In this document: piece by piece, positions 1 through 41,480 of the stretch | Position numbering within the stretch: the stretch's first letter is position 1 | Layout: every line of letters begins with the position of its first letter | Assembly: GCF_024436035.1 (NCBI RefSeq) | Contig: NZ_JANFNG010000045.1 | Span: forward strand, 1-41,480 | Length of the DNA: 41,480 nt | Reading direction: 5' to 3' | From: Streptomyces humicola | GTDB lineage: Bacteria > Actinomycetota > Actinomycetes > Streptomycetales > Streptomycetaceae | The notes under the pieces: generated by a model | The model's database searches: none | What the model saw: only the letters and a program-made list of their open reading frames with translations | What the model was told of the DNA's origin: nothing | Translations under genes and position numbers: made by a program

Positions 1-192
1 CGTCGAACCCTGAGTGGAGCCCTGCGTCGAACCCTCCGTCGAACCCTGAGTGGAGCCCTGCGTCGAGCCCTGAGTGGAGCCCTGCGTGGAACCCTCCGTG
101 GAGCCCTGCGTCGAACCCTGAGTGGAGCCCTGCGTCGAACCCTGAGTGGAGCCCTGCGTCGAACCCTGAGTGGAACCCTCCGTGGAGCCCTG
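1..192. repeat. Sixteen tandem 12-bp coding repeats
   Basis: There are 16 contiguous 12-bp units, read on the minus strand as CAG/GAG-GGC/GGT-TCC/TCG-ACG/ACT (Q/E-G-S-T). Adjacent units often alternate TCG..ACG-type with TCC..ACT-type codons, giving a 24-bp higher-order period. This suggests growth by duplication of a two-unit block. The array stays in frame throughout and continues beyond the left edge. Confidence 0.95.
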
Positions 193-402
193 GTCCGAGC
201 CGCCGTTGCCGTTGTCGCCCAGCAGGGTGCCGAGAATCCCGCCGAGCAGGCCGCTGTCCTGCGAGCCGGCCTGCGTCGTCGAGCCGTCTCCACTGACCCC
301 GGCAGCCTGCGCCGTACCCACGGCGGTCAGCGACGCGCCGACCGCGAATACCGCACCAGCGGTGATCCGGGCGACACGCACCCGAGTTTTACGATGATTC
401 AT
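1..402 (-). CDS. Secreted GST(Q/E) tetrapeptide-repeat protein (3' end outside window)
   Basis: The frame is open from an ATG at 402 to the window edge, giving 134 visible residues. Residues 1-33 form a signal peptide: a basic N-terminus (MNHRKTRVRVAR), a hydrophobic core (ITAGAVFAVGASLTAV) and an AxA-type cleavage site near TAQA/A. A short linker with LLGGILGTLLGDNGNGG follows. From residue 71 the sequence is an unbroken run of (Q/E)-G-S-T: 16 units are visible, 13 starting with Gln and 3 with Glu. The protein should therefore be exported and largely unstructured or fibrous. I recognise no family; a cell-wall-associated or O-glycosylated stalk is only a guess from composition. A G-rich stretch about ten bases upstream of the ATG could be a weak ribosome binding site. 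The C-terminus, where any anchor or functional domain would lie, is not in view. Confidence 0.8.
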   Translation of the reverse strand, partial: MNHRKTRVRVARITAGAVFAVGASLTAVGTAQAAGVSGDGSTTQAGSQDSGLLGGILGTLLGDNGNGGSDQGSTEGSTQGSTQGSTQGSTQGSTQGSTQGSTEGSTQGSTQGSTQGSTQGSTEGSTQGSTQGST

Positions 403-581
403 CTGCCAACTACCCCCAGTAGCTGCTTAGTCGTATACGGAGCAGCTATGCACAGGGCTGCGGCACTCGGGGCGTTCGAGTCACGGACCGCAATGACAGC
501 CCGTCCACCCCCGTCCGCACGCGCGCCCCGTCATACGCATGCCGCGGGTCAGCTTTCCCGGTTTTCACATCACGGTCAAGC

Positions 582-599
582 GCATTGCACACCCAATGC
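582..599. other. Small inverted repeat between prfB and the repeat-protein gene
   Basis: Arms of 6 bp (GCATTG at 582-587, CAATGC at 594-599) flank a 6-bp loop in the 259-bp gap at 403-661. The site could be an operator or a weak hairpin behind prfB. There is no T-run. The rest of the gap shows no convincing gene and must hold the promoter of the leftward secreted-protein gene. Confidence 0.3.
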
Positions 600-661
600 C
601 CGAATTGGCAGCGTTTGACGGGCAGTTGGGTATACGCCTGTGATAAATATCCGTCAGATTC

Positions 662-1768
662 TTACTTTTCCTGCTGCTTGCGCCAGCGGATCCCAGCCTC
701 CAGGAAGCCGTCGATCTCCCCGTCGAGCACCGCCTGAGGGTTACCCACCTCATGCTCCGTCCGCAGGTCCTTGACCATTTGGTACGGGTGCAGGACGTAC
801 GAACGCATCTGGTTGCCCCAGGAGTTGCCGCCGTCGCCCTTGAGCGCGTCCATTTTCGCCTGCTCCTCCTGACGGCGCCGCTCCAGCAGCTTGGCCTGCA
901 GGACGTTCATCGCGGAGGCGCGGTTCTGGATCTGCGAGCGCTCGTTCTGGCAGGAGACCACGATGCCGGTCGGCAGGTGAGTGATCCGCACCGCCGAGTC
1001 GGTCGTGTTGACGCCCTGGCCGCCAGGCCCCGAGGAACGGTAGACGTCGACGCGCAGCTCGGATTCGTCGATCTCGACGTGGTCGCTCTGCTCGACCACG
1101 GGCAGCACCTCGACGCCCGCGAAGGAGGTCTGGCGGCGGCCCTGGTTGTCGAAGGGCGAGATGCGCACGAGGCGGTGCGTGCCCTGTTCGACCGAGAGCG
1201 TCCCGTAGGCGTACGGGCTCTTGACAGCGAAGGTCGTCGACTTGATGCCGGCCTCTTCCGCGTACGAGGTCTCCAGGACCTCCGTCGGGTAGCCGTGCCG
1301 CTCCGCCCAGCGCAGGTACATGCGCTGCAGCTGCTCGGCGAAGTCGGCGGCATCGACACCGCCCGCCTCGGCGCGGATGTTCACCAGCGCCTCCCGGGCG
1401 TCGTACTCACCCGACAGCAGCGTCCGCACCTCCATCTCGTCGACGGCCTTGCGGACGGCGTCCAGCTCCGCCTCTGCCTCGGCGCGGGTGTCGGCGTCGT
1501 TCTCGGCCTCGGCCAGCTCGAAGAGCACCCCGACGTCGTCGATGCGGCTGCGCAGCGCCTCGACCTTGCGCAGCTCCCCCTGGAGGTATGAGAGCCGGCT
1601 GGTGATCTTCTGCGCGCTCTCGGGGTCGTCCCACAGCGAGGGGGCGGCCGCCTGCTCCTCGAGTGAGGCGATGTCGGCCCTCATCCTGTCGAGGTCGAGG
1701 ACGGCCTCGATCGACTCCATGGTGGAGGAGAGGGACTTCAGCTCTTCGGGTACGTCGAGGATTGCCAC
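662..1768 (-). CDS. prfB: Peptide chain release factor 2
   Basis: Class I release factor RF2, which reads UGA and UAA in the ribosomal A site and triggers peptidyl-tRNA hydrolysis in the cytoplasm. The product has 368 residues, the normal family length. The stop-codon tripeptide SPF is at 204-206 and the catalytic GGQ loop ([10 protein letters not shown]) at 249-251. Many bacteria need a +1 programmed frameshift at an internal UGA near codon 26; here the whole gene is one continuous frame, as is usual in Streptomyces. The start is GTG (1766-1768). No Shine-Dalgarno precedes it, but TAGGCT ends six bases upstream, so translation may be leaderless. The gene lies 58 bp downstream of the pkaB stop on the same strand. 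Confidence 0.97.
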
Positions 1769-1772
1769 GACA

Positions 1773-1788
1773 CCAGCCTACCGGCTGG
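1773..1788 (-). promoter_or_regulatory. Hairpin/-10-like element just upstream of prfB
   Basis: A perfect 6-bp inverted repeat (CCAGCC / GGCTGG, 4-base loop) sits between pkaB and prfB. Read leftward it contains TAGGCT (1775-1780), a good actinobacterial -10, ending 6 bases before the prfB GTG. It may be a leaderless promoter, a weak terminator for pkaB, or both; no clear -35 is visible. Confidence 0.4.
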
Positions 1789-1826
1789 CCCCGGTGACCC
1801 CGCGGGCCCGAGCGGGAGGGCCGGGA

Positions 1827-3995
1827 TCAGCCCACCGCCACGGCAAGGCCGCCCGTCCCCGTGCGCACCCACAGCTCGACATGCCCGTCGGCGGCCAGCA
1901 CTCCCGCCGCGGAGCCGCCCGCCGACGGCGCCTGCACCTGCGTCATCTCCCAGTCACCGTCCGCAAGGCCGGTCGCCTCCGCCAGCCCGCCCCCCTCCTC
2001 GGGAGCGAACACGTACGTCTGTCCGCCCGGCTCGCCCGAGGAACCCGCCTCGGGCCGCCCCGCCGCATCGAAGTGCCCGACGACCTGCGGCGGCTGCCAC
2101 GCACCGCCCGTGTAGGGCAACCGCACCACCGCACCGTCGGCCTTGCGGACGACGAATGCGTCGAGCGTGCCCGGCGCACGCGAGACGAGGCCGGGCGCGA
2201 CCGCAACGCGACCGGCCGCGGGCAGCGCGGCCCACACGTTCCAGCGGCCCCCGACGAACGACGCGGTGACCAGCTGACCTCCGGTGAGGCCGACGAGGTC
2301 GATGCGGCCGGGCGCGGAGGACGCGGCCGCCGGGGCCGCGTCGAAGTGCGTGCGCTCGTCGACCTGGTACCAAGCGCCCCAGCCGCTGCCCGCCGCGGAC
2401 ATCGTCCTGCGGTACAGCAGTCCGTCCGTACCGAGCGCGAAGAGGTCCAGCTGCCCCTGCTGCGCGGAGACCACCGCCGGGTCGTCGGTGACGTGTATCC
2501 CGGTGAGCCGCTGCCAGGCCCCGTACCGTCCGCTGCGCTCGTCGCGGGTGATGTACCACACGTTCTGGTCCGCGCCGCGCGCGAAGACGTACGTGGTGCC
2601 GGAGAGCGCGATCGCGCGCGGTCCGCCGGTGAGCGGAACACCCGGGCGCGGGGCGTCCTGGAAGGCGGACCAGCGCGGCAGCGCGACGGGCGTGCCGGTG
2701 CTGCCCTGCGGGGAGGCGTCGGCGCCGGGGCTGGTGGCGGTGGAGTCGCCGGGCTGGTGGTCCTCGCGGGTGTTGGCCTTGGCGTCGTCGCCGCCGGACG
2801 CGAGCGCCCAGCCTCCGATTCCCGCGGCCACCAGTGCGGCGGCCGCGGCGGCCGCGAGCTTGATGCGGCGCCTGCGGACCGAGTCGGAGACGGCACGGTG
2901 GCGGGCTCGGGCGCCGCCGCCCGCCATCGTCGGACGGTGGGTCCCTCCTTCGCGGCGTGGATAGCCTGCGAGTTCGTCCGCGGTGGGGAGCTTGATGCTG
3001 GTGTGGGTCTCGCGGCTGGAGTCCGGGGCCGAGGCGCGCACCAGCGGGACGGCGCCGCGCCGGGTACGAGGGGCGGACGGAGCGGGCTCGGCCGTCTCCT
3101 CCGCGTCGGTCTCCCCCGCGCCCGTGCGGCCGTCGCCGTCATGCGGTGCGGCCACCTCCAGCGGTGGCAGCCCGGCGAGCTCGGGCAGCCGGCGGCGCAG
3201 CCGTTCGGCGAGCTCGCCGGCGGTGAGCCGGGAGGCGGGGGCCTTGGCGAGGCATTGGGCGAGGATCTGCCAGAGCGCGTCGGGGATGCCGGGCACCGGG
3301 GTGACCGTCTCGGTCACGTGGCGGCGCAGCACGGCGCCGGGGTGGCCGCCGCCGAAGGGCGTGAAGCCGGTGAGGAGTTCGTACAGGACGGTCGCGAGGG
3401 CGTAGATGTCGACGCTCGCGCGGGGCGGCAGGCCCTCGATGATCTCGGGCGCAAGGTAGTCCGGGGTGCCGATGATGCGGGTCGCCCGGGTGCGGCGGGG
3501 TGAGTCGACGAGCCTGGCGATGCCGAAATCGGTGAGCATGGCCGGGGGCGCGCCGCCGGGTCCGGGCGGGGCGGCCGCGTCGAGCAGGACGTTCTCCGGT
3601 TTCACGTCGCGGTGGACGACGCCGGCGGCGTGCGCGGCGGCGAGCCCGTCGGCGACGTCGGCAGCGATGGAGACGGCGGCCTCGGGGGCGAGCCGGCGGT
3701 CGCGTTCGAGGCGCGAGCGCAGGTCGGAGCCGCGTACGAGGTCCATGACGAGGGCCAGGTCGGTGCCGTCGACGACGAGATCTCTTATTCCGACGATGTG
3801 CGGGTCGTCGAGCGAGAGCAACGCCGTGCGCTCCTGGACGAAGCGGCCGACCAGGTCCTGGTCCGAGGCGAGGTCTTCACGCAGCAGCTTGATGGCGACC
3901 GGACCCTCGGGTCCCTCGCCCAGCCATACCGTTCCGGCAGAACCCCGCCCGAGGATCTGGTGGGCGGTGTACCGGCTGCCGATCTTCCGTGCCAA
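1827..3995 (-). CDS. pkaB: Ser/Thr protein kinase with one TM and an extracellular beta-propeller-like domain (PkaB-like)
   Basis: Eukaryotic-type (Hanks) kinase of 722 residues. Visible landmarks are the glycine loop GRGSAG (16-21), ATP-binding K36, the HRDVKPEN catalytic loop with D130, DFG at 156-158, and GTPDYLAPE in the activation segment. A basic, Thr-rich juxtamembrane linker follows, then one membrane segment (about 375-400; IKL-A7-LVAAGIGGWAL). The outer domain of about 300 residues contains some six related ~45-residue units (for example AIALSGTTYVFARGADQ, and DLFALGTDGLLYRRT), reminiscent of PLL-type lectin propellers. It probably senses an external ligand. The start is TTG with GGAG five bases upstream; no in-frame ATG fits. 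It lies downstream of pkaA on the same strand and the pair resembles pkaA/pkaB of S. coelicolor. Confidence 0.88.
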   Translation of the reverse strand: MARKIGSRYTAHQILGRGSAGTVWLGEGPEGPVAIKLLREDLASDQDLVGRFVQERTALLSLDDPHIVGIRDLVVDGTDLALVMDLVRGSDLRSRLERDRRLAPEAAVSIAADVADGLAAAHAAGVVHRDVKPENVLLDAAAPPGPGGAPPAMLTDFGIARLVDSPRRTRATRIIGTPDYLAPEIIEGLPPRASVDIYALATVLYELLTGFTPFGGGHPGAVLRRHVTETVTPVPGIPDALWQILAQCLAKAPASRLTAGELAERLRRRLPELAGLPPLEVAAPHDGDGRTGAGETDAEETAEPAPSAPRTRRGAVPLVRASAPDSSRETHTSIKLPTADELAGYPRREGGTHRPTMAGGGARARHRAVSDSVRRRRIKLAAAAAAALVAAGIGGWALASGGDDAKANTREDHQPGDSTATSPGADASPQGSTGTPVALPRWSAFQDAPRPGVPLTGGPRAIALSGTTYVFARGADQNVWYITRDERSGRYGAWQRLTGIHVTDDPAVVSAQQGQLDLFALGTDGLLYRRTMSAAGSGWGAWYQVDERTHFDAAPAAASSAPGRIDLVGLTGGQLVTASFVGGRWNVWAALPAAGRVAVAPGLVSRAPGTLDAFVVRKADGAVVRLPYTGGAWQPPQVVGHFDAAGRPEAGSSGEPGGQTYVFAPEEGGGLAEATGLADGDWEMTQVQAPSAGGSAAGVLAADGHVELWVRTGTGGLAVAVG

Positions 3996-4143
3996 GGCTG
4001 CTCCGACTCATCCGAATCAACTGCGCCCTCAAGGGGCACAGTCTCACGCCATCCGACGGTCTGTTGGCGACAAAGCTACGCGGATGAGGGGCCATTGGGG
4101 GAACCAGTCGGGGGTGAGTGCGGCTTCTGCGGGAGAAATCACC

Positions 4144-4169
4144 CTCTGGAAGTCGACAAATCTCCAGAG
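4144..4169 (-). terminator. Weak hairpin downstream of pkaA
   Basis: CTCTGGA (4144-4150) and TCCAGAG (4163-4169) form a 7-bp stem with a 12-base loop, 35 bp past the pkaA stop in the 208-bp pkaA-pkaB gap. There is no T-tract. It may attenuate read-through rather than fully terminate. Confidence 0.35.
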
Positions 4170-4203
4170 TCGGCTGACGAGTTGAGCGCAGCGCGAGGGG
4201 GCG

Positions 4204-5877
4204 TCAGCCGAGACCGCCGCTCTTCGGGATGTGCATGCTCCTGGCCGCACTGCCGAGCGTGGTGACCCAGTGGTAGGCCGACTTGATCCAGCTCGACGTG
4301 GCCTCGTACCAGTTCTCGCCCTTCGCGATCCAGTGCGGTACAGGCGTGAAGTTCCACACGAGGACAAAAATCACCACGAGGATGAAGATCATGAACAGGC
4401 AGCCCTTGAGACATCCCAGTCCCGGAATCCGCATCGGGGTGCGCTGCCTGGGCTCGCGACGCGGTGCGGGCTCTCGCTCCGGGCGGCGCTGCGGCTCGTA
4501 CCGCTCGGGCCGGGGCTCGTAGCGCTGGCGCTGCTGCGGCTGCGGCTGCCCGTACGGCTGCTGGGCGGGCGCGGGGGCGGGTTGCCGGCGCGGGCGGTGG
4601 CGCAGCGGGTCCTGGCTGGGGTCGAGGTAGCCGATCTCGGTCTGCTGGTTGCGGTTGCGCGCCGCACTGAGCTGCGACTCCCAGGGGTGCGGGCCCTGCG
4701 GCGCCTGCGGCCCCTGCTGTCCCTGCGGCCCTGTCGACGGCATCACGCGGGTGCCGTCCGCTGCCGAGCCGGGCAGCACGCTGGTGGCGGCATTGGGGTC
4801 GTATGCGTGGCTGCCGCCCTGCATCACCTGTGTCGGGTCGCCGCCGCCCATGGCCGCCGCCGCTGCGGCACCCGCAGCGGCTCCCGCCACAGCCCCCGCC
4901 GCCGCGGCCGCGCCCGCGCCGGTGCCGGGCACGCGGGCCGGGGCGGGATCGGGCGCGAGCAGGGTGCCCACGCCGAGCGCGGCCTCGGCGGCCTGCGGCG
5001 TGGCGTGGGCACCGATGCCGTGGCCGACGACGCGCAGCGCACAGGCGAGATTCTCGGCACTGGGGCGCTCGTCGGGGTTCTTGCGCAGACAGCGTTCGAT
5101 GACCGTCCACAGCGGCTCGGGCACGGTGGAGGGGCGGCGCGGATCCTGGCTGAGGTGCTGGTGGAGCACTTCGAGCGCGCTCTCGCCGCGGAACGGCGGA
5201 TGGCCGGTGACCAGCTCGTACATGAGGATGCCGGCGCCGTAGACGTCGACGGCCGAGGTCTGCTCCCGGCCCTCGGCGGACTCCGGCGCGACGTACGCGG
5301 GCGTGCCGACGAATTCATGCGTGCGTGTGACACCCGGGGAGTCCGCCAGACGGGCGATGCCGAAGTCGGTCAGCATCGGATACATCTGCGAGCCGTCCTC
5401 GCTGCTGGCGAGGAGGACGTTGGCGGGCTTGAGGTCGCGGTGGACGATGCCGTCGGCGTGGCTCGCCGCGAGTGCGTCGGCGATGCCGGCGGTGAGCAGG
5501 GCGGCGGCCATCGGCGTGAACGGGCCGTTCTCACGGACGTAGCAGTGGAGATCGGGGCCGTTGACCAGGTCCATCACGAGAGCGAGGAGCTCGCCCTCCA
5601 CCACCAGGTCGCGGGTGCGGACGATGTTGGGGTGGGTGAGGCGGAGCAGCACCGAGCGCTCCCGCAGGAAGCGCATCACGATGTCGGGATCGCTTGCGAG
5701 CTCCTCCTTGAGCACCTTGATCGCCACGACCTCGCCGGGGTGCGAGGGCGCGCCCTCGGCACCGTCGACGCCCTCGGGCAGGGCGGCGTCCTCGCGCACC
5801 CGGGCACGCCAGACGGTGCCCGTCGCCCCGCGCCCGAGCGGCTCCTCGAGCAGGTATTTGCTGCCTACCGGCCGCAC
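4204..5877 (-). CDS. pkaA: Ser/Thr protein kinase with a C-terminal TM (PkaA-like)
   Basis: Hanks-type kinase of 557 residues. It has the glycine loop GRGATG (15-20), ATP lysine K54, HRDLKPAN with D148, DFGIARLADS and GTPAYVAPE. After the kinase fold comes an Ala/Gly-rich then Pro/Gln/Arg-rich linker, a single membrane span near the C-terminus (CLFMIFILVVIFVLVW) and about 50 external residues. The chosen start is GTG at 5875-5877 (VRPVGSKYLLEE), with GGGAG eight bases upstream. The frame continues 25 codons further to 5952, but those residues are low-complexity and have no ribosome binding site. Its kinase domain closely resembles that of pkaB (for example RTRDLVVEG versus GIRDLVVDG), so the two probably arose by duplication. 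The substrate is unknown; the divergent FHA protein is an obvious candidate partner. Confidence 0.9.
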   Translation of the reverse strand: MRPVGSKYLLEEPLGRGATGTVWRARVREDAALPEGVDGAEGAPSHPGEVVAIKVLKEELASDPDIVMRFLRERSVLLRLTHPNIVRTRDLVVEGELLALVMDLVNGPDLHCYVRENGPFTPMAAALLTAGIADALAASHADGIVHRDLKPANVLLASSEDGSQMYPMLTDFGIARLADSPGVTRTHEFVGTPAYVAPESAEGREQTSAVDVYGAGILMYELVTGHPPFRGESALEVLHQHLSQDPRRPSTVPEPLWTVIERCLRKNPDERPSAENLACALRVVGHGIGAHATPQAAEAALGVGTLLAPDPAPARVPGTGAGAAAAAGAVAGAAAGAAAAAAMGGGDPTQVMQGGSHAYDPNAATSVLPGSAADGTRVMPSTGPQGQQGPQAPQGPHPWESQLSAARNRNQQTEIGYLDPSQDPLRHRPRRQPAPAPAQQPYGQPQPQQRQRYEPRPERYEPQRRPEREPAPRREPRQRTPMRIPGLGCLKGCLFMIFILVVIFVLVWNFTPVPHWIAKGENWYEATSSWIKSAYHWVTTLGSAARSMHIPKSGGLG

Positions 5878-6293
5878 GGCATGCGCTCCCAGGTCGTGAT
5901 CGTCACGGTCAACATCATGGACGGGGGCCCTCACGGGCCTCCTCCGCCCCACTGTAGTGCCGCGGCCGGAAAGCGTCCGGGCCAGCGCCCGGGCGCCTCG
6001 CCACGCGTGACGTGGGGCTTGAGGGAAGGACGCGGGGGAGGCCCTCTTGGTTCACCGGCCTGTCCGGCGGCCACGGAGGGCCCGGGCGGCGCGTCCCGCC
6101 GGGGACGGTTGCCGCAATTCGTCCGGTTCCCGACCATCGGTGACCGGTCGATGATCGAACAAGATCGTTGGCGGGGACGCCGGAGGCGCGTTGTCAGTGA
6201 CGAGTGGGAGGATGCCTCAGGCACGAAGCAGATCCGGCAGATCCGGCAGGAACGCCAGTGACGGTAGTGACGGTAGAAGGGACGCGGACGACG
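5878..6293. other. Divergent promoter region, pkaA / FHA-FtsK gene
   Basis: A 416-bp non-coding stretch between two divergent genes. It carries a RecA-NDp-like promoter on the plus strand (6191-6213). Two adjacent 9-bp tandem duplications follow: GATCCGGCA twice (6231-6248) and GTGACGGTA twice (6258-6275). Both are in frame with the downstream gene, so the N-terminus might be longer than annotated. I see no clear pkaA promoter. Confidence 0.5.
6191..6213 (+). promoter_or_regulatory. RecA-NDp/PafBC-like promoter (weak -10)
   Basis: TTGTCAGTG (6191-6199), 8 bases, then GAGGAT (6208-6213). The upstream half matches all nine bases of the published actinobacterial DNA-damage motif TTGTCRGTG-N8-TANNNT. 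The -10 has G for the first T. Transcription would start near 6220, leaving a leader of 40-75 bases before the FHA-FtsK start. Confidence 0.45.
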
Positions 6294-9200
6294 ATGCAGA
6301 TCCGGCTGACCGTCCTCGGGCCACGCAGCGGCCGCGCCTGCGACGTGCTCGTCACCGCTCCGGCGGGGACGGCCCTCGGCGCGGTGGCGGGCGCGCTTGC
6401 GGCGAGCGCCGGCTCCGGGCAGCCCGTGCGGTCGTCCGGCTCCGCCGTGCCGCTCTACGCAGGGGCCCAGCGGCTCGATCCCGGCACCGCGGTGCTCGGA
6501 GTGCCCCCGCTCGTCGACGGCGCCGTGCTCTCGCTGCACGCCCCCGCCGACCACGGCCACCACGACGAGCACCCCCACGACTCGGGCGCCCACGCGGAGC
6601 TGCACGTCATCGGCGGCCCCGACGCCGGCGGGGTCCATCTGCTCCACGGCGGTCAGGTGCGGATCGGGCGGTCGGCCGCGGCCGACGTCCCCCTCGACGA
6701 CCCGGACGTGTCACGGCTGCACTGCGCCGTGACCCTGGACCCGCAGACCGGCCATGTCTCGGTCAGCGACCTGGGGTCGACGAACGGCACGAGCGTCGAC
6801 GGTCATCCGGTCGGGGAGCGACCGGTGCCGCTGCCGCCGGGGGCTCTGCTGCGCATGGGGGAGTCCACACTCCGCCTGGAGCCCGGCCCGGCCGCAGGCC
6901 AGGCGGCGGAGACCGACGCCGTGCCCGCGCCCTCGGCGAGTCTGCCGGTGGCCCCGGACGCCGAGGGCCATCTGTGCGTCGCCCTCCTGCGTACCGCCCG
7001 CACCGCATTCACGCCGGGCGCCGGAGGTCCGGGCGCCTCGGGGGCGCATGCGGCCGAGCGCGTGCCGAGCCCGAGGAGGCCCGATTCCGCCGAGGACACG
7101 GGCCGGCCCGGCGCCTTCGCACCGCCGCCCGCCACGCCCGGCGTGCCCGCCGCGGCGACGACGAGCCACCTCGGCGGTGCCACCGGGCTCAGCAGCTCCG
7201 CGTATCCCAGCGCGCCCACGTCCCATGGGACCGGCACCGGCGGCCGCCCGGGGGCCGTGCACGACGCGCAGGGAGCGGAGGAAGCGGAGGAAGCAGAGGA
7301 AGCAGAGGAAGGCGGCGAGGGCGGCAGCCGGGTCGCCACGCCGCACCGGCTCGGGGCCGTCGACCGCAATGCGACGACCTTCGCCTCGCGAGGCGGAGTG
7401 CTCGGCGCCCCCGGCACCCCCGGCACACCCCCCGCAGGACGCGGCGGGGGGCTGTCAGGGGCCATAGGAGCCTGGGCACGGCGCATCGCCGCCGGCGCCG
7501 GGCGGGGCTCCGGCCGCGCCGGATCCGGAGCCTTTGAGGCGGCACGGCTCGCCGCCCACGCGGCCGCGCTGCGCGGCCGCGCACCCGATCCGGCAACCGT
7601 CCTGGTCACCGCGCTCGGGCCGGGCCCGCGTCTGTGGGAGCGGGGCGCCGACCAGGCCGATGCGCTGACCGTGCGGCTCGGCACCACCGATCGGCGGGTC
7701 GACGGGGGCCTGCTGCCGTCCGTGCCCGTCACCGCCGACCTGCGGCGCACCGGCTCGCTCGGGCTTGCCGGGCCCCGGCCACGGCTGGCCGGGCTGGCGC
7801 GTGCCGTCGTCGCCCAGTTGTGCGCGCTGCACTCCCCCTCGGTGCTCGAACTCGTCCTGATCAGCGCGGACCGCGCACGCCCCCTCGACGAGCGCGCCGA
7901 TGAGTGGGCCTGGCTCAACTGGCTGCCGCACGTGCGCCCCGCGCACGGCCAGGACTGCCGACTGCTGCTCGCGTTCGACCGCGAGCAGGCGGAGGCGCGT
8001 ACCGCAGAGTTGACGCGGCGTCTGGACGACGGGCCGCTCGGGCCGGGGTGGGCGACGGCCGCCCCGGAGGCGGTCGCCGCCTCGGCCGCCCGCCGCACGG
8101 GGCCGTTCACCGTCGTGGTGGTGGACGGCGACCCTGGGTCCATGGCACTGCGTGAGACCGTGGCGCGCCTGGCGCACGCGGGTCCTGCCGTCGGCGTCCA
8201 TCTCGTGTGCCTGGACGAGCAGTCCGAGCTGCTGACTGCTGAGTGCGGATCGGTGGCGCGGCTCGGCGGTGACGTGGCGACGACGCTGAGCGTGACCCCT
8301 TCGCCATGGCCCGACGACGGCTCCGCCGGCTCGCTGATCACCGTCGACGCGGTGTCGCCGGCGTGGGCCGAGCGGTTCGCCCGTGCACTGGCACCGCTGC
8401 GCGAGGCGGACGGTGCGGGGCGACGGAAGCGCAGCGCGCTGCCCCCGACCGCCCGCCTGCTCGATGAGTTGGACCTCGCGCTCGCCACCCCCGCGAAGAT
8501 CTCGGCGCGTTGGACGGCCGGCCCTGCCGGCTCGGGGGGCACCGCCGGTCCCGCCGCCGCACGGGCCGTGCTCGGAGCGGGCCCGGAGGGTCCGGTGACG
8601 GCCGATCTCGTCACCGAGGGCCCGCATCTGCTGGTCGGCGGTGCGGCCGGCTCGGGAAAGACGGAGCTGCTTCGCTCGGTCACCGCGGCGCTCGCTGCCG
8701 CCGCGCGGCCGGACCGGCTGTCGCTCGTCCTGATCGACGGCGCCCCGGAGCGCGGCGAGGGGCTGCGGGTCTGCACGGATCTGCCGCATGTCTCGACGTA
8801 TCTGGCGGCCTCCGACCCGGCACGGATGCGGGAGTTCGCGCAGGCACTCTCGGCCGAGCTGAAGCGCCGTGAGGAGATGCTGGACGAGAGCTCCTTCGAC
8901 TCGTTCGACGCGCTCGACGCCTGGCGTGCCGAGCGGCGTCTGGTCGTCGTCGTGGACGATCTCGACGCGCTGACGGCACCCGCGCTCGGCAGTCCGGGGC
9001 GGCCCGCGGCCGGTTCGGTCGTACGGGCGGTGGAGGGCGTGGCGCGCGCCGGCGCCCGGCTCGGGGTGCATCTGGTGGCGTCGACCGGCCGTCCGGAGCG
9101 CACGGCGGGCACGGAGGCGGACGAGCGGTCGCGGCTGCGGATCGCGCTGCGGACGGAGGATCCGGAGTCGGCGGCGCTGCTCGTGCACGTCGAGGATCCT

Positions 9201-9503
9201 GCGGGGCTCGACGAGTCCCTGCCGGGCCGGGGCTATCTGCGGCGACCCGACGGCGCGGTGACGCCGTTCCAGGCCGGACGGGTCAGCGGCCGCATCCCGC
9301 GGACGGCGACGCTGCGCCCGACCGTGGTGCCGCTGGAGTGGGAGCGGATGGGCGACCCGCCGGCCCGTCGCCCGCTGCGCGAACTCGGTAACGGGCCGAC
9401 GGACCTGGCGCTGCTGGCGAGTGCCCTGCAGCGGGCGGCCGAGTCGGTCTCCGCCGAGCCCGCGCTGCCACTGCCGGAACGCTCAGCCCTTGACGGCTCC
9501 TGA
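6294..9503 (+). CDS. FHA-domain FtsK/SpoIIIE (EccC/EssC-like) ATPase
   Basis: Protein of 1,069 residues. Residues 1-85 look like a small ubiquitin-like/YukD-type fold. Residues 100-197 are an FHA domain with the phosphothreonine-binding landmarks GRS (125-127), SRLH (140-143) and STNGT (162-166). A long Pro/Ala linker with four AEE triplets follows. A degenerate ATPase-like segment (GPRPRLAGLARAVVAQLC) precedes a complete FtsK/SpoIIIE motor domain: Walker A GGAAGSGKT (782-790, K789) and Walker B VVVVDD (D888-D889). This resembles EccC/EssC secretion ATPases with FHA modules, but I see no membrane segments. ATG 6294 opens the recognisable fold; GTG 6258, with AGGAA upstream, is an alternative start. 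It is divergent from the two kinases, suggesting phospho-dependent binding to them or their targets. Its 3' end overlaps the convergent permease gene by 21 bp. Confidence 0.85.
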   Translation: MQIRLTVLGPRSGRACDVLVTAPAGTALGAVAGALAASAGSGQPVRSSGSAVPLYAGAQRLDPGTAVLGVPPLVDGAVLSLHAPADHGHHDEHPHDSGAHAELHVIGGPDAGGVHLLHGGQVRIGRSAAADVPLDDPDVSRLHCAVTLDPQTGHVSVSDLGSTNGTSVDGHPVGERPVPLPPGALLRMGESTLRLEPGPAAGQAAETDAVPAPSASLPVAPDAEGHLCVALLRTARTAFTPGAGGPGASGAHAAERVPSPRRPDSAEDTGRPGAFAPPPATPGVPAAATTSHLGGATGLSSSAYPSAPTSHGTGTGGRPGAVHDAQGAEEAEEAEEAEEGGEGGSRVATPHRLGAVDRNATTFASRGGVLGAPGTPGTPPAGRGGGLSGAIGAWARRIAAGAGRGSGRAGSGAFEAARLAAHAAALRGRAPDPATVLVTALGPGPRLWERGADQADALTVRLGTTDRRVDGGLLPSVPVTADLRRTGSLGLAGPRPRLAGLARAVVAQLCALHSPSVLELVLISADRARPLDERADEWAWLNWLPHVRPAHGQDCRLLLAFDREQAEARTAELTRRLDDGPLGPGWATAAPEAVAASAARRTGPFTVVVVDGDPGSMALRETVARLAHAGPAVGVHLVCLDEQSELLTAECGSVARLGGDVATTLSVTPSPWPDDGSAGSLITVDAVSPAWAERFARALAPLREADGAGRRKRSALPPTARLLDELDLALATPAKISARWTAGPAGSGGTAGPAAARAVLGAGPEGPVTADLVTEGPHLLVGGAAGSGKTELLRSVTAALAAAARPDRLSLVLIDGAPERGEGLRVCTDLPHVSTYLAASDPARMREFAQALSAELKRREEMLDESSFDSFDALDAWRAERRLVVVVDDLDALTAPALGSPGRPAAGSVVRAVEGVARAGARLGVHLVASTGRPERTAGTEADERSRLRIALRTEDPESAALLVHVEDPAGLDESLPGRGYLRRPDGAVTPFQAGRVSGRIPRTATLRPTVVPLEWERMGDPPARRPLRELGNGPTDLALLASALQRAAESVSAEPALPLPERSALDGS
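7275..7310 (+). repeat. 9-bp in-frame repeats (AEE x4)
   Basis: Four tandem GCR-GAG-GAA units encode Ala-Glu-Glu four times in the interdomain linker of the FHA-FtsK protein. The tract is acidic, probably helical, and prone to slippage-driven length change. Confidence 0.9.
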
Positions 9504-10379
9504 GGTGAGGCCGGAGATGACGGCACGCCGGAAGACGAGGACGAGGATGGCGATGGGCAGCACCGCGACCGTCGCGGCGGCGAAGATGGTGCCGTAGGGC
9601 ACGGTGAACTCCCCGCCGAACTCGGCGATTCCGACGGCGATGGTGCGGTACTGGTCGGAATTGTTGAAGGTGAGCGCCATCAGGAACTCGGTCCAGCAGG
9701 CGGTGAAGGTGAACACGCCCGCCGTGAACAGGCCGGGCAGCACCTGCGGCACGATGATCGACACCACGGTCCTGGTGGGCGATGCGCCGTCGACGCGGGC
9801 GACCTCCTCCATCTCGCGTGGGATGCCGAGGAAGAAGTTGCGCAGGATCCAGATCGCGAACGGCAGGTTGAACGCCGCGTAGGGGATGATCAGCGCCTGG
9901 TAGCTGTTCAGCCACCCCAGATCGCGCATGATCAGGTAGAGCGGCGAGACGATCGCGATCGCCGGGAAAAGCGAGATCATCAGCAGCGTGACCATGATGG
10001 TGAACTTGCCGCGCATCGGCAGGCGGGCCAGGCCGTAGCCGGCGAACATGCCGAACCCCAGCACGATGACCGTCGCGCACACCGAGACGATCACCGAGTT
10101 CAGCAGATAGGTCTCGAAGTGGTAGTGGGAGAAGGCGGATTGGTAGTTGGCCCCGGAGAGATGGTGCGGCCACAGGCTGGGCGCCCCGCCGATCTCCTTG
10201 GGGCCCTTGAACGAGCTGGTGATCATCCAGTAGAGGGGTGCCGCGACGATGACGGCGATGACCAGCGCCGCCAGGTTGACGCCGTTGATCCAGCGCCGCC
10301 AGCCGCGGTGCCGCCCGCGGGTCCGCTTCGGCGCCACGACACGCGCGGCGCCTTCCAGGGCCCCAGTCCCTGCCGTCAT
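9483..10379 (-). CDS. CUT1-type sugar ABC transporter permease (MalG-like)
   Basis: Inner-membrane permease of 298 residues with six predicted spans. The cytoplasmic EAA loop reads EVARVDGASPTRTVVSIIVPQVLP and docks the ATPase. A long basic N-terminus (KRTRGRHRGWRRW) precedes span 1. MalG-family features such as MITSSFKGPKEI and the C-terminal GLTSGAVKG are present. The ATG (10377-10379) overlaps the stop of the upstream permease by one base (TGATG), so the two are translationally coupled. An upstream extension of the frame to 11237 is a shadow of the preceding gene. The substrate cannot be read from sequence, but CUT1 systems carry oligosaccharides or similar glycosides. Confidence 0.92.
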   Translation of the reverse strand: MTAGTGALEGAARVVAPKRTRGRHRGWRRWINGVNLAALVIAVIVAAPLYWMITSSFKGPKEIGGAPSLWPHHLSGANYQSAFSHYHFETYLLNSVIVSVCATVIVLGFGMFAGYGLARLPMRGKFTIMVTLLMISLFPAIAIVSPLYLIMRDLGWLNSYQALIIPYAAFNLPFAIWILRNFFLGIPREMEEVARVDGASPTRTVVSIIVPQVLPGLFTAGVFTFTACWTEFLMALTFNNSDQYRTIAVGIAEFGGEFTVPYGTIFAAATVAVLPIAILVLVFRRAVISGLTSGAVKG

Positions 10380-11353
10380 CACAGCTCCTCCTTTCCGACC
10401 TGGCTGCGGAAGACCTTCAGGAACAGCAGACAGCCGATGAGCGTCAGCGCCGCGGTGGAGACCGCGACGGCGGCTCCGGGGCCGAAGTCCAGGTCGGAGA
10501 ACATCGTCTGCCAGCCGAGCAGCGCCAGCGACTCGGTCTTGTTGCCGGGACCGCCGCCGGTCAGCACATACGGAAGGTCGAACAGGCCGAACGCCTGCAG
10601 GATGCGGAAGAGCACGGCGAGCGCCAGTGTGGGCCGCAGCTGCGGCAGAGTGACGCGCCAGAAGATCTGCCAGCCGTTGGCGCCGTCGATGCGCGCGGCC
10701 TCGGTGAGCTCGACGGGCAGCATCACCAGGCCGGAGACGACGATGATCGACACGAACGGGGTGGTCTTCCAGATGTCGGCAGCCGCCATCGAGATGATCG
10801 CGGCCGTCGGGGTGCCGAGCAGATTCGGCTGCTGCATGCCCAGGTCGTGGAGGATCGATGTGCCCACGCCGTAGACGCCGTTGTAGATGTAGTCCCACAG
10901 CTCCGCGGAGATGACGGTGACCATCGCCCATGGGATGAGCAGCAGCGCCATGAGCCAGCCGCGTGCGATGGTCAGCCGTTCGAGAACGAGGGCGACGAGC
11001 GTGCCCAGCACGATCTCGACGAGCACGGTGCCGAAGGTGTAAGCGAGGGTGAATTCGAGTGCGTAGCGCCACAGTTGGGCGCCGAACATCGCCGAGTAAT
11101 TGCTGCCGGTGAATCCGCCGAGCGCGAATCCACTGCCGCTGACTGTGACGTGGCTGAGGCTCATCACCACCGAGAAGACGATCGGGAAGATCGTGACGGC
11201 GGCGACGAGCAGCAGCGCCGGGGCCGAATACAGCCATCCCAGCCGGGCGAGCAGCCGCTGGTTGCGGCGGACGCTGCTGTCCGGCGGCCGGAGCACGACC
11301 CCCGCGGGGACCGGCTCCGGCACGGTGACGCCCGATGCGCTGTCAACGCTCAT
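10379..11353 (-). CDS. CUT1-type sugar ABC transporter permease (MalF-like)
   Basis: Permease of 324 residues with six spans and an EAA loop EAARIDGANGWQIFWRVTLP. The segment PYVLTGGGPGNKTESLA is characteristic of MalF/UgpA-type carbohydrate permeases. The ATG at 11353 has GGGGGA eight bases upstream and lies 28 bp after the stop of the binding-protein gene. It would form a heterodimeric channel with the following permease. Confidence 0.93.
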   Translation of the reverse strand: MSVDSASGVTVPEPVPAGVVLRPPDSSVRRNQRLLARLGWLYSAPALLLVAAVTIFPIVFSVVMSLSHVTVSGSGFALGGFTGSNYSAMFGAQLWRYALEFTLAYTFGTVLVEIVLGTLVALVLERLTIARGWLMALLLIPWAMVTVISAELWDYIYNGVYGVGTSILHDLGMQQPNLLGTPTAAIISMAAADIWKTTPFVSIIVVSGLVMLPVELTEAARIDGANGWQIFWRVTLPQLRPTLALAVLFRILQAFGLFDLPYVLTGGGPGNKTESLALLGWQTMFSDLDFGPGAAVAVSTAALTLIGCLLFLKVFRSQVGKEEL

Positions 11354-11381
11354 GACTCATCCCCCATCATCGCCGGGCCTG

Positions 11382-12707
11382 CTACAGGCCGCCTCCGGAG
11401 ACGGCGGTGTCAATCTGGCTCGACGCCGACGACAACGCGGAAGACGGGGCGACGGACCCGGACAGTGCGGCGTTGATGTTGGAGTACACCGCCTGGCTGA
11501 CCTTCGGGTACTGCGGGGTCTGCGACGGACGCGCGATCAGCTTGGTGTGCGCCGCCACCGCGAGCACCGGGTTCTTCGCGAGGATCGCGGGGTCGGTCCG
11601 CACCGACTGGTTGGTGGGGATCTCCGAGTACTGCCCGGCGAGGATGTCCTGGGCCGCCGGGCTCGCCAGCCATTTGATGAACGCGAGCGACGCGCCGACG
11701 TTCTTGCTGTGCGGGTTCAGATACACATTCCAGCCGCCGACGTTGGAGTAGCCCGGCCCGGACTGGCCTGCGAAGGTCGGCGGCAGCGCGACCCCGACCT
11801 TGCCGACGACCTGTGAGTTCTGCGGCGTGTTGGCGTTGGAGTAGGCGTAGTCCCAGTTGCGCAGGAACGCGGCCTGGCCGTCGTCGAACGTCGACATCGC
11901 CTGCGGCTCCTGCATCGTTGTCACCGACGAGGGCGAGACACCGCTGGAGATCAGCGACCGCATGAAGGTCAACGCCTTGACCGAGGCAGCCGAGTTGATG
12001 GTGGCCTTGCTGGCGTCCGAGTTGATTGTGGAGCCGCCGGCGTCGCTCATGAACTCGGTCCAGTTGCAGGTCAGCCCCTCGTACGCGCCGCCCTCCCAGA
12101 CGAAACCGTACTTGACCAGGCCCTGGGACTGCAGCGTCTTGGACTCGCTGACCAGCTGCTCCCAGGTGGTGGGCACGGGCAGGTGTGCCTTGGCGAGCAG
12201 GTCCTTGCGGTAGTAGAGGAAGCCTTCGTCGGCGTAGAGCGGGGAGCCGTAGATCTTGCCCTGGTACGTGGCGCCCGAGACCAGGCCCGGTGCGAACTGG
12301 CTCCAGTAGCTGGAGGGAAGGTAGTCCGACAGCGGTGAGGCGAGCCCCGCGTGCGCGAACTGCGCGGGCCAGATCACGTCGCCGTTGTACACGTCCGGTG
12401 TCGAGGAGCCGCCGGAGATCTGCGTCGTCAGGGTGCCGCGCAGCGTGTCGGTGTCGGTCGCACCCGAGATCAGGTTCACCTTGATCTTCGGATAGGCCTT
12501 CTCGAAGGCCTGGATCAGTACCTGACGGGGATCGTTGGAGCCCTGGGTGATCGGTGCGGCCTCCCACTCGATCGTCCCTGCAGCAGGCCCGACAGGGGCC
12601 GGCTTGCTGGAACCGGTCGACGAACCCGAAGAGCACGCGGTGGCTCCGGCGACCAGGGCCATGGCGACCCCGACCGTGGCCACCAGCCGCTTCGCTGAGA
12701 CAGGCAT
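11382..12707 (-). CDS. Sugar-binding lipoprotein of the ABC importer
   Basis: Extracytoplasmic solute-binding protein of family 1, 441 residues. The lipoprotein signal (KRLVATVGVAMALVAGATAC) puts the lipidated cysteine at C25, followed by a Ser/Gly-rich tether. Typical family segments include GDVIWPAQFAHAGLASPLSDY, GSPLYADEGFLYYRKDLL and the C-terminal hinge VGASLAFIKWLASP. The chosen ATG (12705-12707) has GAGGAG seven bases upstream; the 19 codons above it lack a ribosome binding site. It is first gene of the three-gene importer. No ATPase gene is nearby, so in Streptomyces the shared MsiK ATPase would be expected to energise it. Confidence 0.93.
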   Translation of the reverse strand: MPVSAKRLVATVGVAMALVAGATACSSGSSTGSSKPAPVGPAAGTIEWEAAPITQGSNDPRQVLIQAFEKAYPKIKVNLISGATDTDTLRGTLTTQISGGSSTPDVYNGDVIWPAQFAHAGLASPLSDYLPSSYWSQFAPGLVSGATYQGKIYGSPLYADEGFLYYRKDLLAKAHLPVPTTWEQLVSESKTLQSQGLVKYGFVWEGGAYEGLTCNWTEFMSDAGGSTINSDASKATINSAASVKALTFMRSLISSGVSPSSVTTMQEPQAMSTFDDGQAAFLRNWDYAYSNANTPQNSQVVGKVGVALPPTFAGQSGPGYSNVGGWNVYLNPHSKNVGASLAFIKWLASPAAQDILAGQYSEIPTNQSVRTDPAILAKNPVLAVAAHTKLIARPSQTPQYPKVSQAVYSNINAALSGSVAPSSALSSASSQIDTAVSGGGL

Positions 12708-12740
12708 GGCAATCTCCTCATCTTCCCCGGCGGTAGGCCT

Positions 12741-12769
12741 AATCAAGACCTCGCGTGACAGCACGTCAA
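12741..12769 (-). promoter_or_regulatory. Possible promoter of the importer operon
   Basis: On the minus strand TTGACG (12764-12769) is followed after 17 bases by TTGATT (12741-12746). The -35 is good and the -10 poor. Transcription would begin about 25-30 bases before the binding-protein ATG. No clear operator palindrome is seen. Confidence 0.3.
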
Positions 12770-12847
12770 CCCCCGTGCACGCTCGTTACGCAGCTGAGAT
12801 CAACATTCGACTGCAGCCCTAGGGGTGCGCGCCCTAGCCTTGATTCG

Positions 12848-12886
12848 TCGTCCGCACCGATCGTCCGCACCGATCGTCCGCGCCGA
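12848..12886. repeat. Three tandem 13-bp repeats upstream of the glycosyltransferase gene
   Basis: TCGTCCGCACCGA occurs twice (12848-12860, 12861-12873), followed by a one-mismatch copy TCGTCCGCGCCGA (12874-12886). The array ends 16 bp before the chosen GTG start of the GT2-TagF gene. A 13-bp period is not a codon multiple, which argues that this is leader rather than coding sequence. Confidence 0.9.
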
Positions 12887-12902
12887 GCGCCCAGGAAGTG
12901 CC

Positions 12903-15125
12903 GTGCCCCGGTTCAGCGTCATCGTCGTCGCCCGCAAGGTCCAGGCGTGCTTGCGTGAGGGCCTGGCGTCCGTGCTCTCCCAGTCATACCGGGACATCGA
13001 GCTCATCGCTGTGGACGACGGCTCGCCCGACGGCTGCGGCGAGATCATCGACGAGACCGCGGCCCACGACACACGCGTCCGCGCGATCCGGCTGCCGCAG
13101 AGCGTGGGCCCGGGACCCGCGCGCAACGCGGCGATAGAGCGCGCCAGCGGCGACTATCTCCTCGTCCTCGACGGCGACGACACCCTCGCCCCCGGATCGC
13201 TGCGTGCGATCGCCGACCGACTGAAGCGGACCGGCGATCCGGACGTCCTGGTCTTCGGGCGCGTCCGCATCCCGTGGGACGGCGAAGCGGTGCACGACGA
13301 GCCGGCCGGGCTCCTCGCCGACGGTGGCCCTCAGCCGTTCACCCTTGCCGGACGCCCGGAACTGCTGCGCCTGCCGGCCGGCGCCAAGGCCAAGGCCTAC
13401 CGCCGCGAGTTCGTCACCGGCACCGGGCTCGCCTTCCCGCCCGGCGCGTACGAAGAGATCCCCTGGTGCTTCCAGGCGCTGCTGACCGCCTCGTCCATCG
13501 CATTGCTCGACCGCGTCTGCCTGCACGAGAAGCAGCCCCGGGTCTCCCGCCTCAGCTCCTGCCTCCTCGGCCGGGACGGCCGTCCGCGATCCGACATCTT
13601 CGAGCAGTACGACCGCGTCTTCGCCTTTCTCGCCGAGCATCCGCAGCTGTCCTCGTGGCACCTGGTGCTCTTCCACCGCATGCTCGACGACATGACGGCG
13701 GCCTGGACCACCCCCGATCCGCTGCCCCGTACCGCCCGCCGCGCATACCTGGGGCAGTGCGCCGGCCACTACCGCCGCCACCGGCCGGCCTCCGGCGCCC
13801 GCAGCCGCGTACCGTTCATGCTGCGGTGGCGCGCCGGACGTGTGCGCCGCTGGGCCGGCGTCCACGGACCGGAGGCCTACAAGAGCCTGCGTGCCGGGCT
13901 GTTGCGGGTCTACTACCGCATCCAGCGCCTCCTCCCCCTCGACCGCAATCTCGCGGTCTTCGCCGCCTACTGGAACAAGGGCTACTCCTGCAATCCGGCC
14001 GCGATCGAGGCCGCCGTCCGCCGACTTGCCCCGCACATCCGCACGGCCTGGATCACCTCACCCGAGTACGCCCACACCCTTCCCGACGGCGTACGCCGGC
14101 TGCACCCCGGCTCCGCCGCCTTCTGGAAGGTCCTCGCCCGCGCCACCTACTTCGTCAACAACGTCAACTTCACCTATCTGCTGGCGAAGCGGCCCGGCCA
14201 GATCCATCTGCAGACCCACCACGGCACCCCGCTGAAGACGATGGGCCTCGATCTGCTGGACCACCCCGCCGCCGCGGCCGGCACGGACTTCGACCGGCTG
14301 CTGAACCACGTCGACCGCTGGGACTACTCCCTCACCTCCAACCGCCACTCCACGCTGTCCTGGGAGCGCGCCTACCCGGCCGCGTACACCACCCTCGAAT
14401 ACGGCTATCCGCGCAACGACGTCTTCCAGCGCGCGACCGCCGACGACGTCTCCCGCATACGTGCCACCCTCGGCATCCCCTCCTCCGGTATCGCGATCCT
14501 CTACGCCCCCACCCACCGCGACTACAGCAAGCGGCCCGTCGCCCAGCTCGACCTCGGACGCCTCGCGCGCGCCCTCGGCCCGGAGTTCACGCTGCTGACC
14601 CGCTCTCATTACTTCTACCAGGACCCACTGACAACCGACCGTGACGACGAGGGCAACGCCGACGAAGAGGCGGGCACCGCCCGCATCATCGACGTCTCGG
14701 CACACCCGTCGGTCGAGGAACTCTGCCTCGCCTCCGACGCCTTGCTCACCGACTACTCGTCCGTGATGTTCGACTACGCCAACCTCGACCGCCCGATCGT
14801 CATCCTGGCCACCGACTGGGAGACCTATCGCGCCGCGCGGGGCACCTACTTCGACATCACCAGCGAGCCGCCCGGCCCCGTCGCGCGCACCGAGGAAGAA
14901 CTCATCGGCGTCTTCACCTCGGACGCCTGGCACGGCCCGCGCTCGGCGCGGCTGCGCGCCGCGTTCCGCGCCCGTTTCTGCCCGTACGACGACGGGAACG
15001 CAGCGGAACGCGTCGTCCGCAGGGTCTTCCTGGCCCAGCAGGAGGACCGGCTGCCACCGGTCGTGCCCCTCGACGAGCGTCGCCCGGCCCCGCCGCCCTC
15101 CGCCGGCTCCTCAGCGCCCGAGTAG
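12903..15125 (+). CDS. Two-domain glycosyltransferase: GT2 plus CDP-glycerol glycerophosphotransferase (TagF)-like
   Basis: Protein of 740 residues. The N-terminal GT-A domain begins PRFSVIVVARK, with VDDGS at 37-41 and the metal-binding DGDD at 90-93. From about residue 360 comes a TagB/TagF-like glycerophosphotransferase domain with HHGTPLK (439-445), TSNRHST, APTHRDYSK and TDYSSVMFDYA (616-626). Such proteins build teichoic-acid-like or glycosyl-polyol-phosphate surface polymers at the inner face of the membrane. GTG 12903 is preferred: AGGAAG lies four bases upstream and the fold starts at once; the frame reaches back 26 codons into the 13-bp repeats. The gene is convergent with the acyltransferase, overlapping it by 15 bp. 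The acceptor and donor substrates are unknown. Confidence 0.88.
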   Translation: MPRFSVIVVARKVQACLREGLASVLSQSYRDIELIAVDDGSPDGCGEIIDETAAHDTRVRAIRLPQSVGPGPARNAAIERASGDYLLVLDGDDTLAPGSLRAIADRLKRTGDPDVLVFGRVRIPWDGEAVHDEPAGLLADGGPQPFTLAGRPELLRLPAGAKAKAYRREFVTGTGLAFPPGAYEEIPWCFQALLTASSIALLDRVCLHEKQPRVSRLSSCLLGRDGRPRSDIFEQYDRVFAFLAEHPQLSSWHLVLFHRMLDDMTAAWTTPDPLPRTARRAYLGQCAGHYRRHRPASGARSRVPFMLRWRAGRVRRWAGVHGPEAYKSLRAGLLRVYYRIQRLLPLDRNLAVFAAYWNKGYSCNPAAIEAAVRRLAPHIRTAWITSPEYAHTLPDGVRRLHPGSAAFWKVLARATYFVNNVNFTYLLAKRPGQIHLQTHHGTPLKTMGLDLLDHPAAAAGTDFDRLLNHVDRWDYSLTSNRHSTLSWERAYPAAYTTLEYGYPRNDVFQRATADDVSRIRATLGIPSSGIAILYAPTHRDYSKRPVAQLDLGRLARALGPEFTLLTRSHYFYQDPLTTDRDDEGNADEEAGTARIIDVSAHPSVEELCLASDALLTDYSSVMFDYANLDRPIVILATDWETYRAARGTYFDITSEPPGPVARTEEELIGVFTSDAWHGPRSARLRAAFRARFCPYDDGNAAERVVRRVFLAQQEDRLPPVVPLDERRPAPPPSAGSSAPE

Positions 15126-16196
15126 ACCCGGCCGCGACCACCGGGGCACCCGCGGTTCCACCGCCCACCCCACGAGCTTCCGCACCGGCGGCGTCGTCAG
15201 CAGCAGTGCGAGCGCCACAGCGGCCAGCGTGAGCGTGACCACGGCCACCGGCCCGCTGTTGGCGACCGTGGCGTACAGCCCGAGTCCCTGGGCCGTCTTC
15301 ACGACCAGACCGTGGAGCAGGAACGGGTACATCGTGTACGCGCCGAGCACGGTGAGCCGCAGCCTGCGGCCGGGGATGAGCGCCAGCGCCGCCGCGACGA
15401 GGAGTGCTCCGACCGCCAGCAGCCCCAGCCGGATCGCGAGGTACTCGACGGTCCCGACGCCGAGGCCGGCGGCGTTGGTCTGCATGTCCAGCCAGTCCGC
15501 GTTGGCGTCGGGGGCGAGCATGTACGACACGGGCAGCGCCGTGATCAGCACAGCCGCCGCCCACAGGCGCACCGCCCGCCGGTGCAGCCACTTGAAGTGC
15601 TCGCGCTCCATGCAGAGCCCGGCCACGAACCACGGGAGGAACTGCAGGATCCTGGAGAGCGCGAGGTCCGTACTGACGTTCATCAGACCCGCGGCGAGCG
15701 AGACGAGCACGGCGACGAGGACCGGCTTCGGCACCGCCCGCCACACCGGCGTCGTCAACCGCCAAACGAACAGGGCGATCAGGAACCAGCACAGGAAGCT
15801 CGGATAGGTGAACAGATCGGGCCTGAACGGCTGCCTGTCGGCCTTCGCGACGACGGCGAGGTAGGCGATCTCGAAGACGGCGTACGGGAGCAGGACGCCG
15901 CGGATCAGCTTGCGCACCTGCTCGGGCCTGGCCTCGAAAGTGCGCGAGAAGTAGCCCGAGAGCAGGATGAACGCCGGCATGTGGAAGGCGTAGACGACCA
16001 TGTAGGCGGCCTTGACCGCCCGCGACTGGCCGATCAGCGGATACCAGTTGTGACCGATGACGACCAGAACGATCAGCAGAAACTTCGCATTGTCGAAGAA
16101 CGGGTCGCGCGATGGCCGAGCCCCGCCCGTCGCCGAGCCTTCTGCACCCTCCACCCGCTGCCCGGGAAGGGTTCCGCTCTTCTGCAACATCGACAT
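15111..16196 (-). CDS. Membrane acyltransferase (acyltransferase 3 family)
   Basis: Integral membrane O-acyltransferase, roughly ten spans, 361 residues from the chosen start. The opening motif DPFFDNAKFLLIVLVVIGHNW carries the conserved Asp/Lys and catalytic-type His of fucose 4-O-acetylase-like enzymes, followed by FHMPAFILLSGYFSR. It probably acetylates a sugar of a surface polymer, consistent with the convergent GT2-TagF gene. The frame is open to 16283, but a sigma70-like promoter at 16239-16267 lies inside that extension. ATG 16196 is therefore chosen, although no good Shine-Dalgarno precedes it; GTG 16211 is another option. Confidence 0.85.
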   Translation of the reverse strand: MSMLQKSGTLPGQRVEGAEGSATGGARPSRDPFFDNAKFLLIVLVVIGHNWYPLIGQSRAVKAAYMVVYAFHMPAFILLSGYFSRTFEARPEQVRKLIRGVLLPYAVFEIAYLAVVAKADRQPFRPDLFTYPSFLCWFLIALFVWRLTTPVWRAVPKPVLVAVLVSLAAGLMNVSTDLALSRILQFLPWFVAGLCMEREHFKWLHRRAVRLWAAAVLITALPVSYMLAPDANADWLDMQTNAAGLGVGTVEYLAIRLGLLAVGALLVAAALALIPGRRLRLTVLGAYTMYPFLLHGLVVKTAQGLGLYATVANSGPVAVVTLTLAAVALALLLTTPPVRKLVGWAVEPRVPRWSRPGLLGR

Positions 16197-16238
16197 GTCG
16201 GCGCTGGTCACCGGGACGACGGTAGTCAGCCCCCTCCC

Positions 16239-16267
16239 CCTGTACGCAAGGGGGCTTGCCCTGACAA
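16239..16267 (-). promoter_or_regulatory. Candidate promoter of the acyltransferase gene
   Basis: On the minus strand TTGTCA (16262-16267), 17 bases, TACAGG (16239-16244). The -35 differs from consensus by one base; the -10 is moderate. It would place the transcript start near 16232, supporting the shorter acyltransferase start. Confidence 0.4.
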
Positions 16268-16432
16268 CTCGTACGGGTGACATGACTCATACCGCGAAGC
16301 GGGCTAAACCGACCGCCTGCCGTTGCCTCCCGGCGGCCCTTTGGATCCCTGCTCGTAACCCCCGAGGCGTCAATTTCTCCGAGGGCCAGTTTCTCTGACG
16401 GCTGCCACGGCCGGCGCGGAGGTAAGTGATCG

Positions 16433-17974
16433 ATGACGGCAGCGACAGCGACGGCGGCCACGCCCGGCACCGGCGCCGGCACCGGCGCACCGGGACTGCG
16501 ACGACGGCTGACCGCGTGGCGACCGAGCCCGTATCTGCTCGTCGCCACCGCTTTCTTCGTCTTCATGAACGTGCTCGCCTGGCGCAACAACATCATCTCC
16601 GACTTCGGCCAGCACGCCTCCGCGATCGAGCGGATCAAGGCGAACCCTCTCCACCCTGCCAATCCGCTCGTCGACCTCTCGGGTGACAACAGCCCGTACT
16701 ACTCGCCTCTCATCGTCTTCCTCGGCCTGCTGGCCAAGGCGACGGGCCTGCCCGGCTGGGTGGTCCTCAAGGCCTGGGGGCCGGTCAACCTGCTGGTTCT
16801 GCTCACCGGTGTCGCCGCGTTCTCCAGGACGCTGAGCGCGAACCGGTGGGTGCCGGTGCTGGCGCTCGCCGGGATGATGCTGCTGTGGGGCATCCACCCC
16901 GCCGCGTGGAGCGGATTCCTCAACATCGGCTCCTTGACTCGGACGTTGACGTTCCCGTCCACCTTCGCGATCTCGCTCACCCTGCACATGTGGGCGCTGA
17001 CCGCACGGGCGGCGCGGGCCCGGGCATCGCTGCTGCGGCATGCGTTCATCGGCGCCTGTATGGGGATGATCCTGCTCATCCACCCGATCACCTCGGTGGG
17101 CGCCGCAGCCGGTATCGCGGCGATCGTCGCCGGATGGCAGCGCGGGTGGAACCGCCGGGCCGCGGCCCGCTGGGCATTGACCGTCGCCGTAGGCGTCACC
17201 ATCGCCGTGGTATGGCCGTACTACGACGTCTTCGGGCTCATCGGCGACACGACCGTCGACATCTTCCACAAGGGGCTCTACGGGCGGCGGGTCATCACGT
17301 GGTACGGGCTGAGCGTGGTCGGTGTGCCTGCGCTGGTGATGCGGTGGCGGCGGCACCGCCTCGACCCGCTGGTGCTGCTGTACGTCATGGACATCGCCAT
17401 CGCCACGTACGGCTGGTTCTCCGGCCATTACACCTACGGGCGGATCTTCGGATTGCTGCTGATGCCGCCGCAGTTCGCGCTCGCCGTCGAGCTGACCCGC
17501 CCACGGCCGTGGACGCGGCTGCGCAAGACGATGGCCGGGGCCGCGGCGGCGGCCGGATGCATCGGTCTCGCGGTGCAGGTGGGGGCCGTGTGGGAGATCC
17601 CCTGGTCACCGGTGCCGCTGCAGCACCTGGTCACCTGGCCGAGCTACCGCTGGGCGGCGGACCGCATCCCGGTCGGCGATGTGGTCCTGACCGACGGCTG
17701 GCACGCGACGCACGTGCTGCCCGCGTACGGCATCTTCCTGGTCTCCGGCCCCTGGCCCGACCCCTCGCTGTCCGTCGACGTCCGCAACCGCCGCGGCCAC
17801 GACGTCCACGTCTACTTCTCGCCGACGGCGACCCCGTCCGTCCAACGCCTGATCACCCAGCGCTACCACGCCCGCTGGGCGCTTCTCCAGCCCGGCGAGC
17901 GCATCCCCGCCGACGCCCACGTGGTCGCGACGCACAGGGCTACCGGCGAGACCCTGGTCCGCCTCACCCCCTGA
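16433..17974 (+). CDS. Polytopic membrane protein, probable GT-C-like glycosyltransferase
   Basis: Protein of 513 residues with about ten hydrophobic spans. The first long external loop (after span 1) holds NNIISDFGQHASAIERI and SGDNSPYYSPLIVF, an acidic motif placed as in GT-C lipid-phosphosugar-dependent transferases. The spans end near residue 390 and a soluble C-terminal domain of about 120 residues follows (TDGWHATHVLPAYGIFLVSG and so on). The start ATG has GGAGGT nine bases upstream, a strong site. It is divergent from the acyltransferase and follows the GT2-TagF gene, so a role in exporting or decorating a surface glycan is inferred. I cannot assign a precise family. Confidence 0.75.
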   Translation: MTAATATAATPGTGAGTGAPGLRRRLTAWRPSPYLLVATAFFVFMNVLAWRNNIISDFGQHASAIERIKANPLHPANPLVDLSGDNSPYYSPLIVFLGLLAKATGLPGWVVLKAWGPVNLLVLLTGVAAFSRTLSANRWVPVLALAGMMLLWGIHPAAWSGFLNIGSLTRTLTFPSTFAISLTLHMWALTARAARARASLLRHAFIGACMGMILLIHPITSVGAAAGIAAIVAGWQRGWNRRAAARWALTVAVGVTIAVVWPYYDVFGLIGDTTVDIFHKGLYGRRVITWYGLSVVGVPALVMRWRRHRLDPLVLLYVMDIAIATYGWFSGHYTYGRIFGLLLMPPQFALAVELTRPRPWTRLRKTMAGAAAAAGCIGLAVQVGAVWEIPWSPVPLQHLVTWPSYRWAADRIPVGDVVLTDGWHATHVLPAYGIFLVSGPWPDPSLSVDVRNRRGHDVHVYFSPTATPSVQRLITQRYHARWALLQPGERIPADAHVVATHRATGETLVRLTP

Positions 17975-17994
17975 GTTCGCCGCGGCGCCGGGGG

Positions 17995-18014
17995 CCGGGG
18001 GCCGCAGCCCCCGG
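17995..18014. terminator. Bidirectional hairpin between convergent genes
   Basis: CCGGGGGC (17995-18002) and GCCCCCGG (18007-18014) form a perfect 8-bp GC stem with a CGCA loop. It sits in the 54-bp gap between the convergent membrane-protein gene and gdhB. There is no T-run, as is common in Streptomyces. Confidence 0.7.
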
Positions 18015-18028
18015 ACCCGCCGTCACCG

Positions 18029-21000
18029 TCAGCTGCGCGTACGCAGCAGCGTCCGCATGGTGCGCATGGCGACCGACAGGTTCGCCAGGTCGAACGACTC
18101 CGAGCCCTGGATCTCGTCCAGCGTGGAGCGCGCACGCCCGAGCAGCGCCGCGTTCTTCTGCTCCCACGCCTCGAAGCGCTGCTCCGGCGTCGCCGCGTCG
18201 GCGCCCGCCGACAGCACGTCCTGAGTGAGCGCCGCGTGCGTCGCGAAGAGGTCCTCGCGGATCGCCGCACGCGCCATCGACTGCCACCGGTCGCTGCGCG
18301 GCAGTTCGATGATGCGGTCGAGGAGCTGAGTGATCCCGAGCCGGTCGGCGAGGTCGTAGTAGATCTCGGCGACGTCCAGCGGATCCCTCTTCACCCGGTC
18401 GGCGACGGCGACGATGTCGAGGGCCGGGAAGACGGACGAGAAGCCGGCGACCCGCGTCGCCAGTTCCTCCGGCACGCCCGCACCCGTCAGCTCGTCGTGG
18501 ATGCCCTGGTACCACTCCAGGTCCGCGCCGCGCAGCAGCTTGGGCAGCTGCGACCACACCGACGCCACGCCCTCGGTGAAGAAGCCGATGGTCTCGGCGA
18601 TCTCCAGCGGCTGCGGCCGGTTGTTGAGCAGCCAGCGCGTGCCGCGCTCGACGAGGCGGCGCGAGTGGAGCCGTACGCGGGTCTGGACGTCGGCGGCCAC
18701 GACGTTGTCGAGACCCTCCACCTCGTCCCAGATGCGGGACATCTCGAAGATCGCGCGGGCCGCGGTGTGCGCCCGGACGATCTCCTCGGTCGACGCGCCC
18801 GTCTCCTCCTTCATACGGTGCAGGAAGGTCGTACCCGCGGTATTGATCGTGTCGTTGACCAGCACCGTGGTGATGATCTCGCGGCGCAGTGCGTGCCTGT
18901 CGACCTGGGCGGTGAACCGCTCGCGCAGCGCCCGCGGGAAGTAGGCGTGCAGCAACTGCAGCAGATACGGGTCGTCCGGCAGCGAGGTGGTGAGCAGCTC
19001 CTCGGCGGTCGTGATCTTGGCGTACGCGAGCAGCACCGAGGTCTCCGGCTGGGTGAGGCCGATGCCCGCGTTCAGCCGTTCGCGGATCTGCCGGTCGGTG
19101 GGCAGGAACTCCAGCGCGCGGTCGAGCTTGCCGTCGCGCACCAGTCGCCGGATGTAGCGCTGCTGCGCGTTGAGCAGGCTCGATGCCTGCGCCATGCTGT
19201 TGGCGAGCGCCACGTTCTGGGCGTAGTTGTTGCGCAGCACCAACGCGCCGACCTCGTCCGTCATCTCGGCGAGCAGCTGGTTGCGCTGCTTGACGGTCAT
19301 GTCGCCGTCGGCGACCACTGCGTTGAGCAGGATCTTGATGTTCACCTCGTGGTCGGAGGCGTCCACACCTGCGCTGTTGTCGATCGCGTCGGTGTTGATC
19401 CTGCCGCCCTGCAGGGCGAACTCGATCCGGCCGAGCTGGGTGAGCCCCAGGTTTCCTCCCTCGCCGACGACGCGGACCCGCAGATCGCGGCCGTCGACCC
19501 GGATGGCGTCGTTGGCCTTGTCGCCGACGTCGGCGTGCGACTCCGCCGAGGACTTCACGTAGGTACCGATGCCGCCGTTCCACAGCAGGTCGACGGGGGC
19601 GCGCAGGATCGCCTTCATCAGCTCGGCGGGCGTCATCTTGGCGATCTTCGCCTCGATGCCGAGCGCCTTGCGGACCTGCGGGGTGATGCTGATCGACTTG
19701 GCGGTGCGCGGGAAGACCCCGCCGCCGGCGGAGATCAGCTTCGGGTCGTAGTCGGCCCAGCTGCTGCGGGGCAGCTCGAACAGGCGGCGCCGCTCGGCGT
19801 ACGAGACGGCCGCGTCGGGCTCGGGGTCGATGAAGATGTGCCGGTGGTCGAAGGCTGCGACCAGGCGGATGTGCTCCGACAGCAGCATGCCGTTGCCGAA
19901 GACGTCCCCGGACATGTCGCCGACGCCGACGACCGTGAAGTCCTCTTCCTGCGTGTTGTGACCCATCTCGCGGAAGTGCCGCTTGACCGACTCCCACGCG
20001 CCGCGGGCGGTGATGCCCATCTTCTTGTGGTCGTAGCCGACGGAGCCGCCGGAGGCGAAGGCGTCGCCGAGCCAGAAGCCGTAGGAGATCGCGACCTCGT
20101 TGGCGATGTCGGAGAAGGACGCGGTGCCCTTGTCGGCGGCTACGACGAGGTAGGTGTCGTCCCCGTCGTGACGGACGACGTCGTGCGGCGGGACGACCTC
20201 GCCGCCGACCAGATTGTCGGTGATGTCGAGCAGGCCGGAGATGAAGGTCTTGTAGCAGGCGATGCCCTCGGCCAGCCAGGCGTCGCGGTCGGCCGACGGG
20301 TCGGGCAGCCGCTTACCGACGAAGCCGCCCTTCGCGCCCACCGGCACGATGACGGTGTTCTTCACCATCTGCGCCTTGACCAGGCCGAGGACTTCGGTGC
20401 GGAAGTCCTCGCGCCGGTCGGACCAGCGCAGTCCGCCGCGCGCGACCTTGCCGAAGCGCAGGTGCACGCCCTCGACGCGCGGCGAGTACACCCAGATCTC
20501 GTACGCGGGGCGCGGCGCCGGCAGGTCGGGGATGGCCTGCGGGTCGAACTTCATCGACAGGTACGGGTGCGGCCTGCCGTCGGCGTCGCGCTGGAAGTAG
20601 TTGGTGCGCAGCGTCGCCTTGATGAGCGTGAGGAAGGCGCGCAGGATGCGGTCCTCGTCCAGCGAGGCCACCTGGTCGAGCGCGCCGTCCAGCTCTTCGA
20701 GCAGGCCGTCGATGAGCTCGGAGCCGGCCCGCTGGTGGTCCGGGGAGAGGCGGGCCTGGAAGAGGTTGACCAGCAGCCGGGTGGTGTGGACGTTGGTGCG
20801 GAGGGTGTCCTCCATGTAGTCCTGGCTGAAGGGCGCGCCGGCCTGGCGCAGGTACTTGGCGTAGGCACGCAGCACCATTGCCTGACGCCATGTCAAACCA
20901 GCTCGCAGCACCAGGCAGTTGAACTTGTCGTTCTCCGCCTGGCCGGTCCACACCGCGGCGAAGGCGTCCTGGAAGCGCTCGCGGGCGTCGTCACCGAGGT

Positions 21001-22966
21001 CGCCGAGCGAACGGTCGAGGCGCAGTCCGAAGTCGTACACCCACGCCTTGGACGCGCCGGTGCGCTTCAGCTCGTACGGCCGCTCGTCGACGACCTCGAC
21101 GCCGAGGCGCTGCAGCACCGGCAGGACGGCCGAGAGCGAGACGGGCGCGCCGGTGCGGTAGATCTTGAAGCGGCGCTCGCCCTCGGGCGCGCCGACCGGC
21201 TCGTACAGGCTGAGGGTGAAGTCGTCCTTGCCGAGACGTTCGATGTGCTGGAGGTCGGCGACGGCGGTGCGCGGCGTGAAGTCCGCCTTGTATCCCTCGG
21301 GGAAGCCGTGTGCATAGCGGCGCGACAGCTCGGCCGCGCGCTCCTCGCCGCACTCGGCACCCAGCGCCTCGGCGAACCCGTCCTCCCAGGAGCGGGCGGC
21401 CTCGACCAGCCGTGCCTCGATACGGTCTGCTTCGGCGTCGGTGAGCTCCGGCAGCTCGGTGCCGGGCGCGACGCGGATGACGAAGTGCAGCCGGGAGAGC
21501 ACCGATTCGGTGTTCCAGGCGGTGAAGTCGACGGTGCGGCCCTGGAGTTCCTCCTTGAGGATCTCGGTCAGGCGCAGCCGGACGGCCGTGGTGTAGCGGT
21601 CGCGCGGCAGGTAGACGAGGGCGGAGTAGTAGCGTCCGTACTCGTCCTTGCGCAGGAACAGCCGCAGCCTGCGCCGCTCCTGCAGGTACAGGACGCTGGT
21701 GACGATGGGACGCAGCTCGTCGGCGCTGGTCTGGAAGAGCTCGTCGCGCGGGTAGGTCTCGAGGATCTGCAGCAGGTCGCGGCCGTCGTGGCTGTCGGGC
21801 GAGAAGCCGGCGCCGGAGAGCACCTCCTGCACCTTGCGGCGGATGACGGGGACGCGGGTGACGGACTCGGTGTACGCGGCGGAGGAGAACAGGCCGAGGA
21901 AGCGGCGCTCGCCGGTGACATTGCCCTCCGCGTCGAAGGTCTTCACCCCGATGTAGTCGAGGTACGACGGGCGGTGCACGGTGGCGCGGCTGTTGGCCTT
22001 GGTGAGGATGAGCAGCTTGTGCTCGCGCGCCTTGGAGCGGACGCCGGGCGGCAGCCGATGGAAGGCGTGCGAGACGGAGTGGGTGCCTTCCGCGTCCCGG
22101 TGTGTGGGGTCGGCGCGCAGCACGCCGAGGCCGGTGCCGGGCACGGCGGCGAGCACGTCCTCCTCGGTGCCGTCCGGTCCCGGCTCCGTGGTCAGCTCGT
22201 ACTCGCGGTAGCCGAGGAACGTGAAGTGGTCGTCCGCGAGCCAGCGCAGCAGCTCCCAGGCCTCGCCGACCTCCTGCTCGGGCAGCGGCGGCGGGCTGGC
22301 GGCCAGCTCGTCGGCGATGCGCAGCGCGGCGTCGCGCATCTTCGTCCAGTCCTCGACGGACTCGCGGACGTCGGACAGCACGCGCCGCAGGTCGGTGCCG
22401 ATCTGCTTGAGGTCGGCGCGGTCGGTCTCGCGGTCGATCTCGACGTGGATCCACGACTCCACGACCGCGTCGTGCGGCAGTTCCGGGCCCGTGGCGTCGA
22501 GCGGGGCGCCGGAGTCGAGGATCTCGAGCAGCTTGCCGGTGACGTCGCGGCGGACGACGACCTGCGGGTGGATGACGACGTGGATCGCGCGGTCCTGGCG
22601 GGACAGCTCATTGGTCACCGAGTCGACGAGGAAGGGCATGTCGTCGGTGACCACCTCGACGACGGTGTGGCTGCACGTCCAGCCGTTCTCCTCGACGGTG
22701 GGGGTGTGCACCCGCACGTTCGCGGTGCCCTGGGGACGCGTCTCCGCGAGGCGATAGTGGGAAAGTGCGGCTCCGTAGACGTCGACCGGGTCGCGGTCGA
22801 GAAGGTCCTCCGGTGCCGTGTGCAGGTAGTACTGCTGGAGAAACGCCTGTACGGCCTCTGCGTCGAGGCCCTGGCCGGGTTGTTGACCCCCTGCCGGGCT
22901 GTTCTCAGCTACCCGGGCTGCCCGTGCGAGCAGCTCGGCCTTGGCTTCGTCCAGCTTGGTCTGCAT
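18029..22966 (-). CDS. gdhB: NAD-dependent glutamate dehydrogenase, large (GDH-180) class
   Basis: Catabolic enzyme that converts glutamate + NAD+ to 2-oxoglutarate + ammonium. At 1,645 residues it matches the ~180 kDa class first described in Streptomyces clavuligerus. A long regulatory N-terminal half (to about residue 700) precedes the dehydrogenase core. In the core, GGLRWSDRREDFRTEVLGLVK and MVKNTVIVPVGAKGGFVGKRLP carry the substrate-binding and catalytic lysines. GVGDMSGDVFGNGML marks the nucleotide-binding domain. A helical C-terminal domain of about 400 residues completes the protein. The ATG at 22966 is preceded by GGAG nine bases away. It is a single-gene unit with a terminator after it. 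Confidence 0.96.
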   Translation of the reverse strand: MQTKLDEAKAELLARAARVAENSPAGGQQPGQGLDAEAVQAFLQQYYLHTAPEDLLDRDPVDVYGAALSHYRLAETRPQGTANVRVHTPTVEENGWTCSHTVVEVVTDDMPFLVDSVTNELSRQDRAIHVVIHPQVVVRRDVTGKLLEILDSGAPLDATGPELPHDAVVESWIHVEIDRETDRADLKQIGTDLRRVLSDVRESVEDWTKMRDAALRIADELAASPPPLPEQEVGEAWELLRWLADDHFTFLGYREYELTTEPGPDGTEEDVLAAVPGTGLGVLRADPTHRDAEGTHSVSHAFHRLPPGVRSKAREHKLLILTKANSRATVHRPSYLDYIGVKTFDAEGNVTGERRFLGLFSSAAYTESVTRVPVIRRKVQEVLSGAGFSPDSHDGRDLLQILETYPRDELFQTSADELRPIVTSVLYLQERRRLRLFLRKDEYGRYYSALVYLPRDRYTTAVRLRLTEILKEELQGRTVDFTAWNTESVLSRLHFVIRVAPGTELPELTDAEADRIEARLVEAARSWEDGFAEALGAECGEERAAELSRRYAHGFPEGYKADFTPRTAVADLQHIERLGKDDFTLSLYEPVGAPEGERRFKIYRTGAPVSLSAVLPVLQRLGVEVVDERPYELKRTGASKAWVYDFGLRLDRSLGDLGDDARERFQDAFAAVWTGQAENDKFNCLVLRAGLTWRQAMVLRAYAKYLRQAGAPFSQDYMEDTLRTNVHTTRLLVNLFQARLSPDHQRAGSELIDGLLEELDGALDQVASLDEDRILRAFLTLIKATLRTNYFQRDADGRPHPYLSMKFDPQAIPDLPAPRPAYEIWVYSPRVEGVHLRFGKVARGGLRWSDRREDFRTEVLGLVKAQMVKNTVIVPVGAKGGFVGKRLPDPSADRDAWLAEGIACYKTFISGLLDITDNLVGGEVVPPHDVVRHDGDDTYLVVAADKGTASFSDIANEVAISYGFWLGDAFASGGSVGYDHKKMGITARGAWESVKRHFREMGHNTQEEDFTVVGVGDMSGDVFGNGMLLSEHIRLVAAFDHRHIFIDPEPDAAVSYAERRRLFELPRSSWADYDPKLISAGGGVFPRTAKSISITPQVRKALGIEAKIAKMTPAELMKAILRAPVDLLWNGGIGTYVKSSAESHADVGDKANDAIRVDGRDLRVRVVGEGGNLGLTQLGRIEFALQGGRINTDAIDNSAGVDASDHEVNIKILLNAVVADGDMTVKQRNQLLAEMTDEVGALVLRNNYAQNVALANSMAQASSLLNAQQRYIRRLVRDGKLDRALEFLPTDRQIRERLNAGIGLTQPETSVLLAYAKITTAEELLTTSLPDDPYLLQLLHAYFPRALRERFTAQVDRHALRREIITTVLVNDTINTAGTTFLHRMKEETGASTEEIVRAHTAARAIFEMSRIWDEVEGLDNVVAADVQTRVRLHSRRLVERGTRWLLNNRPQPLEIAETIGFFTEGVASVWSQLPKLLRGADLEWYQGIHDELTGAGVPEELATRVAGFSSVFPALDIVAVADRVKRDPLDVAEIYYDLADRLGITQLLDRIIELPRSDRWQSMARAAIREDLFATHAALTQDVLSAGADAATPEQRFEAWEQKNAALLGRARSTLDEIQGSESFDLANLSVAMRTMRTLLRTRS

Positions 22967-23412
22967 GTCCTCTGACTCCTGTCGCGCGCCGTTGCGTGAC
23001 GTGAATGGGTGTGGTGGCGGCGCGTCGCCCCGGCGCGGGATTGCCGTTCAGGGTCGACGTTATGCCTCGTTGAGGGCTTTCAGGGCGGGTAGTCCTGGAT
23101 TTGACCCGGTTGTAACGATCAGCCGCGCCCAGGGGCTCATGCCGCTCCGGGCGCAGGGCAGGGGCATCGTCGCCCCTGCGGGGTATCGCACTGATCACGC
23201 GGTAAGGCTATCGCTCCGGGTACGGGGGCTGTCAGGGACCGTTTGCGTACAAAGCCTCCCTCCAAAATTTGACACTTTGGACAGTGCGCGGCTTGCCGTG
23301 ACCACTTGGCAAAGCCTGCCGAGGGGTGCAGGTTGGGCATGGGGGCGGCCGTGCTGTGCGCACGGCCCGGCCCCCCGCTCTTTGTCATACGCGAGGACGG
23401 ACGGTACAGCTC
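22967..23412. other. 446-bp divergent intergenic region, gdhB / DJ-1 gene
   Basis: This holds the leaders of both flanking genes. On the gdhB side, GTTAC-N6-GTCAA (minus strand, 23101-23116) partly matches the GlnR nitrogen-regulator box. On the plus strand a perfect TTGACA (23269-23274) has no convincing -10 at 16-18 bases. No open frame here looks coding. Confidence 0.4.
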
Positions 23413-23979
23413 ATGACGGCGAAGATCCTCATCCTGACCGGCGACGCGGCGGAATCGCTGGAAGTCCTCTATCCGTACCAGCGGCTGCTCGAAGAGGGCT
23501 ACGAGGTCCACATCGCGGCGCCGACGGCCAAGAAGCTCCGCTTCGTGGTGCACGACTTCGAAGAGGGCTTCGACACCTACACCGAGAAGCCCGGCTACAC
23601 CTGGCCGGCCGACCTGGCCTTCTCCGACGTCGACCCGTCGCAGTACGCGGCCGTGGTCATCCCGGGAGGGCGCGCGCCGGAGTACCTGCGCAACGACCCT
23701 GAGCTCCGCAAGATCCTCAAGTCCTTCTTCGACGCCGACAAGCCCGTCGCCCAGATCTGCCACGGCCCGCTGATGACCGCGTCGATCGGAGCGCTGAGCG
23801 GCCGGCGGCTGACCGCCTACCCGGCGCTGGAACCGGACATGGAGGCCGCGGGCGCGGCGTTCCAGGACTCCGAAGCCGTCGTCGACGGGGTGCTCATCTC
23901 CTCGCGTGCCTGGCCGGACCATCCGGCGTGGATGCGCGAGTTCCTGAACGTGCTCCGCGCGAAGGCCCCGGTGACCTGA
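23413..23979 (+). CDS. DJ-1/PfpI family protein
   Basis: Protein of 188 residues with the class I glutamine-amidotransferase-like fold. The conserved acid is in GDAAESLE (E17), the strand VVIPGGRAPE precedes the nucleophile elbow, and the nucleophilic cysteine is C116 in AQICHGPL. Members act as glyoxalase/deglycase-like or stress proteins, or as peptidases; the sequence does not separate these. The start ATG lies in a region without a clear ribosome binding site. The gene is monocistronic, convergent with the HAD gene and followed by a strong hairpin. Confidence 0.88.
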   Translation: MTAKILILTGDAAESLEVLYPYQRLLEEGYEVHIAAPTAKKLRFVVHDFEEGFDTYTEKPGYTWPADLAFSDVDPSQYAAVVIPGGRAPEYLRNDPELRKILKSFFDADKPVAQICHGPLMTASIGALSGRRLTAYPALEPDMEAAGAAFQDSEAVVDGVLISSRAWPDHPAWMREFLNVLRAKAPVT

Positions 23980-23983
23980 GTCC

Positions 23984-24010
23984 CGCCGACCCGGACCTCT
24001 CGGGTCGGCG
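23984..24010. terminator. Bidirectional hairpin terminator
   Basis: CGCCGACCCG (23984-23993) pairs with CGGGTCGGCG (24001-24010), a perfect 10-bp stem with a 7-base loop. It lies between the stops of two convergent genes. Confidence 0.75.
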
Positions 24011-24019
24011 TCAGCGAAT

Positions 24020-24673
24020 TCAGCGTATGAGGTCCTCGGCGACCCCGACGGCTTCGGCGAGGCTGTCCACCACCGGCACTCCGGCCCGCTGCAGGCTGGA
24101 CCGGCTGTGCGAGCCACCGGTGTAGAGCACGGCGTGCGCTCCGACGTGCGCCGCTGCGGTGGCGTCGTCGACGGCGTCGCCTATGACCACGGTGCGTCGC
24201 GCCTGGACGCCTTCAAGGGCGTCCAGGTGGCGCACCATGTGCTCGATCTTGCTGCCCCCCGACGGGCCGGTGCGCCCCTCCACCCTGACGAAGCGGGATT
24301 CGATGCCGAACGAGCGCACCAGCGAAATCAGCTCTTCATGCCCGTACATCGACAGGATCGACTGACTGCGTCCGGCCGCCTGCCATCCGGTGAGCAGCAC
24401 GTCCGCCCCCTCGGCGAGCGCACAGGCCGCACGCTGCAGCGTGTAGTGCCGGTGGAAGGTGCCGTCCATGTGCTCCCACTCCGCCTCCGTCGGGATCCGG
24501 CCGAGGAGCCTCTCGTAGAAGCGCGTGATGGGAACGCAGTACAGCTCGCGGTACTGGTCGAGGGTTATCTGCTCGAAACCGAGCTCCGCGAAGGCGGCAT
24601 TGGTGGCCCCGACCACCGCTTCGATGTCGTCGAGCAGGGTCCCGTTCCAGTCCCATACGAGATGCGCTGTCAT
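24020..24673 (-). CDS. HAD-family phosphatase (phosphoglycolate phosphatase-like)
   Basis: Haloacid dehalogenase superfamily hydrolase, 217 residues. Motif I is VWDWNGTLLDD, with nucleophile D8 but Asn where most phosphatases have the second Asp (DxN rather than DxD). The motif II threonine is in LLTGWQAAG, the motif III lysine in GGSKIEHM, and motif IV is VVIGDAVDDA. The cap region (about 18-90) resembles the phosphoglycolate/PPase group; the real substrate is unknown. The ATG at 24673 has no Shine-Dalgarno. A -10-like TACCGT ends seven bases upstream, so the mRNA is probably leaderless (see the promoter entry). The frame's extension to 25108 is a shadow of the next gene. Confidence 0.88.
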   Translation of the reverse strand: MTAHLVWDWNGTLLDDIEAVVGATNAAFAELGFEQITLDQYRELYCVPITRFYERLLGRIPTEAEWEHMDGTFHRHYTLQRAACALAEGADVLLTGWQAAGRSQSILSMYGHEELISLVRSFGIESRFVRVEGRTGPSGGSKIEHMVRHLDALEGVQARRTVVIGDAVDDATAAAHVGAHAVLYTGGSHSRSSLQRAGVPVVDSLAEAVGVAEDLIR

Positions 24674-24680
24674 GAAAAAG

Positions 24681-24703
24681 ACGGTACAGCGGGGGTCTGA
24701 CAA
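24681..24703 (-). promoter_or_regulatory. RecA-NDp/PafBC-like promoter giving a leaderless HAD mRNA
   Basis: On the minus strand TTGTCAGAC (24695-24703), 8 bases, TACCGT (24681-24686), 7 bases, then ATG. Spacing is identical to the promoter at 29667-29689. Seven of nine upstream bases fit TTGTCRGTG and the -10 fits TANNNT. It lies in the 38-bp gap behind the DUF6912-like gene. Confidence 0.5.
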
Positions 24704-24711
24704 CGCGACGT

Positions 24712-25218
24712 TCAGCCGATCAGGCTGGGGATCTCCTGCGTCGCGTACCAGAGCAGCTCGTGGTCCTCGGCTCCGTCGACGGTGAACCGGGCGTCCTCGT
24801 CCCCGGCGTCCGCCGCGCCCAGCGCGTCGGCGGCGGCGCTCACATCGCCCTCCGCGTCGGAGCTGTCGACGTGGACGGCGGCCGCCCTGCCCAGCGGTAT
24901 CGGCTCGGCGAGCCGCACCTCGCCGAGAGTCGCCGGGTCCAGGCCGTGGTCCGGGTCGTACGACGCCGCGCCGTCGGGCACGTCGACCGCGACCACCACG
25001 CGGCGGCGGGCGATGCCCGGGTCGCCGGCGAGCAGCCGCAGGCTGGCCTGTGCGGCACGAGTGAGGGCCGCATACTCCAGCTCCTCGATGTCGTCCGAGA
25101 CGTACCACTCGCGCAGCGCGGGGGTGACGGCGAAGGCGTTCAGCGGCGCCGGGCCCAGTTCGCCCGCCTTGTGCGCCTCGGCGAGACCGGGCAGGGTCGT
25201 GGGGATGTAGACGCGCAT
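24712..25218 (-). CDS. DUF6912-like conserved actinobacterial protein
   Basis: Soluble protein of 168 residues beginning MRVYIPTTLPGLAEAHKAGEL, with a conserved WYVSDDIEELEYAALTRAAQASL and a C-terminal DHELLWYATQEIPSLI. I recognise it as the conserved hypothetical usually found near secA in streptomycetes and place it in DUF6912. Its function is unknown. The ATG is supported by GGAG eight bases upstream. The acidic middle (about 120-150) is variable and low in complexity. It is 38 bp upstream of the HAD gene on the same strand, but that gene appears to have its own promoter. Confidence 0.75.
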   Translation of the reverse strand: MRVYIPTTLPGLAEAHKAGELGPAPLNAFAVTPALREWYVSDDIEELEYAALTRAAQASLRLLAGDPGIARRRVVVAVDVPDGAASYDPDHGLDPATLGEVRLAEPIPLGRAAAVHVDSSDAEGDVSAAADALGAADAGDEDARFTVDGAEDHELLWYATQEIPSLIG

Positions 25219-25537
25219 CGCTGCCGCTCCGTGACAGGGCCGTTTCGGTACGGGCTCAGCATACGGTCGTACCTCGCGTGCAAGTCATCCACCGTCCGGC
25301 GGGATTTCCGGCGTATCCCCCGCCGTACCCCTTCGGAGGGCACGGCCTGGCCGGAGGGCTTTCGTCCGCGCCCTCCCGGCACCGGGCGCGACAGCGGTTT
25401 GGAGCCCGCCGTCACCCTGATAGGTGAATTCGATCCACGCGGTCCGCGGCCTCCCGCTCGCCTTGTCGCCCTCCGGCCGCGCTCGCTACAAGTCTCCTCA
25501 GCTAGGCACCGGCCACGCAGAGTGGGGGAACTCCGCA
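25219..25537. other. 319-bp divergent intergenic region
   Basis: It separates the DUF6912-like and Rv3235-like genes. It contains several GC-rich short inverted segments and one weak plus-strand candidate (TTGTCG, 18 bases, TACAAG), but nothing I can assign with confidence. Confidence 0.3.
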
Positions 25538-26011
25538 ATGACCACCACGACCACCATCGAACACACCGCACAAACCGCACAAACCGCACGCACGGCCCCG
25601 CCCGCGCGCCGCGACACACGGCGCCCCGGCCCCGGAGGCCGCAGGCCCCTCGCCGTGAGCCCCGCCGACGCGGCGCGTCGACGCCAGGCCCACTACTGGT
25701 TCGCCGACCGGCTGGTCGAGGTGCTCAGCGGGCAGCGCCCGGCCGGCTGGATGCTCCGGCACATGTCGGGCGAGGCCACCTACGACCGGCTGTGGCAGCT
25801 GGCGGCCCGAGGCGTACTGCGTCCCCCGGCGGGACGGCCGGCGCCCGTCGTCAAGCGGTGCGACAAGCGGGCGCCCGCACCCGATGTGCTCGAAGCCTTC
25901 GCCCGCATCGCATCGGGCGAGGCGCTGCGGGCGCTCGCGTTCCGCCTGGAGCGCGGCCTCGACCAGCGGTGGCGCTGCACCGCGGTGGACTTCACCGGAC
26001 CGTCCTGGTGA
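25538..26011 (+). CDS. Rv3235-family protein (unknown function)
   Basis: Protein of 157 residues. Residues 1-35 are low-complexity (Thr/Gln/Ala, then Arg/Pro). From residue 40 a conserved domain reads RRRQAHYWFADRLVEVLSGQRPAGWMLRHMSGEATYDRLWQLA, ending in RALAFRLERGLDQRWRCTAVDF. This is the Rv3235-type domain that typically lies next to secA in actinobacteria. The ATG has GGGGGAA nine bases upstream; codons above it to 25424 look non-coding. It is convergent with secA and shares a 13-bp-stem hairpin. The name implies no activity. Confidence 0.75.
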   Translation: MTTTTTIEHTAQTAQTARTAPPARRDTRRPGPGGRRPLAVSPADAARRRQAHYWFADRLVEVLSGQRPAGWMLRHMSGEATYDRLWQLAARGVLRPPAGRPAPVVKRCDKRAPAPDVLEAFARIASGEALRALAFRLERGLDQRWRCTAVDFTGPSW

Positions 26012-26037
26012 CCGGGCCCGGAGCGGGCCCGGTCACC
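26007..26037. terminator. Hairpin terminator overlapping a stop codon
   Basis: GGTGACCGGGCCC (26007-26019) pairs perfectly with GGGCCCGGTCACC (26025-26037) around a 5-base loop. The left arm contains the TGA of the Rv3235-like gene and the right arm ends 7 bp before the secA stop, so it serves both convergent genes. Confidence 0.8.
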
Positions 26038-26044
26038 CGCCGGG

Positions 26045-28840
<2,796 letters not shown>

Positions 28841-29051
28841 GTAGGCTGGCTCCTTGCCGGTCGGGCCTGGCACGCTCTCTCGCGCTGGGCACGGCGGGGT
28901 CCGTGCCCCTGCCGCAACGGCCATCGTAAGCGACTGGACGAGCCCGCCGGGAGGTCCGTCGACGCACCGGCGCTCCGTCACACGGACCGGTGATCCGCAA
29001 GCGCCGGAAAATCGGTCCCCACGGGGCATCCGGCTCGTCGATACTCCGTGC

Positions 29052-29639
29052 ATGGAACCCGTGACTCTGACCACCGGCCGGTTGCTGCTCCGCCCCCTGA
29101 CCACCGACGACACGCAGGCGGTGTACGAGGCGTGCCAGGACCCCGAGATCCCGCGCTGGACCACCGTCCCCTCCCCTTATACGCACGAGGACGCCACGGA
29201 GTGGGTCGAGCGGACAGTCCCGTCCGGATGGCGCGAGGACACGGCGTACAACCTCGGCGTGTTCACCAGGGCCGGCGGATTCCTGGTGGGCGCTATGGGG
29301 CTGGTGCGGCTGAAGCTGCACGAGCCGGAGCGCCAGGCCGAGCTGGGCTACTGGACGGCCAAGGAGCACCGCGGGCGCGGTTACACGGTGGAGGCCGGCC
29401 GGGCGGTGTGTGCGTGGGCCTTCGACGAGCTGCGTGTCGAGCGGCTCGAATGGGTGGCCGAGGCGGGGAACGAAGGCTCCCGAGGGGTCGCGCGGAAGCT
29501 CGGTTTCGTGATGGAGGGGACGCTTCGCGCGAAGATCGTGCACGCGGGCACCCGGCGGGACGCCTGGACCGGCTCGCTCCTGCCCTCGGACGCCGGGCGC
29601 GAGTCGCAGACCCCGTATCTGCCGCTGCCACCCCGCTGA
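29052..29639 (+). CDS. GNAT N-acetyltransferase (RimJ/RimL type)
   Basis: Acetyl-CoA-dependent acetyltransferase of 195 residues. It begins [30 protein letters not shown], the usual RimJ/RimL opening. The acetyl-CoA pyrophosphate loop is in [20 protein letters not shown], and the C-terminal segment [21 protein letters not shown] is typical. The substrate may be a protein N-terminus or a small amine and cannot be told from sequence. ATG 29052 is chosen because the fold starts there. No ribosome binding site is seen, so it may be leaderless. It is divergent from secA, 211 bp away, and 57 bp before the glycosylase gene, which has its own promoter. Confidence 0.87.
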
Positions 29640-29666
29640 CCTGCGGTCATCGCCCAGCCCGGGGCA

Positions 29667-29689
29667 TTGTCAGTGCCCGGTCCTACGCT
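29667..29689 (+). promoter_or_regulatory. RecA-NDp/PafBC DNA-damage promoter for a leaderless ycaQ-like mRNA
   Basis: TTGTCAGTG (29667-29675), 8 bases, TACGCT (29684-29689), 7 bases, then ATG 29697. This is a full match to the published actinobacterial damage-response promoter TTGTCRGTG-N8-TANNNT. The spacing puts the transcript start at or next to the ATG, and no Shine-Dalgarno is present. Confidence 0.75.
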
Positions 29690-29696
29690 GAGCGGC

Positions 29697-30896
29697 ATGA
29701 CGAATCCGCTGCGTTCCGTGGAGCGGGCGCCACGCCCCGAGGTCACGTTCTCCGCCGACGACGCCCGCCGCATGGCCCTGCGCGCCCAGGGCTTGCTGGG
29801 CGCGCAGGACAGACGCGGCGGGGTGCGCGGGGTGCTGCGCCATCTGGGCGCGGTGCAGCTCGACACGATCTCGGTGCTGGCGCGCTCCCACGAGCTCATC
29901 CCGTACGCGCGGCTCGGCGCCGTGGGCCGCAAGGCGGTGGAGGCGGCGTACTGGGGTGAGAGGCATGCCTTCGAGTACTGGTCGCATGCCGCCTGCATTC
30001 TGCCGATCGAGGAGTGGCCGCACTTCGCGTTCCGGCGCCGGGCCCGGCGCGCCAAGGGGCGCCGCTGGCATGTGATGACGGATGCCGAGCGGTCGTGTGC
30101 GGCAGTGCTGGACCGGCTGAAGGCCGAAGGGCCGCTCACCGCCACCGAGTTGGGGGGAGCCAAGAACGGCGGGCCGTGGTGGGACTGGTCGGAGACGAAG
30201 ATCGCCGTGGAGTACCTGCTCGACACCGGCGAGGTGATCTGCACCGAGCGCCGCGGCTGGAAGCGGGTGTACGACCTCGCCGAGCGCGCCGTCCCCGACG
30301 AGCTGCTCCATGACGATCTCGACGACGCCGAGTGCATACGGCGGCTGGTCGGGCTCGCCGGCCGCTCGCTGGGGGTGGCGACGCGCGCGGATCTCGCCGA
30401 TTACCACCGGCTCACCGGCGAGCAGGTGGACTCCGCGATCGAGGGCTCCGGTCTGGTGCCGGTAGAGGTCGAAGGCTGGTCCAAGCCCGCGTGGGCGGAT
30501 CCTGTGGCCCTGGCGGATGCCTCGGCGGGGAAGCGGGGGCGGCATCGCACGACGCTGCTCTCACCGTTCGATTCGCTGATCTGGGACCGGGCACGCACCG
30601 AGCGGATCTTCGGCTTCACCCACCGGCTCGAGGCGTATGTGCCGAAGCACAGGCGGGTCCATGGCTACTTCGCGATGCCGCTGCTCGCAGGCGGGAAGCT
30701 GGTCGGGCGGGTCGATCCGGCCCGGGAAGGGAGGACTCTGGTCGCCAGACAGCTGTCGCTGGCGAACGGTGCAGCCGTGCGTCCGATGGCACGGGCGCTG
30801 CGCGAGGCCGCTGAGTGGGTGGGGTGTGACGGGGTGCGCATCGAGCGGCTCGACGACGCGAAGCTCGCGGCCGCACTCTCGGCCGAGCTCGCCTGA
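29697..30896 (+). CDS. YcaQ/AlkX-type DNA glycosylase (HTH_42 winged-helix family)
   Basis: Protein of 399 residues of the HTH_42 superfamily. These enzymes use tandem winged helices to excise bulky alkylated bases and unhook interstrand crosslinks. Near the N-terminus, GAVQLDTISVLARSHELIPYARLG carries Q64-L-D66, the QxD catalytic motif of YcaQ (AlkZ-type relatives have QxQ). Further family segments are AAYWGERHAFEYWSHAACILP and the C-terminal LLSPFDSLIWDRARTERIFGF, HRLEAYVPKHRRVHGYFAMPLL and GRVDPAREG. It is expected in the cytoplasm on DNA. The start ATG 29697 fits the promoter directly upstream (leaderless). It ends three bases from the stop of the convergent response-regulator gene, with no room for a terminator. 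Confidence 0.88.
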   Translation: MTNPLRSVERAPRPEVTFSADDARRMALRAQGLLGAQDRRGGVRGVLRHLGAVQLDTISVLARSHELIPYARLGAVGRKAVEAAYWGERHAFEYWSHAACILPIEEWPHFAFRRRARRAKGRRWHVMTDAERSCAAVLDRLKAEGPLTATELGGAKNGGPWWDWSETKIAVEYLLDTGEVICTERRGWKRVYDLAERAVPDELLHDDLDDAECIRRLVGLAGRSLGVATRADLADYHRLTGEQVDSAIEGSGLVPVEVEGWSKPAWADPVALADASAGKRGRHRTTLLSPFDSLIWDRARTERIFGFTHRLEAYVPKHRRVHGYFAMPLLAGGKLVGRVDPAREGRTLVARQLSLANGAAVRPMARALREAAEWVGCDGVRIERLDDAKLAAALSAELA

Positions 30897-30899
30897 CGC

Positions 30900-31667
30900 T
30901 CATCTGATTTCGAGGATCTTCTCCCGCATCGCGTAGACCACAGCCTCCATCCGGGAGTGCAGTTGCAGCTTCTCCAGGATGTTGCGCACATGGTTCTTGA
31001 CCGTGTTCTCGCTGATGAACAGCTCCTTGGCTATGTCTCGGTTGTTCATACCGGTGGCCACGAGCTTGAGGACCTCCAGCTCGCGGTCGGTGAGCCGGGG
31101 GGCGGGGACGAGGCGGCGCTCGTCCGTGCGCTGGATCATCGACTTGAACTCGCTGAGCAGCTTGGAGGCCATCGAGGGGCTGATCTGCGACTGGCCGTCG
31201 GCGACCGCACGGATGGCGGTGGACACCTCGTCGGTGGAGATCTCCTTGAGGAGATAGCCGGTCGCCCCGGCCTTGATCGCCTCGTAGAGGTCGGCCTCCT
31301 CGTCGCTGATGGTCAACATGATGATCTTGGCGCTGGGCGCCACCTCCTTGATGGAGGTGCACGCCTCGATACCGCCGCGTTTCGGCATCCGTACGTCCAT
31401 GAGAACAATGTCCGGCAGCAGGTCAGCGGCCTTGTCGACCGCCTCCGCGCCGTCACCGGCCTCACCGACCACCTGGATGTCGGGCTCCTGGGCGAGCACG
31501 ATCTCCAGGCCGCGCCGGAAGAGGGCGTGATCATCGACGACGAGGACCCGGATGGGCTCGCTGCGTCGCGCTCCTGCGCCCGCCGCCACATCCGTCTCGG
31601 GGCCGTCGGCGCCGTCCGATCCGGCCGCGCCCTCGACGGCGGCCGACGGTTCGAAGCTGTCCGGCAT
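30900..31667 (-). CDS. NarL/LuxR-family response regulator (orphan)
   Basis: Two-component regulator of 255 residues. An acidic Ala/Gly-rich extension (1-37) precedes the receiver domain, which has D45-D46, phosphoacceptor D91 in VLMDVRMP, the T in IMLTISD and K in YLLKE. The LuxR-type HTH follows: LTDRELEVLKLVATGMNNRDIAKELFISENTVKNHVRNILEKL. No histidine kinase gene adjoins it, so it is an orphan or is phosphorylated in trans. ATG 31667 has GGAGG five bases upstream, whereas the frame above it to 31736 has none. It may bind its own promoter, but no palindrome stands out. Confidence 0.92.
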   Translation of the reverse strand: MPDSFEPSAAVEGAAGSDGADGPETDVAAGAGARRSEPIRVLVVDDHALFRRGLEIVLAQEPDIQVVGEAGDGAEAVDKAADLLPDIVLMDVRMPKRGGIEACTSIKEVAPSAKIIMLTISDEEADLYEAIKAGATGYLLKEISTDEVSTAIRAVADGQSQISPSMASKLLSEFKSMIQRTDERRLVPAPRLTDRELEVLKLVATGMNNRDIAKELFISENTVKNHVRNILEKLQLHSRMEAVVYAMREKILEIR

Positions 31668-31802
31668 CGGTTCCTCCCCCTCAGGCCAGAGCCCCACCTG
31701 TGCGCACTGCACAGCACATCGCCAATCCGACCGCACAGTCCGCCGGTTGGCTCCCCCGCCATGATTTCACGTCCGGACGGCGACGCGGGGACTCCGCCTG
31801 TG

Positions 31803-31839
31803 CGATGGCGCCCCCCGTTGCTGCCGGGGGGCGCCATCG
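31803..31839 (-). terminator. Strong hairpin terminator after hpf
   Basis: A perfect 15-bp stem, CGATGGCGCCCCCCG (31803-31817) with CGGGGGGCGCCATCG (31825-31839), and a 7-base loop. It lies 8 bp beyond the hpf stop, in the gap before the response-regulator gene, so those genes are separate transcription units. Confidence 0.85.
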
Positions 31840-31847
31840 AGGACCGT

Positions 31848-32528
31848 TCACCGCCGGAGCGCTCCGCCCGCGCCGGTTGGGGCCTCCTCGGCCGAGGGGT
31901 CCTCCTTGAGGTAGATGACGCCGTAGTCGTAGCCGTGCCGCCGGTAGACGACGCTGGGCTGGTTCCGTTCCGCGTCGACGAACAGGTAGAAGTCGTGCCC
32001 GACCAGTTCCATCGCATAAAGCGCCTGGTCGAGCGTCATCGGGGATGCGGCGTGCGTCTTCTCGCGGACCACCAGCGGGCCCTCGCCCTGCACATCGAGC
32101 GGCCCGGCCTTCGTGGTGGGAACGCCGTTGGCGGCCGGCTCGGCCTCCTCCTCATCGCCCATGGTCGCGAGGGGAGCGGTGTAGGCGGCAACGCTCATGG
32201 CGGTGCGGCCGCCGCGCCGTGCCATATGGCGCTTGTCGGCGTGCTTGCGCAGTTGGGCGTCCAGCTTGCTGGTCGCCGCGTCCAACGCCGCATACGGATC
32301 ACTGGCCGAGGCCTCGGCTCGGATCACCGGGCCACGGGAGCGAAGCGTGATCTCCACCCGGTCGCAACGGTCGGCCAGCCGGGGGTTGTGCTCCTTGGAG
32401 AGCTCGACGTCCAGGCTGATCGCCTTCCCGTCCAGCTTCTGGATCTTCTCCAGGTTCAGCTTTTCGGCCACGTGCTTGCGGAACCGCTCGGGCACTTCGG
32501 TCTTGCGGCCCTTGACGACGATGTCCAC
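31848..32528 (-). CDS. hpf: Long-form ribosome hibernation-promoting factor
   Basis: Protein of 226 residues. The N-terminal S30AE domain (about 1-105; VDIVVKGRKTEVPERFRKHVAEKLNLEKI onward) occupies the 30S A/P sites. A linker leads to the C-terminal dimerisation domain (about 165-220; PMTLDQALYAMELVGHDFYLFVDAERNQPSVVYRRHGYDYGVIYL). Long-form HPF makes inactive 100S ribosome dimers in stationary phase or stress. The GTG start (32526-32528) has GGAG eight bases upstream; the frame above it (to 32594) lacks conserved residues. A strong terminator follows. Confidence 0.94.
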   Translation of the reverse strand: MDIVVKGRKTEVPERFRKHVAEKLNLEKIQKLDGKAISLDVELSKEHNPRLADRCDRVEITLRSRGPVIRAEASASDPYAALDAATSKLDAQLRKHADKRHMARRGGRTAMSVAAYTAPLATMGDEEEAEPAANGVPTTKAGPLDVQGEGPLVVREKTHAASPMTLDQALYAMELVGHDFYLFVDAERNQPSVVYRRHGYDYGVIYLKEDPSAEEAPTGAGGALRR

Positions 32529-32934
32529 GCAGAACTCCGTTCCCGGATCGCCCCGCGCGCGGGGCACATCCCTTGCGCTAAGGCCGGCGGGCACCGGTCC
32601 CGGCCGGCACTGCGAAACAGCTTCCCCGCATCCCCGGGACCTCCCGGAGCGGCGGAGTCGCGGCTTTCACCTCCTCCTCCCCCAGGGGAAAGATCAACAC
32701 CCCATCCGCATCGGGACATTGATCCCGGGCCCAGCCGTTCGGAAACAGTGGAGAGCTGAATTACCCAGGAACTTCACCAATAGGGTTTCCGGCGTATTTC
32801 CCGACACTCCTCACAACTGAACATAGCTCCCCCGGCCGAGGGTCGGCACCCCCTACGGGGCTATACCTCCGTTCGGGTGAATACACGTCCCTACTACCAG
32901 CAACGATGTTGCTCCTTCAGCGGTTCCGGTTCGG
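32529..32934 (-). other. 406-bp leader region of hpf
   Basis: No gene is seen here. It contains a poor sigmaB-type candidate (GTTT, 16 bases, GGGATC on the minus strand, about 32704-32729), a purine-rich GGGGGAGGAGGAGG stretch, and short GC-rich inverted repeats near 32560 (CCCCGCGCGCGGGG). Its length suggests a regulated leader, but I cannot define a riboswitch. Confidence 0.35.
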
Positions 32935-33642
32935 TCAGCAGTCACGCGGGGACGCTGCCACAACCGCTGCGGCCGCGACGGTGCCGCCCGCCGTCGTCAC
33001 CGCTCTCGCCGCCTCGACCAGCGACGCTCCTGTGGTCATTACGTCGTCGACCACGACGGTCGTGCCCTTGCCGAGCAGCCGCCCACTGCCCGCGGCGGCA
33101 CTCAGCGCCCCCGACAGGTTCTCCACGCGCTGCGTCGCCGACAACCCCGCCTGATCGGCCACGGCACGGCGCTGCCGCAGCACCGCGAGCACCCGCGCCG
33201 GTATCCCCTCGCGCCGCAGTTGCCGCGCCGCGCACAGCGCCATCCGCCGGGCCGGATCGTGCCCGCGAGCCGCCGTCGCGCTCCGCGCCGACGGCACGGG
33301 CACCAGCAGCACCGGCCCGTCCTGTCGCCCTCCGCCGTGTCCGGCGGCGCGCATGCCCGCACGTACGCCGGCGGCCAGGGCCGCCCCCAGCGGCTCGGCG
33401 AGCCGGAGAGCCCCGCGCTCCTTGTGCGCGAGCAGCACGGCCCGCACCTCGTCCTCGTACGCCCCCGCCGCGTACACCGCAGGCAGCCCTGGCGGCTCCG
33501 GGGACGGACGCACCCGCCGTATCTCCTCCATGTCGCGCAACCGCGCCAGACACTTCGCACACAGCGCGCTGCGCGTCCGGCCGCACCCCGCGCACTCGAC
33601 CGGAAGCACAAGATCGGCGATTTCCCGCCACCAGCCCCGCAT
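32935..33642 (-). CDS. comF: ComF-family phosphoribosyltransferase-like protein
   Basis: Protein of 235 residues. The N-terminal zinc-ribbon has two CxxC pairs (VECAGCGRTRSALCAKCLA). The type I phosphoribosyltransferase fold ends with the PRPP-binding motif GTTVVVDDVMTTGASLVEAA. ComF/GntX proteins are linked to DNA uptake and repair in other bacteria; its role in actinobacteria is unclear. ATG 33642 (MRGWWREIADLVLP) is chosen; a GTG nine bases upstream (33651) is possible, and neither has a strong ribosome binding site. It lies about 110 bp after lpqB on the same strand and may be the last gene of that operon. Confidence 0.87.
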   Translation of the reverse strand: MRGWWREIADLVLPVECAGCGRTRSALCAKCLARLRDMEEIRRVRPSPEPPGLPAVYAAGAYEDEVRAVLLAHKERGALRLAEPLGAALAAGVRAGMRAAGHGGGRQDGPVLLVPVPSARSATAARGHDPARRMALCAARQLRREGIPARVLAVLRQRRAVADQAGLSATQRVENLSGALSAAAGSGRLLGKGTTVVVDDVMTTGASLVEAARAVTTAGGTVAAAAVVAASPRDC

Positions 33643-33683
33643 GCCACCCACTCTGCTCGCACGGGACTGGACCGGCTACCCCC

Positions 33684-33692
33684 TGTGGATAA
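33684..33692 (-). promoter_or_regulatory. Consensus DnaA-box sequence
   Basis: TGTGGATAA on the plus strand, that is TTATCCACA on the minus strand, a perfect consensus DnaA box. It lies in the 110-bp lpqB-comF gap. It is single, so neither an origin nor a titration cluster. Confidence 0.4.
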
Positions 33693-33752
33693 CTTCGCGC
33701 AGAGCGACCGTGCGCCGGCAGGCCCGTGGGGCGGGGGAGGGGTCAGCAGGGG

Positions 33753-35648
33753 TCAGCCCGGGTAGACGGGAGAGGTCCCGTCCGGGGAGAGCTGCTGCCA
33801 GTCGGTGTCCGCCGGGAGCCGGTACATGCCTTCGTCCGAGTCGACGAGCAGCGGCCTGTCCCCGCCTGCCTCGTTCTCGGACGCCGCCACCGCCGAGACC
33901 TTGCTGATCCCCGGCAGGGTCGGCGTGTACGCGGCCGAACCGTCGGTGTCGACGTACTGCAGCTGCTGCACGCCCCGCTCCTGGCTGCCGACCACCACGA
34001 GCTTGCTGTCGCCCGCCCACGACATCGCATCCACGTCCGAGAACTGCGGCGCCGCGTCACGCAGCTCCGTGACGGACACCTGCGGATCCGCGGCCGTGCC
34101 GCTCCACTCGACGCGCCCCAGCTCCAGCTGCGTGTGCCCGCCCTGGTTCACAAGAAGCGCGATCCGCACTCCGTCCGCCGCGACCCGCACCGCCTGGATC
34201 CGGCCGTCGGCCAGGTTCGGCACCGATACCTCGGCGGTCCTGCCGTTGCGCCACATCAGCAGCCGCGACCCATGGGCGTCCCGGTCGGCCACCCACAGAT
34301 TCCCGAGCCCGTCCCAGCTCGGCGCGGTCAGACCGTCGGAGCCGTCCGACGACGTCTGCTGGGCCGAGCTGGTCAGCACCGCCCGCGCCGCCCCGCCCGA
34401 CGACAGCGGCCCCACATACAGCACGCGGCCGTCCTCGCGCACCCCCGCAGCGGTCTGCTCGTCCCGCGAGACGGCCACCGACCTCAGCCCCACCTGACCC
34501 GAACCGAACGGTCCGGTCACCCGGTGCGCCTCCTGCGAGTCCGCGCCCACGCTCTCGAGACGGTGGTCGCCGTCGACGAAGTACAGCTGGTCGGCGTCCC
34601 CCTCCACCTGCGAGGGGGCATACGGCCGGGCGTCGTCGTGCCCCAGCGAGCACAGCGTCCTGCCGTCCGCACGATCGATCTCGACTGAGTCCACCCGCGG
34701 CGTCGACTGGTCCTGAACGGTATTGATCAGCTGGGCCGCCATCCGCTGGCAATGCCCCGGGCCGATGCGGTTCACCTGGCTGCCGAGCCTCACCCGCAGC
34801 TTCCCCGAGTCGTCCAGCGCGAGGTTCTGTCCCAGCAACTGCGTGCCGGGCGGGAATGCCGAGGCGACCACCGGCTGCAGCCAGTCGCTGGGGCCGGCGA
34901 GCAGCGCCTGAACGGTCGCCGTCACCGGGTCGATGCGCCGGCGTATGTAGACCGGATCGGCGACGAGCACGCCCTGGGCGGGCGCGGAGCCCGCGGCCTG
35001 GCCGAGCTGGGCGAAGAAGTACAGGTTGACCGACTGGTAGATGCGCTGGAAGTCGGACTGGCTCAGCACGAGACCGTCGGGAACGCTGTCGATCCGCCAC
35101 TCCCCATCTACCCGCACCAGGTGAAAGCTGGTGCGGTACGTACCGGACGCCGGCGTGTACGACCGCTTGCCGTCGACGTAGGCCACCTGCGCCGCGGAGA
35201 GATCGATCGTCGTCCCCGGGTCCTGGTCCAGGCCCTGGGGGCGCACCTCCGACAGCTGCGGGCCCCCCGCGAGCACAGTGATGCCCGCCGCCGGATTCCA
35301 CTGCGTCTGCGCGTCGGCGGTCAGATAGTCCTTCGCCGTGCTGTAGTCCGCCTCGTCGCTGGTGGTCGCCTCCAGGAAGCCGCGCACGATCTCCATCGGC
35401 TGCTCGTTCTTCTGAGGTTTCACGCCGAAGACCGTCACCTGGGGGTCCGATGCATTGCGGGACTGGTCCGCGACCTTGGTGACATCCCCGCTCTCCGGCA
35501 TCGAGGCACAACCAGCGAGCAGCACGGCACACGCCGGCAGCGCGCAGGCCCAGCCGAGCAGTCGCCGGCTGCCGCGCGTCCGGCGCATGCGGCGGCCCGC
35601 GTGCCGGCCGGCCCGGCCGACGGCCTGCTGCCTGCCCATGCCCCTCAT
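33753..35648 (-). CDS. lpqB: Lipoprotein LpqB (MtrAB accessory)
   Basis: Exported lipoprotein of 631 residues that works with the MtrB sensor kinase in cell-wall/division signalling. The signal region carries Arg-rich residues, then LLGWACALPACAVLLAG and the lipidated cysteine (LLAGC). GerMN-like domains follow (AAQVAYVDGKRSYTPASGTYRTSFHLVRVDGEWRI), then a C-terminal beta-propeller-like half. ATG 35648 is used, with GGAGGA ten bases upstream; the next in-frame ATG is 35639. It lies 34 bp after mtrB. Confidence 0.93.
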   Translation of the reverse strand: MRGMGRQQAVGRAGRHAGRRMRRTRGSRRLLGWACALPACAVLLAGCASMPESGDVTKVADQSRNASDPQVTVFGVKPQKNEQPMEIVRGFLEATTSDEADYSTAKDYLTADAQTQWNPAAGITVLAGGPQLSEVRPQGLDQDPGTTIDLSAAQVAYVDGKRSYTPASGTYRTSFHLVRVDGEWRIDSVPDGLVLSQSDFQRIYQSVNLYFFAQLGQAAGSAPAQGVLVADPVYIRRRIDPVTATVQALLAGPSDWLQPVVASAFPPGTQLLGQNLALDDSGKLRVRLGSQVNRIGPGHCQRMAAQLINTVQDQSTPRVDSVEIDRADGRTLCSLGHDDARPYAPSQVEGDADQLYFVDGDHRLESVGADSQEAHRVTGPFGSGQVGLRSVAVSRDEQTAAGVREDGRVLYVGPLSSGGAARAVLTSSAQQTSSDGSDGLTAPSWDGLGNLWVADRDAHGSRLLMWRNGRTAEVSVPNLADGRIQAVRVAADGVRIALLVNQGGHTQLELGRVEWSGTAADPQVSVTELRDAAPQFSDVDAMSWAGDSKLVVVGSQERGVQQLQYVDTDGSAAYTPTLPGISKVSAVAASENEAGGDRPLLVDSDEGMYRLPADTDWQQLSPDGTSPVYPG

Positions 35649-35682
35649 CGCGGTGTCGTCCTCCCCCGGCCTCTCGGGCCGC

Positions 35683-37905
35683 TCAGCTGTCCCGCTCCTG
35701 CTCGGCTGCGCCGTCCTCCCGGCTCGCGGGCGCATCCGGCGGGCCCGTCTCCTGTGAGCGCGCCCCGACGACCCGGGCCCCGCTCCCGGGAAGTGCCGCC
35801 GGGTCCGCGGAGGGCGGTCGCGACGCCGACGCCGCGACAGACGGTATCGGCGACCGCGCGGCCGGGAGCGCACGGGGCGCAGGAAGCGCCGTCGCACTCT
35901 CGCGGAGTGCGCCCTTTGCGCCCTCTACACCGCTCGCGCCGCTCGCGCCAGTCGCGCCGTTCACGCCCTGCCTGCCGTTGCTCTGGCCGTTGCCCCGGGC
36001 CCCCGCATCCCGGAGCCTCCGCTGGCGCCGCGAATCCTCCGGCTCCAGCGGGATCGGCGACGCACGCAGGCTGCCCTCCGCCGTCCTCGGCAGGGTCAGC
36101 CGGAACTGCGATCCGCCGCCCGGCTCACCCCAGGCCTGCAGCCAGCCGCCGTGCAGGCGTGCATCCTCGACCGCGATCGACAGGCCGAGTCCGGTGCCGC
36201 CCGTCGTCCGGGCCCGGGCCGGATCCGCCCGCCAGAACCGGTTGAAGACCCGAGTGGCCTCGCCGGGCTTGAGGCCGACGCCGTAGTCCCGCACCGCGAC
36301 CGCCACCGCACCGCCCGCCGACGCCATCCGGACGACGACGTCACGCCCCTCGCCGTGCTCGACGGCGTTGACCACGAGATTGCGCAGGATCCGCTCGACG
36401 CGCCGCGCGTCCGCCTCCGCGACCACGGGCTGATCGTCGCCACGGACGACGATGCGGCTGCCCTTGCGCTCCGCCAGCGGCTCCGCCGCGTCGACGACAC
36501 GCCGTACGACGTCGCGCAGGTCGACCGGCTCGGCGTCCAGTGCCGCCGCTCCGGCGTCGAACCTGCTGATCTCCAGCAGATCCGACAGCAGCGACTCGAA
36601 ACGTTCCAGCTGGCTCTGGAGCAACTCGGCCGAGCGCGCGGTGACGGGATCGAAATCCTCCCGCGCGTCATGGATCACGTCGGCGGCCATCCGCACGGTG
36701 GTGAGCGGGGTACGCAACTCGTGCGAGACGTCGGAGACGAAACGCCGTTGCATTCGCGACAACTCCTCCAGCTGCTGGATCTTCAGCTGGAGCGTCTTGG
36801 CCATCTTGTTGAACGACTCGCCGAGCCGTGCGATGTCATCCTCGCCGGTGACCTTCATCCGCTCCTGGAGCCGCCCGGCCGCCAGCCGCTCGGAGATGCC
36901 CGCGGCCATCCGCACGGGGGTGACCACCTGCCGCACCACCAGCCACGCAATGGCGCCCAGCAGGCCGACGACGAAGACGCCGGCCGTCGCGAGTGTCGTC
37001 TCGACGAGGCTGAGAGTCTTCTCCTCCTGGGTGAACGGGAACAGGTAGTACAGCTCGTATGCCTTGCCGCTGATGTCGGTGAGGCGCTTGCCGATGATCA
37101 GCGCGGGCTGCGGATTGCCCGGATCCGTGGTGTACACGATGGGGTGATACAGCTTGTACGACCCCGACTGGCCGGCGACGGTGTTCCTCAGGTCCTGCGG
37201 GACGCTCGCCTCCGGGTCGACGTTGCCCGAGGCGCGCGGACCACGTGTGGTGCTCTGGCTGTCCGCGAGGTACGGCTGCTGATCGGCGTCGCTCAGCGCG
37301 ACCACCGAGTAGACGCCCTGGCCGCCGCTGGCGAGCTGCTGGACGAGGTTGGTGAGCCAGATACCGGCATCGGTCTGGTTGCGGCCCGACGAGCCGTTCG
37401 CGGCGCTCTGGCCGCCTCCGCCGGCCGAGCCGCCCGCGCTGTCGGCGAGTTCCTGCGCGAACGCGAATCCGCCGCGCGCCTGACTCTCCGCCGCATTGTT
37501 CTTCGCTTCGAGCAGGCCTCCCCGCACCTGACCGACGACGACGAACCCGAGCAGCAGAACGACGCCCACCGACATCAGCAAGGTGGTGGCGACCACCCGG
37601 ACCTGCAGATTGCGCCGCCACAACCGCGTTGCGGGGACCAGCGGCCGCCGCGCCCAGCGCACGACGGTACGCAGCGCGTACGCGAGCACGGGCAGCAGCG
37701 CCCCCAGCGGGTCTGCCTGGCGGCTCTCCTGCCGTTCACGCTCGAGGCGCTCCAAGCGCTCCCGGCGCTCGCGACCGTCCAGGCCGTCCCCGCCGTCCCG
37801 CTCGCGCTCAGGCATGGCCGACCCCGAAGCGCCGCCGTGTGCGGACCGCTCCGGGCCGTCCTCGTACCCTGCCCTCACCGTGCGAAGGCCCTCACCGGAC
37901 GGCAT
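35683..37905 (-). CDS. mtrB: Sensor histidine kinase MtrB
   Basis: Membrane sensor kinase of 740 residues. A charged cytoplasmic N-terminus (RERRERLERLERERQE) precedes TM1 (about 104-126). An external domain of ~180 residues with a Gly/Ser-rich insert precedes TM2 (about 305-327). HAMP (327-380), the H-box SDVSHELRTPL with H395, the N-box NLVVNAVEHG and the G-boxes RDYGVGL and GTGLGLSI follow. A disordered tail of ~120 residues rich in Ser/Ala/Pro ends the protein. It phosphorylates MtrA to coordinate cell-wall turnover, osmotic response and development. ATG 37905 lies 8 bp after mtrA; the conserved part begins later, so internal starts remain possible. Confidence 0.95.
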   Translation of the reverse strand: MPSGEGLRTVRAGYEDGPERSAHGGASGSAMPERERDGGDGLDGRERRERLERLERERQESRQADPLGALLPVLAYALRTVVRWARRPLVPATRLWRRNLQVRVVATTLLMSVGVVLLLGFVVVGQVRGGLLEAKNNAAESQARGGFAFAQELADSAGGSAGGGGQSAANGSSGRNQTDAGIWLTNLVQQLASGGQGVYSVVALSDADQQPYLADSQSTTRGPRASGNVDPEASVPQDLRNTVAGQSGSYKLYHPIVYTTDPGNPQPALIIGKRLTDISGKAYELYYLFPFTQEEKTLSLVETTLATAGVFVVGLLGAIAWLVVRQVVTPVRMAAGISERLAAGRLQERMKVTGEDDIARLGESFNKMAKTLQLKIQQLEELSRMQRRFVSDVSHELRTPLTTVRMAADVIHDAREDFDPVTARSAELLQSQLERFESLLSDLLEISRFDAGAAALDAEPVDLRDVVRRVVDAAEPLAERKGSRIVVRGDDQPVVAEADARRVERILRNLVVNAVEHGEGRDVVVRMASAGGAVAVAVRDYGVGLKPGEATRVFNRFWRADPARARTTGGTGLGLSIAVEDARLHGGWLQAWGEPGGGSQFRLTLPRTAEGSLRASPIPLEPEDSRRQRRLRDAGARGNGQSNGRQGVNGATGASGASGVEGAKGALRESATALPAPRALPAARSPIPSVAASASRPPSADPAALPGSGARVVGARSQETGPPDAPASREDGAAEQERDS

Positions 37906-37913
37906 GTGACGGA

Positions 37914-38591
37914 TCAGCCCGGCCCGGCCTTGTAGCCGACGCCGCGCACGGTCACCACGATCTCCGGGCGCTCCGGATCCTTCTCGACCTTCGAGCGCAG
38001 CCGCTGCACATGCACGTTCACCAGCCGCGTGTCGGCGGCGTGGCGGTAGCCCCAGACCTGTTCGAGCAGCACCTCACGGGTGAAGACCTGCCACGGCTTA
38101 CGGGCGAGTGCCACCAGCAGGTCGAACTCCAGCGGGGTCAGCGCGATGGCCTCGCCGTCGCGCTTGACGGAGTGCCCGGCCACGTCGATGACCAGATCAC
38201 CGACGGTGAGCTGCTCCGGCGTCGGCTCCTCGGCCCTGCGCAGTCGGGCCCGTACGCGCGCGACCAGTTCCTTCGGCTTGAACGGCTTGATCACGTAGTC
38301 GTCGGCACCCGATTCGAGCCCCACGACCACGTCGACGGTGTCGCTCTTCGCCGTGAGCATGACGATGGGCACCCCGGACTCCCCGCGGATCTGCCGGCAT
38401 ACGTCGATGCCGTCCCGTCCGGGGAGCATCAGATCGAGCAGCACCAGGTCAGGCTTGGTCTCGCGGAAGGCGGCGAGGGCCTTGTCACCGTCCGACACGA
38501 ACGACGGCTCAAACCCCTCTCCGCGCAGCACGATGCCGAGCATCTCCGCCAGTGCGGTGTCGTCGTCGACGACGAGGACGCGTCCCTTCAT
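37914..38591 (-). CDS. mtrA: OmpR-family response regulator MtrA
   Basis: DNA-binding regulator of 225 residues. The receiver has VVDDD (D9-D11), phosphoacceptor D53 in LLDLMLPG and IKPFKPKEL. The C-terminal OmpR/PhoB winged helix ends RLVNVHVQRLRSKVEKDPERPEIVVTVRGVGYK. Its partner kinase MtrB follows after 8 bp. In actinobacteria MtrA controls peptidoglycan hydrolases and, in streptomycetes, sporulation and antibiotic genes. The ATG is 7 bp from the mtnA stop, and its ribosome binding site (GGGATGATG) lies within the mtnA 3' end. Confidence 0.98.
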   Translation of the reverse strand: MKGRVLVVDDDTALAEMLGIVLRGEGFEPSFVSDGDKALAAFRETKPDLVLLDLMLPGRDGIDVCRQIRGESGVPIVMLTAKSDTVDVVVGLESGADDYVIKPFKPKELVARVRARLRRAEEPTPEQLTVGDLVIDVAGHSVKRDGEAIALTPLEFDLLVALARKPWQVFTREVLLEQVWGYRHAADTRLVNVHVQRLRSKVEKDPERPEIVVTVRGVGYKAGPG

Positions 38592-38598
38592 AGCGACA

Positions 38599-39762
38599 TC
38601 ATCCCATTACCTGATCGTGACCTGGGCCACATGGTGGACTAAGTGCCGCGAGCGAGGCCGCGGACACCGGGGAGGCCACGCCGTTCTCCGTGACGACGGC
38701 CGTTATCAACTCGGGTGGAGTGACGTCGAACGCGGGGTTATACGCCTGTGCTCCGAGTGGTGTCACCAGCATGCCACCGCCCGCCTCGGAGACCGGAGCC
38801 TGCGGAAAGGAGATTTCCGTCACTTCGTGTCCCGGACGCTGCTCGATGTCGATCGAGGCCCCGTCCGGAGTGTCGAGGTCGATGGTCGTGGTCGGCGCGA
38901 CGACGATGAACGGCACATGGTGGTAGTGGGCGAGGACGGCGAGCGGATAGCTGCCCACCTTGTTCGCCGTCGAACCGTCGGCGGCGATCCGGTCGGCGCC
39001 AATCAGCACCGCGTCGACCTCACCGGCCGCGAAGAGCGACCCGGCCGCGTTGTCGGCCAGCACGGTGTACGCCATCCCCGCGCGCGCCGCCTCGTACGCG
39101 GTCAGGCGCGCGCCCTGCAGCAGCGGACGGGTCTCGTCCACCCACAGGCGGCGCAGCAGCCCTCCGCGATGGGCGGCGAGCGCGACTGCCAGGGCGGTGC
39201 CCTCCCCGCCTGAGACGAGAGCGCCGGTGTTGCAGTGGGTCAGCACCCGGTAGCCGCCGCCGGGCGACAACTTCTCCAGCAGCCCCAGGCCGTGGCGCGC
39301 CATCCGCGTGCTCGCCTCGGCGTCTTCGGCGTGCAGGGCACGGGCCTCGGCAAGCGCCGCCGCCGCGGCCTGCTCCGCATCCGCGCCCGAGGCGAGTGCC
39401 CTTCGGTGGGCGGACACGGCCCGGCGGACCCCGTACCCCAGATTGACGGCCGTGGGCCTGGCCTGTGCGAGGAGCCCGGCGGCGTCGTCGACGTCGAAAC
39501 CGCGCGCCGCTGCCAGAGCCACGCCGTACGCGCCCGCCAGGCCCAGCACCGGTGCACCACGCACGGCGAGGGAACGTATCGCCCCGACAAGCGTCTGTAC
39601 GTCGGTACAGACCAGCTCGACCTCGGCGGCCGGGAGCCGGGTCTGGTCAAGGAGGATCAGGACCGGCCCTTCTGGTAGCTCTTCCCAGCGAAGAGCGGGA
39701 ACCGCGACCGGAGGACCGGAGTTCGAATCATTGGCCGAAGACAGCGCGCACTGATCACCCAT
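38599..39762 (-). CDS. mtnA: Methylthioribose-1-phosphate isomerase
   Basis: Methionine-salvage enzyme (eIF2B-alpha-like fold) that converts 5-methylthioribose 1-phosphate to methylthioribulose 1-phosphate. The product has 387 residues. The catalytic cysteine is C177 (THCNTGAL) and the catalytic aspartate is D257 (IGADRIAADG), matching the Cys160/Asp240 pair of the B. subtilis enzyme. RGAPVLGLAGAYG and NKVGSYPLAVLAHYHHVPF complete the signature. ATG 39762 is chosen; MARF ten codons upstream (39792) is an alternative. Neither has a strong Shine-Dalgarno. Its stop is 7 bp before mtrA. Confidence 0.93.
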   Translation of the reverse strand: MGDQCALSSANDSNSGPPVAVPALRWEELPEGPVLILLDQTRLPAAEVELVCTDVQTLVGAIRSLAVRGAPVLGLAGAYGVALAAARGFDVDDAAGLLAQARPTAVNLGYGVRRAVSAHRRALASGADAEQAAAAALAEARALHAEDAEASTRMARHGLGLLEKLSPGGGYRVLTHCNTGALVSGGEGTALAVALAAHRGGLLRRLWVDETRPLLQGARLTAYEAARAGMAYTVLADNAAGSLFAAGEVDAVLIGADRIAADGSTANKVGSYPLAVLAHYHHVPFIVVAPTTTIDLDTPDGASIDIEQRPGHEVTEISFPQAPVSEAGGGMLVTPLGAQAYNPAFDVTPPELITAVVTENGVASPVSAASLAALSPPCGPGHDQVMG

Positions 39763-39986
39763 CCGCTCAGTCTGCCCTGCGAAGCGGGCCATATGAATGG
39801 TCCACGCACGATGCAGCGCATACGGCGACGCCGGGAACACCCGGCCACGACCCGTGACACCATGGCCGCCGGGCTCGCAGGGGCCCGGACGCGCGTCGGT
39901 CGCTGGTGGCGACAGTGCGGCAGCGGCAACGGCAGTGCCGTGACGGCAATGACGGCGGTGACGGCAGCAGTGACGAAGGAGCATCG

Positions 39987-41330
39987 ATGAACAACTCTCC
40001 GGGCTGGGCTTCGCCCGGATCGGCCCCCTCAGATCCGGACGAGCCGGTGACGACCCCGGAGCAGCCGGAGCAGTCCGGCGGAGCCGTGCTGCCCGGGCAG
40101 TCCCAGCAGCCCGAGCAGCCCGAGCAGGCTGGGAGTGATCACTCCGCCGAGACCGATGACGCCATGCCGCCGAACTGGTCGAAGAACCAGCCGCCGCCGG
40201 CCCCCTGGAACGCTCCGGGGCCGGGACCTGCTGACGCCGTACGGCCCCCCGGCGGCCCAGGCTGGGGTACGCCCCCGCCGCAGGGCCCGGCGGGCCCTGC
40301 GGGACCCTGGGGCGGTGCAAGCGGGCCCGGCCGGCAGAGCTGGCCCGGCACCCCGCCCCCGCCGGCGGCGAAGCCCGGGGTGATCCCGCTCCGTCCCCTG
40401 GCCTTCGGCGAGATCCTCGAAGGCGCGTTCAGCACCATCCGGGTGCACTGGCGCACGGTCCTGAGCATCTCGTTCGGCGTCGCACTGCTCACCCAGGCCG
40501 TTTCGACCGTGGCGACGGGCCTGTTCCTCAAGAACACGTCGACGAGCCTCACCGCTCTCCAAAACAACCCCGACGCCAGCCCCAGCGACGTTCTCCACAC
40601 GGTGACCAGCGCCTTCGCAAGCAGTGGCGTGAGCACCGCGATCAGCGTCATCGGGCAGCTCGTTGCCACCGCCATGCTCACGATCATCGTCAGCCGATCG
40701 GTCCTCGGCCGCCCGGTGACGGCGGGCGACGCCTGGCGGGAGTCCGGCCCCCGGCTTCTACGACTGCTGGCTATGACGGTGATCGTCGGAGTCGTCGCAG
40801 CGCTCGTGGTCGCTGTCGGAGCCACGCCGGGGATCCTGCTCGCCGTCTTCGGCTCCGCGGCCGGCGGTGCGGCACTGGCGGTACTCGGCGGTCTCGCGGG
40901 GTTGATCGTGGCCGTTTGGCTGCTCATCCGCCTCAGCCTCGCAACGCCCGCCCTGATGCTGGAGAAGCAGAGCGTGTTCGCGTCACTCACGCGCTCGGCG
41001 AAGCTCGTGCGTGGCGCGTGGTGGCGAGTCTTCGGAATTCAGCTGTTGGCGTCGATCATCGTCTTCGTCATCACGTCGATGATCGCCATCCCGTTCACCG
41101 CGGTCGGCGCGGTGCTCGGCGGCGACGGCGCCCAGACTCTGCTGGCCAATGGCACGACCCCGACGAGCTGGCCGTTCCTCGTCGTGATTGGCATCGGAAC
41201 GGTGATCGGGACCACCATCACCTTCCCGATCAGCGCTGGCGTCACTGCACTCCTCTACATGGATCAGCGCATCCGCCGAGAGGGCCTGGACATCGAACTC
41301 GCCCGCGCAGCCGGAGTGCCGGGCTACTGA
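39987..41330 (+). CDS. Pro-rich polytopic membrane protein
   Basis: Protein of 447 residues. Residues 1-125 are hydrophilic and disordered (Pro/Gln/Gly-rich). RPLAFGEILEGAFSTIRVHWRTVL marks the start of a membrane domain of about six spans ending at ALLYMDQRIRREGLDIELAR. This layout resembles actinobacterial proteins annotated as glycerophosphodiester phosphodiesterase membrane-domain-like, without the catalytic domain. The function is unknown. ATG 39987 has AAGGAG six bases upstream. It is divergent from mtnA, 224 bp away. That gap contains degenerate GTGACGGCA-like repeats (about 39910-39975), which may be leader sequence. A 13-bp-stem hairpin follows the stop. Confidence 0.8.
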   Translation: MNNSPGWASPGSAPSDPDEPVTTPEQPEQSGGAVLPGQSQQPEQPEQAGSDHSAETDDAMPPNWSKNQPPPAPWNAPGPGPADAVRPPGGPGWGTPPPQGPAGPAGPWGGASGPGRQSWPGTPPPPAAKPGVIPLRPLAFGEILEGAFSTIRVHWRTVLSISFGVALLTQAVSTVATGLFLKNTSTSLTALQNNPDASPSDVLHTVTSAFASSGVSTAISVIGQLVATAMLTIIVSRSVLGRPVTAGDAWRESGPRLLRLLAMTVIVGVVAALVVAVGATPGILLAVFGSAAGGAALAVLGGLAGLIVAVWLLIRLSLATPALMLEKQSVFASLTRSAKLVRGAWWRVFGIQLLASIIVFVITSMIAIPFTAVGAVLGGDGAQTLLANGTTPTSWPFLVVIGIGTVIGTTITFPISAGVTALLYMDQRIRREGLDIELARAAGVPGY

Positions 41331-41337
41331 GTGTCCG

Positions 41338-41372
41338 TTGTGGGGTTCCGAGGTTCCCCCGGAACCCCACAA
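41338..41372 (+). terminator. Hairpin terminator after the membrane-protein gene
   Basis: TTGTGGGGTTCCG (41338-41350) pairs with CGGAACCCCACAA (41360-41372), a perfect 13-bp stem with a 9-base loop. It begins 8 bp past the stop. No T-run follows. Confidence 0.8.
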
Positions 41373-41428
41373 CACCACCACCCATAACCAAACAAGGCAC
41401 ACCACCCCTAACCGAACCACAACAAAAA

Positions 41429-41467
41429 AGGCCTTGGGCCCGGAACGAGGTCCCGGGCCCAAGGCCT
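41429..41467 (-). terminator. Very strong rho-independent terminator for leftward transcription
   Basis: AGGCCTTGGGCCCGG (41429-41443) pairs perfectly with CCGGGCCCAAGGCCT (41453-41467), with a 9-base loop. On the minus strand a T-tract follows the stem at once (complement of A6 at 41424-41429). Its orientation means it ends a transcript coming from beyond the right edge. It is the only classic stem-plus-T-tract terminator in the window. Confidence 0.88.
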
Positions 41468-41480
41468 GTCAATAATTGTT

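What the first reader, a model, noticed from the sequence alone, without database searches (positions are those of the whole stretch)
1827..9503. Two membrane kinases divergently paired with an FHA-EccC/FtsK-like motor
Kinase writers (pkaB, pkaA) and an FHA reader fused to a complete FtsK/SpoIIIE ATPase lie side by side. The motor resembles type VII secretion ATPases (EccC/EssC), but there are no WXG100, EccB/D/E or mycosin genes here and I see no membrane segments in it. It could be a signal-controlled soluble motor acting on DNA or on a remote secretion machine. No function is established from the sequence.
Basis: partly seen in the sequence, partly recalled or inferred. Interest (0 to 1): 0.6.

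Follow-up and report, generated by a model that had tools for sequence, protein, structure and literature searches.

The report
Kinase-linked FHA protein with decayed motor
Next to two membrane signalling kinases, Streptomyces relatives keep a protein built from a secretion-machine motor that has lost its membrane anchor, most of its engine and key catalytic residues but kept its phosphate-reading head, so it probably works as a signalling adaptor and not as a motor.

Summary
The genes are real: prfB, pkaB, pkaA and, divergently, an FHA-FtsK gene (start ATG 6294). The trio is conserved in Streptomycetaceae: pkaA is adjacent in 51 of 51 testable rows. The FHA protein is not a complete motor but a cut-down EccC/EssC-type ATPase: N-terminal domain, FHA, linker without membrane helices, D0 (DUF) and one ATPase module (D1), ending at the D1-D2 boundary. 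D1 is catalytically eroded: Walker B DE has become DD (63 of 63) and the arginine-finger column is not Arg (27 of 27). In 55 of 61 readable rows the Walker A Lys is Arg, in four synonymous codons; the window keeps Lys. Yet D1 is under strong purifying selection (dN/dS 0.18). The FHA phosphothreonine residues are kept, whereas four of five EssC-like relatives lost them. Best reading: a phospho-responsive, perhaps nucleotide-binding adaptor of PkaA/PkaB derived from a secretion ATPase. A sigma-E-type promoter faces pkaA in 49 of 52 regions, but not convincingly in the window. Here PkaB has a PLL-lectin-like ectodomain. Biochemistry and type VII genes elsewhere in this genome were untestable.

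The parts
662..1768 (-). prfB (peptide chain release factor 2), flanking marker
   Evidence: Pfam PCRF and RF-1; on the pkaB side in 44 of 45 loci with 5.2 kb or more upstream; the exception L007 has the kinase-FHA block inverted
1827..3995 (-). pkaB: Ser/Thr kinase, one hydrophobic segment, extracellular domain (722 aa ORF)
   Evidence: Pfam Pkinase; VAIK/HRD/DFG intact
1830..2708 (-). PkaB ectodomain, PLL/PHL lectin-like beta-propeller
   Evidence: profile of 6 rows against PDB: PLL2 E 3.9e-46; AlphaFold2 mean pLDDT 77.4, pTM 0.81; Foldseek rows 1-22 all PLL/PHL lectins; present in 6 of 49 pkaB rows
2802..2858 (-). PkaB transmembrane segment (residues 380-398)
   Evidence: KD19 1.89; the S. 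coelicolor PkaB tail anchor is experimentally shown (PMC3087755, passages)
4204..5952 (-). pkaA: Ser/Thr kinase, Pro-rich linker, one C-terminal transmembrane segment (582 aa ORF; true start probably downstream of 5952)
   Evidence: Pfam Pkinase
4357..4413 (-). PkaA transmembrane segment (residues 514-532)
   Evidence: KD19 2.97
5953..6293 (.). divergent intergenic region
   Evidence: sequence; orthologous regions hold a strict sigma-E-type promoter towards pkaA in 49 of 52
6104..6131 (-). weak sigma-E-like match towards pkaA (GGGAAC-N18-CGTC, CC after it)
   Evidence: loose pattern only; fails the strict pattern, and sister locus L005 has none
6294..9503 (+). FHA-D0-D1 protein gene (1069 aa), EccC/EssC-derived
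   Evidence: ORF, conserved start, TIGR03924 EccCa 185.2 bits, below the 509.15-bit cut-off
6294..6557 (+). conserved N-terminal domain (residues 1-88), shared with EssC-like relatives; ubiquitin-like by recall only
   Evidence: alignments; no convincing solved relative (best E 0.2)
6657..6860 (+). FHA domain with GR, SRxH and NG phosphothreonine-site residues (motif recalled)
   Evidence: Pfam FHA E 6.3e-17; R126 in 52 of 52, H143 in 50 of 51, N164 in 50 of 53 readable rows
6894..7577 (+). low-conservation linker without a membrane segment
   Evidence: dN/dS 0.56-0.66; KD19 0.94
7581..8393 (+). D0 (DUF) Rossmann module
   Evidence: AlphaFold2; EccC5 DUF 8rin Z 19.7
8556..9293 (+). D1 ATPase module, the only one
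   Evidence: Pfam FtsK_SpoIIIE, one stretch; EssC/EccC ATPases Z 26.1-28.5
8640..8663 (+). Walker A GAAGSGKT (Lys789); Arg in 55 of 61 readable family rows
8943..8960 (+). Walker B VVVVDD (Asp in place of the catalytic Glu)
   Evidence: DD in 63 of 63 family rows, DE in 7 of 7 references
9249..9443 (+). highly conserved tail, homologous to the D1-D2 linker; the protein ends where D2 would begin
   Evidence: dN/dS 0.056 in Arg-type and 0.090 in Lys-type pairs; alignment to L002, L003, L004 and L056

Best explanation
The FHA-FtsK protein is a phospho-responsive adaptor made from an EssC/EccC-type secretion ATPase. PkaA and PkaB, membrane kinases, phosphorylate threonines on themselves or on targets; the FHA domain docks there; D0-D1 and the highly conserved tail act as a structural, perhaps nucleotide-binding, scaffold that binds a downstream envelope or signalling partner, without pumping DNA or protein. 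Shown here: conserved genetic linkage, intact kinase motifs, intact FHA pThr-site residues, absence of membrane helices and D2/D3, altered Walker B and finger positions, Walker A Arg in most orthologs, purifying selection on D1. Inferred: that the kinases are the writers, that hydrolysis is lost, that the protein scaffolds. The downstream partner is unknown.
For: pkaA adjacent and divergent in 51 of 51 rows with the N terminus and 1.5 kb upstream, pkaB next in 45 of 45; in L007 the pkaB-pkaA-FHA block is inverted as a unit between prfB and the ABC genes. Walker B DD 63 of 63 against DE 7 of 7 references; finger column non-Arg 27 of 27 against Arg 5 of 5 references; Walker A Arg 55 of 61, codons CGT 26, CGC 16, CGG 12, CGA 1, against Lys AAG 6; one change on the tree, references Lys 7 of 7. 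dN/dS in 40 sampled Arg-type pairs: D1 0.18, D0 0.19, FHA 0.24, linker 0.66, tail 0.06. FHA residues kept in the family, lost in L002, L003, L004 and L056, kept in L001. Binding without a catalytic acid has a precedent: EssC D2 of Geobacillus has Asn there and binds ATP with high affinity (PMC4925161, abstract and passages). Published link to envelope stress: sigma-E ChIP sites listed for sco2974 and sco2975 (PMC6767563, passages).
Against: The window protein itself keeps Walker A Lys. PMC9436818 (passages) writes the motifs as [A/G]xxxxG[K/R][S/T] and hhhhD[E/D], which these sequences satisfy, and S. aureus EssC D2 naturally has Arg (R1020) and needs its Walker residues for complex assembly. 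An Arg lies one residue before the finger column in 27 of 27 rows. L001 has an intact motor and an intact FHA site, so the two are not strictly exclusive. The window and L005 lack a clear sigma-E site. FHA binding to PkaA or PkaB is untested. Gene linkage is not proof of interaction.
Confidence: 0.6

Rival explanations
1. It is still a working ATPase: a soluble, oligomer-forming EccC-like switch or motor gated by kinase-dependent FHA docking, perhaps acting on a separate type VII machine.
For: Walker A Lys kept in the window and 5 relatives; P-loop neighbours largely conserved: G 61 of 61 at three positions, T 59 of 61 after the Lys/Arg; Asp is allowed at the second Walker B position in the motif of PMC9436818; fold close to EccC/EssC and FtsK motors.
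Against: No D2, D3 or membrane helices; Walker B Glu and finger Arg absent; Arg in 55 of 61; 11-17 residues missing in the second half of D1 in the Arg-type rows.
Confidence: 0.22
2. A DNA-handling FtsK-like translocase controlled by the kinases.
For: FtsK motor domains among the fold matches at Z 24.6-25.9, tied with some EccC modules; Pfam FtsK_SpoIIIE.
Against: Sequence, NCBIfam and the D0 module point to EccC; Pfam lists no DNA-binding domain; catalytic erosion.
Confidence: 0.05
3. A decaying remnant without function, carried along by its kinases.
For: Losses relative to EssC-like references: membrane helices, D2/D3, catalytic residues, and in Arg-type rows a D1 segment.
Against: dN/dS 0.06-0.29 in all conserved domains of both types; highly conserved tail; Arg kept through four codons.
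Confidence: 0.05
4. Membrane-associated assembly factor: D0-D1 oligomerises on the kinases as in the EssC complex, clustering PkaA and PkaB; phosphate reading by the FHA is secondary.
For: In T7SSb the YukB FHA region binds the YukC pseudokinase, apparently without phosphorylation (PMC9600267, passages); conserved tail.
Against: Unlike in EssC the pThr residues are retained here; no data on oligomers.
Confidence: 0.08

Closest known systems
EccC (type VIIa secretion ATPase, T. curvata 4nh0, EccC5)
   Same: D0/DUF plus D1 by sequence and predicted fold
   Different: no TM helices, no D2/D3, FHA present, Walker B DD, finger Arg absent; scores far below the EccCa family cut-off
EssC/YukB (type VIIb) and actinobacterial FHA-EccC genes in WXG100 loci (L002, L003)
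   Same: N-terminal domain, FHA position, D0, D1, D1-D2 linker
   Different: L002 and L003 keep TM, D2-D3, Lys, DE and finger Arg and have lost the pThr-site residues; here the reverse
EssB/YukC pseudokinase with the YukB FHA region (PMC9600267, passages)
   Same: kinase-fold domain, one TM, ectodomain, partner with FHA
   Different: there the kinase is dead and the motor alive; here kinase motifs are intact and the motor is eroded; no sequence kinship of PkaA/PkaB to EssB was tested
S. coelicolor PkaB SCO2973, PkaA SCO2974 and hypothetical SCO2975
   Same: same kinase names and numbering order; SCO2975 is the expected ortholog by position (inferred, its sequence was not seen)
   Different: PkaB of the fetched Arg-type loci lacks the lectin ectodomain (0 of 43)
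FhaB/GarA-type FHA adaptors of actinobacteria
   Same: FHA domain matches GarA structures and the FhaB model (FhaB below its cut-off)
   Different: small proteins without an ATPase-derived part

Membership tests
EccC/EssC secretion ATPase | D0/DUF and D1 modules | tested here: met
EccC/EssC secretion ATPase | two transmembrane helices before D0 | tested here: not met
   linker KD19 0.94; maximum 1.25 over 52 family rows
EccC/EssC secretion ATPase | D2 and D3 modules, in the gene or beside it | tested here: not met
   92 probe hits in family rows, 91 inside the FHA gene (D1) and 1 overlapping its cut copy in L057 (first look, output cut)
EccC/EssC secretion ATPase | score above the NCBIfam family cut-off | tested here: not met
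   185.2 bits against 509.15 (EccCa); 110.9 against 778.4 (EssC)
EccC/EssC secretion ATPase | WXG100, EccB/D/E or EssA/B partners | tested here: inconclusive
   none among the 14 window proteins scanned; other ORFs not scanned, genome not searchable
active P-loop ATPase of this class | Walker A Lys | tested here: met
   Lys789 in the window; Arg in 55 of 61 readable family rows
active P-loop ATPase of this class | Walker B catalytic Glu and Arg finger | tested here: not met
   DD 63 of 63; finger column non-Arg 27 of 27, Arg one residue earlier
FtsK DNA translocase | FtsK-type motor fold | tested here: met
   Z 24.6-25.9; a shared fold shows no function
FtsK DNA translocase | DNA translocation | not testable with these tools
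   needs protein
phosphothreonine-binding FHA domain | GR, SxxH, NG residues (motif recalled) | tested here: met
phosphothreonine-binding FHA domain | binding to a pThr peptide | not testable with these tools
   needs protein
Hanks-type membrane Ser/Thr kinase | VAIK, HRD, DFG, APE and one TM | tested here: met
   PkaA and PkaB
sigma-E regulon (pkaA promoter) | GCAACC, spacer, CGTC followed by T/C T/C (strict pattern) | tested here: not met
   window, L005 and L069 fail it; 49 of 52 regions meet it

The most novel reading that the evidence does not exclude
The locus is a mirror image of the type VIIb EssB-EssC core: there a dead kinase with TM and ectodomain holds a phospho-blind FHA of a live motor; here live kinases with TM and ectodomain address a phospho-competent FHA on a dead, TM-less motor. 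A secretion coupling module would thus have been turned into an envelope-stress signalling module, keeping the kinase-FHA contact and swapping which partner is catalytic.
Probability: 0.3. Interest if true: 0.75.

Novelty: new variant of a known kind. Interest (0 to 1): 0.55.

Why it matters
Pseudo-enzymes derived from secretion motors are, to my knowledge, little described. This one is kept beside two kinases across Streptomyces and Actinacidiphila and makes sharp predictions: an Arg-for-Lys P-loop, an FHA reader and a highly conserved tail, all easy to mutate. It offers a candidate partner for PkaA and PkaB. The listings of the literature searches and the passages read gave no paper on this protein; sco2975 appears as 'hypothetical protein' in one. 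Most listed papers were not opened.

Tried and rejected
Complete motor: rejected. DNA translocase: disfavoured, not excluded by fold. Promoter towards the FHA gene: the sigma-E-type pattern was found in 1 of 52 regions with the loose and 0 of 52 with the strict pattern; for the loose pattern shuffled regions gave 3.75 of 52 on average. The sco2975 site printed in PMC6767563 departs from the usual motif. Link to the ABC importer: SBP and permease relatives lie beside the block in most family loci, but not in L013, and in the window and L005 only a weak partial permease match is seen; the Nonomuraea EssC-like gene also lies near SBP and permease relatives (27-32% identity); suggestive, one case, common families, not pursued. 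N-terminal domain: no convincing solved relative; 'ubiquitin-like' is recalled. Distribution outside Streptomycetaceae, the Lys/Arg state in Kitasatospora or Streptacidiphilus, and type VII genes of the window's genome: not testable, as the genome search did not complete. Rows dropped before counts: L063 (broken by N) and L070-L073, L075-L077 (no match at the script's threshold); L001-L004, L056, L068, L074 used as references. L054 and L062 do not reach Walker A; L054, named Streptomyces, has the full-length D1 segment seen only in Lys-type rows, so it may be a further Lys-type. L001 has a second frame after D1, so its tail was not used. dN/dS pairs were a sample (40 Arg-type pairs filtered to 80-97% D0 identity; 4 Lys-type pairs). 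The tree is a quick one, without the Walker A columns only, with long reference branches. The PkaB alignment (A3) has 6 rows; 42 of 43 PkaB without the ectodomain have 408-439 aa, L040 reads 600. My first tally of pkaA adjacency (52 of 52) was conditioned on finding pkaA; it was redone without that condition. In one search the full-length pkaA query missed 5 of 47 loci; the kinase-domain query finds them.
Full report
What is there. The first 10 kb of the window hold prfB (662-1768, minus), pkaB (1827-3995, minus), pkaA (4204-5952, minus) and, divergently, an FHA-FtsK gene whose conserved start is ATG 6294. Both kinases keep the VAIK, HRD and DFG motifs and one hydrophobic segment behind the catalytic domain. 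For S. coelicolor PkaB the tail anchor is experimental (PMC3087755, passages read).

Conservation. With the plasmid loci, 7 proteins serve as references (L001-L004, L056, L068, L074); L063 is broken by N and L070-L073 and L075-L077 are not relatives at the script's threshold. 63 family rows remain including the window. Of 51 rows in which the FHA N terminus is found with 1.5 kb or more upstream, 51 have a pkaA-type kinase divergent within 1.3 kb (not conditioned on the kinase). Of 45 loci with 5.2 kb or more upstream, 45 have pkaB next and 44 prfB beyond. In the exception, Actinacidiphila oryziradicis L007, the pkaB-pkaA-FHA block is inverted as a unit between prfB and the ABC importer genes, which argues that the three genes belong together.

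Architecture. From the N terminus: a conserved domain shared with EssC-like proteins, an FHA domain, a variable linker, D0, D1 and a tail. Against solved structures the best match is T. curvata EccC, residues 475-1004 to D0-D1. NCBIfam EccCa is matched from profile position 179 to 672 of 673 with 185.2 bits, below the 509.15-bit cut-off. AlphaFold2 on residues 426-1069 (28 rows, mean pLDDT 78.7, pTM 0.54, so the placing of the two modules is unsure) gives two Rossmann modules; VIA-align finds EssC/EccC ATPases at Z 26.1-28.5 for the second, FtsK at up to 25.9 (tied with the lowest of these), and the EccC5 DUF at Z 19.7 for the first. There is no membrane segment in the linker: KD19 0.94 in the window and at most 1.25 in 52 rows, against 2.1-2.2 in four EssC-like references and 1.45 in the fifth. 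D2-D3 probes gave 92 hits in family rows: 91 inside the FHA gene (D1) and one overlapping its contig-cut copy in L057. The tail aligns with the D1-D2 linker of L002, L003, L004 and L056, and the protein stops where D2 would start.

Catalytic residues. References have Lys and DE in 7 of 7; the family has DD in 63 of 63. The column of the arginine finger (by offset from the Walker A Lys as for S. aureus EssC R734, PMC9436818, passages; the mapping is mine) is Arg in 5 of 5 references and E, V, M, H, A or D in 27 of 27 family rows examined; an Arg sits one residue earlier in all 27. Walker A Lys is kept in 6 rows (window, L005, Actinacidiphila L007-L009, and L066, named Streptomyces sp. HPF1205 but grouping with them) and is Arg in 55, with codons CGT 26, CGC 16, CGG 12 and CGA 1. 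On a tree of 63 rows built without the Walker A columns the state changes once (quick method, long reference branches). Arg-type rows also lack 11-17 residues in the second half of D1 and, in those read from the N terminus, have 50-515 residues before Walker B where Lys-type rows have 15-51. L054, a Streptomyces row whose Walker A is not read, has the full-length D1 segment, so the genus may not be uniform.

Selection. dN/dS (Nei-Gojobori, 40 sampled Arg-type pairs) is 0.18 for D1, 0.19 for D0, 0.24 for FHA, 0.29 for the N-terminal domain, 0.66 for the linker and 0.06 for the tail; 4 Lys-type pairs give 0.21, 0.26, 0.21, 0.25, 0.56 and 0.09. D1 is thus kept as a folded module though its catalytic residues are altered. 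The FHA site is the opposite case: Arg 52 of 52, His 50 of 51 and Asn 50 of 53 in readable family rows, while L002, L003, L004 and L056, which have Lys, DE and finger Arg, have lost them; L001 keeps both. EssC FHA domains are published as lacking the pThr residues (PMC4925161; PMC9600267; passages).

Regulation. PMC6767563 (passages) lists sigma-E ChIP sites for sco2974 (pkaA) and sco2975 and predicts the pkaA site to be conserved in at least 9 of 19 Streptomyces genomes. Here a strict form of that promoter faces pkaA in 49 of 52 intergenic regions, against 0 of 52 on the other strand and 0 of 1023 random same-length stretches. With a looser pattern it is 51 of 52, 1 of 52 on the other strand, and 3.75 of 52 in shuffles. 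The window, its sister L005 and L069 fail the strict pattern; the window has only a loose match at 6104-6131. Sigma-E control is therefore not claimed for the window.

PkaB ectodomain. In the window and L005, L007, L008, L009 and L066 (6 of 49 pkaB rows, all Lys-type) PkaB carries a PLL/PHL lectin-like propeller (E 3.9e-46; fold match; distribution). In the other 43 it is absent; 42 of those proteins have 408-439 aa. Sugar binding is not shown.

Reading. The protein is most simply a phospho-responsive adaptor built on an EssC/EccC scaffold and serving PkaA and PkaB. Shown: linkage, anatomy, residue states, selection. Inferred: writer-reader relation, lack of hydrolysis, scaffold role. Against it: the window keeps Lys; the motif definitions of PMC9436818 admit Arg and DD; S. 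aureus EssC D2 has a natural Walker A Arg and needs its Walker residues for assembly. That last case, and ATP binding by a D2 with Asn at the catalytic position (PMC4925161), also fit a nucleotide-dependent assembly role. The boldest reading is that the locus inverts the type VIIb EssB-EssC pair, live kinase and dead motor in place of dead kinase and live motor (for the published pair).

Limits. The genome search did not complete, so type VII genes elsewhere in this genome and the wider distribution are untested. The identity of SCO2975 with this family is inferred from gene order.

Noticed in passing
window 1830-2708: PkaB ectodomain resembles the Photorhabdus PLL/PHL lectin propellers: a kinase with a possible sugar sensor, seen only in the Lys-type rows of the family.
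   Followed up: partly
L007 1101-13386: The kinase-FHA block is inverted as a unit between prfB and the ABC importer genes.
   Followed up: yes
L001 224-11031: Nonomuraea EssC-like gene with a canonical FHA, near SBP and permease genes related to those beside the Streptomyces FHA gene; D2-D3 lie in a second frame from about 9.6 kb (frameshift or two genes).
   Followed up: partly
L002, L003: FHA-EccC genes beside WXG100 genes on a Streptomyces and a Curtobacterium plasmid, with intact motor residues and eroded FHA site.
   Followed up: partly
window 12825-15125: Glycosyltransferase fused to CDP-glycerol glycerophosphotransferase, a teichoic acid type enzyme.
   Followed up: no
L056 584-6682: EssC-like gene with TM beside CpaF-like ATPase, ParA-like and TadB-like reading frames (names by eye from the translation).
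   Followed up: no
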